Shown: positions 1 to 64,000 of the stretch, piece after piece | How the letters are laid out: each line of letters starts with the position of its first letter | How positions within the stretch are numbered: the stretch's first letter is position 1 | NCBI RefSeq assembly: GCF_012027725.1 | Contig: NZ_SJOU01000009.1 | Coordinates: 1-64,000 of the forward strand | Reading direction: 5' to 3' | Origin: Olsenella sp. SW781 | Lineage (GTDB): Bacteria > Actinomycetota > Coriobacteriia > Coriobacteriales > Atopobiaceae | Length of the DNA stretch: 64,000 bases | The notes under the pieces: model-generated | What the model was told of the DNA's origin: nothing | The model's input: the letters and a program-made list of their open reading frames with translations, nothing else | Databases searched by the model: none | Translations under genes and position numbers: made by a program

Positions 1-32
1 ACGCCTGTCCCCTGCGCACGGCCGCGGCGCGA

Positions 33-59
33 GCCAAATAAACCTGACGCCAGTGGCAT
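33..59 (+). repeat. Half-copy of the 27302-27366 palindrome
   Basis: These 27 bases are identical to 27342-27368, the right arm of a 29-bp-arm palindrome. The left arm is not present here or lies in altered form before base 33. The copy overlaps the purA promoter region, ending at the -10 box. Confidence 0.8.
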
Positions 60-64
60 ATAAT
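59..64 (+). promoter_or_regulatory. Probable -10 box of purA
   Basis: A perfect TATAAT lies 38 bases before the purA start codon. No good -35 hexamer is seen at the usual 16-18 base distance, where the repeat half-copy lies, so the upstream promoter part is uncertain. Confidence 0.5.
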
Positions 65-101
65 GTAGATTCGTATGTGAATCGCGACGAGAGGGACACT
101 C

Positions 102-1382
102 ATGTCGGCATCAGTGCTCGTGGGAACTCAGTGGGGCGACGAGGGCAAGGGCAAGGTCACCGATCTCATCTCCGGCGACTTTGACGTGGTCTGCCGCTAC
201 GCCGGCGGCGCCAACGCCGGTCACACCGTCATCGCAAACGGAAAGAAGCTGGCCCTGCACCAGGTTCCCTCCGGCGTCATGTACGAGGGCACCTACCCCG
301 TGATCGGCAACGGCTGCATCGTCGACCCCGAGATTCTCCTCTCCGAGATTGACATGCTCGCCGAGCAGGGCATCTCCGCCGAGCGCCTCAAGATCTCCGG
401 CAACGCGCACATCGTCATGCCCTATCACAAGGACCTCGACGGCGCGCACGAGAAGAAGCTCGGCAAGAACCTCATCGGCACCACCAAGCGCGGCGTCGGT
501 CCCTGCTACATGGACAAGATGAACCGCACCGGCCTGCGCATCCAGGACATGCTGGACGAGAAGATCTTCCGCGAGAAGCTCGAGAGCGCGCTCGCCTACA
601 CCAACCCCATCCTCGAGAAGGTCTACGAGCTGCCCACCTACACCGTCGAGCAGATCTGCGAGACCTACCTCCCCTACGCCGAGCGCATCCGCCCCTACAT
701 CGTGGAGAGCAGCCTCTTCCTCAACGAGCAGCTGGAGGGCGGCAAGAACATCCTCTTCGAGGGAGCCCAGGCCACGATGCTGGACATCGACCACGGCACC
801 TACCCCTTCGTCACCAGCTCCAACTGCACCGCCGGCGGCGCCGTCACCGGCTCGGGCGTCGGCCCCACCAACATCGACCGCGTCCTCGGCGTGGCCAAGG
901 CCTATCTCACGCGCGTGGGCTCGGGCCCGTTCCCCACGGAGCTCTTCGACGAGATCGGCGACAAGCTCGGCGAGGTCGGCCACGAGTACGGCGTGACCAC
1001 CGGGCGCAAGCGTCGCTGCGGCTGGTATGACGCCGTCGTGGTCAACTACGCCGCCCGCGTCAACGGCCTCACGGACCTCGCCATCACCAAGCTCGACGTC
1101 CTCGGCTGCCTCGACGAGATCAAGGTCTGCGTGGCCTACGAGTGCGATGGCGTGGAGTACCACACCGTGCCCGAGCACCAGAGCGTCTTCTACCACGCCA
1201 AGCCGGTCTACGAGACCCTGCCCGGCTGGAAGTGCGACATCTCCGGCATCCGCAACTTCTACCAGCTCCCGCGCGAGGCCAAGGACTACATCGACTTCCT
1301 CGAGCAGCTTGCCGGCGTCCGCGTCTCCATCATCACGGTGGGCCCGGACCGCGAGCAGACCATCGACCGCTACTGGCACTAG
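102..1382 (+). CDS. purA: Adenylosuccinate synthetase
   Basis: PurA joins IMP and aspartate using GTP to make adenylosuccinate, the first committed step from IMP to AMP, in the cytoplasm. The 426-residue product has the family's usual full length. The N-terminal GTP-binding loop WGDEGKGK lies at residues 11-18, and the IMP/GTP-site segments GTTKRGVGP and GVTTGRKRRCGWYD are intact. The ATG at 102 follows a purine-rich ribosome site (GAGAGGGA, 89-96). A DegV-like gene starts 18 bases downstream and purD follows, so the three may be co-transcribed. Identification is secure from whole-length family resemblance. Confidence 0.98.
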   Translation: MSASVLVGTQWGDEGKGKVTDLISGDFDVVCRYAGGANAGHTVIANGKKLALHQVPSGVMYEGTYPVIGNGCIVDPEILLSEIDMLAEQGISAERLKISGNAHIVMPYHKDLDGAHEKKLGKNLIGTTKRGVGPCYMDKMNRTGLRIQDMLDEKIFREKLESALAYTNPILEKVYELPTYTVEQICETYLPYAERIRPYIVESSLFLNEQLEGGKNILFEGAQATMLDIDHGTYPFVTSSNCTAGGAVTGSGVGPTNIDRVLGVAKAYLTRVGSGPFPTELFDEIGDKLGEVGHEYGVTTGRKRRCGWYDAVVVNYAARVNGLTDLAITKLDVLGCLDEIKVCVAYECDGVEYHTVPEHQSVFYHAKPVYETLPGWKCDISGIRNFYQLPREAKDYIDFLEQLAGVRVSIITVGPDREQTIDRYWH

Positions 1383-1400
1383 CGTTACGGCACAAGCGAC

Positions 1401-2276
1401 GTGTCCGAGAAGAACTTCGCCATCGTCTGTGATATCGGGTGTGACCTCCCCGCGCACTATCTCGAGCGCATCGGGGCCGTCATCATGGACAGCTGTGCCG
1501 AGATGCCCGATGACGAGGAGCTGACGGCGCGCTACGCCAACGCGTACCGCGCGCTTGCAAAGAGCGGCGTGACGCAGATCGCCGCCGTCCACTCCTCGTC
1601 GGCCTTCTCCTCGGAGGTCGTCTGCGCCTGCAGGGCCGCCGCGTCGTGCGTGGACGTCGCCGAGGTGCGCGTCATCGAGTCGGCCGCGGCCAGCGCCGCG
1701 ACGGGCATGGTGGTCTTCAGGCTCGCGTGCTTCCGCGAGGACGGGGCCTCCTTCGAGGAGGCGACCACTGCGGCGCGAGAGCTCGCCGAGCAGGTCCGAC
1801 TGCTCGTGATCCCCTCTCGTGCGCCGCGCTTTCCGGAGCGCCGCGCCCACCGCAGGGGAGGCGCGCTCATCAGGCGGGCCACCTCCTCCATCAGGGTCCG
1901 CCTTTCCGGAGAGCGTGCTCTCTACCTGCTCTCGCGCGGCGATCTCACCCAGCTCGCCCGCTCGGCGGACCTCTCCGACCTCACCGGTCGCCTCGCGCAC
2001 GCCATGAGCGCGGTGGCCACCGCCGAGGGGCCGCTCGTCTACGCGTGCGTGGAGGCGGGAGACGAGCGTGCCCTGCGCGCGCTCATGAAGCCGCTCGACA
2101 CCAACGAGTTCGACTCCGAGTGCCTGGGCACGCTCCTCATGACGGAGGGCGTGGAACACGTCGTAGGCCGCGGCTCGGTGGGCGTCGCCTTTGCTCCCGC
2201 CGCTCACTACTGGCGTGACCCCAGGGACAACTCATCTGCAGGAGACGGCCTGGAGCAGCCGGAGCGCCACCCGTAA
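1401..2276 (+). CDS. DegV-family-like protein (fatty-acid binding fold)
   Basis: A 291-residue protein resembling the DegV family, whose members bind a fatty acid and some of which act as the FakB subunit of fatty acid kinase. The N-terminus has DIGCDLP where the family typically has DSTxDLP, and the C-terminus ends with GRGSVGVAF, like the family's closing G-P-G-x-G motif. The sequence is divergent and the middle section (about residues 130-170) is unusually Arg-rich. I chose the GTG at 1401, 18 bases after purA, although its ribosome site is weak; translational coupling to purA would explain that. The next ATG is at 1486 and would remove the conserved start. Link to purine synthesis is positional only. 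Confidence 0.6.
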   Translation: MSEKNFAIVCDIGCDLPAHYLERIGAVIMDSCAEMPDDEELTARYANAYRALAKSGVTQIAAVHSSSAFSSEVVCACRAAASCVDVAEVRVIESAAASAATGMVVFRLACFREDGASFEEATTAARELAEQVRLLVIPSRAPRFPERRAHRRGGALIRRATSSIRVRLSGERALYLLSRGDLTQLARSADLSDLTGRLAHAMSAVATAEGPLVYACVEAGDERALRALMKPLDTNEFDSECLGTLLMTEGVEHVVGRGSVGVAFAPAAHYWRDPRDNSSAGDGLEQPERHP

Positions 2277-2323
2277 GGCATCCGGCGGCCGTCAGGGAAC
2301 TGCCCGAAAAAGGAGGCATCCTC

Positions 2324-3610
2324 ATGAACAGCCAGAAGATCGACATCCTGCTTCTTGGGTCCGGCGGCCGCGAGCACGCACTTCTCGCCAAGCTCGCCGA
2401 GTCGCCGCGTGCGGGCAAGCTCTACGTTGCCCCCGGCAACGGCGGCATGAACGCCATGGCAACCCCCGTCGAGGACCTGGACATCAACTCTCCCGTCGAC
2501 GTTGCCCAGTGGGCCAGCCAGCGAGGAATCGGCCTCGTGGTCATCGGTCCCGAGGCGCCGCTCGTGGCGGGCGTTGCCGACGCCGTGCGCTCCGCCGGCA
2601 TCCCGTGTTTTGGCCCCAACGGCGCCGCGGCCCAGATGGAGGGCTCCAAGAAGTTTGCCAAGCAGGTCATGGCCCGCGCCGGGGTCCCCACCGCTGCCTA
2701 TCGCAGCTTCACCGACGAGGAGACGGCCGCCGCGTACGTGCGTCAGGTCGGGGGCCCCGTGGTGGTGAAGGCGGACGGCCTCGCCGCAGGCAAGGGCGTG
2801 ATCGTGGCCAAGACCACCGAGGAGGCGCTCGAGGGCGTGCACGAGTGCTTCTCGGGCGCGTTCGGCGACGCCGGAGCCACCGTCGTTGTTGAGGAGACCC
2901 TCGAGGGGCCGGAGTGCTCGCTGCTGGCGCTCACGGACGGTACGACCGTGGTGCCGCTCGCCACCTCGCAGGACCACAAGCGCGCCCTCGACGGGGACAA
3001 GGGCCCCAACACCGGCGGCATGGGCGTCTACTCGCCCGTTCCCGAGCACCTCGTCTCCGCCGACGAGCTGGCCACGATGGTCGAGATAGAGAAGAAGGTC
3101 GTGGCCGAGCTCGCACGCGAGGGCATCACCTACTCCGGCTGCCTCTACGGCGGCTTCATGCTCACTGAGGACGGCCCCAAGGTCCTGGAGTTCAATGCAC
3201 GCTTCGGCGACCCCGAGACGCAGGTCGTGCTGCCGCGTATGAAGGCTGACCTCGTGAGCGTCTTTTTGGCCTGCGACAGCGGCGACCTGACCGAGGACAT
3301 GGTCTCCTGGGACGACGACTGGGCCGTCTCGGTGGTCCTCACCTCTGCCGGCTATCCCGGCAGCTATGAGAAGGGCAAGGTCATCACCGGCATCGAGAAG
3401 GCCGAGGAGATGGAGGGCGTCACCGTCTACCACGCCGGCACCGCCGAGAAAGACGGGCAGATCGTCACCTCCGGCGGCCGCGTCCTCGACGTCACGGCCG
3501 TGGCCCCCACCTTTGAGGAGGCCCGCGCCAAGGCCTATGCCGCCTGCGACCTCATCGACTTCGAGGGCAAGACCTTCCGCACCGACATCGGACTGCGCGC
3601 CATCAAGTAA
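2324..3610 (+). CDS. purD: Phosphoribosylamine-glycine ligase (GAR synthetase)
   Basis: PurD ligates glycine to phosphoribosylamine with ATP, the second step of de novo purine synthesis. The 428-residue product is full length. It opens with the family's LLLGSGGREHAL, carries the ATP-grasp segment (VVKADGLAAGKGV at about 146-158), GGMGVYSP, and FNARFGDPETQVVLPR near the metal site. The start ATG follows AGGAGG at 2311. It is followed immediately by a strong intrinsic terminator, so it ends this purine transcription unit. Confidence 0.98.
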   Translation: MNSQKIDILLLGSGGREHALLAKLAESPRAGKLYVAPGNGGMNAMATPVEDLDINSPVDVAQWASQRGIGLVVIGPEAPLVAGVADAVRSAGIPCFGPNGAAAQMEGSKKFAKQVMARAGVPTAAYRSFTDEETAAAYVRQVGGPVVVKADGLAAGKGVIVAKTTEEALEGVHECFSGAFGDAGATVVVEETLEGPECSLLALTDGTTVVPLATSQDHKRALDGDKGPNTGGMGVYSPVPEHLVSADELATMVEIEKKVVAELAREGITYSGCLYGGFMLTEDGPKVLEFNARFGDPETQVVLPRMKADLVSVFLACDSGDLTEDMVSWDDDWAVSVVLTSAGYPGSYEKGKVITGIEKAEEMEGVTVYHAGTAEKDGQIVTSGGRVLDVTAVAPTFEEARAKAYAACDLIDFEGKTFRTDIGLRAIK

Positions 3611-3614
3611 AAGC

Positions 3615-3660
3615 GACGCGGGGACGGAGGAGCTGTCACGCCTTCGTCCCCGCGTCTTTT
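3615..3660 (+). terminator. Intrinsic terminator after purD
   Basis: A perfect 12-bp stem (GACGCGGGGACG, 3615-3626, with its complement 3645-3656) is followed by TTTT. It starts four bases after the purD stop. Confidence 0.9.
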
Positions 3661-3665
3661 CTCGG

Positions 3666-3741
3666 CTTTGCTAATCTTGCTAATCTTTGCTAATCTTGCT
3701 AATCTTTGCTAATCTTGCTAACCTTTGCTAATCTTGCTAAC
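3666..3741 (+). repeat. Tandem repeat, four 19-bp units
   Basis: Four head-to-tail copies of a 19-bp unit, itself two near-identical halves (CTTTGCTAAT + CTTGCTAAT). Units 3 and 4 carry a T-to-C change in the last base; a decayed fifth half follows to about 3750. The AT-rich array lies between the purD terminator and the ATPase gene, so copy number changes would fall in the latter's 5' region. Confidence 0.9.
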
Positions 3742-3781
3742 CTTTGTCACCTTGTTGAGGTGGCGGATGCAGGGGGAAGAA

Positions 3782-4876
3782 ATGCCGAGAAGAACAAACC
3801 CATTCAAGCCGACGGCTGGTATGAACCCGCCTGAGCTCATCGGCAGGGACATGATTCTCGATGACTTTTCCGAGGCACTTGCGAATGGGGTGGGCGCCCC
3901 GGACCGCCTGATGCGCATCTCGGGAGTCCGCGGCGTCGGTAAGACCGTCCTTCTCAACGCCCTTGGGGACATTGCCCGAGCGAATGGCTTTGTAGTGGTC
4001 GATGTTGCTTCGAACGCAGGCTTCTGCGACAGGATTCTCCACGCGCTTACAGGACGAGGGGAGATAAGCTCTCTGACCATCTCTCCTTCGATTCTGGGGA
4101 TGGGCCTCGGGTCGGCAGAGCTTGCCCGTCCCGCGACGCAGCTCGGGGAGGCCATGCTCACAGCTTCGAAACGGTCCGGCCTTCTCGTTACGCTCGACGA
4201 GATTCAGGACGCCCCTATTGACGAACTCCGAGAGCTGGGGAACGAGATACAGTTGCTCATCCGCCAAGGAGCGAATGTGGCCTTTGCCTTTGCGGGGCTC
4301 CCCACCGCAGTTGATGGAGTGGTTGGTGTCGACACGCTCACGTTTCTTCAGAGGGCACGACATGTTGAGCTGACGAGACTCAACGATGCCGAGGTCGAGG
4401 AGTCGCTCGCGGAGACGATTCGGCTTGGCGGCTCATCGGCCGCTTCGGGGGTGCCTACGCTGCTTGCCGACGCGGCATCTGGATATCCCTTTATGGTCCA
4501 GCTCGTTGGGTATTACGCATGGCAGTCTGCCGCTAGGAGAAAATCCGATGAGATTGGTACCGAGGATGCCCGGAGGGGGATTTCTCTGGCGCGGAGAAAC
4601 TTCGACGGAATGGTGATAGAGCCTGCTCTGCGTCGACTTTCCCCAAGGCAGCTTGAGTATCTCGTTGCCATGGCAGAATGCGAAGGGGATGTCGTCTCCA
4701 GCGGTGAGGTGGCCGAGCGAATGGGTCTTGCCGCACGGGATGTGGGATCATATCGCCGCCGCCTGCTTGACGCCGCCCTCATCGAGCAGGTCGGCTATGG
4801 CAAGGCTGCGTTCTCTATACCCTACATGCGCGATTACCTGCGCGAACACAGAGATGAACTTATGAGCCTCGCCTGA
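3782..4876 (+). CDS. AAA-type ATPase with C-terminal winged helix
   Basis: A 364-residue ATPase of the ORC/STAND-like 'ATP-binding protein' group. The P-loop SGVRGVGKT is at residues 47-55 and the Walker B segment LLVTLDE ends at D139-E140. The last 80 residues resemble a winged-helix DNA-binding domain (LSPRQLEYLVAMAE, then VAERMGLAARDVGSYRRRLLDAALI). I chose the ATG at 3782 because GGGGGAAG lies at 3772-3779; in-frame starts upstream lie in the tandem repeat. GC content is lower than in neighbouring genes, suggesting acquisition. Relatives occur next to toxin-antitoxin genes; here an MNT/HEPN pair follows 112 bases on. Its actual substrate is unknown. Confidence 0.75.
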   Translation: MPRRTNPFKPTAGMNPPELIGRDMILDDFSEALANGVGAPDRLMRISGVRGVGKTVLLNALGDIARANGFVVVDVASNAGFCDRILHALTGRGEISSLTISPSILGMGLGSAELARPATQLGEAMLTASKRSGLLVTLDEIQDAPIDELRELGNEIQLLIRQGANVAFAFAGLPTAVDGVVGVDTLTFLQRARHVELTRLNDAEVEESLAETIRLGGSSAASGVPTLLADAASGYPFMVQLVGYYAWQSAARRKSDEIGTEDARRGISLARRNFDGMVIEPALRRLSPRQLEYLVAMAECEGDVVSSGEVAERMGLAARDVGSYRRRLLDAALIEQVGYGKAAFSIPYMRDYLREHRDELMSLA

Positions 4877-4988
4877 GGCGATCTCATCGTCGCCATTCAC
4901 GTTCTTCTCGTCTTTTGCGGCTCACACGAAGGGCGTGTACCATCGATGCAATGATCGGTCTTGATGAGCTGGTGGAGGTGGCGCGCCG

Positions 4989-5276
4989 GTGGTCCCCATC
5001 GAAGAGGTGTACGCGCAGATTGCCGATATGGCCGCTCGCCACGAGGCCGCTCGGGTGACGCTCTTCGGATCTCGCGCCAGGGGCACCGAACTGCCAAAGA
5101 GCGATATAGACATTGCGGTTGAGGGATGCTCCGACTTTGCCGGGCTTTGGGATGACCTGCAGGAAAACCTCTGGTCACTCCTCAGGGTCGACGTGGTGAA
5201 TCTCGACGACGAGGTGTCGGAGGAGCTTCGACGGGAGATAGCGCGCGACGGGAGGGTCCTATATGAGAAAGTTTGA
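4989..5276 (+). CDS. mntA: MntA-type minimal nucleotidyltransferase antitoxin
   Basis: A 95-residue minimal nucleotidyltransferase. The hallmark GS-x10-D-x-D is visible as G27-S28...D39-I40-D41. In MNT/HEPN (type VII) systems this protein adds AMP units to a tyrosine of the HEPN toxin and silences it. The GTG start is supported by GGAGGTGG at 4973-4980. Its 3' end overlaps the HEPN gene by 14 bases, the usual order and coupling for these pairs. Family assignment is firm; antitoxin activity is inferred from the partner. Confidence 0.88.
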   Translation: MVPIEEVYAQIADMAARHEAARVTLFGSRARGTELPKSDIDIAVEGCSDFAGLWDDLQENLWSLLRVDVVNLDDEVSEELRREIARDGRVLYEKV

Positions 5277-5703
5277 AAACTACGACGCCTCCCTCAAGGT
5301 GCTGAGGGAGGCCCCAAGTCAGGACTTGAGCAACGAATTCGTGCTCGGCGGGGTCATTGATAAGTTCTCGCTTCAGTTCGAGCTTGGGTGGAAGCTGCTC
5401 AAGGCGCTTCTTGCGTATGAGGGAAGCTCCGTGTCCGCAACTGGATCGCCGAGAGACATACTTAAGGAAGCGTTCCGGTATTACGACTTCATGGATGACG
5501 CGTTGTGGCTGAGCATGCTCAGGGATAGAAATAATACGGCGCACGTGTACGATGCCCGCGCCGCTCGCAGGCTTGCGGATACCGTCATCGGCGTGTACCT
5601 ACCGGAGTTCGAGCGCCTGCGCGACGGTCTTCTCGCCAGATATGGCGCAATGCTGATGGAACCGGATGCCGCTGCCGCGATGACCTCGCATGACGTAGAG
5701 TAA
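5263..5703 (+). CDS. hepT: HEPN toxin / nucleotidyltransferase substrate-binding protein (HI0074 type)
   Basis: A 146-residue HEPN-domain protein of the nucleotidyltransferase substrate-binding group. The RNase motif R-x4-H-x-Y is complete: R89, H94 and Y96 (RNNTAHVY). In characterised pairs the tyrosine next to this motif is the site modified by MntA. The helical lead-in (DKFSLQFELGWKLLKALL) is typical. The ATG overlaps mntA by 14 bases. With all catalytic residues present, both toxin and antitoxin look intact. The target RNA cannot be told from sequence. Confidence 0.88.
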   Translation: MRKFENYDASLKVLREAPSQDLSNEFVLGGVIDKFSLQFELGWKLLKALLAYEGSSVSATGSPRDILKEAFRYYDFMDDALWLSMLRDRNNTAHVYDARAARRLADTVIGVYLPEFERLRDGLLARYGAMLMEPDAAAAMTSHDVE

Positions 5704-5747
5704 GGAGGTCGGGCCACCCGGCCCCGTTACTTGCCGAGGAGGTTTTC

Positions 5748-6482
5748 ATGGCAGACATCGACGAGGCTGCAGCGCAGGAGGACGTCAGCTCCGCGCTTGA
5801 CGGCATCAAGGACTCCGTCGCCGCGTTCACGTATGACGGCGACCGTACACTTCAGGACCATCTCTCCGGCGCGCCTGAGGAGCGTGACCTCGTGCTCGGG
5901 GACGATGACCCGCGCGACGCGGGCCTTGCCGAGCGTCCCCTCACCGAGGACGTGGTGTGGACCGGCCGCATCTTCAACGTCGACCGTCTGCAGGTTCAGC
6001 TTCCCGACGGCCGCACCGCCATCCGAGACGTGGTGCGCCATCCCGGCGCCGTCGCCATCGTCGCGCTCACCGACGAGGGGCGCATCTGCCTCGTGCGCCA
6101 GTACCGCACCGCCCTCGGTCGCGTGACGGTGGAGATTCCCGCCGGCAAGCTCGACCCCGGCGAGGATCCGCTCGAGTGCGCGAGCCGCGAGCTTCTCGAG
6201 GAGACCGGCATGATCGCCGAGAAGATCGCCTACCTCACCACCATCGCCACCTCGGACGGCTTCACCGACGAGCTCATCCACATTTACATGGCGACGGGCC
6301 TCAGCTTCTCCAAGTCCAGCCCGGACGCTGACGAGTTCATCAACGTCGACCTTGTCGAGGTGGGCGAGCTCGTGGATGCCGTCCTCGACGGGCGGATCGA
6401 GGATGCCAAGACCGTCGTGGGCGCTCTGCTGTGCGATGCCATCTCCCGCCGCCTCGAGGACGCGGTTGTGGACGAGGAGTAG
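5748..6482 (+). CDS. NUDIX hydrolase, ADP-ribose pyrophosphatase-like
   Basis: A 244-residue NUDIX enzyme that probably hydrolyses ADP-ribose or a related nucleotide sugar. The Nudix box G-x5-E-x7-RE-x2-EE-x-G is exact: G133, E139, R147-E148, E151-E152, G154. The surrounding segments (AIVALTDEGRICLVRQYR; TVEIPAGKLDPGE) are those of the ADP-ribose pyrophosphatase branch. About 65 N-terminal residues are acidic and not part of the core fold, making it longer than the usual 180-200. The ATG follows GAGGAGG at 5737. A hairpin 34 bases past the stop probably ends its message. Confidence 0.88.
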   Translation: MADIDEAAAQEDVSSALDGIKDSVAAFTYDGDRTLQDHLSGAPEERDLVLGDDDPRDAGLAERPLTEDVVWTGRIFNVDRLQVQLPDGRTAIRDVVRHPGAVAIVALTDEGRICLVRQYRTALGRVTVEIPAGKLDPGEDPLECASRELLEETGMIAEKIAYLTTIATSDGFTDELIHIYMATGLSFSKSSPDADEFINVDLVEVGELVDAVLDGRIEDAKTVVGALLCDAISRRLEDAVVDEE

Positions 6483-6515
6483 CGTTCTGCGACATTGATG
6501 TATCACCCGCACGAG

Positions 6516-6547
6516 GAGGGGACGTGCTCTGCGGAGCGCGTCCCCTC
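6516..6547 (+). terminator. Hairpin after the NUDIX gene
   Basis: GAGGGGACG (6516-6524) pairs with CGTCCCCTC (6539-6547), with an inner GCTC/GAGC pair. No T-run follows directly, so termination strength is uncertain. Confidence 0.55.
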
Positions 6548-6572
6548 GTACATACGGCGACCCTTATAAAAT

Positions 6573-6706
6573 AAATTAGTAAATCAAAATTGCATCATTA
6601 CCACATGACGCAGCGTCGTTGTAAAGGGATTTCTTTACATCTATGGGTTGTCTAGCATGGACATACGTATGCAGACGTCTCACCTATATTGCTACTAAAT
6701 TAGTAA
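6573..6706 (+). promoter_or_regulatory. AT-rich control region of the fibro-slime surface protein
   Basis: This AT-rich stretch stands out from the GC-rich surroundings. AAATTAGTAA occurs twice (6573-6582, 6697-6706); the second lies in the palindrome TACTAAATTAGTA (6693-6705). Between them TGTAAAG and CTTTACA form an inverted repeat (6620-6626, 6633-6639). They look like operator sites ahead of the surface gene at 6767; no promoter hexamers can be fixed with confidence. Confidence 0.5.
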
Positions 6707-6766
6707 CAATTAAGGAAGGCGAAACGCGCAAGGCGGTTAGGCCGACGAGCTGAGAAAAGGAGCGTC

Positions 6767-8962
6767 ATGTATAGGAAGAAGAGGGCGGGAGGGTCAGTCC
6801 GGCTGTGCGCCTTCGTGCTGATGCTGGCAATGGCCTGCGTCGCCATGGTTATCGCACCACAGCGGGCGCGCGCCGAGAGCGTCGAGGACCACGTGGTGCA
6901 GACGAGCGCCCCGCGCACCACGCGCGTCGACATGTTCGATTACTGGCTCCAGGACCAGCACGCGGTTGACTACGCCTACTACAACCAGCCTGGGTTCAAG
7001 GAGCAGGGCATCAACATCGGCCATAAGCTCCTCTTCATGTACTCCACGAGAGGGGAGAGCGGCATCAACGAGTGGCATGCCGGCAGGCCATACCTCGGAA
7101 TCGTCCAGAGCACCTTGGACGAGAACGGCTACCCTCGCCTTTCCGAACAGTATGGCGGGGAGTCCCTCGCGTACCTGTTCGACGGAAGCGACGAGTCGAG
7201 CGGCCAGCCGGGAAAGGCGGTCTACCCCAACGCGACGGGTCTCTTCCAGCTTGATGGTGACGGCTACTACCACTTTGACTCCCAGAAGGAGTTCGCATCG
7301 TTCGACCCGCTCTCCGGAACGTTCCGCGTCTATGACACGTGGGGCGTCAAGGCGTCAAAGCTGCTCTCGTCCAACCACGACGGGCAGTTCTTCCCATTCG
7401 ATCGTGCCGAGACGGTGTTTGACGTCGCCGACGGCTCTCTGGTGCAGAGGGACGTGACGCCCACCACGACGAACCTCGACACGGAGACAAACCCGTCACC
7501 CTCGCTCAACCACTGGTTCGGCATGAAGGTCACCTCCGAGGTCTATCAGCGCGAGGGCGGGACGGTCGGCGGCAAGCCCATCACCTACGAGCTCACCGGA
7601 GACGACGATGTGTGGGTCTTCATCGATGGTGTTCTCGTGGCTGACATGGGCGGCATTCACGGCGCACGCTCCATACAGATCAGCCTTCAGACGGGCTCTG
7701 TCAACGTCTTCGAAGACAGAAACGGTGACGGCACGTGGCAGCAGGGGGAGCAGCGCTATAACAACCCAAGCACCGATACGCTCCGGGAGTGCTTCCGCGC
7801 CGCCGGGCGCGAGGATGCCACGAGCTGGCAGGGGGACACCTTCGCGGACGAGACCGAGCACACGGTCAAGCTCTTCTATCTCGAGCGCGGCAGCGGCTCC
7901 TCCAACCTCAAGATGCGCTTCAACCTGGCTGCCGACCCCGACCCCGCGCCGCGCGCGGCGATGCGCCTGGTCAAGACGCTCACGGGTGCGGATATCCAGG
8001 ACGGGTTCTTCTCGGCGGTGCTCACTCCCGTGACGTCCGATACGGCGACGGCTGCAGAGGCGGCGCAGAAGCTCGGAGGCGTGGACGCAGAGACGGGCGA
8101 GAAGAACGTCGGCTTCCCGGCGGCGGCGCGCAACGAGGACGGTGTGGCAACCTCTTCCGTTGACCTTCTCTCCGATGCGGAGTTCGGCGCCGACGACGTG
8201 GGCAAGACGTTTGCCTACGAGGTGCGCGAGCTCGTGCCCGACCAGGTGCCGACGGGCTATACCTACGACGCCTCCTCCTACCGCCTGGCCATCTCCGTGA
8301 CGCGCTCCGGTGCCGTCATCTCCGTGACGGAGCGGCTGAGCGACGAGGGCGGGGATGTCATTGCGGAGGCCAGCTATACCAACGAGGCCGACTCTCGTCA
8401 GACCCCCGTCACCGTGACGTTTGAGAACGCGTATGCTCCGCTCCCAACGGGCATCGTCCTGCGCGCCGCGAAGGTCCTCAACGGTCGGGAGCTCCGGGCG
8501 GACGAGTTCACGTTTGAGCTTCGCGAGGGAGGCGTGGTCCTGGACACGCAGACCAATGCGGCTGACGGTAGCGTGACTTTTGACCGAATCGCCTACGACC
8601 AGCCGGGCGAGCATGACTATCAGATTGTCGAGGTGCCCGGAGACGAGAAGGGCGTCACCTACGACGATAGCGTCTACACCGTCCACGTGAGCGTTGCGGA
8701 TGACGTGAGCCGGGGTTCGCTCGTTGCTACGTGGTCGTACAGCACCGCCGGCGCGCCCGTCTTCCACAACGCCTACTCCGAGCCCACGCTGTCTGCGGGC
8801 GGCGGGACGGATCGCGCGTCGACTTCCTCCGGACAGGCCGCCGCGGCCCCCGCCGCTCATCCCGTTCCCGACACGGGGGATGCCACCACGCCCACGGTCC
8901 TTCTCGTTCTTCTCGCACTCGGTGTCGCTGCCTTTGTCGCCGCACGGAGGCTGAGCCGCTGA
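6767..8962 (+). CDS. Sortase-anchored surface protein: fibro-slime domain plus pilin-type isopeptide domains
   Basis: A 731-residue secreted, wall-anchored protein. Residues 1-37 form a signal peptide ending ARA-ES. A fibro-slime (PA14-like) domain is marked around residue 280 by LTGDDDVWVFIDGVLVAD. Two repeats of the streptococcal pilin isopeptide-linkage type follow (about 395-550, and 555-670 with VLRAAKVLNGREL and QPGEHDYQIVEV). A sorting signal closes it: VPDTGD near residue 700, a hydrophobic stretch, then RRLSR. VPxTG is a variant of LPxTG. The ATG follows AAAAGGAG. Likely role is adhesion or pilus-like structure on the cell surface; ligand unknown. Class B sortases occur in this window at 20039 and 63659. 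Confidence 0.85.
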   Translation: MYRKKRAGGSVRLCAFVLMLAMACVAMVIAPQRARAESVEDHVVQTSAPRTTRVDMFDYWLQDQHAVDYAYYNQPGFKEQGINIGHKLLFMYSTRGESGINEWHAGRPYLGIVQSTLDENGYPRLSEQYGGESLAYLFDGSDESSGQPGKAVYPNATGLFQLDGDGYYHFDSQKEFASFDPLSGTFRVYDTWGVKASKLLSSNHDGQFFPFDRAETVFDVADGSLVQRDVTPTTTNLDTETNPSPSLNHWFGMKVTSEVYQREGGTVGGKPITYELTGDDDVWVFIDGVLVADMGGIHGARSIQISLQTGSVNVFEDRNGDGTWQQGEQRYNNPSTDTLRECFRAAGREDATSWQGDTFADETEHTVKLFYLERGSGSSNLKMRFNLAADPDPAPRAAMRLVKTLTGADIQDGFFSAVLTPVTSDTATAAEAAQKLGGVDAETGEKNVGFPAAARNEDGVATSSVDLLSDAEFGADDVGKTFAYEVRELVPDQVPTGYTYDASSYRLAISVTRSGAVISVTERLSDEGGDVIAEASYTNEADSRQTPVTVTFENAYAPLPTGIVLRAAKVLNGRELRADEFTFELREGGVVLDTQTNAADGSVTFDRIAYDQPGEHDYQIVEVPGDEKGVTYDDSVYTVHVSVADDVSRGSLVATWSYSTAGAPVFHNAYSEPTLSAGGGTDRASTSSGQAAAAPAAHPVPDTGDATTPTVLLVLLALGVAAFVAARRLSR

Positions 8963-8994
8963 TCGGATTCCCCTTGTCAGGCGTCATAAGAAGT

Positions 8995-9034
8995 GGGCGG
9001 CCAGTTCCGGATGGCGGGGAACCGGCCGCCCTTT
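8995..9034 (+). terminator. Terminator after the fibro-slime gene
   Basis: A stem of about 13 pairs with one mismatch (GGGCGGCC at 8995-9002 with GGCCGCCC at 9024-9031) followed by TTTG. Confidence 0.75.
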
Positions 9035-9087
9035 GCAAGGGGGGTGTCGGGTGTTTGTGGGTCAGCCTCGTCTGGTACTCCCTTCCG

Positions 9088-9171
9088 CATCAAATCTGTC
9101 CGCGTCGTTTTGGCACTTTTGGGCGTTCATAAGGGCCGCAAAGTGCCAAAAAACCGCGGCCAGATTTGATG
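9088..9171. repeat. Long palindrome between convergent surface genes
   Basis: Arms of 32 bases (9088-9119 and 9140-9171) pair with four mismatches around a 20-base centre. The arms contain CATCAAATCTG and TGGCACTTT. It lies between the stops of two converging genes and could act as a bidirectional terminator, but no other copy of these arms is seen in the window. Confidence 0.8.
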
Positions 9172-9216
9172 TCGGCGTCGCGCGCCCGGAGCCGGGGCGA
9201 GAAGGACGTCCGCGCG

Positions 9217-11439
9217 TCAGCCTCGCCTGCGAAGCGCACCGCCGAGAAGCGCAGCGACAGCGCCGGAGGCTCCGAGCACGATGCCCATGCCGGCGGGTTC
9301 GCCGGTGTTGGGCAGCGGCTTCTTTCCGCGCTTCTTGACGGCCTGACCCGTGTTGCCGGTCGGCGTGCCGCCGTTCTTCTCGCCGCCCTTTCCTCCGTCG
9401 GGCGTCGGCTTGGTGTCCGGCTGCTTCTTCTTTGCGTACTCATAGGTGACCGTCGTCGTTCCCTCTACGATCGATCCGCGCGCGTTCTGCGGCGTGACCA
9501 CGAGCTCATACCCGTCGAAGCTGCCGGGCTGGGTCTCGTATCCCTCGCCCACGGCGTGCTGTGAGGTGGCATCGTCCATCAAAGGCGCGCCTGTGTCGTG
9601 GTCGACGTGGCGGACGACGAGGCTCCCGTACGTGATGGGCACATACTCGAGCACCACGACCTGCGGCTCGTTGGCAAAGGCGCCGTGCATGGGGGCAAAG
9701 TCCGGAGAGGCGGAGTCAAACGCATAGCCCCCGAACTGCTTCTTGAGCGCCTCCGCATCGTAGGGCTCGCCGGTGGCTCCGGTGAGGATCTCAGGGTCGG
9801 CGAGGTAGTTCTCGGTTCCCTTGACGCGATAGCGTACCGTTACGCGGCTGCCCTTCGTGGAGCCCGTCACCTTGCCGTCGGGGATGTCCGTCTTGATGTT
9901 GACGGACGACCCCGTATGGGAGTTGGAGTCGGCGGCCTTGCTCTTCTCAAAGGTGATGGGAGGGCACTGCTTGCCCTCTGCCACGTCCTCGCTCGTGCAG
10001 GTGGGAATCTCCTGGATGTAGTAGGAGGCGGCGTTCCGGTAGAGCGGGTTGTTCTCGTTGTTCACGAACTTGGAGTCGCGTACCGGCTTCATGCTGTATG
10101 CGATCCGGTAGCGTCCTCCGACGCCGTCCTGCACGTTGTTGGGAAGATTCTGGATGACGATCTTGAAGCCCATGCCCACGACGCCCGCGTTGTCCGCCGT
10201 GGAGAGCCCGGAGCTGCCTCCGGCCGTCGTCTCGTCGATGAGCTTCTGCTGCTCAGCCGTGAGCTGCTGGCCGGCCGGCACGGTGACGAGGATGTTCTGC
10301 GGGGTGGAGACGGGGCTGATCGAGGTCTGGTACTCCTCGGGCAGCGCGCGGCGCTCGCCCGGGTAGCGCGGGTCGAGGTGCGTGATGGGGTGCGAGACCT
10401 CCTCGTAGGTGGCCTGCCTCGTCTGCTCCTGCCCCTCGCGGTCGGCGAGGAAGTAGACGTCGTACATCCAGATCTGGAAGTCGCCCACCTCGGCGGTCGA
10501 GGGGTCGGTGGTGCCCTTGGTGACGTTGTAGTAGGGGGTCGCGGTGTAGGTGGTGTACGCCGAGGCCCCGTAGATGTCGCTGCCGACCATGTTGTAGAGC
10601 TTGAACTCGCGGTCCCAGCGCATGTTGACGTCAGGCGTGTCGTACACGACGAGCTCGTTCACCGGGGAGAGCAGGGTGTTGATGGCCAGCTCGTAGAAGA
10701 GCGTGCCGTCGGGCTGCAGGCCGCCGCGGTACTTGCTCATGTAGGCGCTCGTGGGCGCCGAACCCTGCGGCTCGAGCGCGCGCAGCGTCATCTGCTGGTC
10801 AGTCTTCTGCCCGTTGACGGTCAGATGGTACGTCACGTCGACGTACCTGCGCCCCTCGGGCGTCTCGTGGATGCGATCAGAGTCCCCGTTGTTTGCAAAC
10901 CACTCGTAGATGTAGCGCGCGCTGCGCGTGAACGGGATGGACGAGAAGACGCAGCGCACCTCCGACTTGCCCTCGGCCGCCTCGGTGAAGGTCAGGGTGA
11001 GGGTGTTGCTGTCCGACCAGGCTATGGTGGCGATCTCCTCGTCGGTCTCGTCGTCGAGGACGGTGCGGAACTCCGCCTTGTCGCTGTTGTAGACGTACCA
11101 GAACCTGCTGGCGAAGGAGTCGTCCGGGACCAGGCCAAAGGAGAAGGTGTCCCCTGCCTTGAGCGGCGCGCTCGGGTCGTGCGCGATGGTGAGCGTCGCG
11201 GAGAGGCCGATGTCCGAGTTGAAGCCGCCCTTCTCGGGGGTGTAGCCACTGTCCGGGGAGAGGAGGTTGTCATAGCCGCCACCCCGCGCCGCCACGTCCG
11301 TGAGGTTGGCGACGCTGCCGATCTCTGCGGCGTGCGCCGCTCGCGGAGCGGCCAGCGTCCCGGCCGCCGCCACGAGCGAAAGTGCGAGAAGAACCACCGC
11401 CCCCAATGCCGTTGTTCTGTGTTTGAGTCGTGTTTTCAT
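9217..11439 (-). CDS. LPXTG surface protein with MucBP-like domain
   Basis: A 740-residue secreted, sortase-anchored protein on the reverse strand. The signal peptide runs to about residue 38 (AHA-AEI). The large middle part is not recognised in detail; it reads like an adhesin ectodomain with beta-rich segments. A MucBP-type repeat, which in other proteins binds mucin, sits around residues 600-665 (SLVVRHVDHDTGAPL). A Lys/Gly/Thr-rich linker with GEKN leads to LPNTGE, a hydrophobic helix and RRRG. Its start is supported by AAAGGA eight bases before the ATG. It converges on the fibro-slime gene, with a palindrome between them. A mucus-adhesion role is inferred from the domain only. Confidence 0.83.
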   Translation of the reverse strand: MKTRLKHRTTALGAVVLLALSLVAAAGTLAAPRAAHAAEIGSVANLTDVAARGGGYDNLLSPDSGYTPEKGGFNSDIGLSATLTIAHDPSAPLKAGDTFSFGLVPDDSFASRFWYVYNSDKAEFRTVLDDETDEEIATIAWSDSNTLTLTFTEAAEGKSEVRCVFSSIPFTRSARYIYEWFANNGDSDRIHETPEGRRYVDVTYHLTVNGQKTDQQMTLRALEPQGSAPTSAYMSKYRGGLQPDGTLFYELAINTLLSPVNELVVYDTPDVNMRWDREFKLYNMVGSDIYGASAYTTYTATPYYNVTKGTTDPSTAEVGDFQIWMYDVYFLADREGQEQTRQATYEEVSHPITHLDPRYPGERRALPEEYQTSISPVSTPQNILVTVPAGQQLTAEQQKLIDETTAGGSSGLSTADNAGVVGMGFKIVIQNLPNNVQDGVGGRYRIAYSMKPVRDSKFVNNENNPLYRNAASYYIQEIPTCTSEDVAEGKQCPPITFEKSKAADSNSHTGSSVNIKTDIPDGKVTGSTKGSRVTVRYRVKGTENYLADPEILTGATGEPYDAEALKKQFGGYAFDSASPDFAPMHGAFANEPQVVVLEYVPITYGSLVVRHVDHDTGAPLMDDATSQHAVGEGYETQPGSFDGYELVVTPQNARGSIVEGTTTVTYEYAKKKQPDTKPTPDGGKGGEKNGGTPTGNTGQAVKKRGKKPLPNTGEPAGMGIVLGASGAVAALLGGALRRRG

Positions 11440-11739
11440 GGCAATCCTTTCAGTGGGCTTGTAGGTGCCAGAAAGGATAGATGGCGACGCAGGGTCGTCT
11501 GCCAGCCTCGTTTCTGCAGGAGGCCCAGTTGGAGCTCTGGGCGGCCTGGCTTACCGGAGTCTTACCGCATGGTTACCGGCAGCTGCGTGCCACAGCCTAT
11601 CGTGGGAGTTGTATCTTCCCTCCCTGTCGCGCCGCCGTTCCCTCGTTCCAAGCTGGGCGGCGGCGCGATCCCCACGCGCGCAAACCGCTGGTGCTACCCT
11701 TTTCTACGCACGATTCGCACCGACCGCCAAGGAAGTTCC
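11440..11739. other. Divergent intergenic region without a gene
   Basis: This 300-base gap separates the divergent LPXTG gene and the ABC exporter and must hold both promoters. I see no convincing coding frame, repeat or clear -10/-35 pair. Confidence 0.5.
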
Positions 11740-13500
11740 ATGCCCACCAAGCACCGCTCCCTCTTCCGCTCGTTCCTCTCGTACTACCGTGGACAGCGGC
11801 ACCTGTTTGTCATCGACATCATCGCTGCCGTGACGGTGGCGGCGATCGACCTCGCCTTCCCGCAGATCCTGCGCTCGCTCACGGGCGGCCTCTTTACCGA
11901 GGGCCCGGATGCCATCATGGGCGCGCTCGCCTATCTTGCCGTGGGGCTCGTGTGCATGTACGCACTGCGCTTCGTCTGTCGCTACTTCGTGATCTTCTGG
12001 GGTCACGTGATGGGCGCGCGCATGGAGAGCCGCATGCGCGAGGACCTCTTCGACGCGTACGAGCGCATGAGCTTCTCGTACTTCGACCACCACAAGTCAG
12101 GTGACCTCATGAGCCGCCTGGTCTCGGACCTCTTTGACATCTCCGAGGCCGCGCACCACGGGCCGGAGTTCATCCTCATCGGCATCGTGGAGGTCGCGGG
12201 CTCGTTTGTGATTCTCTCCACCATCAACCTGCCGCTCACGGGCGTGCTCGCGCTCATCGCGTGCCTGCTCGTGGTCTACAACGTGTACGCAAACTGGCAG
12301 ATGCGCGCCGTCTACACCGAGAATCGCGTCCGCATCTCCGGCGTGAACAGCCGTCTCGAGGACTCCCTCGCCGGCGTGCGCGTGGTCAAGAGCTTTGCCG
12401 CCGAGGACGTGGAGCGCGACAAGTTCCGTCGCAGCAACAACGCCTATCTCGACTCAAAGACGCGCATGTACCGGGCCATGGGCCGCTACCAGGCGGCCAT
12501 CGCGGTGATGATGGGCGCTCTCAACACGGCCGTCGTGGTCTTTGGCGGCTGGCTGATCGCAAACGGTCAGATGCAGGCCATCGACCTTGCCACCTATGCG
12601 CTTTACATCTCGCTCTTCACCACGCCCATCACGAGCATCCTGGACTTCACGGAGACGTTCCAGAAGGCAATCGCCGGGTTCAGGCGCTTCCGCGAGGTGC
12701 TGGACACCCAGCCCGACATCCAGGACAAGACCGGTGCCCCGGAGCTGCGCGTCACCAAGGGGGCGGTCAGCTACCATGACGTCTGCTTCGCCTACCCCGG
12801 GGCGCATGGCGAGAAGGACGACGTGGTCATCCGCGGCCTCAACCTGGACATCGCGCCCGGCAAGACGATCGCGCTCGTGGGCCCCTCCGGAGGCGGCAAG
12901 TCCACCACGTGCTCGCTGCTGCCGCGCTTCTATGACGTTGATTCCGGGTCCATCACCATCGACGGCCAGGACGTGCGCGACGTCACGCAGCGGAGCCTGC
13001 GCGAGGCGATCGGTCTCGTGCAGCAGGACGTCTACCTGTTCGACGGCACCATCGCGGAGAACATCGCGTATGGAAGCCCCGACGCGACCATCGAGGAGAT
13101 TCGCGACGCCGCGCGCAAGGCCAACATCGCCGAGTTCGTGGAGAGTCTGCCGGATGGCTATGAGACCGAGGTCGGCGAGCGCGGCAGCCACCTCTCTGGC
13201 GGTCAGAAGCAGCGCATCGCCATCGCGCGCGTCTTCCTCAAGAACCCGCCGATCCTCATCTTCGACGAGGCCACGTCCGCGCTGGACAACGAGTCCGAGC
13301 AGGCCGTCCAGGAGTCCCTGGCTGAGCTCGCGCGCGGGCGGACCACGCTGGTGATCGCCCACCGCCTCTCCACCATCAAGGGCGCGGACGAGATCGTCAC
13401 CATGGAGGGAGGTCGCGTCTCCGAGCGCGGCACCCACGAGGAGCTCCTCGCCCGCGGCGGGACCTACGCACGCTACTACGCCATGCAGTTCGCGGGATAG
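11740..13500 (+). CDS. ABC exporter, fused membrane and ATPase domains
   Basis: A 586-residue half-transporter of the MsbA/LmrA type that probably works as a homodimer to export a lipid, drug or peptide. Six membrane helices occupy roughly the first 320 residues (e.g. FVIDIIAAVTVAAIDLAF). The ATPase half has Walker A GPSGGGKST (about 380), signature LSGGQKQR (about 484), Walker B ILIFDEATSAL and the switch histidine in IAHRLSTI. The open frame extends far upstream, but the ATG at 11740 is preceded by AAGGAAG and begins a natural N-terminus, while the upstream part is antisense to the LPXTG gene. Substrate unknown. Confidence 0.92.
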   Translation: MPTKHRSLFRSFLSYYRGQRHLFVIDIIAAVTVAAIDLAFPQILRSLTGGLFTEGPDAIMGALAYLAVGLVCMYALRFVCRYFVIFWGHVMGARMESRMREDLFDAYERMSFSYFDHHKSGDLMSRLVSDLFDISEAAHHGPEFILIGIVEVAGSFVILSTINLPLTGVLALIACLLVVYNVYANWQMRAVYTENRVRISGVNSRLEDSLAGVRVVKSFAAEDVERDKFRRSNNAYLDSKTRMYRAMGRYQAAIAVMMGALNTAVVVFGGWLIANGQMQAIDLATYALYISLFTTPITSILDFTETFQKAIAGFRRFREVLDTQPDIQDKTGAPELRVTKGAVSYHDVCFAYPGAHGEKDDVVIRGLNLDIAPGKTIALVGPSGGGKSTTCSLLPRFYDVDSGSITIDGQDVRDVTQRSLREAIGLVQQDVYLFDGTIAENIAYGSPDATIEEIRDAARKANIAEFVESLPDGYETEVGERGSHLSGGQKQRIAIARVFLKNPPILIFDEATSALDNESEQAVQESLAELARGRTTLVIAHRLSTIKGADEIVTMEGGRVSERGTHEELLARGGTYARYYAMQFAG

Positions 13501-13545
13501 CCGGGGGTCGCGGCCGCGAGTCCCAATATCCCGCTCCCCATGCCA

Positions 13546-13635
13546 GCGCCGCCCCCACGAGTGACGCGTATTGGACGGACGGGGCCTCCCGAAGGGGCCC
13601 ATCCGTCCAATACGCGTCACTCGTGGGGGCGGCGC
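13546..13635. repeat. Perfect 34-bp-arm palindrome, GTGAC..GGACGG family
   Basis: Arms 13546-13579 and 13602-13635 are perfectly complementary over 34 bases. The arm contains GTGACGCGTATTGGACGGA, related to the elements at 57740, 59631 and 62555; the centre has GGGGCC/GGGGCCC as they do. It lies 45 bases past the exporter stop. Confidence 0.9.
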
Positions 13636-14030
13636 CTGTGCACCTGCTCAGCAATTGCTTGCTTAATGCTGTTTCGCGCGGCAGTTACCTGTCGCCGAAA
13701 GAAGGAGAGAAGATCGTGTCAATACGCATGCGACCTCCGTTTTTCCTTTTTTTCCTAATTTTTCCTTTTTTTCTTATTCAGTCAAGTGGCGGGGTGATTC
13801 GTCATTCTAGTAATCAGGCTTCTGCATAGAGATTGATCGCAGAAGTCTGGCATGGGCCGTAGCCTGGCCAAGATGACCCACGACGTCTGCCCGTCGGGCT
13901 ATTCTGGACCTTCTGCCAGCGCGGGACGGCTCGGGACAGCTCATGACGCGAGGGCGTATACTGACACAAGGGCTATTCTGACCGCGCGCTGCCTTCTTGG
14001 CCGCCTGGTCCTGCGACGGGGAAGAGAGAG
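13636..14030 (+). other. Intergenic stretch with a probable promoter
   Basis: No supported gene. A GTG at 13717 after AGGAGA opens a 37-codon, Phe-rich frame to 13829, which I consider doubtful. GGGACA (13933-13938) and TATACT (13957-13962), 18 bases apart, form a plausible promoter for the gene at 14031. GGGCTATTCTG occurs twice (near 13897 and 13970). Confidence 0.5.
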
Positions 14031-14828
14031 ATGGCAAAGAAACGCGAGATCGCGCGTATCCAGAAGGGTGCGCTTTCGCCTGACGAGGCCGAGGCGCTGT
14101 TTGCGACCGTCGACCACACCGGTCACTCCGACGAGGAGCGCGCCCGTCGCCAGCGCGCTCACCGCAAGGAGAAGGGCGTCTCGCTCGACATCGACCCCCT
14201 GTCTGAGGAGGACCCCTCCGGCTCCAACGTCGGCAAGGTCATTACCAAGACCGCCGTGTCTTTCGTGGTGATCTTCCTGGCGCTTGTGGTTGTGGGCCAG
14301 GTTGCCTTTGGCTTCATCCGCCGAGCCAACACGTCTAACCTCACGGAGAGCGTCACCGTGCGCACCGTTGCCTCCGCGCTGCGCGGCGGCGTGGAGTGGG
14401 GCAACGGCTTCACGCAGTTCCCGGAGGACTTCTCCGTCCAGGAGGCGGACGAGAACACCGGTCGCGTCGAGGTCACCGTCACGGACACGAGCTCTGAGAA
14501 CGCGCTCGAGTGCTTTGCCGGCTCCGGCGTCCAGGCCCAGGCCTTCGCGGTCAACTGCCTGCTCAACCCCAACATCAACACTGTCGTGTATCACGTCAAC
14601 GTGCATATGAGCGAGGACGGGCAGATTCAGCAGTCCGCGCTCTTCGGCTTCCTCAAGCCCACGGGGGACGTGACGTCGTACATCACCTACGTGTGGACCA
14701 AGACGCAGTCCGCGGACGGCGTCCAGCTCTCGCTCCACATCACGGGCCTCGACGAGTCCATCCAGGGCGAGCTGCGCGATAAGATTACGACGTCCTTCAC
14801 GCCGGTCCAGATTCTAAGCGGCAACTAG
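14031..14828 (+). CDS. Single-pass membrane protein of unknown function
   Basis: A 265-residue protein I do not recognise. About 75 charged cytoplasmic residues (KKREIARIQKG; ERARRQRAHRKEKG) precede one membrane helix (VSFVVIFLALVVVGQVAFGF, about 81-100). The extracellular part of about 160 residues is Thr/Ser/Val-rich and probably beta-structured. The ATG is preceded by GGGAAGAGAG. It has its own promoter-like sequence and a strong terminator, so it is probably a single-gene unit. Clean codon use and length argue that it is a real gene. Confidence 0.75.
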   Translation: MAKKREIARIQKGALSPDEAEALFATVDHTGHSDEERARRQRAHRKEKGVSLDIDPLSEEDPSGSNVGKVITKTAVSFVVIFLALVVVGQVAFGFIRRANTSNLTESVTVRTVASALRGGVEWGNGFTQFPEDFSVQEADENTGRVEVTVTDTSSENALECFAGSGVQAQAFAVNCLLNPNINTVVYHVNVHMSEDGQIQQSALFGFLKPTGDVTSYITYVWTKTQSADGVQLSLHITGLDESIQGELRDKITTSFTPVQILSGN

Positions 14829-14848
14829 GGCGGCTGAGCGTCAAAGGA

Positions 14849-14884
14849 GGGGCGCGCCGTGATATGACGGCGCGCCCCTTTTAC
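14849..14884 (+). terminator. Strong intrinsic terminator
   Basis: GGGGCGCGCCG (14849-14859) and its perfect complement (14868-14878) enclose an 8-base loop and are followed by TTTT. Confidence 0.92.
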
Positions 14885-14915
14885 GTTTCAAGCCCCCCTC
14901 TTCGGGCGGGTCGGG

Positions 14916-15000
14916 AAAATTAATCCGCCCTTTAGGCACCTCCCAAAAAGGCCAACTGGGAAAACGTCATCTTTGGGGGTCCAGAGGGCGGATTAATTTT
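14916..15000. repeat. Palindrome with 16-bp perfect arms
   Basis: AAAATTAATCCGCCCT (14916-14931) is matched by its exact complement at 14985-15000, with a 53-base spacer. It sits just before two gene fragments and follows the terminator of the preceding gene. The 14829-15013 gap holds nothing else. Confidence 0.85.
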
Positions 15001-15013
15001 GGAGCAGAGGCCG

Positions 15014-15245
15014 CTACCCGTCCATGCGGCGCTCGCGAGCCCACTCGGCGGCGGCGCTTGCAAGGGCCGAGAAGAGCGAGCACCGCTTTCCGTGCCGCGA
15101 TGGAGCGTCAGCACGACTTGCGTCTTCCGGCCATGTTGCCAGCGCCTCCCTGAGGCCGGTGGTCGTGTATCGCCTCTTCTGATCTGCGTTGAGTCCGCGG
15201 ACGAGCAGCTCAGCGAGCCCACGGGCGTTGCCATCAAGCCATGTG
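15014..15245 (-). pseudogene. Possible Ser/Thr kinase C-terminal fragment
   Basis: The reverse strand reads about 77 residues ending at a stop at 15014-15016. GLAELLVRGLNADQKRRY followed by TTTGLREALATW resembles the end of a protein kinase C-lobe, where a dP-x-x-R-y-T pattern precedes the last helices. No kinase catalytic motifs lie upstream: the frame runs into the opposite-strand surface protein fragment at about 15245. The forward-strand translation here is Cys/Pro-rich and unnatural. I read this as a remnant; the kinase assignment is tentative. Confidence 0.4.
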
Positions 15246-15556
15246 GGGACCTCGGGGCACTCTTCGAGTATGCCGAGTACGACTTCGCCTCTCCCGTGAC
15301 GGGCGACCTTATTCTCTACGCATCCTACGTCAAGAACGCCGAGCCGAGCGTTCCTGAGCAGGATCAGCCCGCAGCTCCTGCGCCCAGCGACGAGGTGAGC
15401 CCCGAGCAGGCCAAGGCGGACGCCGCTGCCGAGGCCGAGGCCAACGTCCCCGAGACTGGTGACGCTACCAACGCCACCGCTGTTGCGGGCATCGGTATCG
15501 CCGGTCTTGTCGCCGCGGCCGCCAGCTTCTTCCTTCGTCGTCGCAACGAGCAGTAA
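15246..15556 (+). pseudogene. C-terminal remnant of a sortase-anchored surface protein
   Basis: About 100 residues form the end of a wall protein. YDFASPVTGDLILYASYV matches the end of a Listeria-Bacteroides type repeat; a Pro/Ala/Glu linker leads to the sorting motif VPETGD, a hydrophobic helix and RRRNEQ. No signal peptide, start codon with ribosome site or ectodomain precedes it; the same frame upstream appears non-coding and overlaps a reverse-strand fragment. A normal terminator still follows. It is most simply the 3' end of a gene lost by deletion. Confidence 0.7.
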
Positions 15557-15585
15557 GCTGCTCTCACAGAGCTGACGACTCGCAA

Positions 15586-15623
15586 GGGCCGCACGGGTTC
15601 CCGTTCCCGTGCGGTCCTTTTCT
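15586..15623 (+). terminator. Terminator after the surface protein remnant
   Basis: A 12-bp stem (15586-15597 with 15606-15617, one G-U pair) is followed by TTTTCTC. Confidence 0.88.
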
Positions 15624-15786
15624 CTTGGCGGTCCTCGGTTTTCCGCCCTTGGCGGTCGGTTGGCAACGCGCCCCTCAACGGCCCCTTTATACGGCACCGT
15701 CTATCGACGGTCTGCGACGTTCTAATACTTCCCTAACCTCTGTCGTGTTAACGTAAAAGCTTGGAGAGCTAGGGAAGGGACCCAAC

Positions 15787-17475
15787 GTGAAGTGCAAGAA
15801 GTGCGGTGAGGAGCTGCCCGAGAAGGCTCGTTTCTGCCCTGGATGCGGTGCCCCGGTCGAAGAGGTGCCGGCACCCAAGAAACTCGAGGAACCCCTCGAC
15901 CCCATGGCTGCCGGCGCGGTGCCGCTGGTGCCCGTCGCGCCGCCGCCTCGCGCGGTGCGCGTGACGCCGCGCATCCCGCGCCCGTACGTCCCCCACAGCA
16001 GCCAGAGCGCCTCTCGTCGCTCGCCCTACACGCACTACAACGCCTCCTATGACGCGCTGCGTCCCGAGGAGAGTGCCGCGGCGAGGCGGACGCTCCGGGA
16101 GCGCGCGGCGTCCGCCTCGCCCGCGTCGCAGGAGCCTCCGGTGCAGGAGCAGGAAGCGTTCGACGTCCCGAAGACGGTGGAAGCCGCCGAGGCAGCCCCC
16201 GCCGAGACGCTGGACGCCGAGAAGACCGTCGACTTTGCCATGCCCGCCGGCGAGGCTCCCGCCGTCTCCGAGCCTGAGTCCGAGCTCCAGCAGGAGCTGC
16301 AGGACCTTCCCGGTCTGGATGACGCCCCGTCCGCTGAGCTTGACGACACGTCGAGCATTCAGTTCCAGCCTGCGGTCGACGCCCTGCCTGACTTTGAGCC
16401 CGCTTCCGCCGTCGTAGATGATGAGCCCGCCTCGTCGTTCCCGACGGAGGCCTTCGACCGCGTGAGGGACGGCGCCGCGCGCGTGAGCGACCGCATGAAG
16501 AGCTTCCAGCCCGATCGCCGCATCGTTCTCGGCGTCTGCGCGGCTATCGCCGCTGTTCTCGTTGGCGGCGTGTGCTATGCGGTTGCCACGAGCTGGCTGG
16601 GGCCGTTCGCCCCGAAGGACGAGCCTGCGCCCCCGGTCGAGCAGCCCTCAACCGAGCCGGTCGAGACGCTCGAGCCCCAGGAGGAGCAAGAGGAGGAGCC
16701 CGCGCCGGAGGAGGGCTCCCCCGAGGTCCGCGCCGCCTTCGCCGACTACTCGTGGGAGGAGCTCTCACAGATCTCTGCGCTCATCGCCGATGCGTCGAGC
16801 GATGACGAGGGGCTTGAGATTGCCGCCCAGTACAACCTGTGCGACGCCTCGGGCCGACTCAACATCGAGAACACCAAGGACATGGCGCTTGCCGACGGCA
16901 CCGTCGTCCCCGTGACCATCGCCGGGTTCCGACACGACGACAAGGCCGACGGATCGGGCGTCGCTGGCATCAGCTTCGTTACTCGTGCGTCTGTTGGCAC
17001 CCAGCCGCTCAACGCCTCTGGCGAGGCGGTCCTGTGGGAGCAGGCCACCCTGCGCTCGTGGCTCAACCAGTCCCTCATGGGCCAGCTGCCCGAGGACCTT
17101 TCCGCCGCCATCGTGCCCGTGAGCAAGATCACCAACAACCCCGCCAGCGTGGGCGGCGGCCAGTCCATCACGGCCGAGAGCATCTGGATTCCCTCGTGCT
17201 CCGAGCTTTCCGGGGACGTTGCCGCACAGACCACCAACGGCGACTACACCGGGTACCAGATGGAGGGCTCGCAGTACCAGGTCTATTCCGACGCCGGCGT
17301 GACGTGGAACGACGGCTTTGACTATCTGCGTCTGAGCAGCGGGTCGGACTGGTGGCTCCGCACGCCTGAGCCGAGCGCCGGCATGTACTACATGACCGTC
17401 ACGCCGGAGGGCAGCCCGCACTACTATCGCAACGGCGGGCGTGAGCTGGCCGTTGTCGTGGGGTTCTGCCTCTAA
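15787..17475 (+). CDS. Zinc-ribbon membrane protein with DUF6273-like C-terminal domain
   Basis: A 562-residue protein. A zinc ribbon opens it (MKCKKCGEELPEKARFCPGCG: two Cys-x2-Cys pairs within 21 residues). About 200 acidic, Pro/Ala-rich, probably disordered cytoplasmic residues follow, then one membrane helix (VLGVCAAIAAVLVGGVCYAVA, about 243-263), another acidic linker, and an extracellular domain from about 330 whose EWEL-type start, LRSWLN and DWWLRTP end resemble DUF6273 (formylglycine/C-type-lectin-like fold). The GTG start follows AGGGAAGGGA; starting there is required for the zinc ribbon. Role unknown; the layout suggests a sensor or surface protein. Two hairpins follow. Confidence 0.78.
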   Translation: MKCKKCGEELPEKARFCPGCGAPVEEVPAPKKLEEPLDPMAAGAVPLVPVAPPPRAVRVTPRIPRPYVPHSSQSASRRSPYTHYNASYDALRPEESAAARRTLRERAASASPASQEPPVQEQEAFDVPKTVEAAEAAPAETLDAEKTVDFAMPAGEAPAVSEPESELQQELQDLPGLDDAPSAELDDTSSIQFQPAVDALPDFEPASAVVDDEPASSFPTEAFDRVRDGAARVSDRMKSFQPDRRIVLGVCAAIAAVLVGGVCYAVATSWLGPFAPKDEPAPPVEQPSTEPVETLEPQEEQEEEPAPEEGSPEVRAAFADYSWEELSQISALIADASSDDEGLEIAAQYNLCDASGRLNIENTKDMALADGTVVPVTIAGFRHDDKADGSGVAGISFVTRASVGTQPLNASGEAVLWEQATLRSWLNQSLMGQLPEDLSAAIVPVSKITNNPASVGGGQSITAESIWIPSCSELSGDVAAQTTNGDYTGYQMEGSQYQVYSDAGVTWNDGFDYLRLSSGSDWWLRTPEPSAGMYYMTVTPEGSPHYYRNGGRELAVVVGFCL

Positions 17476-17493
17476 GGCATAGTTGAACGCCTT

Positions 17494-17534
17494 GTTGCCG
17501 CCCGCGGGATCGTTCGGGTCCTGCGGGCGGCAAC
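17494..17534 (+). terminator. Hairpin after the zinc-ribbon gene
   Basis: A perfect 12-bp stem (17494-17505 with 17523-17534) with no T-run. It is followed directly by another palindrome and a third hairpin between these convergent genes. Confidence 0.6.
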
Positions 17535-17590
17535 GTCGCATAACCCGACAAAACGAGCGAAATACGCCCTGAAATGTCAGGTTATGCGAC
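17535..17590. repeat. Palindrome between convergent genes
   Basis: GTCGCATAACCCGACA (17535-17550) pairs with TGTCAGGTTATGCGAC (17575-17590) with one mismatch and a 24-base spacer. Confidence 0.8.
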
Positions 17591-17602
17591 CTTGAAACGA
17601 AG

Positions 17603-17626
17603 AGCCCCGCCTCTAGGGGCGGGGCT
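17603..17626. terminator. GC-rich hairpin, terminator of the pyridoxamine kinase gene
   Basis: AGCCCCGCC (17603-17611) and GGCGGGGCT (17618-17626) form a stable stem just beyond the reverse-strand stop at 17657. It can act on both strands. Confidence 0.65.
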
Positions 17627-17656
17627 GGGTGACGCGTTTTGGCCGGAATCGGCGTG

Positions 17657-18532
17657 TTATGCGAGAAGTGCGGTCACGTCTCCGAGCACGCTCTCAAAGC
17701 TGACGCCGCGGACCTGATAGTCGGGCTGCTCCGGCGTGATCTCCATCGCGTGACGGACGAGGCTTCCGGCAAACTCGACGGCGGAGAGCAGGTTCTTTCC
17801 GGCGTAAATGGCCGCGGTGAGGCCAGACGCAAAGAGGTCGCCCGTTCCGTGGAGCATGTAGGGGAGCAGCTTGCTCGAGACCTCCTCGACGTCCCCGCCC
17901 ACCACGCTCACGTAGTTGCGGATGATGCTCTCGCCCTCGTGGACAACGCCCTTGAGCACCACGGACTTCGCTCCCATGCCAAGGAGCGCGTCCATCATGC
18001 CCCCGATATAGCCCTCGTCGACGTCCTGTCCCGCATAGGCGATGCCGGTGAGGATCGAGGCCTCGGTGAGGTTGGGCGTGAGCACGTCGGCGCCGTCCAC
18101 CAGGCCCTTCATGGCCTCGCACATCTCATCGGTATAGGTGGGGTACTTGGAGCCGCCGTCGCCCATCACCGGGTCCACGATGCGGAGCGCCTTGGGGTAC
18201 TCGCGATAGAGGCGCAGGATGGCGTCAACCTGCTCGGCTGAGCCTAGGAAGCCCGAGTAGATGCCGTCGAGCTCGATGCCCTCCTCGCGCCAGGCGTCGA
18301 GGTACTCGGTGAGCATGGGCGTGGTGTCGTGCATGTAGAACTTGGGGAAGCGCGTGTGCGCAGAGAAGAGCGACGTGGGCACGGGGCACACGTCGATGCC
18401 GGCCGCCGAGAGCACCGGGATGGCCACGCCAAGGGAGCACTTGCCGTAGCCGCACAGGTCGTGAACGGCCGCGACGCGCGGCAGGTAGCCGCCCTCGCGC
18501 TGGTAGAGGTACAGATTGCTGGCGTTGTTCAT
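17657..18532 (-). CDS. Pyridoxamine/pyridoxal kinase (ribokinase-like, PdxY type)
   Basis: A 291-residue kinase that probably phosphorylates pyridoxal or pyridoxamine to feed the PLP pool. The substrate-end segment VAAVHDLCGYGKCSLGVAIPVLSAAG and DPVMGDGG(S)KY are typical of PdxK/PdxY, and the C-terminal HGTGDLFASGL holds the anion-hole/catalytic Asp of the ribokinase fold. Length matches the family. The reverse-strand ATG at 18532 is preceded by AAAGGAGAA. It stands alone. HMP-P kinase (ThiD) is a less likely alternative because the active-site region follows the PdxY pattern. Confidence 0.87.
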   Translation of the reverse strand: MNNASNLYLYQREGGYLPRVAAVHDLCGYGKCSLGVAIPVLSAAGIDVCPVPTSLFSAHTRFPKFYMHDTTPMLTEYLDAWREEGIELDGIYSGFLGSAEQVDAILRLYREYPKALRIVDPVMGDGGSKYPTYTDEMCEAMKGLVDGADVLTPNLTEASILTGIAYAGQDVDEGYIGGMMDALLGMGAKSVVLKGVVHEGESIIRNYVSVVGGDVEEVSSKLLPYMLHGTGDLFASGLTAAIYAGKNLLSAVEFAGSLVRHAMEITPEQPDYQVRGVSFESVLGDVTALLA

Positions 18533-18845
18533 GGGATTCTCCTTTGTCCGCGGACTGATGGACCAGCGTACGCAGGCAAGGATAGACCTTTTTTCGCCGC
18601 GCGGCGCGCTGACGTCCCAATTGCCCAGTCTCTTATCGCCAATGTGCGCGCGGTGTGGAGGAAAGATTGCCGATTCAATTCCGGACGGTTCTCCGCAGGG
18701 GTTCCTGCCAGCAGGAAGTCAGGTGGCGTGACAGCTGCGTGAGAGGTTGGTGGAAGCTTCGGGAAAGTGCCCTCTGCTAGGGTGGGCGCCATAAGCGCAT
18801 CGAATCAATACCAAATCAATATCTTTGCTATAGTGGGGAGGAGCG
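18533..18845. other. Divergent intergenic region
   Basis: The 313-base gap holds the promoters of the kinase gene and of brnT and no evident gene. TATAGT at 18829-18834 is a likely -10 for brnTA, very close to the start, so the leader would be short. Confidence 0.5.
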
Positions 18846-19154
18846 ATGAGGCCAAAGGATTTTGAGTGGGACCCGGAGAAGAGCAGGAAGAACTTCGAGA
18901 AGCACGGAATTGATTTCGTGGCGGCGCAGGCGCTCTGGAATCGGCCAGTCCTGCAGAAGCCGACCAAGCCAGGAAGCGATGACGAGCGCTATGCGGTGTT
19001 CGGAATAATCGGTGGGATTCATTGGACGGCGATTGTCACCTATCGCAAACAGCACGTGCGCATCATATCGGTAAGGCGTTCGAGGAAGAAGGAGGTCGAG
19101 GCATATGATCGTTTCAAAAGATGGCAAGAGAAAGATAACCGTCGAAGAGTTTGA
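18846..19154 (+). CDS. brnT: BrnT-type ribonuclease toxin
   Basis: A 102-residue toxin of the BrnT family, RelE-fold ribonucleases that stop translation. The family start F-x-WDP-x-K-x3-N-x2-KHG is present (FEWDPEKSRKNFEKHGIDF), and the end has VRIISVRRSRKKEVEAYDRF, matching the conserved RIISxRxAxxxE. The ATG follows GGGGAGGAG. It overlaps brnA by 50 bases, toxin first, as in other BrnTA operons. Conserved residues appear intact. Confidence 0.92.
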   Translation: MRPKDFEWDPEKSRKNFEKHGIDFVAAQALWNRPVLQKPTKPGSDDERYAVFGIIGGIHWTAIVTYRKQHVRIISVRRSRKKEVEAYDRFKRWQEKDNRRRV

Positions 19155-19479
19155 CGAGATGTTCGACAACGGCGAGGACATCAGTGACTTCTTGGACGAT
19201 GAGAACGCCAAGTGGATTGAGCCCGACCCGGACGCAATCTTCATAACTACGCTCACCAAGAAGATTAACCTCGATCTGCCCATACACATGGTCAAGCAGA
19301 TCGACGAGCAGGCGCGTCGGTGCGGCCAGCCCCGCCAGAGCCTGCTCAGGACGTGGATCTGGGAGCGCCTGCGCGAGGAGCAGGAGCGAGACCTTCGCCT
19401 GGGAATTCCGCCCCTGAAGGTAGAGCCGTCCGTGATCGTCCAGGACCCCAGGAAGGAGACCGCGGAGAAGCAGGCGTGA
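19105..19479 (+). CDS. brnA: BrnA-type antitoxin
   Basis: A 124-residue antitoxin. The N-terminal half is acidic (FDEMFDNGEDISDFLDDE) and would wrap the basic toxin; the second half, KKINLDLPIHMVKQIDEQAR to LLRTWIWERL, is a ribbon-helix-helix DNA-binding domain that represses the operon. The C-terminal 25 residues are a charged tail longer than usual. The ATG at 19105 lies inside brnT, with GGAGG at 19090. Operon autoregulation is expected from the family. Confidence 0.9.
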   Translation: MIVSKDGKRKITVEEFDEMFDNGEDISDFLDDENAKWIEPDPDAIFITTLTKKINLDLPIHMVKQIDEQARRCGQPRQSLLRTWIWERLREEQERDLRLGIPPLKVEPSVIVQDPRKETAEKQA

Positions 19480-19526
19480 CCGTGTGCCCGCGCCCTTGCG
19501 CCCGTGGTCGCTCGCTGCCGGTCGCG

Positions 19527-19532
19527 TATACT
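19527..19532 (+). promoter_or_regulatory. Probable -10 box for the purE operon
   Basis: TATACT lies 33 bases before the purE ATG in the context GCGTATACTG, the same context as the -10 proposed at 13957. A TGGTCG at 19505-19510 is a weak -35 candidate. Confidence 0.45.
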
Positions 19533-19564
19533 GGGGGAGCGAAAAACCAACCGAGAGGAGCATC

Positions 19565-20026
19565 ATGGCAGACCAGCCGCTCGTGGGAATCATCATGGGG
19601 TCCAAGTCCGACATGCCCACCATGGAGGGGTGCACCAAGCAGCTCGAGGAGCTGGGCGTTCCGTACGAGCTGGTCATCGCCAGCGCGCACCGCAACCCCG
19701 ACAAGGTCCACGAGTGGGCGGGGTCCGCTGCCGACCGCGGCCTCAAGGTCATCATCGCCGCCGCCGGCAAGGCCGCGCACCTCGGCGGCGTCGTTGCGGC
19801 CTTTACGCCGCTGCCCATCATCGGCGTGCCGATGAAGACCTCCGACCTCGGCGGCATGGACTCGCTGCTCTCCATGGTCCAGATGCCCTCCGGCGTGCCG
19901 GTGGCCTGCGTCGCCATCAACGGCGCCAAGAACGCCGCCATCTACGCCACGCAGATCCTCGGCGCCACCATGCCCGAGTATCGCGAGAAGATCGTCGAGT
20001 TCAAGCGTCAGATGGCCGAGGCCTAA
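19565..20026 (+). CDS. purE: N5-carboxyaminoimidazole ribonucleotide mutase
   Basis: PurE moves the carboxyl group on the imidazole ring to give CAIR in purine synthesis. The 153-residue product matches class I enzymes. MGSKSDMPTME (residues 10-20), SAHRNPD with the catalytic His, and GAAGKAAHLGGVVA-like AAAGKAAHLGG are present. The frame is open further upstream, but the ATG at 19565 follows GAGAGGAG and gives the standard N-terminus. The partner PurK is not in the window. A sortase gene begins 12 bases after the stop, interrupting the purine genes. Confidence 0.95.
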   Translation: MADQPLVGIIMGSKSDMPTMEGCTKQLEELGVPYELVIASAHRNPDKVHEWAGSAADRGLKVIIAAAGKAAHLGGVVAAFTPLPIIGVPMKTSDLGGMDSLLSMVQMPSGVPVACVAINGAKNAAIYATQILGATMPEYREKIVEFKRQMAEA

Positions 20027-20038
20027 GGAGAGCCACGC

Positions 20039-21148
20039 ATGGCGTCTCACTTCAAGCAGCCCGAAGGGACCGACCCGCGGGGATTCGTCCGTTCTTCTCG
20101 CCCGTCGCCGAGGTCGGCTCATGCTGCGCCTCGATACGCGACGGACGATGACGCGTCCCGGCGCCTGCGCACCCGCCGCGGCGGCGACGAGTCATACCAC
20201 GCTCCGGTGGGCAACCCGCACGCCGCGGGCATGCCGCGAGCGAGCGAGGGGTTCGTCTCCGTGGTGTCCGATCCTGGTGGGTCGTCCCGTGGGCATGACC
20301 GTCGGCGCAGAGAGCCGCACTTCGTCGAGACCGATCCATATGACCTTTCTGGGCGCCGGAGCCGGGACCCCAAGAAGCGCGTGGCGCGGGTGCTCTCGGT
20401 CATCCTGTTCGTGGTGGGCATCGGTCTGATTGCCGCCGCGGCCGGCATGTTCATCTACAACCAGTGGCAGTACGGCGAGCAGGACCGCATCAACGAGGAG
20501 CTTGCCGAGTACGCCACCCTCTCGGACGACGGCTCGACCGCCCCGCAGGTCGACTGGGAGGGCCTCAAGGCCGTGAACGGAGACGTGGTCGGCTGGGTGC
20601 AGATTCCGGGCACGGGGGTCAACTACCCGGTCTATCAGGCACAGGATAACGAGAAGTACCTGCATACCAGCGCAGAGGGGACGTACTCCCTCGGTGGTCA
20701 GGTCTTCCTGGACTACGAGAACGCAAAGCCGGGCATGGCCGACGCCCAGACAATCGTCTATGGCCACCACCTGCGCAACGGCTCCATGTTCAAGCCGGTC
20801 TCCGACATGCAGGACCAGCAGGTGTTCGACAGCGTCTCAACCGTCTGGTACGTGACGGAGGAGGCGAGCTACGAGCTCGAGCCGCTGTTCATCTACCAGA
20901 CCACCGCTGATGACACCAACGTCCGCCAGTTCAACTTTGGCTCAACGGACGAGCTGCACACCTACCTCTCCGGCCTGCTGGGCCAGGCGGTGGCGAGCCG
21001 GAGCGACGCCGCCCAGGTCATCAACGGGATGACCAAGGCGCTCTCGCTCTGCACCTGCTATTACGAGGACAGCGACAAGGGCCGCGTCATCCTCGTGTGC
21101 GCACTCAAGTCCGAGGCCGCGGCGGCGACGGCAGCCGCGGGCGAGTAA
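20039..21148 (+). CDS. Class B sortase
   Basis: A 369-residue membrane transpeptidase that would cleave surface proteins at a sorting motif and attach them to peptidoglycan or polymerise them. The first 115 residues are basic and Ser/Arg-rich, probably disordered; a membrane helix follows (VILFVVGIGLIAAAAGMFIY, about 121-140). The sortase core shows PGTGVNYPVYQ, catalytic His in YGHHLRNGSMF, catalytic Cys in LSLCTCYY (second Cys) and Arg in DKGRVILVCAL. The long cytoplasmic extension is unusual for SrtB. It sits between purE and purF with tight spacing, so it is probably co-transcribed with purine genes. Substrates may include the [LV]PxTG proteins at 6767 and 9217. Confidence 0.92.
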   Translation: MASHFKQPEGTDPRGFVRSSRPSPRSAHAAPRYATDDDASRRLRTRRGGDESYHAPVGNPHAAGMPRASEGFVSVVSDPGGSSRGHDRRRREPHFVETDPYDLSGRRSRDPKKRVARVLSVILFVVGIGLIAAAAGMFIYNQWQYGEQDRINEELAEYATLSDDGSTAPQVDWEGLKAVNGDVVGWVQIPGTGVNYPVYQAQDNEKYLHTSAEGTYSLGGQVFLDYENAKPGMADAQTIVYGHHLRNGSMFKPVSDMQDQQVFDSVSTVWYVTEEASYELEPLFIYQTTADDTNVRQFNFGSTDELHTYLSGLLGQAVASRSDAAQVINGMTKALSLCTCYYEDSDKGRVILVCALKSEAAAATAAAGE

Positions 21149-21157
21149 GGGGGAAGG

Positions 21158-22699
21158 GTGACGACGCTCTCTGGGGACACCCTCGCGACGAGGGGCGAGA
21201 TGCCCCAGCCTACCGATTGCCCTGACGACAAGCTGCACGAGGAGTGCGGCGTCTTTGGCGTCTGGGCTCCGGGGCGTGACGTCGCGCGCATGACGTACTT
21301 CGCCCTGCGCGCCCTGCAGCACCGTGGCCAGGAGTCCGCCGGAATCGCCGTGGGCGACGGGCGGACGGTTCTTATCCGCAAGGACCTCGGCCTTGTGACG
21401 CAGGTGTTCTCCGACGCCGACCTCGCGGCGATGCCGGGCAAGGTGGCCTGCGGGCACTGCCGGTACGGCACCGCGGGGGCCAAGGGGTGGGAGTCGGCGC
21501 AGCCGCATCTCTCCACCATCAACGACGTCATCATCGCGCTCGCGCACAACGGGACGCTCGTCAACTTTGACAGCCTCCGCCGCGAGCTCATCGAGATGGG
21601 AATCCCCTTCCGGTCGAGCACGGACTCGGAGGTCGCTGCCAAGCTCATCGGATACTTCACGCAGCGCGCCGGCCGCCTGCGCACGGGAATCGCGCACACG
21701 ATGCGCATGCTCGAGGGCGGGTACGCCATGGTGCTGGTGCGCGAGAACGCGCTCTACGCGTTCCGCGACCCGCATGGCATCCGCCCGCTCGTCCTGGGGC
21801 GGCTGGGCGATGACGGCTGGGTCGTGGCGAGCGAGACGTGCGCGCTCGACATCTCGGGAGCGACGTTCGTGCGAGAGATCGAGCCCGGCGAGATCGTCCG
21901 CATCTCGGAGGACGGCCTGCGCTCCGAGCGCGGCTGCGAGCCGGGGTGTCGCGCCGACTGCATCTTCGAGCACGTGTACTTCTCGCGTCCCGACTCCGTG
22001 AAGGACGGCTCGAGCTTCTACCTCATGCGCCACAACATGGGTCGCCGGCTCGCTCGGGAGACGCCCGTCGATGCCGACCTCGTGATCTCCGTGCCGGACT
22101 CGGGTACGCCTGCCGCCGAGGGGTTTGCGCAGGAGCTGGGAATTCCCTTCGGGACCGGGCTCATCAAGAACCGCTACGTGGCGCGCACCTTCATCCAGCC
22201 CACGCCCGAGCTGCGACAGATGGGCGTCCGCCTGAAGCTCAACGCCCTGCCTGACGTGGTGCGTGGCAAGCGACTGGTGATGGTCGACGACTCCATCGTC
22301 CGCGGCACCACCTCGCGGCAAATCGTGCGCATGCTCAAGGCGGCGGGCGCAACCGAGGTGCACGTCCGCTCGGCCTCCCCCATGGTCACGTGGCCCTGCT
22401 TCTACGGCATCGACACGGCGAACCAGGACCAGCTCATCGCCGCCAACATGTCGCTCGAGGAGATTCGCGCCTACATCGAGGCGGACTCGGTGGGCTTCCT
22501 CTCCATCGAGGGCCTGCTCGACTGCGTCCCGCAGGGCGGCTACTGCAAGGCGTGCTTTACCGGGGAGTACCCCGTGGAGATACCCCGCTCGTTCTGGGAG
22601 GACAAGTTCCTGCCCGGGTACGAGCCCAACAACCTTGAGGCGGCGTCTGCGACCTCGCATATGCCGCTCGAAGAAGCGGAGCAATGCCTGAACGCCTAG
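21158..22699 (+). CDS. purF: Amidophosphoribosyltransferase
   Basis: PurF transfers ammonia from glutamine to PRPP, the first step of purine synthesis. From the GTG at 21158 the product is 513 residues with a propeptide before the nucleophile Cys30 (EECGVFGVW). The glutaminase segments GHCRYGT and HNGTLVN and the PRPP loop MVDDSIVRGTTS are intact, as is SEQTCALD-like SETCALD. An in-frame ATG at 21200 would put the Cys at 16 and is possible. GGGGGAAG precedes the GTG. C-terminal cysteines (C-x2-C-like GYCKACF) may belong to the iron-sulphur type. Confidence 0.96.
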   Translation: MTTLSGDTLATRGEMPQPTDCPDDKLHEECGVFGVWAPGRDVARMTYFALRALQHRGQESAGIAVGDGRTVLIRKDLGLVTQVFSDADLAAMPGKVACGHCRYGTAGAKGWESAQPHLSTINDVIIALAHNGTLVNFDSLRRELIEMGIPFRSSTDSEVAAKLIGYFTQRAGRLRTGIAHTMRMLEGGYAMVLVRENALYAFRDPHGIRPLVLGRLGDDGWVVASETCALDISGATFVREIEPGEIVRISEDGLRSERGCEPGCRADCIFEHVYFSRPDSVKDGSSFYLMRHNMGRRLARETPVDADLVISVPDSGTPAAEGFAQELGIPFGTGLIKNRYVARTFIQPTPELRQMGVRLKLNALPDVVRGKRLVMVDDSIVRGTTSRQIVRMLKAAGATEVHVRSASPMVTWPCFYGIDTANQDQLIAANMSLEEIRAYIEADSVGFLSIEGLLDCVPQGGYCKACFTGEYPVEIPRSFWEDKFLPGYEPNNLEAASATSHMPLEEAEQCLNA

Positions 22700-22735
22700 G
22701 GACGGCCCCGGGCGATTGTGGCGGAAAGGAGCGAG

Positions 22736-23827
22736 ATGGCCGAGAACACCAAGCATGTGAGCTATGCGGACGCCGGCGTCGACACGGCCGAGGGAGCCCG
22801 TGCCGTCGACGCGATCAAGGCCGCCGTGGCAACGACCAACCGACCGGAGGTCATCGGTGGCCTCGGGGGGTTTGGGTCGTGCTTCTCGGCCGCGGCGCTC
22901 AAGGACATGGAGGAGCCGATCCTGGTCTCCGGCACCGACGGCGTGGGCACCAAGCTCGCCATCGCGCAGCTGCTCGACCGTCATGAGACGGTGGGCGAGG
23001 ACCTCGTGGCGATGTGCGTTGACGACGTGGTGCCCATCGGCGCCGAGCCGCTGTTCTTCCTCGACTACGTTGCCATTGGCAAGCTACGTGCCGAGCACGT
23101 GGCCAAGATCGTGGGCGGCATTGCCGAGGGCTGCCGCAAGTCCGGATGCGCGCTCGTGGGCGGCGAGATGGCCGAGCACCCGGGCGTCATGGCCGAGGGC
23201 GACTATGACCTTGCCGGCTTCGTCGTGGGCGTGGTGGACCGGCCCAAGATGATCGGCCCCGACAAGGTGCGCGAGGGCGACGTGATTCTCGGCCTGCCGA
23301 GCTCTGGCATCCACTCCAACGGCTACTCGCTCGTGCGCAAGGTCGCCATCGAGGGCAAGACCGTCGAGGAGCTGGAGACCCCGCTGCCCGAGCTGGGCGG
23401 TGAGTCGCTCGCCGACGCCGTGATGCGCCCGACCACGATCTACGCCGGCGGCCTGCTCAAGGCGCTGCGCGCCGGTGCCCCCATCCACGCGATGGCCCAC
23501 ATCACCGGCGGCGGCATCACCGAGAACCTCGACCGCGCCATGCCGGAGGGCCTTGACGCGCTCGTGTATCGCGGGGGAGCGTCTGGCCCTGCCTGGGACA
23601 TCCCGCCCGTCATCACCTACATGATCAACGCCGCCGAGCTCACGCTCGAGGAGGCGTACCGCACGTTCAACATGGGCGTGGGCATGAGCGTCATCTGCGC
23701 CGCCGAGGACAAGGACGCCGTGATGTCGGCACTCGCGGACGCGGGGTTTGCGCCGTTCGTCATGGGCGAGGTCATCGCCGGTGCGCCGGGCGAGAAGGGG
23801 AAGGTCGTGTACGACGATGAGCGTTAG
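22736..23827 (+). CDS. purM: Phosphoribosylformylglycinamidine cyclo-ligase (AIR synthetase)
   Basis: PurM closes the imidazole ring to form AIR using ATP. The product is 363 residues. The start YADAGVDTAEG, GGLGGFGSCF, GTDGVGTKL and MCVDDVV match the family's ATP-binding region, and HITGGGITENLDRAMP marks the C-terminal domain. I chose ATG 22736, preceded by AAAGGAGCG, over an in-frame GTG 18 bases upstream. Its last codons overlap purN by 11 bases, so the two are translationally coupled. Confidence 0.97.
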   Translation: MAENTKHVSYADAGVDTAEGARAVDAIKAAVATTNRPEVIGGLGGFGSCFSAAALKDMEEPILVSGTDGVGTKLAIAQLLDRHETVGEDLVAMCVDDVVPIGAEPLFFLDYVAIGKLRAEHVAKIVGGIAEGCRKSGCALVGGEMAEHPGVMAEGDYDLAGFVVGVVDRPKMIGPDKVREGDVILGLPSSGIHSNGYSLVRKVAIEGKTVEELETPLPELGGESLADAVMRPTTIYAGGLLKALRAGAPIHAMAHITGGGITENLDRAMPEGLDALVYRGGASGPAWDIPPVITYMINAAELTLEEAYRTFNMGVGMSVICAAEDKDAVMSALADAGFAPFVMGEVIAGAPGEKGKVVYDDER

Positions 23828-24431
23828 GATTGGTGTTCTCATCTCGGGCAGCGGCACCAACCTGCAGGCCCTCATCGACCGGATTGCCGACGGCTCGCTC
23901 GACGCCTCCATCGAGCTCGTGGTGAGCTCGCGCCCGAGCGCCTATGGCCTCAAGCGCGCGGAGGCCGCAGGCATCCAGACGCTCACGCTCTCCAAGGACG
24001 TGTACGCCGACCCGGAGCAGGCCGACGAGATCATCGCCGCCGAGCTCAAGCGCCACGGCGTCGAGTACGTCATCATGGCGGGCTACATGCGCAAGGTGCA
24101 CGACCCCATCCTGGCGTCGTTCCCCAACCGCGTGGTCAACCTGCATCCCGCCCTGCTGCCGAGCTTCCCGGGTGCGCACGCCATCCAGGACGCCTATGAC
24201 CGCGGCGTCAAGGTCACCGGCGTGACCGTGCACTTCGCGAACGCGGACTACGACGCCGGCCCCATCATCGCGCAGCGCGCGCTTCCGGTGGAGGAGGGCT
24301 GGTCGGTCGATGAGCTCGAGGAGCACATCCACGAGATTGAGCACGAGCTCTATCCCGAGGTCGTGGGCCTCATCTCTGCCGGCCGCGTTCATGTGAGGGA
24401 CAACGGGACCGTGGCGATTGACCCTGAGTAG
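23817..24431 (+). CDS. purN: Phosphoribosylglycinamide formyltransferase
   Basis: PurN transfers a formyl group from 10-formyltetrahydrofolate to GAR. The 204-residue product has the family length. It opens with VRIGVLISGSGTNLQALI, and contains MAGYMRKV and the catalytic region NLHPALLPSFPGAHAI with His, plus VHFANADYDAGPIIAQ with the active-site Asp. The ATG lies within the last codons of purM. The open frame upstream is only antisense-free read-through of purM. It ends the purE-sortase-purF-purM-purN unit. Confidence 0.97.
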   Translation: MSVRIGVLISGSGTNLQALIDRIADGSLDASIELVVSSRPSAYGLKRAEAAGIQTLTLSKDVYADPEQADEIIAAELKRHGVEYVIMAGYMRKVHDPILASFPNRVVNLHPALLPSFPGAHAIQDAYDRGVKVTGVTVHFANADYDAGPIIAQRALPVEEGWSVDELEEHIHEIEHELYPEVVGLISAGRVHVRDNGTVAIDPE

Positions 24432-24510
24432 GCGCCGCTCTCCAGACGTTCGCGCGGGTCGTCACCAGTTCGGTGGCGGCCCGCGTCGTATGAGCGGCTG
24501 CCATCTCCGT

Positions 24511-24738
24511 GCAATCAGCGGGATAGTGGAAAGAAATTCGCCGCCGTCCTGCAATCGGCGGGATAGTGGGAAGCCTTTTTCGGCCGTCATTGCCCTTTCT
24601 CTTGATAAAAATTGATTCAGATTTAAATATCTGCAGATAGCACAGGCGTCGATACGTGACCCGTCCCCGGAAAAGCTTCCCACTATCCCGCCGATTGCAG
24701 GACGGCGGCGAATTTCTTCCCACTATCCGCCTGATTGC
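24511..24738. repeat. Long inverted repeat, TGCAATC..GGGATAGTG family
   Basis: Arms of about 64 bases (24511-24574 and 24675-24738) pair with few mismatches; each arm holds two tandem copies of a GCAATCnGnGGGATAGTGG word. The 100-base centre is AT-rich and holds no gene. Located between the converging purN and methyltransferase genes; the related element is at 32087. The rest of the 24432-24766 gap has only a weak GC hairpin after purN. Confidence 0.92.
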
Positions 24739-24766
24739 GCGCCTCCGCCCCTGGCTGCGGGAAGGC

Positions 24767-25933
24767 CTAGCGGCGAACCAGCACGGCGACGCTCTCCACG
24801 TGCTTGGTGTGGGGGAACATGTCGACCGAGGTCACGCGCTCAATCCGGTATCCCAGCGAGCGGAGCACCTCCACGTCGCGTGCCTGCGTCACAACATTGC
24901 AGGAGACGTAGACGATGCGTTCCGGCGCAAGGGCCGCCGCGCCGCCAAGGAACTCCGGAGTGCTCCCGGCGCGTGGGGGATCCATGATGATGGCGTCGAA
25001 ACGCTCGTTGCGTCCGCGGCCGGCCATCCATTCCGTGGCGTCGGCCGCCACGAACGCGCTCTGTCTCTCGACGCGGTTTGCCTGGGCGTTGCGCCGCGCG
25101 CAGGATACGGCGGCGGCAACTCGCTCGACTCCGACGATCTGCAGATTAGGCCGTCGCGCTGCCGCGCAGATGCCGATGGTTCCCGTTCCGCAGTACGCGT
25201 CGAGCACGCGGCCTGCGTCGCCGATCCCTTCGATTGCCAGCCGGTAGAGCACCTCGGTCTGCTGCGGGTTGGTCTGGTAGAAGCTCGTGGGGCCGATCTC
25301 AAAACGGCACCCAAGCAGCTCGTCGTGCATGATGCCGGGCCCGTAGAGCGTGTGACACAGGCGACCGAGAATGGCGTTCGTCCTGCGGTCGTTCACGTTC
25401 TGCACGATGGTCGTGACCTCGGGACAGGTCGCGCGCAGCTCGCCCACCAGGCGTTCGCGGTTCCTGAGCTCGTTCACGCGTGTCACCAGCACGAGCATTA
25501 CGTCATCGGTCGCGTATCCGCAGCGCACGACGGCGTGGCGCAGTACGCCGGTGCCGCGGTCCTCGTCGTAGGGCGGAATGTGCATCCTCTCAGCGACCCT
25601 GGCAACGGCGTTCAGGATACGCCGGCCCCGTCGATCCTCCACGAGGCAGTCGGAGCACGGCACGATCCGATGCGTTCCCGCCGCGTAGAATCCGCTCAGC
25701 ACGCGTCCGCGTGGTGCATGGGCAAACGGGGTCGCCGCCTTGTGGCGGTAGTGCAGCGGCTCCTCCATGCCGCGGATGTCCTCGAGTGCGCCGCCGTCGG
25801 CAAGGACCATCTCGCCGAGGAGCTCCCTGACCTGCTCTTGCTTGCGCCGGAGCTGTATGGGGTAGGGGACCGCGAGCCACTCGCAGCCTCCGCATTCACG
25901 CGAAATGGGGCAGGTGTACGTCTTGTATCCCAT
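24767..25933 (-). CDS. RNA uracil-C5 methyltransferase (RlmD/RlmC/TrmA family)
   Basis: A 388-residue SAM-dependent methyltransferase that makes 5-methyluridine in rRNA or tRNA. The N-terminus carries an iron-sulphur site: C8, C14, C17 (CPISRECGGC) with a fourth Cys in PCSDC. Further motifs are FYQTNPQQTEVL, the SAM-binding DAYCGTGTIGI, MDPPRAG and the catalytic Cys in SCNVVTQARD (about 345). It lacks the N-terminal TRAM domain common in this family, so it is 40-70 residues shorter than RlmD. Specificity (which uridine) cannot be told from sequence. It stands alone on the reverse strand. Confidence 0.92.
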   Translation of the reverse strand: MGYKTYTCPISRECGGCEWLAVPYPIQLRRKQEQVRELLGEMVLADGGALEDIRGMEEPLHYRHKAATPFAHAPRGRVLSGFYAAGTHRIVPCSDCLVEDRRGRRILNAVARVAERMHIPPYDEDRGTGVLRHAVVRCGYATDDVMLVLVTRVNELRNRERLVGELRATCPEVTTIVQNVNDRRTNAILGRLCHTLYGPGIMHDELLGCRFEIGPTSFYQTNPQQTEVLYRLAIEGIGDAGRVLDAYCGTGTIGICAAARRPNLQIVGVERVAAAVSCARRNAQANRVERQSAFVAADATEWMAGRGRNERFDAIIMDPPRAGSTPEFLGGAAALAPERIVYVSCNVVTQARDVEVLRSLGYRIERVTSVDMFPHTKHVESVAVLVRR

Positions 25934-26074
25934 ACGGACCAGTATACCTACCGTTTGCCGATATGCGCCTCAGTCGTTCGCGACAGGCTTGCAAAGAAAC
26001 CAATGTGATATCACAATGACCTCAGTCGAGGACGCTCACCAAGGGGCGTGCCCGTCACCAGGAAAGGAACTGCA

Positions 26075-27094
26075 ATGACCGTAGAGAAGCAGGCCCGCGC
26101 CGCGTCCGGCTGGCCCATGCTCTTCGTCACCCTCGTCGCCTATGCCGCCGCCATCTGGGGCATGATTCAGGGCATCGTCATCCTCGCCACCGCCGAGGAG
26201 GCCGGCGTGCCCGCGCCCGTCGCGGGGCCCGCGCTGCTCGTGGGCGGCATCGTGCTGCTCATCGTGGCCATCATCGTCAGCTGCGGCTTCTTCTCGCTGC
26301 AGCCCGGCCAGGCCCGCGTGCTCGTGCTCTTTGGCAACTACGTGGGCACCGTCCGCGAGTCCGGCTTCTACTGGGTTAACCCCTTCTACAGCCACAGCCT
26401 GGGCTCGGACGGCACCGGCGCCTCCATCGACGTCAGCCTGGAGGAGGGCACCCCGTCCGTGAAGGCGGCCGCGGCCGCCAAGGCGCTCTCCACCAAGGTC
26501 TCCCTGCGTGCGCGCACGCTCAACGGCGATCGCCTCAAGGTCAACGACAAGATGGGCAACCCCATCGAGATCGCGACCGTCGTGGTCTGGCACGTGGCAG
26601 ACACCGCAAAGGCCCTCTTCGACGTAGACCACTATCCCAGCTACGTGTCCATGCAGACCGAGACCGCGCTGCGCCACGTGGCGAGCATCTACGCCTATGA
26701 CCACATGGAGGACGACGACGCCTCCAACAGCTCCATCACGCTGCGCTCCAACATCGAGGAGGTCTCCGAGTCCCTCAAGGAGGAGCTCGACCGGCGCCTC
26801 GCCCCGGCCGGCGTCTCGGTGGACGACGCCCGCCTCACGCACCTCGCCTACGCGCCGGAGATCGCCCAGGCGATGCTGCGCCGCCAGCAGGCCGAGGCCA
26901 TCATCGCCGCGCGCAAGAAGATCGTCGAGGGCGCGGTCTCCATGGTGGACATGGCGCTCAAGGAGCTCTCCGACGGCGGCGTGGTGGAGTTCGACGAAGA
27001 CCGCAAGGCCGTGATGGCGTCCAACCTGATGGTCGTCCTCTGCGGCGAGTCCGAGGCCCAGCCCGTCCTCAACACGGGTTCCCTCTACCAGTAA
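26075..27094 (+). CDS. SPFH/band 7 domain membrane protein
   Basis: A 339-residue member of the SPFH (stomatin/prohibitin/flotillin/HflK) family, which scaffold membrane microdomains. Two N-terminal hydrophobic helices (about 14-36 and 46-72) precede an SPFH core: LQPGQARVLVLFGNYVGTVRE, then RARTLNGDRLKVND, and a coiled helix RRQQAEAIIAARKKIVEGAV typical of the family. The ATG follows GGAAAGGAA; a nearer upstream in-frame start lacks a ribosome site. A small ribbon-helix-helix gene starts 12 bases after its stop, an arrangement suggesting a two-gene unit. Confidence 0.88.
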   Translation: MTVEKQARAASGWPMLFVTLVAYAAAIWGMIQGIVILATAEEAGVPAPVAGPALLVGGIVLLIVAIIVSCGFFSLQPGQARVLVLFGNYVGTVRESGFYWVNPFYSHSLGSDGTGASIDVSLEEGTPSVKAAAAAKALSTKVSLRARTLNGDRLKVNDKMGNPIEIATVVVWHVADTAKALFDVDHYPSYVSMQTETALRHVASIYAYDHMEDDDASNSSITLRSNIEEVSESLKEELDRRLAPAGVSVDDARLTHLAYAPEIAQAMLRRQQAEAIIAARKKIVEGAVSMVDMALKELSDGGVVEFDEDRKAVMASNLMVVLCGESEAQPVLNTGSLYQ

Positions 27095-27106
27095 GGCGCT
27101 GACGAC

Positions 27107-27283
27107 GTGGCCGCGCGCAAGCAATATCCCCTGCGTATAGACCCAGAGGTCTGGGCCGCGGTGGAGCGCTGGGCCGCCGATGAGATGCGCAGCGCCAACG
27201 GCCAGGTCGAGTGGATCCTGCGTGACGCCCTGCGTCGCGCAGGACGCCTCCCCAAGAAGGGCGAGAAGAACGACGACCAGTGA
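27107..27283 (+). CDS. Small Arc-like ribbon-helix-helix protein
   Basis: A 58-residue protein from the GTG at 27107. [20 protein letters not shown] and [16 protein letters not shown] form a typical Arc-type ribbon-helix-helix: a short beta strand (residues 4-11), then two helices. It would be a DNA-binding dimer. The C-terminal tail KKGEKNDDQ is encoded by the genome-wide word GGCGAGAAGAACG. It lies 12 bases after the SPFH gene with no good ribosome site, so translation is probably coupled. Annotation pipelines with a length cut-off may miss it. Target unknown; it may regulate its own operon. Confidence 0.85.
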
Positions 27284-27301
27284 GACAAGGGGGCGGGCCG
27301 C

Positions 27302-27366
27302 GCCACTGGCGTCAGGTTTATTTGGCACGCGCGGTTTGCGTGCCAAATAAACCTGACGCCAGTGGC
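27302..27366. repeat. Perfect 29-bp-arm palindrome
   Basis: Arms 27302-27330 and 27338-27366 are perfectly complementary with a 7-base loop. The arm contains CCAAATAAACCTGACGCC and its right arm recurs at 33-59. It lies 19 bases past the small gene's stop, in a position fit for a terminator, though no T-run follows. Confidence 0.93.
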
Positions 27367-27500
27367 ATGCCCCCTTGTCTCGCCCCCTGCCAACGCCCTC
27401 ACCGTTCTTATCGCCCGCTGCCCGATATGTGCGCAACGCCGTGACCAAACGTGGGTAAGGTGAGTCACATCGTGCACAGACCCCGTCCAAGGGAGGCATC

Positions 27501-29576
27501 ATGGCTGCAAAGGGAACGGAGAAGGTCAAGAACGTGGTCCTTGTGGGCCAAGGCGGCGTGGGCAAGACCATGCTGGCGGAGGCCATGCTTCACCTGACGG
27601 GGCGTACCACCCGTCTCGGCGGCCACGCCGGCACCAAGCCCACGCTTGACTACGACGGCGAGGAAGGGGAGCGCGGCTTCTCCATCTCCACCTCCATCGC
27701 CCCGATCATCTGGGAGGGTACGCGCCTGAACGTGCTCGACGCCCCGTGCTACCCCGACTTCGTCGGCGACGCCTACGCCGCCATGAGCGCGTGCGAGACC
27801 GCGCTCTTCATGGTCGACGCCGCCTCGGGCCCGGGCACCATCACCACCCGCCTGTGGTACGCCGCCGAGGAGCAGAGCCTCGCGCGCGCGATCTTCGTCA
27901 ACCGCATCGACCGTCCGGACGCGGACTTTGACGTCGCCATGTCCGCGCTGCAGGACCGCTTTGGCAACAGCCTCGCGCCCGTGACCATCCCGATGGGCTC
28001 CGGCGAGGCCTTCAAGGGCATCATCGACGTCGTCCACATGAAGGCGCGCCACCTCGAGAACGGCAAGCCCGTCGTCGAGGACGTCCCCGCCGAGTTCGCA
28101 GACGCCGCCGAGGCCGCCCGCGCCCAGCTCACCGAGCTCGTGGTGGAGGCCGACGACGAGGTCATGATGAAGTACCTCGAGGGCGAGGAGGTCACGCAGG
28201 ACGAGCTCGAGGGCTTGCTCGCCAAGGCCATCCGCGACCGCGTCTTCGTCCCCGTCTTTGCCGGCAGCTGCGTGCGCGAGGAGGGCGTTATCTCCTTCAT
28301 GGATGCCGCCGTGGCGTGGTTCCCCACGATGGCCGACTTCGGCCGCATTCCGCTCGTCAACGGCGAGCAGCTCGACATCTCCGAGGACGACGAGCGCCCC
28401 GTGGTCTTTGCCTTCAAGTCCCTGAACGACCCGCAGAACGGCCGTCTCTCCTTCCTCAAGGTCCTCGCCGGCACCGTCACGCCGGGCATGGAGCTCACCA
28501 ACGCCCGCACGCGCAAGTCCGAGCGCCTCGGCCACCTCTACCAGATGTGCGGCAAGGAGACCACCGACGTCCAGTCCGCAGCCGCTGGCGACATCGTCGT
28601 GATTCCCAAGCTCGAGGCCATGACCGGCGACACGCTCTCCGTCACCGGCAAGGTCGAGGCCGCCGAGTTCCGCTTCCCCAACTCGCTCTACCGCATTGCC
28701 ATCGAGCCCGACGCGCGCGGCACCGAGGGCAAGCTCTACGCCTTCCTCGAGAAGTCCGCGGACGCCGACCCCACCCTCAAGGTGGAGCGCGACGAGGACA
28801 CCGGCCAGACCGTCATCTCCGCCATCGGCGAGGCGCAGGTCAGCGTCCTTCTTGACCGCCTTGAGGACCGCGCGGGCATCACCGCCCACACCGTGGCGCT
28901 CAAGATTCCGTATCGCGAGACCATCCGTCGCGTTGCCTCCGCCCAGGGCCGTCACAAGAAGCAGACCGGCGGCGCCGGCCAGTACGGCGACTGCTGGCTG
29001 CGCATCGAGCCCAACCCGGGCGCCGGCTACGAGTTCGTGGACGAGGTCGTGGGCGGCCACATCCCGCGCGGCTTCATCCCGGCCATCGACAAGGGCGTCC
29101 AGGAGACCATGCGCGAGGGCGTGCTCGCCGGCTACCCGATGATCGACGTCAAGTGCGCCGTCTATGAGGGTTCCTACCACCCGGTCGACTCCAACGAGAT
29201 GGCGTTCAAGACCGCCGCGCGCATCGGCTTCCAGAAGGCCGTCAGCCAGGCCGAGCCCGTGCTGCTTGAGCCCATGGCGCACCTGCGCATCACCGTGCCC
29301 GAGAGCTACGCCGGCTCCGTGATGGGCGATGTCTCCGCCTCCCGCGGCCGCGTCGAGGGCATGGAGGCCGGCACCGGCGCCGCGGCCGGCGAGACCACCA
29401 TCTCCGCCACCGTCCCGTACGCCGAGGTCACCGACTACGCCACCCGCCTGCGCTCGCTCTCCCGCGGCACCGGCGAGTTTGAGATGGAGGTCAGCGGCTA
29501 CGAGCAGGTGCCGCACGACATCCAGCAGCGCCTGGCGGAGGACTACGCCGCCCGCCGCGCCGCCGGCGAGAAGTAA
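27501..29576 (+). CDS. EF-G-like translational GTPase with altered G motifs
   Basis: A 691-residue paralogue of elongation factor G, full length with all five EF-G domains (domain II GRLSFLKVLAG; domain IV KKQTGGAGQYGDCWLRIEP; domain V VMGDVSASRGRVEGME). The GTPase motifs deviate: G1 is GQGGVGKT (16-23) instead of AHIDAGKT, G3 is LDAPCYPDF (D80) where EF-G has DTPGHVDF, and G4 is NRID (134-137) instead of NKxD. The loss of the G3 Gly-His pair, whose His is catalytic in EF-G, suggests slow or absent GTP hydrolysis. The ATG follows GGGAGG. Comparable EF-G2 or ribosome-protection proteins exist; true function unknown. Confidence 0.88.
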   Translation: MAAKGTEKVKNVVLVGQGGVGKTMLAEAMLHLTGRTTRLGGHAGTKPTLDYDGEEGERGFSISTSIAPIIWEGTRLNVLDAPCYPDFVGDAYAAMSACETALFMVDAASGPGTITTRLWYAAEEQSLARAIFVNRIDRPDADFDVAMSALQDRFGNSLAPVTIPMGSGEAFKGIIDVVHMKARHLENGKPVVEDVPAEFADAAEAARAQLTELVVEADDEVMMKYLEGEEVTQDELEGLLAKAIRDRVFVPVFAGSCVREEGVISFMDAAVAWFPTMADFGRIPLVNGEQLDISEDDERPVVFAFKSLNDPQNGRLSFLKVLAGTVTPGMELTNARTRKSERLGHLYQMCGKETTDVQSAAAGDIVVIPKLEAMTGDTLSVTGKVEAAEFRFPNSLYRIAIEPDARGTEGKLYAFLEKSADADPTLKVERDEDTGQTVISAIGEAQVSVLLDRLEDRAGITAHTVALKIPYRETIRRVASAQGRHKKQTGGAGQYGDCWLRIEPNPGAGYEFVDEVVGGHIPRGFIPAIDKGVQETMREGVLAGYPMIDVKCAVYEGSYHPVDSNEMAFKTAARIGFQKAVSQAEPVLLEPMAHLRITVPESYAGSVMGDVSASRGRVEGMEAGTGAAAGETTISATVPYAEVTDYATRLRSLSRGTGEFEMEVSGYEQVPHDIQQRLAEDYAARRAAGEK

Positions 29577-29605
29577 CGTGCAAAAGGGACAGTCACTTTT
29601 GCACG
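29577..29605 (+). terminator. Hairpin after the EF-G-like gene
   Basis: CGTGCAAAAG (29577-29586) pairs perfectly with CTTTTGCACG (29596-29605). It begins at the stop codon; no T-run follows. Confidence 0.55.
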
Positions 29606-29710
29606 CTGCGACATCGTGACCCCCACGCGGGCGGTCGGTCCCCCGGGTCCGGCCGCCCGTTCTGCTAGGATTGACACCGGAGCACTAACACTTAACCACA
29701 GGAGGAAATC

Positions 29711-30895
29711 ATGCTCTCCGCAGTTCAGATCAAGCCGGACGTCTACTGGGTCGGCGCGCTCGACTGGAACGCCCGCGAGTTCCACGGCTACACCACCGAG
29801 GCGGGCATCACCTACAACGCCTACCTCATCCTGGATGAGAAGGTCACGCTCATCGACACCGCAAAGATCACGTTCAAGGACGAGCTCCTCGAGCGCATCT
29901 CCTCGGTGATCGACCCCTCCAAGATCGACGTCCTCATCGCAAACCACGTCGAGATGGACCACTCCGGCTCCACCTCCGTGATCCACGAGCTCGCGCCCGG
30001 GGCGGAGATCTACTGCTCCGCGCCGCAGGGCGTCAAGAACATGACCGCGCACTTCGGCGACCTCGGCTATCACGGCGTCAAGACCGGCGACACCCTCTGC
30101 ATCGGCAAGCGCACGCTGACCTTCGTGCAGACCCCGATGGTCCACTGGCCGGACAACATGGTCACCTACGACGCCTACGACAAGATCCTCTTCTCCAACG
30201 ACGCCTTCGGCCAGCACTTCGCCAGCTCCAGCCGCTTCGATGACGAGAACGACCTCTGCGAGGTCATGCACCAGGCGCACAAGTACTATGCCAACATCGT
30301 GCAGCCCTACCGCGCGCAGGCCACCGCGGCCGTGAAGGCGGTGCGCGGCCTCGGCCCGGATGCGCTCGACATGATCTGCCCGGCGCACGGCGTCATCTGG
30401 CGCGGCCACGTAGAGGACATCCTCTCCGCCTACGAGGGCTTTGTCTCCGGCGAGGTCCAGGAGCGTGCGCTCGTGGTCTACGACTCCATGTGGCACTCCA
30501 CCGAGAAGATCGCCCGCTCGCTCGTGGACGGCTTCCTCGCCGCCGGCATCCCCGCGCAGCTCATGGACCTCAAGGAGAACCACATCTCCAACGTCATGGA
30601 CGTCTTCATGGACTGCAGGTACGTGTGCGTGGGCTCCCCGACGCTCAACAGCCAGATGCTGCCCACGGTCGCCAGCTTCCTCACGTACATGAAGGGCCTC
30701 TCGCCCAAGAACGAGAACCGCGTGGGCCTGGCCTTCGGCTCGTACGGCTGGGCGCCGATGGGTCCCAACAACGTGGCCAAGGAGCTTGAGGCCGCGGGCT
30801 TCCAGATGCCGGTGAAGACCCTCGCCATCAACTGGATTCCCTCCGACGAACAGCTCACCGCTGCCACCGAGGCCGTGAAGGAGCTCACGGCATAA
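29711..30895 (+). CDS. Flavodiiron protein (A-type flavoprotein)
   Basis: A 394-residue enzyme that reduces oxygen to water or NO to nitrous oxide, protecting anaerobes. The N-terminal beta-lactamase-like domain has the diiron ligands (NHVEMDHSGS: H, E, D, H). The C-terminal flavodoxin domain begins around residue 255 with VVYDSMWHSTEKIARSL, the FMN-phosphate loop, and has GSYGWAPMG. No rubredoxin domain is fused. The ATG follows AGGAGGAAA. A TAGGAT at 29666-29671 may be its -10. Its presence fits an anaerobic or microaerobic lifestyle. The gene ends with a strong terminator and stands alone. Confidence 0.95.
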   Translation: MLSAVQIKPDVYWVGALDWNAREFHGYTTEAGITYNAYLILDEKVTLIDTAKITFKDELLERISSVIDPSKIDVLIANHVEMDHSGSTSVIHELAPGAEIYCSAPQGVKNMTAHFGDLGYHGVKTGDTLCIGKRTLTFVQTPMVHWPDNMVTYDAYDKILFSNDAFGQHFASSSRFDDENDLCEVMHQAHKYYANIVQPYRAQATAAVKAVRGLGPDALDMICPAHGVIWRGHVEDILSAYEGFVSGEVQERALVVYDSMWHSTEKIARSLVDGFLAAGIPAQLMDLKENHISNVMDVFMDCRYVCVGSPTLNSQMLPTVASFLTYMKGLSPKNENRVGLAFGSYGWAPMGPNNVAKELEAAGFQMPVKTLAINWIPSDEQLTAATEAVKELTA

Positions 30896-30921
30896 GCCCG
30901 CAATCGCAAGGCGAGAAGAAC

Positions 30922-30959
30922 GACCGCCCGGGGGCGCCTCCGCTCCCGGGCGGTCTTTT
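30922..30959 (+). terminator. Strong terminator after the flavodiiron gene
   Basis: GACCGCCCGGG (30922-30932) pairs perfectly with 30945-30955 and is followed by TTTT. A copy of GGCGAGAAGAACG (30910-30922) abuts the stem. Confidence 0.93.
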
Positions 30960-31024
30960 CTCATTAGTATGCTCAGCGAATCCTATATAGTTAACCTGTA
31001 TTTCCGCTACGGAATGGATGATAT

Positions 31025-32053
31025 ATGGCTGAGCAGACTCTGATAATCGGGCATAACACTGCGCTTGAGTTCTGGCGTGCGGCGAGGGTTGCCTCGAGCA
31101 ACCTCCAGGAGCCTGAGATGGTGGGCAGGACATGCGGCCGCCTGCCTCAGACCCCGACCTCCCTCGCGCGTCGCGCAATCGAGCTGCTCGGTGCCGAGGC
31201 CCCGATAGACGCCGTCGTGCCAAAGGTCGGGGCGCGAATGAGGAGCCCGCTCATCAGGGCGCATTCGTGTGGGGCGCCCCTGCCGGCGAATAGCCTCTTC
31301 TATATTGATGACGACATCGCGGTCTGTCGGATGCCCGCGGTCCTGGTGCAGCTTGCCCGCGGGTCGACCCCGGTCGAGCTTGCGCGCATCGCATACGAGA
31401 TGACGGGGACCTACGGCTTCGAAGCAGGTAATAGGTCGGATGTGATCCAGGACCTCCGCCCGCTTCTCGATCTCGGGGAGCTCAAGGGCTACGCCCGCTC
31501 ATGCTGCGCAACCGGCACGCGCGGGTCAAGAATTGCGTCTGATGCCCTCAGGTGCGTCGTGCCAAACTCCAACTCCCCGCGTGAGACCGACGTTGCGATC
31601 ATCCTCATGATGCCCCGTTCGGTGGGCGGCTTCGACCTCCCCGGCTTCGCGATGAATCCCACGATCAGGCTCTCTAGCCATCTTGAGGCCATCGTGGGGT
31701 CAGACACGCTGACCCCAGACTTCTACTGGCCTGATAAGAAGGTGATTCTTGAGTACGAAAGCGAGAAGTATCACCGGACGCCCGCGGCGATGAACCGCGA
31801 CGAGCGCCGGCGGCGCGCCTTCGAGAGCGAGGGCTATCGCGTCATGAGGCTCATGAACGACGTTCTGAAAACGAATGACGAGCTCAACAGCTTCATGACG
31901 CAGCTCGCCCAGGCCCTTGGGATCTACAGGCGTCCCGCATCCCAGCGCATGCTCGACCGCAGGAGGCAGCTGAGGGAGGAGCTGTTCGGCCCCGTGAGCG
32001 AGGAGACTGCAAAGCACGAGATGGAGCACCCGTATACTGGCCCGGTCATCTAG
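31025..32053 (+). CDS. Unknown protein with restriction-nuclease-like C-terminal domain
   Basis: A 342-residue protein of unknown role. Residues about 225-290 look like a PD-(D/E)xK fold of the Vsr/DUF559 kind: TPDFYWPDKKVILEYES supplies the Asp and Glu-x-Glu, followed by a basic helix and GYRVMRL, a typical closing strand. The N-terminal 200 residues contain helix-rich segments (SLARRAIELLG; PVELARIAYEMTGTYG) that I do not recognise. The ATG at 31025 has only a weak ribosome site. It is a single gene with its own terminator-like inverted repeat beyond. Such solitary proteins could be defence nucleases; that is inference. Confidence 0.55.
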   Translation: MAEQTLIIGHNTALEFWRAARVASSNLQEPEMVGRTCGRLPQTPTSLARRAIELLGAEAPIDAVVPKVGARMRSPLIRAHSCGAPLPANSLFYIDDDIAVCRMPAVLVQLARGSTPVELARIAYEMTGTYGFEAGNRSDVIQDLRPLLDLGELKGYARSCCATGTRGSRIASDALRCVVPNSNSPRETDVAIILMMPRSVGGFDLPGFAMNPTIRLSSHLEAIVGSDTLTPDFYWPDKKVILEYESEKYHRTPAAMNRDERRRRAFESEGYRVMRLMNDVLKTNDELNSFMTQLAQALGIYRRPASQRMLDRRRQLREELFGPVSEETAKHEMEHPYTGPVI

Positions 32054-32515
32054 CCCCCTCGCCCCGCTCAACGGTGGCGCGTTTCCTGCAATCAGGGGGA
32101 TAGTGCGTAAAAAATCGCGTCCGTCCTGCAATCAGGGGGATAGTGCGAAGGGTTCTGGGGCACCGGGTGAGTAGCCGACGAATCGCCAACAGGCATTTTG
32201 TGGCTGGATCTGATCAGAGGCCCGCCAAAATGGGCTTCTGAGGCCAAAACGACCTTCACACTATCCCCCTGATTGCAGACCAGCGGCCGGTTTCTTCGCA
32301 CTATCCCCCTGATTGCAAAAACAGCCTGGTGCCTGACGCGTCGGAGATTGGCGCGGGCTCCCTTGGCCACCGCCTTCCCCCAGCCTAGGCTTCAGATAAC
32401 GTTGAATGCGCGCACGCCCCAGACCTGCTAAAATCAGTCCATTGTGCCGATGGCTCCATCGTCCCTGCCGGAGGCACGTATCTGACCCAAGACCAAGGAG
32501 GTCGCGCACACGCGC
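32054..32515 (+). other. 462-base intergenic region dominated by an inverted repeat
   Basis: No gene is supported. Half of it is the inverted repeat at 32087-32317; the remainder, 32318-32515, should hold the promoter and leader of the CorC/HlyC gene, whose ribosome site AAGGAGG is at 32494. Confidence 0.6.
32087..32317. repeat. Long inverted repeat, second TGCAATC..GGGATAGTG element
   Basis: Four copies of TGCAATCAGGGGGATAGTGC: direct at 32087 and 32127, inverted at 32257-32277 and 32297-32317 (one inverted copy has one mismatch). Spacing of 40 bases between copies in each arm mirrors the element at 24511. The 109-base centre has no gene. Confidence 0.93.
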
Positions 32516-33862
32516 ATGGACGTAGCCATTAGTATTGTCGTCACGTTTCTGCTCACGCTCGCCAACGGTTATTTCTCCGCGTCGGAGCTGGCCGTCGTAT
32601 CCGCAAAGCGAGCGATACTCGAACCGGAGGCAGAGGAGGGCGACAAGCGTTCGCAGGCCGTCCTGAAGCTCTCCGCCGACTCGGGCCAGTTCCTCGCCAC
32701 GATCCAGGTTGCCATCACGCTCGTCGGCTTTGCCTCCTCGGCCTTCGCCAGCACGAGCCTCTCCGACCCGCTCGGCGGATGGTTCATGAGCCTCGGCATG
32801 CCGGAGGCCATCGCCCAGCCGCTCGCTCCCGTCATCATCACGCTCGCCGTCTCCTACCTCTCCATCGTGGTCGGCGAGCTCGTCCCCAAGCGCATCGCGC
32901 TCGCGGACTCCGAGGGCGTTGCCAAGTCGGTCTCGGGCGTCATCCGCACGTTCATGCACGTCGCGCGCCCCTTCGTCTGGCTGACCTCCAAGTCCGCCAA
33001 CGGCCTCTCCGCCCTCCTGGGCATCGCCTCCGCCGACGAGCGCGAGGGCGTCTCCGAGGAGGAGATCAAGTACATGGTGACGGACGCCGATGAGCTCACG
33101 GATCAGGAGAAGTCCATGATCCACGAGGTCATCGACCTCGGCGACACCATAGCCCGCGAGGTCATGGTCCCGCGCGTCGACATGACGGCGATGGAGGACA
33201 CCTCCACGCTCTCCGAGGTCCTCACCGTCATGCGCCGCACCGGATACTCGCGCATCCCCATCTACCACGACTCCGTGGACCGCATCGTGGGCATCGCGCA
33301 CATCAAGGACCTCATCAGCCCCATCCTCGATGACGGCCGCGGTGCCGACGCCGTCGCCGCGCATGTCCGCACCGCCGACTACGTCCCCGACACCAAGGAC
33401 ATCATCCCGCTGCTCTCCGAGATGCAGTCCAGCCACGACCAGATGGTCATCGTCGTCGACGAGTACGGCGGCACGGCCGGCATCATCACGGTCGAGGACA
33501 TCGTCGAGGAGGTCGTCGGCGAGATCGAGGACGAGTTCGACCCCGACAACAAGTACCTCACCCAGCTCTCCGACCGCGAGTGGCTCGTCGACGGCCGCTT
33601 CTCCATCGACGACGCCATCGAGCTCGGCTGGCCCATCGAGGACAACGAGGAGTACGAGACCGTCGCCGGCTTCGTGCTCGAGCTCGCCGACAAGCTCCCG
33701 CGCCCCGGCGACGTCATCGAGAAGGACGGCTATCAGTTCCGCGTGCAGTCCATGCGCGGCCGCCGGCTCTCGATGCTCCGCGTCATCGCACCCGAGCCGC
33801 CCGCCGAGGAGGACCAGGAGGACGCTGAGACCGAGGAGAACGTCGACTCGTCGAAGGAGTAG
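32516..33862 (+). CDS. CNNM/CorC-HlyC family membrane protein with CBS domains
   Basis: A 448-residue 'hemolysin family' protein; relatives act in magnesium or other cation transport. The DUF21/CNNM membrane region occupies about residues 1-190 with three to four helices (SIVVTFLLTLANGYFSASEL). A CBS pair follows (about 210-330; VMVPRVDMTAMEDTSTLSEV and DEYGGTAGIITVEDIVEE), then a CorC/HlyC transporter-associated domain (WLVDGRFSIDDAIELG to about 430) and an acidic tail. Length is standard. The ATG follows AAGGAGG with a longish spacer. Cation specificity cannot be told. Confidence 0.92.
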   Translation: MDVAISIVVTFLLTLANGYFSASELAVVSAKRAILEPEAEEGDKRSQAVLKLSADSGQFLATIQVAITLVGFASSAFASTSLSDPLGGWFMSLGMPEAIAQPLAPVIITLAVSYLSIVVGELVPKRIALADSEGVAKSVSGVIRTFMHVARPFVWLTSKSANGLSALLGIASADEREGVSEEEIKYMVTDADELTDQEKSMIHEVIDLGDTIAREVMVPRVDMTAMEDTSTLSEVLTVMRRTGYSRIPIYHDSVDRIVGIAHIKDLISPILDDGRGADAVAAHVRTADYVPDTKDIIPLLSEMQSSHDQMVIVVDEYGGTAGIITVEDIVEEVVGEIEDEFDPDNKYLTQLSDREWLVDGRFSIDDAIELGWPIEDNEEYETVAGFVLELADKLPRPGDVIEKDGYQFRVQSMRGRRLSMLRVIAPEPPAEEDQEDAETEENVDSSKE

Positions 33863-33940
33863 AGCCTCTTCCGCCGAGTTTCACTACAATGGGTGAATCA
33901 CAGTCGCCCGCGTCCCGCGCGGACCGAGGGAGGGAGCTCG

Positions 33941-34930
33941 ATGGCCCAGCTCTTTGACATCCAGAAGGTGACGGTCGGCCCGAGGAACCTCGAGGCCGTG
34001 GTTGCCCTTGCCCCGAGCGCTCCCGTCATGACGAGCGACGACATCGAGGGAACCGCCCACGTGTTCGACCTCCTGCCCGGTCTCATGGACCACATCTGCC
34101 TCGGGGACTCCTCCGAGCGCTTCACCGAGGTCGCCGGCAACACCGAGCTCGCGCACCTGCTCGAGCACGTGACCGTCGAGCTCCTCGCGCAGACGGACGT
34201 CGCCGGGGACATCTCGAGCGGTCGCACCACGCAGCTGGGCGACCGCCTCTACCAGATCACGCTCGCCTGCTCGGACGACGTGCTCGTGGCCGGCGCGCTC
34301 TCGAGTGCGGTCTGGATTCTCCAGTGGGCCTTCTCCGGCGCGGGCGACCCCAAGCCGGACGTGGCCGCTACCGTCGAGGGCCTGGTCGCCCTCGTCAAGA
34401 GCCTGGACGAGAAGGACGAGGGCTCTTCGGAGCCCGATCTCCCGGCCGGGAATGACGTCGAGCCCGAGCCTGAACCCGAGGCGGAGCCGGCTGTCGAGGA
34501 GGCCCCGGCCCCCGCGCCCGTCGAGCCCGCCCAGGAGCCCGAGCCGGCGTGGTCCGAGGAGGAGCCCGCTGAGCCCGCACCCGAGCCTGAGCCTGAGTCC
34601 GAGGAGCCGGGCGAGACCTGCGTCATGCATCCCGTTCCCGAGCCCGCGCCTGTCGACGACGCCCCCGAGCCGGAACCCGAGCCTCAGCTCGTGATTGAGG
34701 AGGAGCCCGAGCCCGTCGAGGACGAGGAGCCTCTGCCCGATGCTGCAGAGCCGGATGAGGAGCCCGTCCCGTCCCCGGAGCCGGAGGGGCCGGCCGAGGA
34801 GCCCGAGGCAGAACCGGAGCCCGAGCCGGAACCGGAACCGGAGCCTGAGCCTGAGCCTGAGCCCGAGCCCGCCAAGCCCGCGGACCCCTGGGACCTCATC
34901 GACGCCCCGCGTCCGCACCTCGTTCGCTAG
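33941..34930 (+). CDS. CphA-N-like domain protein with acidic Pro-Glu tail
   Basis: A 329-residue protein in two parts. Residues 1-150 resemble the N-terminal domain of cyanophycin synthetases: ELAHLLEHVTVELLAQ is close to that domain's HxxEHVALELQ, and a ferredoxin-like pattern follows. No ATP-grasp or Mur ligase domains are present. From about residue 165 to 310 the chain is almost only Glu, Pro and Ala, including an uninterrupted EP-repeat, and must be disordered and highly negative. It ends with WDLIDAPRPHLVR. The ATG follows GGGAGGGAG. YtxH and PRC-barrel genes follow closely, suggesting one unit. Function unknown. Confidence 0.72.
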   Translation: MAQLFDIQKVTVGPRNLEAVVALAPSAPVMTSDDIEGTAHVFDLLPGLMDHICLGDSSERFTEVAGNTELAHLLEHVTVELLAQTDVAGDISSGRTTQLGDRLYQITLACSDDVLVAGALSSAVWILQWAFSGAGDPKPDVAATVEGLVALVKSLDEKDEGSSEPDLPAGNDVEPEPEPEAEPAVEEAPAPAPVEPAQEPEPAWSEEEPAEPAPEPEPESEEPGETCVMHPVPEPAPVDDAPEPEPEPQLVIEEEPEPVEDEEPLPDAAEPDEEPVPSPEPEGPAEEPEAEPEPEPEPEPEPEPEPEPEPAKPADPWDLIDAPRPHLVR

Positions 34931-34995
34931 CACGACCAGACGTAATTCGGCGCTGCACGCGCGCCCCGCATAGCACAGACCGACAGGAGGAAGAC

Positions 34996-35451
34996 ATGAA
35001 CAAGAAGACCATCGGCTTTATCCTCGGCAGCATCGTGGGCGCCGGCGCCGGCGTCATCGCCGGCCTCATGCTCGCCCCGCGCTCCGGCGCCGAGAGCCGC
35101 GCCATGGCCGCCGACGCCATGAACGACGCCTGGGACTCCGCCGTCGACACCTACGAGCGCGGCGCCAATGCCGTGAACGACAAGATCAACGACTTCCGCC
35201 CCACCGTCGACGCCAAGACCGATGAGCTCCGCGCCAAGGTCGACCTCGCCCGCGAGCGCATGGACCAGCTCCGCGAGTCCCTCTCCAACGCCGTTGCCGA
35301 CGCGTCCTCCCAGGTGAGCGACGCCGTCTCCTCCGTGAGCGACCGCGTCGCCGCCATGGCCGACGACATCACCCCCGAGTCCGCGCCCGCCGAGGCCGTG
35401 CACGTCGAGGTCGTCGACGCCGAGGACGACGACGAGATTCCCGCGGTCTAG
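34996..35451 (+). CDS. YtxH-like small membrane protein
   Basis: A 151-residue protein with the YtxH pattern: MNKKTIGFILGSIVGAGAGVIAGLMLAPRSG, one glycine-rich membrane helix followed by a long amphipathic helix (35-115) with heptad-like Ala/Val spacing, then an acidic tail. YtxH proteins are general-stress, membrane-tethered proteins of unknown mechanism. The ATG follows GGAGGAAG. The PRC-barrel gene starts nine bases after its stop. Confidence 0.82.
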   Translation: MNKKTIGFILGSIVGAGAGVIAGLMLAPRSGAESRAMAADAMNDAWDSAVDTYERGANAVNDKINDFRPTVDAKTDELRAKVDLARERMDQLRESLSNAVADASSQVSDAVSSVSDRVAAMADDITPESAPAEAVHVEVVDAEDDDEIPAV

Positions 35452-35460
35452 GCGCCGCCC

Positions 35461-36495
35461 GTGCTCAAAGTCAGCCAGCTCGTCGGCCTTAAGGTCTTCG
35501 CGCCCAAGAAGCCCAAGACACAGAAGGACGGCACCGTAACCGAGCGCTTCCAGCGGCTCGGCAAGGTTCACAACGCGGTCTTCTCGCCCGATGGGAGAAG
35601 CGTCGTGGGCCTGCTCGTCAAGCGGCCGGACGTCGCGGGCGTCATCAAGCGGGATGACGCGTTTGTGGCGCTCGACTCCCTCGAGCTTGCCGCGGACGGC
35701 ACCGTCACGGTGACCCGCCCGAAGGACGGCCTGGATGACGACGCCATCCGCCGCCTCGGCCTAGACTGGGACGCCTGCATCATCTGGTCCGGCATGGACG
35801 CTAGGACCACGGACGGCAAGCCGCTCGGCTATGTGTCCGACGCGGAGTTCAGCGAGAAGACCGGCGAGGTCACGCGCTTCTCCGCCACGGATGGCGGCAT
35901 GGCGCGCGCCCTTCTCGGCTCCTTTGTCATCACGCCTGACATGCTGCGCGGCTATCGCGACGGCTGCATGGTCGTGGATGCCGGCGGCCGCGCCGTGCAG
36001 CTGGACGGCGGCCTTGCCGGCGCGGCCGGCGAGGGATACGCCCGCGCCAAGGTCAAGGGCGCCGAGGTGGGAAAGAAGGTCGGCGCTGCGGCGGGCGAGG
36101 CCGTGGACAAGGGCTCCTTTGCCTTGGGCAAGATGATCGGCAAGGCCCGGCGCGCCATCAAGGACGCCGCCGAGGAGGGCGAGAAGAGCGAGTCCGCCCC
36201 GCAGCCGCCGGCCGTTGAGGCCGCGGACGTGCGCGTGACCAGGCCCGTCGAGGGCCTGCCCGAGCGCGCGGCCGAGGCGCCCGCCAGTGAGGGACGCCCC
36301 GCGCCGAAGACCTATCGCCCGGCCGCCGCGAGCGCCCCGCGCCCGGCCGCCAAGAAGCCGGCCTCCCAGCTCAAGAAGAAATCCGGCAGCACCGGCGACA
36401 AGGTCGCCCGCGCGGCCGGCAAGCAGCTTGGCTCGCTCGGCAAGATGTTCGGCTCCTTCAAGGACGAGTTCGACAAGGCGAGCAAGGGCGAGTAG
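35461..36495 (+). CDS. PRC-barrel domain protein with basic tail
   Basis: A 344-residue protein. Two PRC-barrel-like domains can be seen (VSQLVGLKVFAP... from residue 1; GKPLGYVSDAEFSEKTGEV at about 121-140). Residues 185-235 hold Gly/Ala/Lys-rich helices (AGEGYARAKVKGAEVGKKVG), and the last 100 are basic, Ala/Pro-rich and probably disordered. Basic charge here contrasts with the acidic tail two genes upstream. The GTG start lies nine bases after ytxH. PRC barrels act in RNA processing and photosystem assembly elsewhere; the role here is unknown. Confidence 0.75.
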   Translation: MLKVSQLVGLKVFAPKKPKTQKDGTVTERFQRLGKVHNAVFSPDGRSVVGLLVKRPDVAGVIKRDDAFVALDSLELAADGTVTVTRPKDGLDDDAIRRLGLDWDACIIWSGMDARTTDGKPLGYVSDAEFSEKTGEVTRFSATDGGMARALLGSFVITPDMLRGYRDGCMVVDAGGRAVQLDGGLAGAAGEGYARAKVKGAEVGKKVGAAAGEAVDKGSFALGKMIGKARRAIKDAAEEGEKSESAPQPPAVEAADVRVTRPVEGLPERAAEAPASEGRPAPKTYRPAAASAPRPAAKKPASQLKKKSGSTGDKVARAAGKQLGSLGKMFGSFKDEFDKASKGE

Positions 36496-36594
36496 CCGCA
36501 CCCAGCCAGATTGGTGCGCACCTCAGTCATACCCGCTCGTGGACGTGCTTGCATGGCGCACGGGGGACTGGCTGGGGTGCATGCTGTTTGTCGA

Positions 36595-36634
36595 TTGACT
36601 ATCATCTTCCTCTAAGGCTCATCGGGGAGGGGGT
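36595..36634 (+). promoter_or_regulatory. Promoter/leader of the LCP gene (shared layout)
   Basis: TTGACT (36595), CTAAGGCT (36612) and GGGGAGGGGGT (36624-36634) recur in the same order at 38092 and 62848. The first two elements have the same 17-base offset here and at 38092. Here the G-rich box doubles as the ribosome site. Confidence 0.55.
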
Positions 36635-36639
36635 AGGTC

Positions 36640-37995
36640 ATGAGTGACAACAAGAACCTGCCGGAGGACGCGCAGCCAACTGACGCGCAGGTGCCGCTCG
36701 ACGAGCTTGCCTCCTCGCGCGCCGAGGGCATGCGTCCCTCCGTGGCCCCGCGCCGCCGTGCGCGCGACCGCTTTGAGACCGCCTTCCAGCAAGACCTCGA
36801 GCCCGATTCCCCCGCATCGGCACGTCGTGCCCGCCATATGAGCGCCGTCGAGCCCGCGGAAGACGGTGACTCCGGGCCCCGGACTCAGGACGAGCCCACC
36901 CCTGCGGGCGAGAAGAACGTCTCGTCGCGGCCCGAGCGCCGCCGGGTGCCCCTTGCCGCCAAGGTGCTCCTTGGCCTGATTGTCTGCCTGGGAATGGTTG
37001 CCGGTGCGGTGGCCCTTTGGGTGGGCGGCCTTGACAGCTCCATGCGCGTGAGCGACGACCAGCGCGCGGAGCTCGACGAGGCCCTCGCGGACCCCGCGCC
37101 TGCGGCTCAGGAGGTCCAGGGCAGCGTCTTCTACGCGCTCATCATCGGCTCGGACGCGCGCCAGGTGGACGTTGCCTCGCGCTCGGACGTTATCATGCTC
37201 GCTCGCGTGGACACCGCGCACGCAACCGTCACGCTCATCTCCATCCCGCGTGACACCATGATCAGTGCACAGGGAGGCGTCGAGAAGATCAACGCGCGCT
37301 ACAACTACGGCCCCGCCGCCACGGTCAGGGCCGTGTCCGAGTTTGCCGGCGTGGACATCTCCCACTACGTGGAGGTCAACTTCGAGGGGCTGGAGCACGT
37401 GGTCGACGCTCTGGGCGGCGTGACCGTCACCATCCCCGAGGACATCCCCTCCGGCAACGGCGGGATGGCGTTCTCGGCGGGCGAGCAGACCCTCACCGGC
37501 GAGCAGGCCCTCGCCTACGCGCGCGAGCGCTACAACGTCTCTGGAGGCGACTTCGGCCGCGCCCAGGCCCAGCGCCAGATCGTGGAGGCCATCGTGCGCG
37601 AGGTGCTGGCCAGCAGCCCGGTGGAGCTTCCCGGCCTAGTGGGGCAGCTCGCGGAGTCCATCTCCACGGACCTCTCCGTCGCGGACATTGCCTCGTATGC
37701 CCTGGAGATCCAGCGTTCGGGCGCCGCGCTCACCATATATTCTGCGGCCACACCGAGCTACAGCCTCTCGCAGGGCGGCGTCTCCTACGTCGCGACCATG
37801 TACGACGAGTGGCGCGCCATGATGCAGCGCGTGGACGCGGGGCTCGACCCCAATGACGCGGCGGTCCAGGTGCCGGACGAGCAGCTCCAGAACGAGCGCC
37901 TCGGCGCGGCGACCAACGCCGCCGGCCCGCGGGACTACGCGGGGCTCGCCGCCTCTGCGGGGCTCACGACGGATGACGTTGCAAGCCTGGGATAG
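36640..37995 (+). CDS. LytR-CpsA-Psr (LCP) family cell wall ligase
   Basis: A 451-residue enzyme expected to transfer capsule or teichoic polymers from undecaprenyl phosphate to peptidoglycan. A cytoplasmic, disordered N-terminus of about 105 residues contains GEKN from the GGCGAGAAGAACG word. One membrane helix follows (VLLGLIVCLGMVAGAVALWV). The LCP core shows IIGSDAR, ARVDTAHATVTLISIPRDT with the catalytic Arg, and KINARYNYGP; AYARERYNVSGGDFGRAQAQR is the second conserved block. It heads the capsule locus. The ATG follows the G-rich box. Confidence 0.93.
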   Translation: MSDNKNLPEDAQPTDAQVPLDELASSRAEGMRPSVAPRRRARDRFETAFQQDLEPDSPASARRARHMSAVEPAEDGDSGPRTQDEPTPAGEKNVSSRPERRRVPLAAKVLLGLIVCLGMVAGAVALWVGGLDSSMRVSDDQRAELDEALADPAPAAQEVQGSVFYALIIGSDARQVDVASRSDVIMLARVDTAHATVTLISIPRDTMISAQGGVEKINARYNYGPAATVRAVSEFAGVDISHYVEVNFEGLEHVVDALGGVTVTIPEDIPSGNGGMAFSAGEQTLTGEQALAYARERYNVSGGDFGRAQAQRQIVEAIVREVLASSPVELPGLVGQLAESISTDLSVADIASYALEIQRSGAALTIYSAATPSYSLSQGGVSYVATMYDEWRAMMQRVDAGLDPNDAAVQVPDEQLQNERLGAATNAAGPRDYAGLAASAGLTTDDVASLG

Positions 37996-38091
37996 CCGTG
38001 TGCGACATACCCCGGGCCGCCATTCGCATAACTGATGCATTTATTTTTTTGTAAAGAAACGGTACGCATGTCCGGTTCTATACAAATGATA

Positions 38092-38150
38092 TCGACCTCC
38101 CCCCTCCCCTAAGGCTAGAGTAAACTACTGTGGAAAATGGGGGAGGGGGT
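38092..38150 (+). promoter_or_regulatory. Promoter/leader of the capsule operon (shared layout)
   Basis: TCGACC (38092-38097), an 18-base spacer and TAGAGT (38116-38121) form a candidate promoter; CTAAGGCT overlaps the -10, and GGGGGAGGGGGT follows at 38139-38150. The same parts occur ahead of 36640 and 62938. The gap 37996-38235 is otherwise AT-rich and non-coding. Confidence 0.55.
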
Positions 38151-38235
38151 CGCTCATGTGGTGCTTCGCGCCCGGGCGGGCCCCGGCAGCGCGGCGGGGT
38201 GGTCCCGCCGCACGCGAGAAAGGAGACTGGGCCGC

Positions 38236-38895
38236 ATGACCCTGCTCGAACTGCTTCAGCTGCTGAAGAAGCACCTCAGGCTGGTGATTGTGCTGCCTGT
38301 GGCGTGCGCGCTCGTCATGGGCGTGTACGCCTACGCGTTCATGGGCAACACCTACACCGCTTCCACAAGCATGTACGTCCTCGCTCAGGCCACGGAGTCC
38401 TCGAGCGGGAATCTCTCAACGGACCTCAACGCGTCTCAGATGATCTCAAACGACGTCTCCACGCTGCTCACCAGCGACCGCGTCAAAAACGAGACCGCGT
38501 CAGACCTTGGGCTTGAGAGCCTCAGCGGCTACGACATCTCCGTCGCCAGCGAGACCACGTCCCGCGTGGTGAGCCTGTCCGTCACCGGGCCTGACGCCCA
38601 GACTGCGGCGGACATCGCCAACACCATGGTGGAGAAGGTCTCCGCCATCGCCCGCGAGGTCATGAGCATCGAGAGCGTTAACGCTATCGACCAGGCCCAG
38701 GCGCCCGAGAGCCCCAGCGGCCCCAACCGCCCGCTCTACGTGGCCGTGGCCCTCATGGCCGGCCTCTTTGCGGCCGTTGCCATCGTGGTTATTGCTGACA
38801 TGCTCAACACGCGCGTCCGCAGCCAGGAGGAGGTCGAGGAGCTCCTCGGCATCCCCGTGATCGGCCGCATCCCCGCCATGAAGGGAGGACGATAA
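38236..38895 (+). CDS. Wzz/YveK-type polysaccharide co-polymerase
   Basis: A 219-residue membrane protein that sets polymer chain length and activates the tyrosine kinase encoded next. Two membrane helices flank an extracellular domain (LVIVLPVACALVMGVYAYAF about 17-36; LYVAVALMAGLFAAVAIVVI about 171-190). The segment TASTSMYVLAQ and the Pro-rich AQAPESPSGPNRP before helix two are typical, as is the cytoplasmic end SQEEVEELLGIPVIGRIP. I chose ATG 38236, preceded by AAAGGAGA; the longer frame upstream includes the leader. It overlaps the kinase start by one base (TAATG). Confidence 0.9.
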   Translation: MTLLELLQLLKKHLRLVIVLPVACALVMGVYAYAFMGNTYTASTSMYVLAQATESSSGNLSTDLNASQMISNDVSTLLTSDRVKNETASDLGLESLSGYDISVASETTSRVVSLSVTGPDAQTAADIANTMVEKVSAIAREVMSIESVNAIDQAQAPESPSGPNRPLYVAVALMAGLFAAVAIVVIADMLNTRVRSQEEVEELLGIPVIGRIPAMKGGR

Positions 38896-39767
38896 TGGCT
38901 AGGCGCTCCAACAGGGGGACGAGCGATACCGTCTTCCTCCAGAACGCGGTCAAGACGCTTGCCGCAAACATCCGCTTTGCGTCCGTGGACAACCCCATCA
39001 AGACCCTCGTGGTGACGTCTTCGATTCCCAACGAGGGCAAGTCCACCATCTCCATCGAGCTCGCCCGCGCCCTCGCGGCGGGCGGCAAGGAGGTCCTTAT
39101 TGTCGAGGGGGACCTGCGCCGCCGCACCCTTGCCGGCATGCTCGGCGTGCACCCGCGCAATGGCATCTACGGCGTACTCTCCGGCCAGGTGGCGCTTGAC
39201 GAGGCAGTGGTGACCGTGGGCGGCAAGTCCAGCCTCTGGTTCCTGGACGCCGAGCCCCACATCCCCAACCCGGTGGACATCTTCTCCTCGCGCCGCTTCC
39301 ACCGCTTCGTGGACAGCCTGCGCCGCATGTACGACTACGTGATCTTTGACACGCCGCCGCTCTCCGCCTTTGTTGACGCGGCCGTGCTCGGATCGGTGGC
39401 GGACGGCACGCTGCTCGTGGTGCGCGAGGACTTTGTCAAGCGCGAGGACCTTGTCGCCGCCTACGACCAGCTCCGCAAGGCCGAGGCAAACGTCATCGGC
39501 ACGGTGCTCAACTACTGCGATACCAAGCGCGGCGAGTATTACTACAACTACTACGAGCAGGGCGCGCCGCAGGCGGGCGAGAAGGGCCAGGACGCCCCGG
39601 TCATCAGCCGTGCGACGGCGGAGCCCGCGCCCAAGCCCAAGCCCGCGCCGGCGGCCCAGGGCTCCGGCCTGCGCCCCCTGCCGCAGGACGCCCGGATTGC
39701 CCCGGACAGCACGGCGCAGTTCCTCTCGGGCACGCACTACCAGCCCCGCGGCTACGAGGACGAGTAG
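38895..39767 (+). CDS. CpsD/CapB-type bacterial tyrosine kinase
   Basis: A 290-residue cytoplasmic BY-kinase controlling capsule assembly with Wzz and the CpsB phosphatase. Walker A' is SSIPNEGKST (42-51), Walker A-like VEGDLRRRTL supplies the Asp and Arg residues, and YVIFDTPPLSAF is Walker B. The autophosphorylated tyrosine cluster is GEYYYNYYEQG (about 214-224). It is followed by an extra 65-residue Pro/Ala-rich tail ending in HYQPRGYEDE, an unusual place for further tyrosines. Start overlaps the Wzz stop, so production is coupled. Confidence 0.93.
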   Translation: MARRSNRGTSDTVFLQNAVKTLAANIRFASVDNPIKTLVVTSSIPNEGKSTISIELARALAAGGKEVLIVEGDLRRRTLAGMLGVHPRNGIYGVLSGQVALDEAVVTVGGKSSLWFLDAEPHIPNPVDIFSSRRFHRFVDSLRRMYDYVIFDTPPLSAFVDAAVLGSVADGTLLVVREDFVKREDLVAAYDQLRKAEANVIGTVLNYCDTKRGEYYYNYYEQGAPQAGEKGQDAPVISRATAEPAPKPKPAPAAQGSGLRPLPQDARIAPDSTAQFLSGTHYQPRGYEDE

Positions 39768-39817
39768 CGTCAGGCAGCGTTGCCCGCCCAACCACGAGAC
39801 GCGGAGAGGAGGACCAC

Positions 39818-40480
39818 ATGAGGGACATGCACTGCCACATTCTGCCCGGTGTCGATGACGGCGCCCAGAGCATGGACGAGAGCCTTGCCATGGTGGAGGC
39901 CGCCCGAGCCGCCGGCGTGACGAGCATCGTGTGTACGCCCCACGCGCGCAGCCCGTACTTCGACTACGACGCCATGTGGTCCGCCTTCCACGCCTTCGCG
40001 CCGCGCGCCCGCAAGATGGGCATGCCCGTCACCATGGGATTTGAGGTGGCGCACTCCAAGCTCATGCAGCTGGGCGTGGAGCGCTGGGCCGAGCGCCTGG
40101 CCTTCGAGGGCACGGGCGAGTTCCTGCTGGAGCTTGACTCCCGCTGCGCTGAGGGGGACTTCCAGCAGTACGAGCGCACCATTTACGAGCTGCAGGGCCT
40201 GGGGCTGGACGTGATCGTGGCGCATCCGGAGCGCTATCGGGCGGTTCAGCGTAACGTGGAGCTGGCCGCGCGCCTCGTGCGCCTGGGCTGCAAGCTGCAG
40301 GCGTCCGCGGACTTCATCGCCGGCGGGCGCCTGGGGCGCGAGAGGCGCCCCGCGAGAAAGCTCTTCGAGCGCAACCTCTACCGCTACATCGCGAGCGACG
40401 CGCATCGCCCTGAGCACTACCGCTACCTCGAGCGCGCGGTGCGCGAGTACCCGAGGAGGGGGGCGCACATGAGGGCGTAG
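39818..40480 (+). CDS. CpsB/CapC-type PHP-domain tyrosine phosphatase
   Basis: A 220-residue metal-dependent phosphatase that removes phosphate from the CpsD-type kinase. The PHP motifs are clear: DMHCHILPGVDDGAQ (residues 3-17) with metal-binding His residues, CTPHA, IVAHPERYRAVQ and SDAHRPEHY. It is slightly shorter than the usual 240-260. The ATG follows GAGGAGG. The Wzz-kinase-phosphatase order is standard in Gram-positive capsule loci. A structured leader for loaP begins right after its stop. Confidence 0.93.
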   Translation: MRDMHCHILPGVDDGAQSMDESLAMVEAARAAGVTSIVCTPHARSPYFDYDAMWSAFHAFAPRARKMGMPVTMGFEVAHSKLMQLGVERWAERLAFEGTGEFLLELDSRCAEGDFQQYERTIYELQGLGLDVIVAHPERYRAVQRNVELAARLVRLGCKLQASADFIAGGRLGRERRPARKLFERNLYRYIASDAHRPEHYRYLERAVREYPRRGAHMRA

Positions 40481-40484
40481 CCGC

Positions 40485-40695
40485 GCCGGAACCCTCTCTT
40501 CCGGGCTCGCCCCAAGGTGGAACCCGGAAGAGGAGGCTCCGGCCTCCTGCCCGCGCAAGCGGGTGCGCATATCCGCAAGGCCAACAATCGTCGCCCAGGG
40601 CGCGTTGCTGAAAGGCTTACGGGGAATGAATACGTCGCTTACGGCGGGACGGGGGTCCCGGTGGCGAAGCATGCAGCTTCGCTGTCGACCCTGGG
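40485..40695 (+). promoter_or_regulatory. Structured leader RNA ahead of loaP
   Basis: Three hairpin units follow one another. First, an interrupted long stem-loop: 40485-40490 with 40538-40543, and CTCTTCCGGG 40496-40505 with 40523-40532. Second, CCCGC-GCAA-GCGGG at 40550-40563, a GNRA tetraloop. Third, CCCAGGG (40594-40600) pairs with CCCTGGG (40689-40695) enclosing GGGAC/GTCCC (40646/40655) and GCGAAGC/GCTTCGC (40664/40676). LoaP proteins are known to recognise leader RNA hairpins, so this is a candidate antitermination site or riboregulator. Confidence 0.6.
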
Positions 40696-40742
40696 TTTCC
40701 CGCTTCTGCCTGTGCCAGGCGACTCCCGGAGGGGAGGCGCAG

Positions 40743-41258
40743 ATGGCCCTTTACGTTATACAGGTTGTTGGCGGCAAGGAGCAGCACGTCTGCGACCTCG
40801 TCAACAAGCTGTTGAGTGAGAGCATCAAAGAGTGCTTTATCCCGCGGCGCGAGGTCATGCGCCGCGTTGAGGGTAGCTGGATTAGCATCCGGGAGACGCT
40901 CTTTCCCGGATACCTTTTCGTGGAGACAGACAATATCCAACACGTGATGGAGCGCCTGGCACGCATCCCGGCGTTCACGCGCCTGCTGGGCGTAAGCGAC
41001 GAGAAAGTCATTCCCCTGAGCCAAGACGAGGTCGCCTGGCTCACCGCGCTCATGAAGCCGCTCGACAAGGTGGTTGAGATGAGCGTGGGCGTCATAGAGG
41101 GCGACCAAGTCATCGTAACCGACGGGCCCCTCAAGGGTCACGAGGCACTCATCAGCAAGATCGACCGCCACAAGCGACTGGCCTTCCTGGACATGCGCAT
41201 GTTCGGCAGGACCAAGACGATCAAGGTGGGGTTGGAGATTGTCAGAAAGCACGCTTGA
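40743..41258 (+). CDS. loaP: NusG-paralogue antiterminator LoaP
   Basis: A 171-residue specialised NusG paralogue. The NGN domain (YVIQVVGGKEQHVCDLV... FIPRREVMRR...LFPGYLFVET) occupies about 1-100, and the KOW domain is EGDQVIVTDGPLKGHEALI (about 118-136). LoaP acts on RNA polymerase to read through terminators in long polysaccharide or antibiotic operons. I chose ATG 40743 with GGAGGGGAGG just before; longer upstream frames run through the structured leader. It overlaps the next gene by 20 bases. Position at the head of a 16-kb biosynthetic run fits antitermination of that operon. Confidence 0.9.
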   Translation: MALYVIQVVGGKEQHVCDLVNKLLSESIKECFIPRREVMRRVEGSWISIRETLFPGYLFVETDNIQHVMERLARIPAFTRLLGVSDEKVIPLSQDEVAWLTALMKPLDKVVEMSVGVIEGDQVIVTDGPLKGHEALISKIDRHKRLAFLDMRMFGRTKTIKVGLEIVRKHA

Positions 41259-41988
41259 GGCAGCCGTCTCAGCAGGCTCCACAACGGGCGAGAAGAACGC
41301 GGGCGCGCGGCTCGTCGAGGCGGAGGACCGCCGCTTCACCCCTTCGGAGCTCGAGCGCATCTCCTGCGGCATCGACCGCAGGCCGGCCTACCGCGTCGCC
41401 AAGCGCGCCTTCGACATCGCCTTCAGCGCGTGCGTGCTGGTGGTCCTTCTGCCCGTGCTCGCGCTCATCGCGCTCGCCGTCTGGCTCGACGACCCGCACG
41501 GCTCCCCGCTCTTCTTCCAGGAGCGCGTGGGCAGGCGCGGGCGTGCCTTCAGGATGGTGAAGTTCCGCTCTATGTACGTGGATGCGGAGGACCGCCTCGA
41601 AGAGCTCATGTGCGACAACGAGAAGGACGGTCCGGTCTTCAAGATTAAGGACGACCCGCGTATCACGCGCGTGGGCAAGTTCATTCGCAAGACCTCGATT
41701 GACGAGCTCCCGCAGTTCTGGAACGTGCTCGCGGGCGACATGTCGGTCGTGGGGCCGCGACCCGCGCTCCCGCGCGAGGTCCGCCAGTACTCGCTCCGGG
41801 ACCAGCTGAGGCTCGCCGTGCGCCCAGGCATCACCTGCTACTGGCAGACGAGGCGCAACCGCGACTCCATCACCTTCGACGAGTGGGTCGACCTCGACCT
41901 GCTCTACATCCTGCAATGCGGCCTCTGGACCGACGTCAAGCTGATTGTCCAGACGGTGGGCTGCGTGCTCACGTTCCAGGGGGAGTAA
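41239..41988 (+). CDS. Priming undecaprenyl-phosphate sugar phosphotransferase
   Basis: A 249-residue polyprenyl-phosphate hexose-1-phosphate transferase that loads the first sugar onto the lipid carrier. A poorly conserved N-terminal 50 residues (with GEKN) leads to a membrane helix (ACVLVVLLPVLALIALAVWL), then the conserved FQERVGRRGR, KFRSMYVDAED, DPRITRVGKFIRKTS and DELPQFWNVLAGDMSVVGPRP. It is the short form lacking the four extra helices of WbaP. The TTG start at 41239 lies inside loaP with GGTGGGG before it; a later start is possible since the N-terminus is variable. Confidence 0.92.
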   Translation: MSESTLEAAVSAGSTTGEKNAGARLVEAEDRRFTPSELERISCGIDRRPAYRVAKRAFDIAFSACVLVVLLPVLALIALAVWLDDPHGSPLFFQERVGRRGRAFRMVKFRSMYVDAEDRLEELMCDNEKDGPVFKIKDDPRITRVGKFIRKTSIDELPQFWNVLAGDMSVVGPRPALPREVRQYSLRDQLRLAVRPGITCYWQTRRNRDSITFDEWVDLDLLYILQCGLWTDVKLIVQTVGCVLTFQGE

Positions 41989-41990
41989 GC

Positions 41991-42764
41991 GTGCCCGTTG
42001 ATATGGAGAAGTCGCTGCGCCGAGTCGATATTATCGGCGTGCCAATAACGGCTACGAACATGGATGATTTTGTCGCCCTCCTCAAAGGGGGGCTGGGATA
42101 CTTCAAGGGAAACTACGTTTGCGTTTCGAATGTTCACACTTGCGTCATGGCTCACGATGATCCCGATTACTGGCTGGTCCAGACTGAGTCAATAGCTTCA
42201 CTTCCTGATGGAAAACCCCTCTCTGTCATTGGCAAGAGGAGGTTTCCCTCAATGGATAGGGTTACTGGTCCTGATCTTATGAGGGAAGTGTTTAAACTTT
42301 CTAAGGAAATGGGCTGGTCCCATTATTTTTACGGCACCGATCAGCGGTGTCTGGATGAACTAAAGGTCACACTAAGCAAGCAATATCCCTGGTTAAAGAT
42401 TGCGGGGATGGAGCCCTCTCTCTTCAGGCCTCTGTCTGCCGATGAAGAGGACTCCGTTATAGACAGCATCAATGATTCTGGTGCTGATTTTGCTTGGATA
42501 GCCCTTGGGGCTCCTCGACAGGAAGTGTTCTGTCACAAGCTCCATGAGCGAATTCGTCCGGTCATGATTGGTGTTGGCGGCGCATTCAATGTGCTTGCCG
42601 GAATTGTGCCCGAGGCTCCCAGGTGGATGCAAAATCTCAGCCTCGAATGGCTCTATCGCCTCATGCAAGAGCCCAGGAGGCTGTTCAAAAGATATCTCGT
42701 GACCAATACAAAGTTCCTTGTTTATCAGTTTGCTCACATTGAACGGAAGAAAGGAAAGAGATGA
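41991..42764 (+). CDS. WecG/TagA/CpsF-family glycosyltransferase
   Basis: A 257-residue GT26-family transferase that usually adds the second sugar (often ManNAc or a glucuronyl-type residue) to the lipid-linked primer. Family motifs are VSNVHTCVMAHDD, DGKPL, RVTGPDLMREVF, FYGTDQRCLDEL, WIALGAPRQEVF and GVGGAFNVLAGIVPEAPRW. Here GC content starts to fall. I chose GTG 41991, preceded by GGGGGAG in the previous gene; ATG 42003 is an alternative. It overlaps the CapE-type gene by four bases. Confidence 0.92.
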   Translation: MPVDMEKSLRRVDIIGVPITATNMDDFVALLKGGLGYFKGNYVCVSNVHTCVMAHDDPDYWLVQTESIASLPDGKPLSVIGKRRFPSMDRVTGPDLMREVFKLSKEMGWSHYFYGTDQRCLDELKVTLSKQYPWLKIAGMEPSLFRPLSADEEDSVIDSINDSGADFAWIALGAPRQEVFCHKLHERIRPVMIGVGGAFNVLAGIVPEAPRWMQNLSLEWLYRLMQEPRRLFKRYLVTNTKFLVYQFAHIERKKGKR

Positions 42765-43810
42765 GCACCTTCGAGGGGAAGACCTTGATGATCACCGGCG
42801 GTACGGGCAGCTTCGGCAACACCGTGCTCAAGCATTTCATGGAGTCCGACATAGGTGAGATTCGCATCTTCTCGCGCGACGAGAAGAAGCAGGACGACAT
42901 GCGGCACAGGCTCCAGGAGCGCTCTCCGGAGCTTGCGGGGAAGGTGCGCTTCTTCATCGGCGACGTACGCGACGCGCAGAGCGTACGCGACGCCATGCAC
43001 GGGGTGGACTACATCTTCCACGCGGCGGCGCTCAAGCAGGTGCCCTCATGCGAGTTCTTCCCCATGGAGGCCGTGCGCACCAACGTGATCGGCACGGACA
43101 ACGTGCTGCACGCCGCGATTGCCGAGGGCGTTGACAGAGTCGTGTGCCTGTCCACAGACAAGGCCGCCTACCCCATCAACGCCATGGGCAAGTCCAAGGC
43201 CATGATGGAGTCCATCATCTACGCGAACGCAAGGACGGGCGCTGGCAGGACTACAATTTGTTGTACGCGTTACGGCAACGTGATGTGCTCACGTGGCAGT
43301 GTGATCCCCCTGTTCATCGACCGCATTCGCAGGGGAGAGCCTCTTACCGTGACCGATCCTGCCATGACTCGCTTCCTCATGAATCTCGATGAGGCCGTTG
43401 ACCTGGTTGAGTTTGCCTTCGAGCATGCTGAGCCCGGGGACCTCTTCATCCAGAAGGCCCCCGCATCGACCATCGCCGACCTCGCGGAGGCCGTGCAGGA
43501 GCTCTTCGGGCGTACGGGCACCCAGGTGATCGGCACGCGCCACGGCGAGAAGCTCTTCGAGACCCTCATGACCCGCGAGGAGCGCCTGAGGGCTGAGGAC
43601 ATGGGGGAGTACTTCCGGGTCCGATCCGACTCGCGCGATCTCAACTATGACAACTTCGTCGTGGACGGCGAGGTGGAGACGCAGGCGGACGAGGCGTACA
43701 CCTCACACAACACCCGCCGCCTCGACGTGGCGGGCACGATTGAGAAGATCAAGACAGCCGAATACGTTCAGCTTGCGCTCGAGGGTCGTGAGAACGAGGC
43801 GGTCCAGTGA
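42761..43810 (+). CDS. capE: CapE/FnlA-type UDP-GlcNAc 4,6-dehydratase/5-epimerase
   Basis: A 349-residue short-chain dehydrogenase/reductase, first enzyme of UDP-N-acetyl-L-fucosamine synthesis. The NAD(P) loop is ITGGTGSFGN (11-20). Where most SDRs have YxxxK, it has INAMGKSKAMME, the M-for-Y change seen in CapE/FlaA1-like enzymes, with the THR/Ser catalytic region CLSTDKA. The C-terminal block RHGEKLFETLMTREE is typical of the group. CapF and CapG homologues follow in order with a TGATG overlap, so the pathway assignment is strong. Confidence 0.9.
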   Translation: MSTFEGKTLMITGGTGSFGNTVLKHFMESDIGEIRIFSRDEKKQDDMRHRLQERSPELAGKVRFFIGDVRDAQSVRDAMHGVDYIFHAAALKQVPSCEFFPMEAVRTNVIGTDNVLHAAIAEGVDRVVCLSTDKAAYPINAMGKSKAMMESIIYANARTGAGRTTICCTRYGNVMCSRGSVIPLFIDRIRRGEPLTVTDPAMTRFLMNLDEAVDLVEFAFEHAEPGDLFIQKAPASTIADLAEAVQELFGRTGTQVIGTRHGEKLFETLMTREERLRAEDMGEYFRVRSDSRDLNYDNFVVDGEVETQADEAYTSHNTRRLDVAGTIEKIKTAEYVQLALEGRENEAVQ

Positions 43811-45000
43811 TGAGGGTCCTCGTCACCGGCGCCAAGGGGTTCGTCGGCAGGAACCTCTGCGAGTCGCTGAAGAGCATCCGCGACGGCAAGGACTGCAGGG
43901 AGCGCTACCAGAGCCTGCTCCCGCTTACCGTGTATGAGTACGACGTCGACGGGACGCGCGAGGAGCTCTCCCTCTACTGCTCGCAGGCGGACTTCGTGTT
44001 CAACCTCGCCGGCGTGAACCGCCCGGAGGACCCCGAGGACTTCATGAGGGGCAACTTCGGGTTTGCCTCTGAGTTGCTAGGGCTGCTCGAGCATCATGGC
44101 AACAAGTGTCCCGTCATGCTCTCTTCGAGTGCGCAGGCATCCCTCGAGGGGCGCTACGCCGGCTCTGTCTATGGCGAGTCCAAGCTGGCAGGGGAGAACT
44201 TGTTCCGCGAGTATTCCGAGCGCACCGGCGCGCCGGTTTACATCTATAGGTTTCCTAACCTGTACGGCAAGTGGTGCCGACCCAATTACAACTCTGCGGT
44301 TGCTACCTTCTGCGATGCGATCGCCAACGGCCGCGAGTTCCATGTGAACGACCCCTCCGTCGAGCTCGAGCTGCTGTATATCGATGATCTTGTTTCATGC
44401 ATGCTCGAGCTCTTGCTGGGCAACGTGGAGCAAGATGGTAACGGCATCTGTATTGCGAGCCCTACGGATAAAGTGACGCTCGGAAAGATTGTTGAGCTGC
44501 TGGAGAGCTTCCGCAACGCGCGCGAAAACATCTCCGTGCCAGACCAAACTGACGACAGCTTTTCCAAGAAGCTGTCTGCAACGTTTTTGAGTTACTACGA
44601 CGCCGGGTCTCTGGCGTACCCGCTGCACGCGAACCGCGACGGGCGCGGTTCCTTTACTGAACTCCTACGTACGCCAGATCGCGGCCAGGTCTCGATTAAC
44701 GTATCCAGGCCCGGTGTAACCAAAGGCAACCATTGGCACCATACCAAGTGGGAAAAATTCCTGGTTGTGTCTGGCGAGGCGCTGATTCGCCTGCGCAAGG
44801 TCGGCGTTGACGTGGAGGGCAACCCCTATCCCGTCGATGAGTACCGAGTAAGTGGAGATAACCCGACCGTGGTCGAGATGGCGCCCGGCATGACGCACAG
44901 CATCACGAACGTCTCGGAGACCGAAGACCTCGTCACCGTGATGTGGGCCAACGAGGCTTTCGATCCCGCAAGGCCCGACACCTACTTCGAGGAAGTGTGA
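43810..45000 (+). CDS. capF: CapF/FnlB-type bifunctional epimerase-reductase
   Basis: A 396-residue second enzyme of UDP-L-FucNAc synthesis. The N-terminal SDR domain begins VLVTGAKGFVGRNL, and has SSSAQASLEGRYAGSVYGESK with the Y-x3-K. The C-terminal domain is a metal-binding cupin: NHWHHTKWEKFLVVSGEALI (about 300-320) and MAPGMTHSITN. Fusion of these two domains is diagnostic for CapF. The ATG overlaps the previous stop. The next gene starts two bases after its stop. Confidence 0.92.
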   Translation: MRVLVTGAKGFVGRNLCESLKSIRDGKDCRERYQSLLPLTVYEYDVDGTREELSLYCSQADFVFNLAGVNRPEDPEDFMRGNFGFASELLGLLEHHGNKCPVMLSSSAQASLEGRYAGSVYGESKLAGENLFREYSERTGAPVYIYRFPNLYGKWCRPNYNSAVATFCDAIANGREFHVNDPSVELELLYIDDLVSCMLELLLGNVEQDGNGICIASPTDKVTLGKIVELLESFRNARENISVPDQTDDSFSKKLSATFLSYYDAGSLAYPLHANRDGRGSFTELLRTPDRGQVSINVSRPGVTKGNHWHHTKWEKFLVVSGEALIRLRKVGVDVEGNPYPVDEYRVSGDNPTVVEMAPGMTHSITNVSETEDLVTVMWANEAFDPARPDTYFEEV

Positions 45001-46186
45001 CCATGCCCCTTAAGACCGACTACTCGGACGTTTCCTTCGCCGACGATGGCCGCCTCAAGCTCCTCGTCATCGTGGGCACGCGGCCGGAGATCATTCGCCT
45101 CTCGGAGGTCATCAGGAAGTGCCGGCGCCACTTCGACTGCCTGCTCGCGCACACGGGGCAGAACTACGACTACACGCTGAACGGCATCTTCTTCCGCGAC
45201 CTGTCGCTCGACGACCCTGACGTCTACATGGACGCGGTGGGGGAGGACCTGGGCTCGACCATCGGCAACATCATCGACGCCTCCTACAAGCTCATGGCGC
45301 AGGTGAGGCCGGACGCGCTGCTGATTCTCGGCGACACCAACTCCTGCCTCTCTGCCATCCCCGCGAAGCGCCTGCACATCCCCATCTTCCACATGGAGGC
45401 GGGCAACCGCTGCAAGGACGAGTGCCTGCCCGAGGAGACCAACCGCCGCATCGTGGACGTGATCTCCGACGTCAACCTCGCCTACTCCGAGCACGCGCGC
45501 CGCTGGCTCGCGCTCACCGGCTGCGCACCCGAGCGCACCTACGTGACGGGCTCGCCCATGGCCGAGGTGCTCCGCGCGAACCTGGGGCAGATCGACGCGT
45601 CCGACGTGCTCGAGCGCGAGGGGCTGGAGGAGCGCGGCTACTTCCTGCTCTCCGCCCACCGCGAGGAGAACATCGACACCGAGGCCAACTTCCGCTCGCT
45701 CTTCTCGGCCGTCAACGCGCTCGCGGAGGAGTACGGCAGGCCCATCCTCTACAGCTGCCACCCGCGCAGCCGCAAGCGCCTGGAAGCAACTGGCTTTGAG
45801 CTTCACCCGCTCGTCCGCACGCACGAGCCCATGGGCTTCCACGACTACAACCGCCTGCAGTCCAGCGCCTTCTGCGTGGTCTCGGACTCCGGGACCCTGC
45901 CCGAGGAGTCGAGCTTCTTCGCCTCCGTCGGCCGGCCGTTCCCGGCCGTGTGCATCCGCACCTCTACGGAGCGCCCCGAGGCGCTCGACAGGGGCTGCTT
46001 CACGCTCGCCGGCATCGACGAGCGGGGGCTCCTCAACGCCGTGCGCGTGGCGGTCGCGCTCGACGCGGAGGGCAGCTACCCCGCCGCCCCCGTGCCGGAC
46101 TACGCAGATGAGAACGTGAGCACGAAGGTCGTGAAGATTATCCAGTCCTACACTGGCATCGTGGACCGCATGGTGTGGAGGAAGTA
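44999..46186 (+). repeat. 1,188-bp direct repeat, copy 1
   Basis: Identical as far as I can read to 56030-57217. It covers the whole CapG gene except its last base. The pair brackets about 9.8 kb of capsule genes. Confidence 0.95.
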
Positions 46187-46187
46187 G
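45003..46187 (+). CDS. capG: CapG/WecB-type UDP-HexNAc 2-epimerase, copy 1
   Basis: A 394-residue non-hydrolysing UDP-N-acetylhexosamine 2-epimerase, third enzyme of the UDP-L-FucNAc pathway after CapE and CapF. Motifs VIVGTRPEIIRLSEVI, HTGQNYDYTLN, LGDTNSCLSAIPAKRL, HMEAGNRCKDECLPEETNR-type segment, SAHREENID and SDSGTLPEESSF are those of the family. The frame is open upstream into capF, but ATG 45003 begins the natural N-terminus, two bases after the capF stop. The gene is duplicated at 56034 without visible change, except that the second copy ends in KY. Confidence 0.93.
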   Translation: MPLKTDYSDVSFADDGRLKLLVIVGTRPEIIRLSEVIRKCRRHFDCLLAHTGQNYDYTLNGIFFRDLSLDDPDVYMDAVGEDLGSTIGNIIDASYKLMAQVRPDALLILGDTNSCLSAIPAKRLHIPIFHMEAGNRCKDECLPEETNRRIVDVISDVNLAYSEHARRWLALTGCAPERTYVTGSPMAEVLRANLGQIDASDVLEREGLEERGYFLLSAHREENIDTEANFRSLFSAVNALAEEYGRPILYSCHPRSRKRLEATGFELHPLVRTHEPMGFHDYNRLQSSAFCVVSDSGTLPEESSFFASVGRPFPAVCIRTSTERPEALDRGCFTLAGIDERGLLNAVRVAVALDAEGSYPAAPVPDYADENVSTKVVKIIQSYTGIVDRMVWRK

Positions 46188-46193
46188 GTTTAA

Positions 46194-46739
46194 GTGGGCG
46201 TTTTATATAAGGTCCTTGATGGCCTATCGCGTGCATATAACAAGTTACTGCTGGCCCCTGCGCTCAGGCGCTCATTTGCTTCATGCGGTAGGAACGTTAC
46301 TATCGGCCGTCGGAGTGAGGTTGCTGGCGCATGGAATATTACGGTTGGTAACAACGTCTATATTGGCTCCGGTGCTACGTTGTTAACAGCGCGTGCTCGT
46401 ATAGGGATTGGCGACTTGGTAATGACTGGTCCCAATATCACCATCATTACTGGTGACCATAGAACCGATATACTGGATCGCCCGATGATGTCGTTGTCAG
46501 ATGAAGAAAAGCTGCTTGAGAACGACGAGGATGTAGTTATCGGTAACGATGTATGGATCGGCAGCGGTGTCACAATTCTCAAAGGAGTTCACGTTTCTGA
46601 TCATTGTGTAATTGCCGCGGGTGCTGTGGTAACTAAGGATGTTGAGCCCGAGTTTTCGATTTGGGGGGGGGTGCCTGCGCGCAGAATCTCTATGCGTGCC
46701 CAGGGACGTCCGATGGTGCGGGTGGGTGATGCGTCGTGA
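46194..46739 (+). CDS. Hexapeptide-repeat acetyltransferase
   Basis: A 181-residue left-handed beta-helix acyltransferase likely to O- or N-acetylate a capsule sugar. Hexapeptide repeats run through the middle (ITVGNNVYIGSGATLLTARARIGIGDLV) and ITGDHRTD supplies the catalytic His; DVVIGNDVWIGSGVTILKGV and GVPARRI close it. The GTG start seven bases past capG has GAGGAAG before it. It is clearly lower in GC than capG, marking the edge of the foreign-looking cassette. It overlaps the next frame by four bases. Confidence 0.88.
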   Translation: MGVLYKVLDGLSRAYNKLLLAPALRRSFASCGRNVTIGRRSEVAGAWNITVGNNVYIGSGATLLTARARIGIGDLVMTGPNITIITGDHRTDILDRPMMSLSDEEKLLENDEDVVIGNDVWIGSGVTILKGVHVSDHCVIAAGAVVTKDVEPEFSIWGGVPARRISMRAQGRPMVRVGDAS

Positions 46740-47113
46740 GCTGCAAGGTGTTTGATTACCGGTTAATCAAGTTGCGCTGTTGTGGGCGCGGGTTGCTGTA
46801 TAAGGCGGGGTCGAACGAGCATCTATCAAAGCGAAACGTTTCAAAAGATGCCTTCCATTCCTTTATCAGGGAGGGCGTTCTCTCCAGTAACCAATTCAAA
46901 GTCGGCCATTTTGGTTTGCATAAGGTAAGGGCGACGGCTTGGCCAATCGATGTCTCACGTGGTTATGAGGAGTCCATTCCGCAGTACGCGATTCATAGTG
47001 ACAGCCCAGACGCTCTTCGGTATGAAGGGGAGGCGCTGGTGTCTCAAGCCCATTACGAAGGGGCTTTACAACGAGCGCAGTGTCAGGTCATGCTTCGAGG
47101 AGGGGTCGCCTGA
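46736..47113 (+). CDS. Unrecognised small frame in the capsule cassette
   Basis: A 125-residue frame starting at a GTG that overlaps the acetyltransferase stop. I recognise no domain. Cys residues are frequent near the start (KLRCCGRGLL) and the composition is unremarkable. Another frame (46950-47138) is also open across its second half and neither looks conserved, so this may be a decayed gene or a frameshifted transferase. Its tight position in the operon is the main reason to list it. Confidence 0.35.
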   Translation: MSCKVFDYRLIKLRCCGRGLLYKAGSNEHLSKRNVSKDAFHSFIREGVLSSNQFKVGHFGLHKVRATAWPIDVSRGYEESIPQYAIHSDSPDALRYEGEALVSQAHYEGALQRAQCQVMLRGGVA

Positions 47114-47176
47114 TGCGTCGAGGGTCGAGCGCGCGTGATATTGGCGGGGTCAGGTTCCGGAAATGCGCGGCTCATC

Positions 47177-48247
47177 ATGGCTGATAAGGTGCTCATGATT
47201 GGCCCCTCCACCGAAGCATGGGGTGGCATTGCCACAGTTGAAAAGAATATTATTCAGGCTGCCGCCATGGCAGGCAGGCCTATTCGTTTTGTCCCAACAA
47301 TGAGGGATGGATCGAAGATAGGCAAGATGATTTTCTTTGCAGGAGCTTACATCAGGATTGCCTTATATGACCTCCACCGTTGCGATGTGTGTCACATCCA
47401 CATGGCATTAGGCATGAGCTACAGGAGGAAATACCTCATATGTAGAATTGCCGACATGCGAGGTATTCCCTACATTCTTCATGTTCATGAGGGGGATTTT
47501 GAAAACTTATACGAGGCGATGCAGACGTCCGAGCAAAGAAAAATACGATGGATGCTTAAGAGCGCTTCGAGTGTAATTGCTTTGTCTGATGAATGGAAAG
47601 AATACCTTGTTCGAAAATTTGATCTCAGCAACGTTGTCGTTCTGGAAAACGCCGTGTTCGTACCGAATATAAATGACGGCTCGCATGACGTCAGTAGGTT
47701 TTTATTTCTAGGTCGACTTTGCTACAGGAAGGGCTTGGATACACTTCTCGAGGCAACGAGTATTCTTCGGAAGAAATACCCTGGCGTTGAAGTCAATATT
47801 GCTGGTGGTGGAGATGAGATCGAAGCCTATCGCTCGTTGGCATCGAAGCTTGGCGTCGAGAAAAATGTATGTTTCTTAGGCTGGGCTGATGAGCAGGAGA
47901 AACGGCGTTTGTTTTCATCTTGCGGGACACTGGTTTTACCCTCAAGAGCAGAAGGACTGCCAATGTGTGTGCTTGAAGGAATGGCGAATGGCTGTGCTGT
48001 AATTGCCACCCGAGTCGGGGGAATTCCCAGCGTTATTGCAAACGGAGATAACGGTCTGCTCATTGAGCCGCATAATCCTGAGAGACTTGCAAACGCTATG
48101 GAGTATTGCATTGAGAATCCTAGACAAGTGTCGCGTATTGCTCAAAATGGGCGCCAGACCATTATCCAGCGATATTCGATGAATACATACCTCAATAAGC
48201 TTGATGAAATCTATGAGACATCGGTGGACGTTGATGAGCGACAGTAG
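47177..48247 (+). CDS. Glycosyltransferase, GT4-like
   Basis: A 356-residue GT-B transferase that adds one sugar to the lipid-linked repeat unit on the cytoplasmic face. The N-terminal Rossmann half begins VLMIGPSTEAWGGIATVEKNI; the C-terminal half has FLFLGRLCYRKGLDTLLEA, the GT4 motif PSRAEGLPMCVLEGMANG (E-x7-E) and VGGIPSVI. I chose ATG 47177, where the fold begins; there is no good ribosome site and a GTG at 47135 is possible. It overlaps the next gene by 14 bases. Donor and acceptor unknown. Confidence 0.88.
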   Translation: MADKVLMIGPSTEAWGGIATVEKNIIQAAAMAGRPIRFVPTMRDGSKIGKMIFFAGAYIRIALYDLHRCDVCHIHMALGMSYRRKYLICRIADMRGIPYILHVHEGDFENLYEAMQTSEQRKIRWMLKSASSVIALSDEWKEYLVRKFDLSNVVVLENAVFVPNINDGSHDVSRFLFLGRLCYRKGLDTLLEATSILRKKYPGVEVNIAGGGDEIEAYRSLASKLGVEKNVCFLGWADEQEKRRLFSSCGTLVLPSRAEGLPMCVLEGMANGCAVIATRVGGIPSVIANGDNGLLIEPHNPERLANAMEYCIENPRQVSRIAQNGRQTIIQRYSMNTYLNKLDEIYETSVDVDERQ

Positions 48248-49319
48248 GAAAAAACCAATCAAAGAGATTCTCTTCATTCATCCTTCCTTACTAGGCGGTG
48301 GAGCTGAGCGCGTGGCCATCTCCCTTGCGTCTTACTTTGCTTCTCATGGATATAAGTTCACCTTTCTTTTAACGAAAGATAAAAGGGTAAGGTATAGTGT
48401 GCCAGAAGGGGTTGATATTGTTGATCAGCACGCCGATCCTTCAATCAAACCCATGCAGCAAATTTCCATCATACGCAGCTATATCAAAAAACATCCAAAT
48501 GCGGTAATCATGTCTTTTTTGCCGCATCAAAACATGTATACGCTTATCGCCTCGATAGGCCTACCAAATAGGATTGTCATTTCGGTGCGTAATGATCCTC
48601 GGTTTGATTTTCCGCGAAATCCCCTATTACAGGGGGTGAGAAACGCGATTTATAGAAAAGCCGATGCGATAGTTTTTCAGACAGAAGAGCAGGCATCTTT
48701 CTTCCCTCACTCAATACAAAGCAAGGGAAGTATCATTCTCAACCCCATTTCGGACAGTATTCCTGCTCCCTATAAAGGAGCACGAAGAAAGGCAATCGTC
48801 ACATCCGGACGTCTTGAGGAGCAGAAAAACCATGCGATGACAATTCGGGCTTTTGCTGAGTTTTACAAGTCGCATCCCGATTTCACTCTAGAAATATATG
48901 GTGAAGGAAGTCTGGAAGGTGACCTTAAAGGTGTTACTGAAGGGCTTGGAATTAGCGATGCGGTTCGGTTCGAGGGGTTTTCTCCCAATGCAGTGGAGCG
49001 CGTGCGTACTGCATCTGTTTTCGTCATGTCCTCTCGATTCGAAGGTCTTTCGAATTCAATGCTTGAGGCGCTTTGCATGGGGGTTCCAACAATTTGCACA
49101 CGCTGCTTAGGCGGCGGCGCGGAAGCGCTCATTGACAACGGAAGAAATGGCTTTTTGATCGATGTGGATGACATACATGAAGAGACGCGTCTTATGCATG
49201 TGCTGGTAACTGATGATGGACTTGCCCGGCGCCTTTCCCACGAGGCTCAAAAGCTGCGTACGGAAGTAGGGATTGGTTCCATTGGTAAAAAATGGGAGGG
49301 ATTGATTTGCTCCACTTAG
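48234..49319 (+). CDS. Glycosyltransferase, GT4-like
   Basis: A 361-residue GT-B transferase. It starts EILFIHPSLLGGGAERVAISLA, typical of GT4 enzymes, and has VTSGRLEEQKNHAMTIRAFAE and SSRFEGLSNSMLEALCMGVP with the E-x7-E motif near residue 270. Low-GC, AT-rich codon use matches the cassette. The ATG at 48234 sits within the end of the preceding transferase. Its own last 28 bases overlap the first possible start of the polymerase gene, so the cassette is tightly packed. Confidence 0.88.
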   Translation: MSDSRKKPIKEILFIHPSLLGGGAERVAISLASYFASHGYKFTFLLTKDKRVRYSVPEGVDIVDQHADPSIKPMQQISIIRSYIKKHPNAVIMSFLPHQNMYTLIASIGLPNRIVISVRNDPRFDFPRNPLLQGVRNAIYRKADAIVFQTEEQASFFPHSIQSKGSIILNPISDSIPAPYKGARRKAIVTSGRLEEQKNHAMTIRAFAEFYKSHPDFTLEIYGEGSLEGDLKGVTEGLGISDAVRFEGFSPNAVERVRTASVFVMSSRFEGLSNSMLEALCMGVPTICTRCLGGGAEALIDNGRNGFLIDVDDIHEETRLMHVLVTDDGLARRLSHEAQKLRTEVGIGSIGKKWEGLICST

Positions 49320-50602
49320 TCCGGCAAGCATCAGCAGAATCGGGCATACGTGACAACATCAGTAATAAACCCATCTCTGTACTGGGGTTCTATGTAGCAG
49401 CAATATCGTCTTTTGCTGTCCCCGTAGTTCGAGAAGTCGGCGGTAGCTACCAACTTGCCAGCATTTGGGAAGTAAGCCGTTACTCATTCCAAACATCAGC
49501 GGGAAGGTTGGCAACGGCTTTTAACTTGATTCAACTTTCAGTTTTTGTAGCGCTGCTTATCAGGTCTGTTTTCGTAAAGAGCAACAAGCATTTGCTATTA
49601 ACACTTACCGCTATAGGCGGCTTTATCGTATACAACGTCATCGAAGTCGTGGGATATCACCATGATTTGTCGACCGCGCTTTTTGGAAGTGTGTCGACGA
49701 CGTTATTCCTCATTCCTTTGTTCCCTCTTTTGGGTGAAGATGCCGATTTGATACTAGTTGCAAGGAAAGCGGCACCCGTCATGGCATTGACGGGGATGAT
49801 TCTCTCGCTTGTTTTTGCTGCAAGGTTTCAATTGACTTGTGGCATTGGAAGCACGGTAGGGTGGTGTCCCGCAAGAGACCTCTTTTCTTACTCAATTTGT
49901 TCTCTTTGGGCGGCAGTGTGCCTTTTAGACGAAAAAGAGCTCTCATATTCGAAACGAATAACACTGTGTTGCTTGATGGCGCTTATCGCCTTGTTGCTCT
50001 CTGTGCGCAGTTGGGTGATTCAGGCATCGGCTCTAGCGATTTATTGCTCCCTTTTCTCGTCTAGTGAAAGTGCGGGCTCAAAAACTCGTCGAGTTGTTAT
50101 GGCTTTCTTTGTCGCATTGGCTGTTGTGGCAGTTTCTTCCCAGATTGCCCCAGAAGTGTTCGAGACGTTCTCCGAACGTATATTTGACGATACCAGATCG
50201 GGTCAATATGAGACTTTCTTCGCTCAGGTTAATCCTACAGCGCTAATTGCCGGTGAAGGAGCAACTGCCGGTTACCAATACGGAAATAATGCGAACTACC
50301 TTTTCTTCGATAATCAGTTCATCTATCTGTCCTTTCATTTTGGATTGATTCCTGTTATTTGTCTCGCATGGACGCTTTTTAGGACTATTTTCGTGAAAAG
50401 GGATGCCGCGGGAGAGCGCAACCGCGATCAACTTTTCTGTGCCCTGTTATATGTCCTGGCCCTTTGTGGCCTTTCGACATTTTTTTCTTATGAGATTAAC
50501 GTCGGGATAGTTCTTTTCTTTCTTGCACTTGGATATAGGTTTCCAGTTAAAACAAACAAGAGTAGTAGAATTAAAATGGAGAATGCTAATGGGGGGCAGT
50601 AA
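49292..50602 (+). CDS. Probable capsule polymerase (Wzy-like)
   Basis: A membrane protein of up to 436 residues with about ten hydrophobic helices (ISVLGFYVAAISSFAVPVV; LLTLTAIGGFIVYNVI; MALIALLLSVRSWVIQASAL; VMAFFVALAVVAVSS) and one larger outside loop (about 285-340). This is the shape of Wzy polymerases, which lack strong sequence motifs, and it is the only candidate in the locus next to Wzx. The start is uncertain: ATG 49292, or TTG 49307, which has GGGAGGG before it. It overlaps wzx by 14 bases. Confidence 0.7.
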   Translation: MGGIDLLHLVRQASAESGIRDNISNKPISVLGFYVAAISSFAVPVVREVGGSYQLASIWEVSRYSFQTSAGRLATAFNLIQLSVFVALLIRSVFVKSNKHLLLTLTAIGGFIVYNVIEVVGYHHDLSTALFGSVSTTLFLIPLFPLLGEDADLILVARKAAPVMALTGMILSLVFAARFQLTCGIGSTVGWCPARDLFSYSICSLWAAVCLLDEKELSYSKRITLCCLMALIALLLSVRSWVIQASALAIYCSLFSSSESAGSKTRRVVMAFFVALAVVAVSSQIAPEVFETFSERIFDDTRSGQYETFFAQVNPTALIAGEGATAGYQYGNNANYLFFDNQFIYLSFHFGLIPVICLAWTLFRTIFVKRDAAGERNRDQLFCALLYVLALCGLSTFFSYEINVGIVLFFLALGYRFPVKTNKSSRIKMENANGGQ

Positions 50603-52022
50603 AGCGCTATCTGGTTTTGCTTGGTCGGTAGGAGAGCGAATAGCAACGCAAGGATCGCTGTTTGTCATCTCGCTCGCTTTGGCGCGTATTCTTGGACCAA
50701 ACGACTACGGCACCGTTGCGATGTTACTTGTCTTTATTAACATTGCGGATGTTTTTGTTACTAATGGATTAAGCGAATCTCTCATACAGAAGAATCAGGC
50801 TAGCGAATCAGATTACTCAACAGTATTTGTATGCGGAGTTGTTACGTCGATTCTACTATACGCACTCCTGTTTTTTGCGGCGCCAGCAATTGGTGAGTTT
50901 TACGGTAATGCAAGTATGCCCCCATTATTGAGGGTTCTCGCGCTGAGAATACCGCTTAGCTCTATGAATGCGATACAGCGCGCACATGTTGCCAAACGGC
51001 TTGACTTCAAGAAATATTTCTTCGCCTCCTCCCTAGCCGCTATCTTTGCCGGGGTGTTGGGTATTATATCGGCGCTATTGGGTGTTGGCGCCTACGCTCT
51101 CGCGGTTCAGCAGATAAGCAACATGCTGTTGAGCACGCTTTTTCTCTATGTTCAGACGTGCTGGAGACCATCCTTCAAGTATTCGAATAAATCTGCAAGG
51201 GAGTTGCTGCCAACCGGTTTTCAGCTTGCTGGCGCCAACTTGATCAACGTGCTCTATAGCGAAGGAAGATCCCTGATTATCGGGAAATACTACTCGGCGG
51301 ACTCGTTAGCATACTATAACCGGGGGAATCAGTTTCCAAGTCTTGTTGTGAGCAACATAAATGTCCCAATTAGCAACGTAATGCTTCCAGTCTTGTCTGC
51401 GGCAAACAACGACAACAGGCGGTTGCGTGAACTAACTAGGAAATCGATGGGTTTATCGGCGTTTCTGCTAACGCCGTGCATGGGGTTGTTGTTCGTTTGC
51501 TCTGAACCGTTAGTACGGCTTTTATTGTCTGACGCATGGATTCCAAGTGTTCCGTACTTGCAAATCGGCTGTCTGTTTTACCTCTTCCAACCTATGCAAA
51601 CTATGAATTGGCAAGCTTTAAAAGCTGCTGGAAGAAGCGATTTGTGTTTAAAGTTAGAGCTCGTAAAAAAGGCGATCTGTTTTTCCGTTCTCTTTTTGAC
51701 GGTACCGTTCGGAGTAATGGCAATCGCTGTGGGCAGTGCGGTTTCTGGCTTTATTTCGATGGTGATTAATATGCTGCCCAATGGCAAAGTAATCGGGTAC
51801 TCGTTTGCGCAGCAGATGATCGATATACTTCCTTCTCTTGTTTTTACTGTATTGTCTGGGGCTCTTGCTTACTGTATGGCAGAGATGCTGAGGGGCTCGG
51901 CGATCGTAGAACTTATTCTTGAGTGTGTCGTTATGCTGCTAGTGTATATAACGCTCGCGCTTGTGACTAGAAATAAAAACTTCATTTATATCGTAGAAAA
52001 GATTAAGAGAAAGATATTTTGA
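50589..52022 (+). CDS. Repeat-unit flippase, Wzx (WzxC-like)
   Basis: A 477-residue polysaccharide transporter of the MOP/MVF superfamily, flipping the lipid-linked repeat unit across the membrane. About 14 helices are visible. The start GGSKALSGFAWSVGERIATQ and ILGPNDYGTVAMLLVF are characteristic of the WzxC/teichoic-type family. I chose ATG 50589 with GGAG at 50578-50581; ATG 50583 is six bases nearer. The start lies in the end of the Wzy-like gene. A final AKNKN-like basic tail stays in the cytoplasm. Confidence 0.92.
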   Translation: MGGSKALSGFAWSVGERIATQGSLFVISLALARILGPNDYGTVAMLLVFINIADVFVTNGLSESLIQKNQASESDYSTVFVCGVVTSILLYALLFFAAPAIGEFYGNASMPPLLRVLALRIPLSSMNAIQRAHVAKRLDFKKYFFASSLAAIFAGVLGIISALLGVGAYALAVQQISNMLLSTLFLYVQTCWRPSFKYSNKSARELLPTGFQLAGANLINVLYSEGRSLIIGKYYSADSLAYYNRGNQFPSLVVSNINVPISNVMLPVLSAANNDNRRLRELTRKSMGLSAFLLTPCMGLLFVCSEPLVRLLLSDAWIPSVPYLQIGCLFYLFQPMQTMNWQALKAAGRSDLCLKLELVKKAICFSVLFLTVPFGVMAIAVGSAVSGFISMVINMLPNGKVIGYSFAQQMIDILPSLVFTVLSGALAYCMAEMLRGSAIVELILECVVMLLVYITLALVTRNKNFIYIVEKIKRKIF

Positions 52023-52156
52023 AACCGATTTGAACCCTTTTGTACTTAATCAGGGGGGCGGTTTCGCTGTTGGATGAATTAGCGAAAGGCCATCATGGTT
52101 ATGAGCTTTTCTCCTGTTCTGTGAGGCCATATCGCAGCGTTTCGTGTGGAGTGAAT

Positions 52157-53365
52157 ATGGTGTCTGTTAATCGTAAAGTCCTTTATGTTATTCAGGCGAC
52201 ACCTGGTTGTAATGCACCGACAAAGCATGCATTTGCCATTGCCGACTTAATGAAATGCAGCGGATACAATGTTGAGTTTTTGTTTGCCGGCATTATTGAT
52301 CCGCGCAACAGAGCAATTCAGGAAAAGTATGACTACCCATTTGAGTTTCCGGAGCATCTTAAACTTGGTCACTACAGCATATTAAAAAAATATCTTGAAC
52401 GAGCTACGTCAATATCGAGCCTCAAAGCATTCAGAGAGTCCTTTGAACGCGTCAAGCCTGATTATGTTGTTTATTACGGAATCGAATCAAGGCTGGCGGC
52501 GGGAATTCTTCAGCATTGTCAAATGTCGCATGTACCCGTGCTTGTTGACGAAACCGATTGGTTTGACGCGCGTTTTACCGGTGACCTTGCCGCCTGGATG
52601 GTAGAAAAGTCACGAAGCAGGAGGGTGGAAAAGGTAGACTGCCTCGCTGACGCCGTTATAGCTATTTCTCAGTATTTTGTAACCCACTTCACTCTTAACA
52701 AAAGAAACCCCAATTTAAAAATCTTTTTTCTTCCTCCGATTAATAGGTGCAACGAGGTGTCTGACAGGATCGATTTCGATTTGAGGAAGGCAAGGAAAAG
52801 CACAAGGTTCTTTTATGCTGGCTCTCCTGCGGGAGGGAAGGATCAGCTACTCCATTTCTTGGCTGCAGTTTCTCATGTTGGCAGAGAGTGCAGGACGAAC
52901 GCGGAGGCCCATATCGTCGGCATCTCGCCCGCGCAGGCGGAGAAGATGTTCGGTTCTTTGGCGCGCTGTGAGAGCGTGTTTTTTTATGGGCGGCGAAGTC
53001 ATGCTGAAGTGATTGAGATGCTCCGTCATGCTGATTTCGGCATTTTATTTCGCAGGCCTGAACGATATGCAAAAGCTGGTTTTTCAACCAAATTCGCTGA
53101 ATGCATGTCAAATGGCGTTCCGATGCTCTGTAACAGGGTTGGCGGAGCAGATCTCGTTATCGAAAACGAGGTTGAAGGGCTGGTTATAGACGATTGTTCT
53201 CCCTTGCATATGGAAGAGGCTATTCGCTTTGCGTGCGAAATGGACGATGCGAAACTGAGGGATATGAAAACTGCTGCGTTTAAGAAGGCACAGCAGTTAT
53301 TTAATTTGGACAACTATATAGAACCATTCAGCGCTTTTATGAACGAGCTGTCTCGTGGGGCGTAG
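52157..53365 (+). CDS. Glycosyltransferase-like protein, GT-B
   Basis: A 402-residue protein with the outline of a GT4-like transferase. The N-terminal half begins KVLYVIQATPGCNAPTKHAFAIA; in the second half RFFYAGSPAGGKDQLLHFLAA and GILFRRPERYAKAGFSTKFAECMSNGVP replace the normal E-x7-E region (E near 330, AECMSNG). I chose ATG 52157, preceded by GGAGTG; the frame extends 117 bases upstream without a ribosome site. Wzx ends 134 bases before, so there may be an internal leader. Sugar specificity unknown. Confidence 0.78.
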   Translation: MVSVNRKVLYVIQATPGCNAPTKHAFAIADLMKCSGYNVEFLFAGIIDPRNRAIQEKYDYPFEFPEHLKLGHYSILKKYLERATSISSLKAFRESFERVKPDYVVYYGIESRLAAGILQHCQMSHVPVLVDETDWFDARFTGDLAAWMVEKSRSRRVEKVDCLADAVIAISQYFVTHFTLNKRNPNLKIFFLPPINRCNEVSDRIDFDLRKARKSTRFFYAGSPAGGKDQLLHFLAAVSHVGRECRTNAEAHIVGISPAQAEKMFGSLARCESVFFYGRRSHAEVIEMLRHADFGILFRRPERYAKAGFSTKFAECMSNGVPMLCNRVGGADLVIENEVEGLVIDDCSPLHMEEAIRFACEMDDAKLRDMKTAAFKKAQQLFNLDNYIEPFSAFMNELSRGA

Positions 53366-53653
53366 GTGCACTGTTCGTCTCTGTGGCTTCGCGCTTTAGC
53401 GCCAGGTATTGGGCGTGCCCTATCGTATGCATATTGATACAACAGCGTCGGCGCGACGCGTGTCGCCCGCGCCGTGTATTTCTTTGGATTGATGTAGGGG
53501 TGGATTTGTCGTCCGATTATTCCAAGTCGCCCTTCATTTGGGATGCGCTTAGTGATATGCCCTGCAGCCGTTACTTTGTTCGCATGTTGAGAAGCTCTGA
53601 AGTTCAGACTATCGCTGCTCGTAGATACATACAAATCAAATTGGAGGTTGTTA
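53366..53653 (+). other. Gap between the last transferase and the epimerase
   Basis: A 288-base stretch in which I see no supported gene; short open frames in it have no family resemblance. It marks the 3' edge of the low-GC cassette, and GC content rises beyond it. It may be the remnant of a lost gene. Confidence 0.4.
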
Positions 53654-54673
53654 ATGGGACGTAGAATCTTTGTAACAGGTGCCGCTGGATTCATCGGTGC
53701 CTTTTTGTCAGACCGCCTCGTGCGCGAGGGATGGAATGTTGTTGGGCTAGATAATGTGAATGCCTATTACGACCCTGGCATCAAGGAGGACCGACTCCGG
53801 ATGCTTCGAGAGACTGATGTAGCTGGGCGCTTCACCTTCGTTCGTGGTGATCTCACCGATGCCGCTCTCGTGGAACGTCTCTTTGCGGAGAACGAGTTTG
53901 ATGTCGTCGTAAACCTTGCCGCTCAGGCGGGCGTGCGCTACTCGATCGACAATCCCAAGGCGTACATCGACTCCAACCTCATTGGCTTCTACAACATCCT
54001 TGAGGCATGTCGCCACCATCCGGTGAAGCATCTCGTTTTCGCTTCATCTTCCTCGGTCTACGGCGGCAACGAAAAGGTGCCTTTCTCCGAGGTAGATCAA
54101 GTTGACCATCCCGTGTCGCTTTACGCCGCCACCAAAAAGGCCAACGAACTCATGGCGCACGCGTACTCCAAGCTCTATGACATTCCCTGCACGGGTTTGC
54201 GCTTCTTCACGGTTTACGGTCCCATGGGTCGCCCCGACATGGCCTACTTCAAGTTTGCCAATACGCTTCGCGCGGGAGGAACAATTCAGATTTACAACAT
54301 GGGTGATTGCCGGCGCGACTTTACCTATGTGGACGACATCGTTGAGGGCATCTTGCGCGTAATGGAACGTGTCCCCGAGGATTGTGGTACCGGCGCCCGC
54401 TACAAGGTTTACAACATCGGTAACTCTGAGCCGGTGCAGCTGCTTGAATTCGTCGACACTCTTCAGCATGTGCTTGTAGAAGAGGGGGTTCTTCCAGAGG
54501 ACTACGACTTCGACGCGCATAAGGAACTTGTCCCTATGCAGGCGGGCGATGTGGTGGAGACCTATGCTGACTGCTCGGAGCTCCAGCGTGATTTTGACTA
54601 CCAACCTGCAACCAAGCTCGAAGACGGTCTTCGTGCATTTGCAAAGTGGTATCGGGAGTATTACGGACTTTAG
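53654..54673 (+). CDS. UDP-glucuronate 4-epimerase-like SDR
   Basis: A 339-residue NAD-dependent sugar epimerase, most like UDP-glucuronate 4-epimerases that make UDP-galacturonate. FVTGAAGFIGAFLSDRL is the NAD loop, ASSSSVYGGNEKVPF holds the catalytic Ser, and SLYAATKKANELMAH the Y-x3-K. FFTVYGPMGRPDMAYFKF and RRDFTYVDDIVEGI are family hallmarks. The ATG follows TTGGAGG. UDP-glucose dehydrogenase follows 61 bases later, giving a coherent UDP-Glc to UDP-GlcA to UDP-GalA route. Confidence 0.9.
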   Translation: MGRRIFVTGAAGFIGAFLSDRLVREGWNVVGLDNVNAYYDPGIKEDRLRMLRETDVAGRFTFVRGDLTDAALVERLFAENEFDVVVNLAAQAGVRYSIDNPKAYIDSNLIGFYNILEACRHHPVKHLVFASSSSVYGGNEKVPFSEVDQVDHPVSLYAATKKANELMAHAYSKLYDIPCTGLRFFTVYGPMGRPDMAYFKFANTLRAGGTIQIYNMGDCRRDFTYVDDIVEGILRVMERVPEDCGTGARYKVYNIGNSEPVQLLEFVDTLQHVLVEEGVLPEDYDFDAHKELVPMQAGDVVETYADCSELQRDFDYQPATKLEDGLRAFAKWYREYYGL

Positions 54674-54734
54674 GGCCTAACAAGTTGTAAATGGGTTCGT
54701 GCCCTGTAACGTTCTTTGACAATTGGAGACTGAG

Positions 54735-55994
54735 ATGAAGATTGCCGTTGCCGGTACTGGCTATGTGGGCCTTTCGCTTGCCGTTCTACTTGCGCAGCAT
54801 AACGAGGTCCACGCTTTGGATATCGTTCCCGAGAAAGTGGATATGCTTAATCGGTTTGAGTCGCCCATTCGGGATGCCGAGATCGAGCAGTTTTTGAGCG
54901 AGGCTAAGGCGGGGGAGTGCACGCTCAATCTGACGGCTACGATTGATACAACGGCAGCATACGCTGGTGCTGAATTTGCAGTTATTGCGACGCCGACCAA
55001 CTACGATCCGGCGCGCAACTACTTCGATACTTCTTCTGTTGAAGCGGCGATTGATGCAGTTCGCTCGGTCAACTCGGACGCGTTGATCGTCATCAAGTCG
55101 ACCATTCCCGTTGGTTATACGGAGCGCCTGCGCGCGGAGCGCGGGGACTCCCGTATCATCTTCTCGCCGGAGTTCCTGCGAGAGGGGCATGCCCTGTATG
55201 ACAATCTTCATCCCAGTCGCATCGTGGTGGGTGCGCCGGCGGACGATGCCGAAGCTCGCGCCGGCGCGGAGCGTTTTGCGGCACTTCTCGCCGAGGGTGC
55301 CGATCCCGCAGAACTCGATCGCGTGAACGAGGACGGCTCGACCGGCATTCCCGAACTCGTGCTCGGCCTCACGGAGGCCGAGGCGGTCAAGCTCTTCGCT
55401 AACACCTATCTGGCGCTGCGCGTCTCCTACTTCAACGAGCTCGACACCTACTGCGAGGTGCGTGGGCTCTCCACGGCCGACGTTATTCGCGGAGTGTGCC
55501 TGGAGCCGCGCATCGGCTCATTTTATAACAACCCGTCCTTCGGCTACGGCGGATACTGCCTGCCCAAGGACACCAAGCAGTTGCTCGCCAACTACAAGGA
55601 CGTGCCGCAGAACCTCATCGAGGCTATCGTGGACTCCAACCGCACCCGCAAAGATCATGTAGCAGACGAGGTGCTCACACGCGTGAACGAGCTCGTGTAC
55701 GCGGGCGTTTCCGCACCGACCGTCGGTGTGTATCGTCTCACCATGAAGAGCGGATCGGACAACTTCCGCGCGTCTTCTGTCCAAGGCATCATGAAGCGAG
55801 TAAAGGCCAAGGGCGTGCCCGTGGTGGTCTACGAGCCCACGCTGGACGATGCGACGTTCTTCGGTTCCGAGGTCATGCACGATCTCGCAGCGTTCAAGGA
55901 GCGCTGCGACCTGATTATCGCCAACCGCTGGAGCGACGAGCTTTCGGACGTGTCCGACAAGGTCTATACGCGGGATCTGTTCCGCAGGGATTAA
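54735..55994 (+). CDS. ugd: UDP-glucose 6-dehydrogenase
   Basis: A 419-residue NAD-dependent enzyme oxidising UDP-glucose to UDP-glucuronate. [20 protein letters not shown] is the NAD-binding start, [11 protein letters not shown] and [21 protein letters not shown] line the active site, and [15 protein letters not shown] holds the catalytic Cys. The C-terminal UDP-binding domain is complete. I chose ATG 54735, preceded by TTGGAG; a TTG 12 bases upstream is in frame but overlaps that site. It belongs to the HasB-like short branch. Confidence 0.95.
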
Positions 55995-56029
55995 TCTAAG
56001 TACGAGATTTCATTTTGCTGAAAGGGTGA

Positions 56030-57217
56030 GACCATGCCCCTTAAGACCGACTACTCGGACGTTTCCTTCGCCGACGATGGCCGCCTCAAGCTCCTCGTCA
56101 TCGTGGGCACGCGGCCGGAGATCATTCGCCTCTCGGAGGTCATCAGGAAGTGCCGGCGCCACTTCGACTGCCTGCTCGCGCACACGGGGCAGAACTACGA
56201 CTACACGCTGAACGGCATCTTCTTCCGCGACCTGTCGCTCGACGACCCTGACGTCTACATGGACGCGGTGGGGGAGGACCTGGGCTCGACCATCGGCAAC
56301 ATCATCGACGCCTCCTACAAGCTCATGGCGCAGGTGAGGCCGGACGCGCTGCTGATTCTCGGCGACACCAACTCCTGCCTCTCTGCCATCCCCGCGAAGC
56401 GCCTGCACATCCCCATCTTCCACATGGAGGCGGGCAACCGCTGCAAGGACGAGTGCCTGCCCGAGGAGACCAACCGCCGCATCGTGGACGTGATCTCCGA
56501 CGTCAACCTCGCCTACTCCGAGCACGCGCGCCGCTGGCTCGCGCTCACCGGCTGCGCACCCGAGCGCACCTACGTGACGGGCTCGCCCATGGCCGAGGTG
56601 CTCCGCGCGAACCTGGGGCAGATCGACGCGTCCGACGTGCTCGAGCGCGAGGGGCTGGAGGAGCGCGGCTACTTCCTGCTCTCCGCCCACCGCGAGGAGA
56701 ACATCGACACCGAGGCCAACTTCCGCTCGCTCTTCTCGGCCGTCAACGCGCTCGCGGAGGAGTACGGCAGGCCCATCCTCTACAGCTGCCACCCGCGCAG
56801 CCGCAAGCGCCTGGAAGCAACTGGCTTTGAGCTTCACCCGCTCGTCCGCACGCACGAGCCCATGGGCTTCCACGACTACAACCGCCTGCAGTCCAGCGCC
56901 TTCTGCGTGGTCTCGGACTCCGGGACCCTGCCCGAGGAGTCGAGCTTCTTCGCCTCCGTCGGCCGGCCGTTCCCGGCCGTGTGCATCCGCACCTCTACGG
57001 AGCGCCCCGAGGCGCTCGACAGGGGCTGCTTCACGCTCGCCGGCATCGACGAGCGGGGGCTCCTCAACGCCGTGCGCGTGGCGGTCGCGCTCGACGCGGA
57101 GGGCAGCTACCCCGCCGCCCCCGTGCCGGACTACGCAGATGAGAACGTGAGCACGAAGGTCGTGAAGATTATCCAGTCCTACACTGGCATCGTGGACCGC
57201 ATGGTGTGGAGGAAGTA
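56030..57217 (+). repeat. 1,188-bp direct repeat, copy 2
   Basis: Same orientation and sequence as 44999-46186. The flanks differ on both sides immediately outside these limits, so the duplication is exact and gene-sized. Confidence 0.95.
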
Positions 57218-57221
57218 CTAG
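56034..57221 (+). CDS. capG: CapG/WecB-type UDP-HexNAc 2-epimerase, copy 2
   Basis: A 395-residue epimerase identical to the product of the gene at 45003 over 394 residues; a different base after the repeat adds a Tyr before the stop. Motifs and function are as for copy 1. The upstream sequence differs: here GAAAGGGTGAG provides a ribosome site 36 bases after ugd. It ends the operon, 115 bases before a strong terminator. Identity at silent sites as well indicates a very recent copy or continuing gene conversion. Confidence 0.93.
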   Translation: MPLKTDYSDVSFADDGRLKLLVIVGTRPEIIRLSEVIRKCRRHFDCLLAHTGQNYDYTLNGIFFRDLSLDDPDVYMDAVGEDLGSTIGNIIDASYKLMAQVRPDALLILGDTNSCLSAIPAKRLHIPIFHMEAGNRCKDECLPEETNRRIVDVISDVNLAYSEHARRWLALTGCAPERTYVTGSPMAEVLRANLGQIDASDVLEREGLEERGYFLLSAHREENIDTEANFRSLFSAVNALAEEYGRPILYSCHPRSRKRLEATGFELHPLVRTHEPMGFHDYNRLQSSAFCVVSDSGTLPEESSFFASVGRPFPAVCIRTSTERPEALDRGCFTLAGIDERGLLNAVRVAVALDAEGSYPAAPVPDYADENVSTKVVKIIQSYTGIVDRMVWRKY

Positions 57222-57335
57222 GGGAGGTTCTTCTCGCCAGTCGACGTGCTTGAGCTGGGCTTGCCTTATGCCATATGGGCACTGAATAAGGCCTGGCCCT
57301 TCGACTAAACGAATTTGGCCCTTTGGGGTCTTCCA

Positions 57336-57366
57336 AACGCCGGAGGGGTATCCTCCGGCGTTTTGC
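57336..57366 (+). terminator. Capsule operon terminator
   Basis: AAACGCCGGAGG (57336-57347) pairs perfectly with CCTCCGGCGTTT (57353-57364) around a 5-base loop, and the right arm ends in a T-run. Confidence 0.93.
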
Positions 57367-57861
57367 GTATAAGGGCGCGCGGGGGCTGGGCACCTCTGTG
57401 GCTGGCTGGGTGACGATGGACGTGACTCGAACCGCCGCTTCATGAGTGGACGAGCCCTCTGATGGCGTTATCGTGCCCGATGAGCGCGTATTGGGCGACA
57501 GGGCGGCTCTAGCATTCCATTTCATATGTCGCTTCTGCTCGGCAGTCGTGACGAGTACAAGGGGATGGATCCCTCGGCGCGCTCCCCGCTCCTCCCGTCT
57601 TTCATACCGCCCTTCCATCAGCTGCAAGGCCTTCTCGCCATCGCAAGTGCGTGCTTTCGGGCGCGGCGTGGACCTCCACAAGGGGTCGTGTGTTATCCAG
57701 GCGCCGCGGGTGCCGACGCACGGTGTGACGACTTACGTTGAGTGACAGTCTTTGGACGGATGGGGCCCTTCTTGGGGCCTGGCTTGGTCAGAATGAGTCA
57801 CTCATCCTGGGATGTGGGGGGAGGTTCGGAGCCGAGCGTTGAGGTTGATATCAGCAATTCC
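57367..57861. other. Non-coding stretch past the capsule locus
   Basis: Nearly 500 bases between the convergent capsule operon and fic gene. No frame has a recognisable product or ribosome site. The right third holds the palindromic element at 57740-57803. Confidence 0.5.
57740..57803. repeat. GTGACAG..GGACGG family element
   Basis: GAGTGAC (57740-57746) and GTCACTC (57797-57803) bound an imperfect palindrome with TTTGGACGGATGGGG on the left and GGGGCC in the centre. Related to 13546, 59631 and 62555. Confidence 0.75.
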
Positions 57862-59106
57862 CTAGAGGTCCTTCTCGGGAATCTTCAAAAGCTCCTTCGC
57901 CTTGTCCGTGAGCACGAACCTGAGAGGCCGCGCGCTCACGGTCTTTACAAGGCCCTTCTCCTCGAGCCTCTTTGTGTGACGCCTCGCCATTGACTCCCTG
58001 AGGTTTAGGTATTCCGCCACGTCACGAAGAAGCACATCGGGGAACGCGCCAAACAGGGCGTACTGGGCCAGCATAAAAAGCACGTCGCGCTCCTTGTCGG
58101 GGAGGTCGATCGAATTAACGAGCTCGTCGATTGCTGTCACAGTTACCTCAAACTGGCCCTGGCGCGTCTCCAGGTCGGAGAGAACGCGATGCTGGGCGGT
58201 GTCCACATACTCCAGCATTGCGAGGACAAAAGGCGTGAGCTCGCCGTGGTTGAGCGGATCTTCGACTTCGCGGAACGCCCGGTAGTAGGCGCCCCTACTC
58301 TCAGCAATCGAGCGAGAGACGGACAGTGCGGTGAGCGTTGAGAGCGGCCTGCTGAGGTAGAGGGCAAGAAGGTAGCGCCCCGTCCTGCCGTTCCCGTCAT
58401 AGAAGGGGTGCGCGTACTCAAAGAGGAAGTGGGAGACGATTGCGCCGCATGTCTCGGGGATATCTTCCGAGGAGGCCAGTGCAATCATGCGTGTCATCGC
58501 GGACACGATGCGGCTTTCGGGAGAGAGACCCGTATGGATAATTCTGCTGCCGCTCCCGATGATGTTGACCTCGCCCTTTCGGAACAGAATGCCGTCCGGA
58601 GCGTCCTTGCCCAGGTCCTCGCCCTCCATAATTCGATCGTAGATGGTGCGGATGTCCTCGGGGGTCTGAGGGAAAATGTGCTCGTGGTCACTTAGCTCAA
58701 GATAAAGTCGTGCGAGTTCGCGAAAGCGTTTATGCTCGAGTTTCGATGGGTCGGCAGATGTTGTCTCGAGCAGGTCGTTAATCTGCCTCCGCGTGCTGTG
58801 GACGCCCTCGAGTTCATTGGAACAAACGACCTCATCGATGACGAGGCTCCTGATGAGGGCTCCGGTTGCGATGGGGGGCAGCCTCGAGAGCAAGAGCGCG
58901 ATTTGTCTCTCGCGGCGAAGGATGGTTTCGTTGAGAACGGAGAGCTCGCGAGGGACGGCAAGAAAGAGCTCTCCGTGAGGGGTCTCAACGCCGGTCCTGA
59001 AGGTTGACTCTGCTTCAAGTCGTGTCGCGGCGAGCGCCTCGTTTTTCTCGTAGCGCTTGCTTGACGAATCCATGTGGAAGAGCTTGGCGAGGGTTCTATA
59101 TGCCAT
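57862..59106 (-). CDS. Fic-domain protein with N-terminal inhibitory helix
   Basis: A 414-residue Fic protein, expected to transfer AMP from ATP to a protein target. The catalytic motif HPFYDGNGRTGR is complete at 233-244. The inhibitory motif [ST]-x3-E-[GN] is present N-terminal to it as S96-x3-E100-G101 (class II), so activity should be self-restrained. The last 80 residues look like a winged helix (VAEYLNLRESMARRHTKRLEEKGLV). I chose the ATG at 59106, with GGAGG just before, over a start four codons upstream. A 57-bp palindrome overlaps its promoter. Target unknown. Confidence 0.92.
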   Translation of the reverse strand: MAYRTLAKLFHMDSSSKRYEKNEALAATRLEAESTFRTGVETPHGELFLAVPRELSVLNETILRRERQIALLLSRLPPIATGALIRSLVIDEVVCSNELEGVHSTRRQINDLLETTSADPSKLEHKRFRELARLYLELSDHEHIFPQTPEDIRTIYDRIMEGEDLGKDAPDGILFRKGEVNIIGSGSRIIHTGLSPESRIVSAMTRMIALASSEDIPETCGAIVSHFLFEYAHPFYDGNGRTGRYLLALYLSRPLSTLTALSVSRSIAESRGAYYRAFREVEDPLNHGELTPFVLAMLEYVDTAQHRVLSDLETRQGQFEVTVTAIDELVNSIDLPDKERDVLFMLAQYALFGAFPDVLLRDVAEYLNLRESMARRHTKRLEEKGLVKTVSARPLRFVLTDKAKELLKIPEKDL

Positions 59107-59129
59107 GTGTGCCTCCAATCGAGAGTGCG

Positions 59130-59197
59130 ATTATAGATGGAATCCCACTCTCTTATTTGTACTATTCGGCGAATAGTACAAATAAGAGAGTGGGATT
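59130..59197 (-). promoter_or_regulatory. fic promoter with a 57-bp perfect palindrome
   Basis: On the reverse strand a perfect TATAAT (forward 59130-59135) lies 24 bases before the fic start. Arms 59141-59168 and 59170-59197 are perfectly complementary around one central base; the palindrome covers the -35 region. A further half-site (TATTTGTACT) follows near 59207. It looks like an operator. Confidence 0.8.
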
Positions 59198-59295
59198 CGG
59201 GGTGCTATTTGTACTCTTGGCCGATTGGGAGATTAAGAGTTCCAACTCGCTTTGCTTGCGCAATTGCTAAGGTATCGCGTCGGTGGTCTCGCCCG

Positions 59296-59589
59296 CTACT
59301 CGTAAAACCGCAGCGCCTCGCGAATGTAGCGCCTGAGGAGGACGAGGCCTAGGGCGTCCCACTCCATGCTTTCCTTCCTGGCGCTGATCATGAGGTCGAA
59401 GTAGTGTCGGGACATCGGAATGTGCGAGCTGTACTGCTGGACTATGCTCGCGATGACCGTCTGGTGGCTGTTGCCCTGCCTATTTGCGCCGAGGACGGGA
59501 AGGAGCGGCAGGTCGAGATACTCCCTCCGCAGACGTTCGAAGACGCTTCGCATAGGCGAGGACGAGGCCGGCCCAGCGATAGCGTCCAT
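59296..59589 (-). CDS. Orphan frame of unknown function, possibly truncated
   Basis: A 97-residue reverse-strand frame from ATG 59589. I recognise no domain. It has natural composition (RREYLDLPLLPVLGAN; MSRHYFDLMISARK; LRRYIREALRFYE) and looks like the C-terminal part of a longer helical protein. Immediately upstream on its strand lies a GTGACAG-family palindrome (59631-59692), so its 5' part may have been lost by insertion of that element. No ribosome site is evident. Confidence 0.4.
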   Translation of the reverse strand: MDAIAGPASSSPMRSVFERLRREYLDLPLLPVLGANRQGNSHQTVIASIVQQYSSHIPMSRHYFDLMISARKESMEWDALGLVLLRRYIREALRFYE

Positions 59590-59630
59590 ATCGTGACCTG
59601 TCGTGTCGGCGGCCACCGCACTTGAGGTTA

Positions 59631-59692
59631 GGTGACAGCTTTTGAACGGATGGCACCCTTGACGAGGCTTCGTTTTATCGAATTGCGTCATT
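59631..59692. repeat. GTGACAG..GGACGG family element, decayed
   Basis: GGTGACAGCTTTTGAACGG on the left and GCGTCATT on the right match the ends of the elements at 57740 and 62555 with more mismatches. Confidence 0.65.
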
Positions 59693-59744
59693 CGGCGGAG
59701 GGGGCGTCGCTTGTCGATCCCGCTCCAAGACTGTTGATGGGACG

Positions 59745-61397
59745 TCAGACATTAACTGGCGTGTAGTACGCATCCGGCCCGTTCTTCTCCTTCCGGAGCC
59801 TCCCCTCATTGACAAGCTTGCGAATCTCGTAATAAGCGGAATTCTTGTCGATGTGCAGCAGCTCGCCCACACTGGCGGTGCTGACCCGTCCCTGGCTCTC
59901 CGCGAGCTTCATGATGAGCTCGGGGTAACGCAGTCGATCGATGTCCGTCTGTCGCACATACTCGAGTCCCTTCCGGGCCGACCTGTAGAGGTGTGAGCTG
60001 AGGTGATACATGCGGCTTCTTCTGTTTCCGGACGCTTCGACGAGTCCTGCTTCTGTGAGAAGCTCGACCGTCTGCTTGAGTCGCGTGGGCTGTACATCAA
60101 CCTCTGCCTGGAGGTCCGAGACAGACGTCCTTCTCATGCGCTTGAGCGCGTCGAGCACGAGCAGAGACTGGATGGGCATTGGCTTGCCGCTCTTCCTGCT
60201 CTCGTCTGCAAGGAGGCTGACAAACGCCAGGTCAGGCTCACTTCGGGCAATGAAAAGACGGACTACGGTCGAGGTTGACTCCGAGTAGTCAGGCAGTGGC
60301 CGGCCGTAAAGAAGCGAGCCCTCAAAGATCCTGTCGACACCACGGCCGGTCCTCTCGGCAAGGCCGATTCGCTTGAGGGCATCCATGAGGCAGGGGTTTC
60401 GCCCGTGGGGCTCCGCCGTCAGGAGCGTCTTTACCGTGACGCCCTCCACGAATCCGCCAGGATTGGAGATGGTGATGCCAGCGTCATCTATGAGCACCCT
60501 TACGTTGCCAAGGATCGAGTAGTCGCGGTGGCCGAAGGCGTTGACGAGAGCCTCTCGCAGAGCCCTGCGGTCAAAGGCGGGGACGGGATCGGTGAAAAGC
60601 CCGTAGGGAATCTCTGTGACAGGGTTCCAGGGTTCGATTGCCTCGGAAATCCGTTCGATGGTCTTAAGGAGGCCGCCGCCATACTCGTCATTCACCTTGA
60701 TGTCGGTGCCCTGAAGCACCTGAAAGGCCGATTTTGCGGAGGGGGCAAGGCGCTTTATGGACGTTTCTTTTCCTAGGATGAGAACGCCCGCGAGCGTTGG
60801 TACTTGCTTGTCCCCAACTGTCGTGGTGAGTCCAAGCGCCCGCTCCAGCTCCTCGTCTTCCAGCTCGAGCAGGCTTCGGTCGCTGTTTCTTGACGAGCTG
60901 ATTATGCGCCTGAGCCGCTGCCGCTCAATGGGGTCGAAATCATCACAAGACGAGTCGGGCATGGGCTGGGCGGAATAGTCCAGCCTGCCGAGGTCAGACA
61001 GCCTCGTCGCGATTTCGTAGGGGTACATGGGGACGCTTGCGGGCTTGCCGTCCTCCTTGAGCCGTCGACGCAGCATCTTTCCAGATGACGTTGCGACGAT
61101 GCTCAGAGATCGGGGAACTTCCACGTGGAGAACGGGAAGCTCCTCATCGAGTATCTCTGAACGGACGGAGATGGGCGGGACTGTCTTGTTGGCAATCATG
61201 GCTGTCATGCGGATGGGGTCGCGGTGCTGGGGCTGGGCGCCTGTGACGCTGCCGTCATCCTCGACCCCAACATAGAGATCTCCGCCGTCGGTGTTTGCGA
61301 GGGCGACGATCTCCTCGGATATTACCGTGTCGGAGATGGTCTTGCGGTCGCTGTTGAACTCTACGGAGAGGGTCTCGGAGGGGGGAATAAGGCTCAT
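59745..61397 (-). CDS. AlbA/Schlafen-domain ATP-binding transcriptional regulator
   Basis: A 550-residue protein of the 'ATP-dependent DNA helicase RecG-related/AlbA_2' group. Residues 1-140 form the Schlafen AlbA-2 domain (ETLSVEFN; ALANTDGGDLYVGVEDDGSV). The middle has REALVNAFGHRDYS and ISNPGGFVEGV, and GLAERTGRGVDRI, typical of the C-terminal ATP-binding HATPase-like domain. The last 170 residues contain at least two winged helices (ALKRMRRTSVSDLQAEV; GRVSTASVGELLHIDKNSAYYEIRKL). The ATG follows AAAGGGAA. A 56-bp palindrome lies just upstream, probably its own operator. Confidence 0.83.
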   Translation of the reverse strand: MSLIPPSETLSVEFNSDRKTISDTVISEEIVALANTDGGDLYVGVEDDGSVTGAQPQHRDPIRMTAMIANKTVPPISVRSEILDEELPVLHVEVPRSLSIVATSSGKMLRRRLKEDGKPASVPMYPYEIATRLSDLGRLDYSAQPMPDSSCDDFDPIERQRLRRIISSSRNSDRSLLELEDEELERALGLTTTVGDKQVPTLAGVLILGKETSIKRLAPSAKSAFQVLQGTDIKVNDEYGGGLLKTIERISEAIEPWNPVTEIPYGLFTDPVPAFDRRALREALVNAFGHRDYSILGNVRVLIDDAGITISNPGGFVEGVTVKTLLTAEPHGRNPCLMDALKRIGLAERTGRGVDRIFEGSLLYGRPLPDYSESTSTVVRLFIARSEPDLAFVSLLADESRKSGKPMPIQSLLVLDALKRMRRTSVSDLQAEVDVQPTRLKQTVELLTEAGLVEASGNRRSRMYHLSSHLYRSARKGLEYVRQTDIDRLRYPELIMKLAESQGRVSTASVGELLHIDKNSAYYEIRKLVNEGRLRKEKNGPDAYYTPVNV

Positions 61398-61420
61398 CGG
61401 TTCCCTTTCTCTTGCGCTTA

Positions 61421-61476
61421 TCTCAGAATATCTCTGAATTCAGAGATATATCTCAGAATTCAGAGATATTCTGAGA
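61421..61476 (-). promoter_or_regulatory. 56-bp near-perfect palindrome ahead of the AlbA-type gene
   Basis: The 56 bases are self-complementary but for one A-A pair. CTGAATTCAG and AGAGATATTCTGAG occur within it as smaller palindromes, so several dimers could bind. It lies 24 bases upstream of the start codon. Confidence 0.8.
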
Positions 61477-61576
61477 TTGTTCTGAGCTTGACGTCCTGTC
61501 GAGCCGCTTTTGCGCCGCCAAGGGCTGTGCTCTGCTCCAGTTAACCCATCAAGCCGCCCTTCCGACGGGAGCCGTC

Positions 61577-62540
61577 ATGAGCCGCGACGACCTGCTCTAT
61601 GACCTCACGTTTGTCATGCTTTATCTCACCTCCTGGGAGGAGAAGGGCTCCGGCGGCTCGGTTCGCCGGGCGTGGAAAAGCTACGACTGGGACGCCATCG
61701 ACCGCCTGGACTCGGAGCGCCTCATCGGCACGAGCCATCGGGCCAAGTCGGCCCATCTCTCGGATGAGGCATGCCGTCGGGCGAGAAGATCGTGGCGCGG
61801 TTGGATGGTGCGTGGGGCCACGGCGAAGAAGGTGGCGAGAAGAGCGTTCTTCTCGCCCTGCGGTCCGCGGGTGTGAGGGCGTTCAAGTTCTGCGTCGATC
61901 TGCGGCTCTGGCAGGGACACCCTTGCTGGCACGCGCTTGTGCTTCCCGCCTCGGCTGCGTTTACGGACCTGCATAGCGCCATCCAGTCTGCATTTCTCTG
62001 GCGGGACTACCATCTCCACCGATTTGAGCTGCGCGCGCGAAGGGGACGCCGAGATTATGGATGCGCGCGAGATTGCGGAGCTCGGGGAGGAGTGGGGTGT
62101 GGGCAGGCCGCACCCGCGGCGGCTCGCCTCCGTGCGGCTGCTTCTGAGTGACGTCTTTCCGCGCGCGCAAGGCGCGTTACTTCTACGATTGCGGTGACGG
62201 CTGGAAGCACGACGTCAAGATCCCAGAGGTTATCGACTCGTATGGCGGAGAGCTGCCCGCGTCCGTGCCCGTTCCGGGCGACGCGCCGCCGGAGGACGTG
62301 GGCGACGTTGGCGGGTTCGAGCACTTCCTTCAGGCCATCGGAGATTCCGCGCGCTCCGAGTACGATGACCTGGCCGGATGGGGCTGGAGCCAGTTCTACG
62401 AGCCATCTGACCTCACCTCCGTGAGTCGTCGCATGCGCGCATGGAAGACCGACGAGCTCGTCCGCGCGCGGAACGAGCGGTACGAGTGCCGATGCGCGGG
62501 CGGACTGGCTGACCCCTCCACGCTGAGTGGCAGCTTTTGA
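61577..62540 (+). pseudogene. Frameshifted DUF6429 / pRiA4b ORF-3-like fusion
   Basis: Pieces of one gene lie in different frames. 61577-about 61765: a DUF6429-like start (DDLLYDLTFVMLYLTSWEEK; AWKSYDWDAIDRLDSERLIG). About 61765-62035, next frame: a pRiA4b ORF-3-like domain (VRAFKFCVDLRLWQ; ALVLPASAAFTDLHSAIQ; YHLHRFEL). About 62035-62160, third piece: EGDAEIMDAREIAELGEEWG. About 62165-62540, fourth: ARYFYDCGDGWKHDVKIPEV to the end. Two of the shifts fall in GCGCGCGC runs (62031-62039; 62159-62168). The final codons are made of a GAGTGGCAGCTTTTGA copy like the neighbouring repeat element. pRiA4b-type proteins are found with plasmids and mobile elements. Confidence 0.8.
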
Positions 62541-62554
62541 CCAGCTTCCGCGCC

Positions 62555-62618
62555 GAGTGACAGCTTTTGGACGAACGGGTCCCTCCTAGAGGCCCGGTTT
62601 GGTCGGAAGTAGTCACTC
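62555..62618. repeat. GTGACAG..GGACGG family element
   Basis: GAGTGAC (62555-62561) and GTCACTC (62612-62618) bound it; GTGACAGCTTTTGGACG is shared with 59631 and, with changes, 57740 and 13561. A partial direct copy of its left end lies 30 bases upstream (62525-62540). Confidence 0.78.
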
Positions 62619-62680
62619 ATCTCTCAGGGCAGGGGGCTCACCGCGGCCGCCCGCCCCGCCGCGCCGCCAGCGTCGCGTCG

Positions 62681-62743
62681 AGACAGAGGATCCGGACAGA
62701 AACGGCCTCCCTGAGAGGCCAACTCTGTCCGAATCCTCTGTTT
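62681..62743. repeat. Imperfect palindrome, about 28-bp arms
   Basis: ACAGAGGATCCGGACAGA (62683-62700) pairs with TCTGTCCGAATCCTCTGT (62724-62741) with one mismatch, and GGCCT/AGGCC pair further in. Confidence 0.8.
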
Positions 62744-62847
62744 CGGTGAGGGGAGGGGCCTCGACGGGGGACCTCAACAGGGGCCGCATCCGTCCCCCAC
62801 CCGCCGGTGGCAACCGTAAGGAAATCCCAAATTAACGGCCCTGATGA

Positions 62848-62901
62848 TTGACCATATAACCCTCAGGCTGCTAGAGTCATAGCATTATTGGGGGAGGGGG
62901 T
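62848..62901 (+). promoter_or_regulatory. Promoter/leader of the secreted protein (shared layout)
   Basis: TTGACC (62848-62853), an 18-base spacer and TAGAGT (62872-62877), with CTCAGGCT between, then GGGGGAGGGGGT at 62890-62901. The hexamers and spacing match those at 38092. Confidence 0.55.
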
Positions 62902-62937
62902 ACCTTCTCCCGCTCCTGACGAGAAGAGACACCATAA

Positions 62938-63537
62938 ATGAAGAAGCTCGTGAGCGCCTTTGCTGCCTTTACGATGATGCTCGCGCTGCCCACTGTTGCC
63001 ATGGCGGCGCAGTTCAATAGCCCCAGCGGCACCACGGTCACCGCCCCCGGCACGGGCGTCGCCATCTCCGTCTCCGGTGACGTCTCCAGCGCCTCCGGCG
63101 ATGGCTACATCTCCGTTGAGCCGCATGACGTGGTGGCCTCCAACGTGCCCGAGGGCGTCACCCCGCTTGCCACCTTCGAGGTGCTCGAGCACGGCGACGT
63201 CGAGTTCTCCGAGCTCTCCCTCGTCTTCAGCGTGGGCTCCCAGTACGCCGGCGCCAAGGCCACGGCCTACATCCAGCACGGTGACGGCACCACCGACGTC
63301 CAGGAGGCCACCGTTGCCGCTGACGGCACCGTGACCATCACCGTCGACCGCCTCTCCGTCTTCTCCATCGTGATTGACGAGTCCACCATCCCGGCTGACG
63401 GCGGCGTTGCCACCGACACCTCCGCCACCGCCCCCGCGACGGACGTCAACTCCGCTGCCGTTGCGGGCGTGACCGTTGCCGCCCTCGCTGGCGCTGGCGT
63501 GGTTGCCGTGACCCTTCGCAAGAAGGTTTCTGAGTAA
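62938..63537 (+). CDS. Secreted, C-terminally membrane-anchored protein
   Basis: A 199-residue surface protein I cannot name. Residues 1-23 are a signal peptide (MKKLVSAFAAFTMMLALPTV, cut after AMAA). The mature part is Ser/Thr/Val-rich, beta-structured and without Cys. It ends with a Thr/Ala linker (TSATAPATDVNS), a hydrophobic helix (AAVAGVTVAALAGAGVVAVTL) and RKKVSE, the layout of a sorting signal, but no LPxTG-like motif is obvious; PATD is the nearest. A class B sortase gene starts 122 bases later and may act on it. The start codon lies after GACGAGAAGAGA, a weak ribosome site. Confidence 0.78.
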   Translation: MKKLVSAFAAFTMMLALPTVAMAAQFNSPSGTTVTAPGTGVAISVSGDVSSASGDGYISVEPHDVVASNVPEGVTPLATFEVLEHGDVEFSELSLVFSVGSQYAGAKATAYIQHGDGTTDVQEATVAADGTVTITVDRLSVFSIVIDESTIPADGGVATDTSATAPATDVNSAAVAGVTVAALAGAGVVAVTLRKKVSE

Positions 63538-63580
63538 CGCAGGAAACGCCCGGTCAGGCCGGGTGTCAAATGGACGATGA

Positions 63581-63608
63581 GGGGCCCGTCTCGCGCGGGT
63601 CCCTTTTT
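63581..63608 (+). terminator. Terminator after the secreted protein gene
   Basis: An 8-bp stem (63581-63588 with 63596-63603, one G-U pair) is followed by TTTTT. Confidence 0.85.
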
Positions 63609-63658
63609 GTAGGATACGGGGAGCGGCCACGAGGCCGCAGGCGGGCAAAGAGGATACG

Positions 63659-64000
63659 ATGCCAGGTCAGGACAAGGGCGAGAAGAACGGCGGCGCGCGG
63701 CGCAGGGGCGTGATTCCCCTGGTCGTGGCCCTCGTGGTCCTTCTCGCCGTGGCGGGATGCGGGATTGCGTACTTTGTCATGCAGAGCGCGGCCGCGGAGA
63801 AGATTCGCTCCGAGCAGGAGGCGCTCGGACCCGGTCAGGCCGCCGGCGAGGCGCCCGCCGAAGCCGCCGACCCCGAGCCTGCGGAAGACCCGCGCCCGGC
63901 CAACCCGGTGGACTTTCCCACCCTCAAGGCCGAGCACCCCGACGTCTACGCCTGGATTGAGATTCCGGACACCCAGATTGACTACCCGGTGGTGCAGAGC
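63659..64000 (+). CDS. Class B sortase, N-terminal part (cut by window end)
   Basis: The first 114 codons of a second sortase. A short basic N-terminus (with GEKNGGARRRG) precedes a membrane helix (VIPLVVALVVLLAVAGCGIA, about 18-37), an Ala/Pro/Glu-rich spacer, and the opening of the sortase barrel: LKAEHPDVYAWIEIPDTQID and YPVVQS. Compare PGTGVNYPVYQ in the sortase at 20039. Catalytic His, Cys and Arg lie beyond the window. The ATG follows AAAGAGGA. Its neighbour upstream is a surface-type protein, a likely substrate. Confidence 0.9.
   Translation, partial: MPGQDKGEKNGGARRRGVIPLVVALVVLLAVAGCGIAYFVMQSAAAEKIRSEQEALGPGQAAGEAPAEAADPEPAEDPRPANPVDFPTLKAEHPDVYAWIEIPDTQIDYPVVQS

Follow-up and report, generated by a model that had tools for sequence, protein, structure and literature searches.

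A conserved structured leader RNA before loaP at capsule loci of Coriobacteriales, a candidate LoaP-responsive antitermination element

To our knowledge, LoaP is a widespread, little-studied paralogue of NusG, and detailed study of its targets has been confined to two Bacillus polyketide operons. The dfn/mln target is a UNCG hairpin in the polyketide leaders, which LoaP binds with sub-micromolar affinity and which is followed by a pause and a NusA-dependent terminator (PMC12691694). In E. coli, RfaH reads ops as a small hairpin of the non-template strand, with a C3:G8 pair around the loop G4-A7 (PMC5995543); GCGAAGC is known as a very stable DNA mini-hairpin (PMC4686876). In the UpxY leaders, premature termination is relieved by UpxY (PMC7819879).

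The stretch of DNA analyzed here (the window, 64,000 nucleotides from Olsenella sp. SW781) carries at 40743..41258, on the forward strand, a NusG paralogue of the NusG-family antiterminators that is identified as loaP (NF033641, 180.6 bits against a cut-off of 125). Genes for an LCP protein, Wzz, a tyrosine autokinase and CpsB lie 5' of loaP, and the sugar transferase, WecG/TagA and the capsule cluster lie 3' of it. The gap between the cpsB stop codon (40480) and the loaP start (40743) spans 40481-40742, and a Shine-Dalgarno-like GGAGGGGAGG stands ahead of the loaP start. Elsewhere in the window, the C-terminal part of the open reading frame at 33893-34930 is a long Glu-Pro rich repeat. The features of the gap and the first capsule gene behind loaP are listed in Table 1.

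Table 1. Features of the loaP leader and the following capsule gene (window coordinates)
Feature	Position	Strand	Basis and remarks
Core RNA P1-P2-P3, flanks CAUA...AAUGAAUA; candidate LoaP-responsive antitermination element	40567..40636	+	R1/R2 covariance models (66-77 bits), 101 homologous leaders, covariation
P1, 5' strand; pairs with 40614-40623	40572..40582	+	MFE fold; two-sided changes in 8/8 modelled P1 pairs
P1, 3' strand, then conserved AAUGAAUA (40625-40632)	40614..40623	+	Covariation; in some relatives also terminator 5' arm
P2-P3 hairpin, CAA-U-CG-U-CGCC-CAG-GGCG-CG-UUG	40585..40607	+	LoaP-hairpin-like core AAUCG-N-CG...CG-CG-UU, common to Bacillota
P0, long hairpin 3' of the cpsB stop codon; lineage-specific	40485..40543 (approx.)	+	MFE fold; compensatory pairs in 7 close relatives only
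Alternative small hairpin, GGAGGC-UCCG-GCCUCC, overlapping the P0 3' arm	40532..40547	+	RNAalifold, paired in 7/7 relatives
GNRA hairpin, CCCGC-GCAA-GCGGG	40550..40563 (approx.)	+	Stem compensated partly, in some close relatives, not all
Box TGGCGAAGCATG, GC-GAA-GC mini-hairpin, ops-like; probable pause/loading element	40662..40673	+	Box enrichment in leaders
Undecaprenyl-phosphate sugar transferase, first capsule gene after loaP	41239..41988	+	PF02397; 67% identity to L114 ORF

The core comprises the stems P1, P2 and P3, with ACAUA on its 5' side and RRUGAAUA on its 3' side, and CAU (40568-40570) additionally pairs with AUG (40626-40628). The apical loop of P3 is CCAGG (or CAG) in the window and UACAC, CACGA, AUCAG and others in relatives. 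Covariation in homologous loaP leaders, the absence of which the first-pass annotation had named as evidence against a structured leader, was found: in the 101-row alignment, 89.5% of the cells pair and 16 of the 17 pairs have two-sided changes, figures that are inflated by the relatedness of the sequences and by the fitting of the alignment to the model. With the same inflation, two-sided cells number 276 against a shuffled mean of 96, none of 500 shuffles reaches any of the measures, and slid controls give 0.08-0.14, compared with 0.485 for the core alignment.

A search of 31 genomes of the genus for LoaP homologues gave 28 NusG-like matches, of which 21 have the ACAUA-P1-P2-P3-RRUGAAUA motif upstream; the seven without it form a distant paralogue clade. 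The leaders with the motif are of two sequence types, A and B. Covariance model R1, for which only eight type-A leaders were used, also found every type-B leader that precedes a paralogous loaP gene of the genus, each with the correct strand and location, and gave one likely chance match (E 2.6). This recovery is safer evidence than the covariation figures. Just before or inside some of the distant NusG-paralogue reading frames of the genus (L030, L031 and L035), from which the RNA is absent, stands a run of about ten G, and these paralogues are possibly phase-variable.

A second model, R2, made from 27 leaders and run over 395 genomes of the order Coriobacteriales, gave 123 matches in 85 genomes and 33 genera, 104 of which lie 26-571 nt 5' of a listed LoaP on the same strand. 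Counting all LoaP-like reading frames, 98 of the 101 leaders fetched have one downstream on the same strand; of the remaining three, one is a contig end, one a chance match and one L114, described below. LoaP genes without a listed match mostly had weaker versions of the core, and seven of nine such genes, rescanned with the filters off, matched at E <= 0.025. Among 296 sampled genomes of Actinomycetota from outside Coriobacteriales there was one borderline match, with no LoaP nearby, which was judged chance, and no second core site above chance was found in the genome of the window. Two tandem copies of the core RNA (351-417 and 833-898) precede a single loaP in L162 (G324), and in L099 (G209) and L108 (G320) an intact core RNA accompanies a LoaP reading frame that is low-scoring or split over two frames, the loaP gene having possibly decayed.

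The first-pass annotation had described three ordered structures in the gap. The whole of 40485-40695 does fold stably (MFE -107.4 kcal/mol, z = -3.29, with none of 200 shuffles equally good), and the first hairpin and the GNRA hairpin are present, whereas the third unit had been drawn wrongly. P0 and the hairpin with the GCAA tetraloop are retained by RNAalifold with some compensatory changes among seven close relatives and are seen in that lineage only. The small hairpin at 40532-40547 has the loops UCCG, UCCU, UCUU, UACC, UCAG and UCUG across relatives, UNCG occurring in the window lineage only, and a strict UNCG loop was rejected there as not kept in relatives. The multi-branch region said to be closed by CCCAGGG and CCCTGGG is missing from the consensus fold: P3 has CCCAGGG (40594-40600) as its tip, CCCTGGG is restricted to the window and a relative 98% identical to it, and exact 7-bp inverted repeats of this sort occur in 97% of shuffled leaders. 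We rejected this closure as unconserved and expected by chance. CTTACGG does occur twice, at 40616 and 40638, as had been pointed out, the first copy being part of P1; the second is not kept in relatives, and the repeat is not supported. Nor are the boundaries originally drawn around the element supported, the conserved core being 40567-40636. Taken alone, this core is of ordinary stability in the window (z = 0.03), and its support is evolutionary rather than thermodynamic.

About 10 coriobacterial leaders have an intrinsic terminator whose 5' arm is formed by the P1 3' strand; P1 folding and termination are therefore mutually exclusive in those leaders. P1 competes with a terminator in several Lachnospiraceae leaders as well, in which the terminator 3' arm comes directly after the box introduced below. 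In the window leader, neither a terminator-like site nor a sigma-70 promoter was found, complementarity of the P1 3' strand to downstream sequence is unremarkable (z = 0.8), and no terminator sharing that strand was found; termination here is possibly distal or Rho-dependent.

About 25 nt 3' of the core, at window positions 40663-40670, is a box, GGCGAAGC, that the first-pass annotation had overlooked. Its consensus, GGCGNAGC, is much more conserved than its flanks and occurs within 120 nt downstream of the core in 71 of 100 leaders, against 3.5 in shuffles and 2 in the 120 nt upstream; it mostly lies 22-31 nt after the core. The N position is A in 60 of 74 boxes, and some boxes have a swapped but compensated stem (GGCC-GAA-GGC, GGCC-GUA-GGC and ACGC-GAA-GCGU). 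The usual spacing is GG-N8-TG, with TG at offset 10 in 40 of 72 leaders (4 of 72 for the next commonest offset), and the TG of the window box is one base nearer. Close relatives have a longer hairpin with the box as its 5' arm. From leaders with a P1-sharing terminator or a downstream complement (L154, L156, L162 and L167) the box tends to be absent, and there may be two leader designs.

Outside Coriobacteriales, a genome scan with a three-row LoaP alignment provided 73 loci, among which R2 gave significant matches at the coriobacterial loci only and none at the Bacillota loci. What the Bacillota have in common with the window is the P2-P3 hairpin core alone, found by pattern: of 43 loaP genes of Bacillota, 11 have AATCG-N-CG...CGCGTT upstream (0 in shuffles) and 17 have the box there (0.74 in shuffles, 6 in a downstream control region). 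The outer stems of the Bacillota leaders covary. In Lachnospiraceae, loaP leaders with the same hairpin core (AAUCG-N-CG...CG-CG-UU) and the box are followed by loaP and by genes whose functions, read from sequence, are those of a sugar transferase and of glycosyltransferases. In Paenibacillus, and there only, the hairpin core takes a UNCG version: with U[UUCG/UCCG/UGCG]G loops, it stands on the divergent strand before the operon next to loaP, which we read as a phosphopantetheinyl-transferase and polyketide operon.

One coriobacterial copy is separate from loaP. In L114 (G319, 3501-3567), the core RNA and a box-like GGCGAAGTCATG precede a capsule sugar transferase that is 67% identical to the one after loaP in the window, and no LoaP is found within 3.5 kb downstream. 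L114 is a candidate trans-regulated LoaP operon, and a copy before a transferase without loaP points to a LoaP target site rather than to an element tied to loaP alone.

We consider it likely that the leader is a LoaP-responsive transcription-antitermination element that controls loaP and the capsule genes behind it. Comparison among leaders shows that the fold and the box are conserved and keep their order, that they are associated with LoaP and that terminators compete in some relatives; LoaP binding, pausing at the box, antitermination and positive feedback are the steps that we infer. In the proposed sequence of events, the nascent RNA would fold into P1-P2-P3 and LoaP would grip the P2-P3 hairpin; some 25 nt later, RNA polymerase would slow at the GC-GNA-GC box, long enough for LoaP, still on the RNA, to dock on the polymerase, which, thus modified, would pass terminators both of the leader and of the long operon. 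In relatives with a shared P1 3' strand, P1 held in its folded state would directly block the terminator. With loaP as the first gene behind the leader, the outcome would be a positive feedback loop. Both the LoaP site and the autoregulatory leader that had been suggested for this gap gain support from the comparison, given that 98 of 101 homologues stand directly before a LoaP-like reading frame and that Bacillota leaders share the hairpin core and the box. Against this explanation stand the window leader without a detected terminator or promoter, the hairpin without UNCG, and the LoaP residue E40, unconserved in this order (see below).

By itself, the linkage to loaP is also what a LoaP-independent element controlling loaP would show. 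Such an element might be a metabolite-sensing riboswitch, for a sugar nucleotide for example, with LoaP not binding the RNA: the core is compact, its unpaired flanks (ACAUA and UGAAUA) are conserved, a subset has mutually exclusive terminators, and the RNA is found almost only before loaP. However, the hairpin core is found again in the leaders of Bacillota capsule operons and Paenibacillus polyketide operons, pathways that have LoaP in common and no obvious shared metabolite, and with no Rfam riboswitch match, no ligand candidate and no positive support this reading seems unlikely. We regard as very unlikely a processive antitermination RNA of the put/EAR kind that acts directly on polymerase, loaP being merely the first gene of the operon. 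It would explain the position inside long polysaccharide operons, as for EAR, and the strong sequence constraint on the hairpin, but the adjacency of 98 of 101 copies to a LoaP-like reading frame is far tighter than polysaccharide operons would demand, and the Rfam scan of the window gave no match. A leader in cis directly before loaP, with the Shine-Dalgarno-like GGAGGGGAGG before the start, could instead serve negative autoregulation or translational control, LoaP or another protein binding it and limiting loaP expression or mRNA life; the copy that precedes a sugar transferase rather than loaP, and the shared terminators of relatives that point to transcription, make this quite improbable.

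A further alternative is compatible with the LoaP-responsive reading and concerns the box only, which might act solely as an RNA pause or terminator hairpin and not as an ops-like element read in DNA. The box being the 5' arm of a longer hairpin in close relatives and standing just before the terminator 3' arm in Lachnospiraceae favor the RNA-only role, whereas the short GGCGNAGC is far more conserved than its flanks and GG-N8-TG is preferred (40 of 72), and we put the chances of the RNA-only role somewhat short of even. More tentatively, and with doubt, we suggest for Gram-positive LoaP a two-step loading, in which the structured nascent RNA would capture LoaP and an ops-like GC-GNA-GC mini-hairpin of single-stranded non-template DNA in the paused bubble would hand it to the polymerase. 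If so, the recruitment of LoaP by RNA and of RfaH by DNA, now thought to be different, would share an element, at a site conserved between Bacillota and Coriobacteriales. The leader makes the reading of an ops-like DNA signal by LoaP a directly testable question; it also offers a signature by which LoaP sites can be recognized from sequence in gut Coriobacteriales and Lachnospiraceae, whose loaP genes stand at the head of operons for capsules, which phages and the host see. The conservation predicts which bases matter and suggests a positive feedback switch for capsule.

Among known systems, the dfn/mln hairpin of Bacillus velezensis (PMC12691694) resembles the core in the LoaP-family protein and in the small bulged leader hairpin, which here, too, lies in the leader of a loaP-linked operon (98 of 101 homologues); downstream there is a pause in dfn/mln and, in relatives though not in the window leader, an intrinsic terminator. 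It is the Paenibacillus polyketide hairpin that matches dfn/mln by published description, its sequence identity with dfn following by inference. The window hairpin was not filed as UNCG type because a UNCG loop was looked for and is not there, and, unlike dfn/mln, the hairpin is enclosed in a conserved P1 with ACAUA/UGAAUA flanks, precedes loaP itself at capsule loci and is followed by the conserved GGCGNAGC box. The reported LoaP contact residue E40 (PMC12691694) is unconserved in coriobacterial LoaPs, and R41 is R or K (our alignment and numbering).

Leaders of the Bacteroides UpxY system (PMC7819879) likewise lie 5' of a capsule operon whose first gene encodes a NusG paralogue, UpxY being another NusG branch. 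EAR of Bacillus exopolysaccharide operons and the HK022 put RNA are alike as nascent RNAs that promote read-through of long operons, whereas the present RNA is tied to loaP rather than to operon content and has no Rfam match: at the gathering threshold no family matched in the window, with only chance-level matches around the leader, and a known Rfam family was rejected as its identity. The main text of two candidate-RNA surveys (PMC11109978 and PMC8632094) mentions neither loaP nor NusG.

With RfaH/ops (PMC5995543), the locus shares a NusG paralogue, capsule-type operons and the GC-G(N)NA-GC mini-hairpin sequence (ops, GGCGGTAGCGTG), and the likeness of the box to ops and to the stable DNA mini-hairpin is one we draw by analogy. 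Spacing that resembles the GG-N8-YG pause spacing of ops, with TG at offset 10, is seen in 40 of 72 leaders, the window TG coming one base early. The ops core, GGCGGTAG, is absent, the window having GGCGAAGC and the consensus being GGCGNAGC; the loop is usually one base shorter (GNA, not GNNA), with no conserved T, and a structured RNA, not required by RfaH, lies ahead of the box. Both LoaP and a leader hairpin bound by it have been described before. Apparently new, no mention having been found in the accessible papers, are the larger conserved Coriobacteriales RNA, its occurrence at capsule loci ahead of loaP and the conserved ops-like box that follows it.
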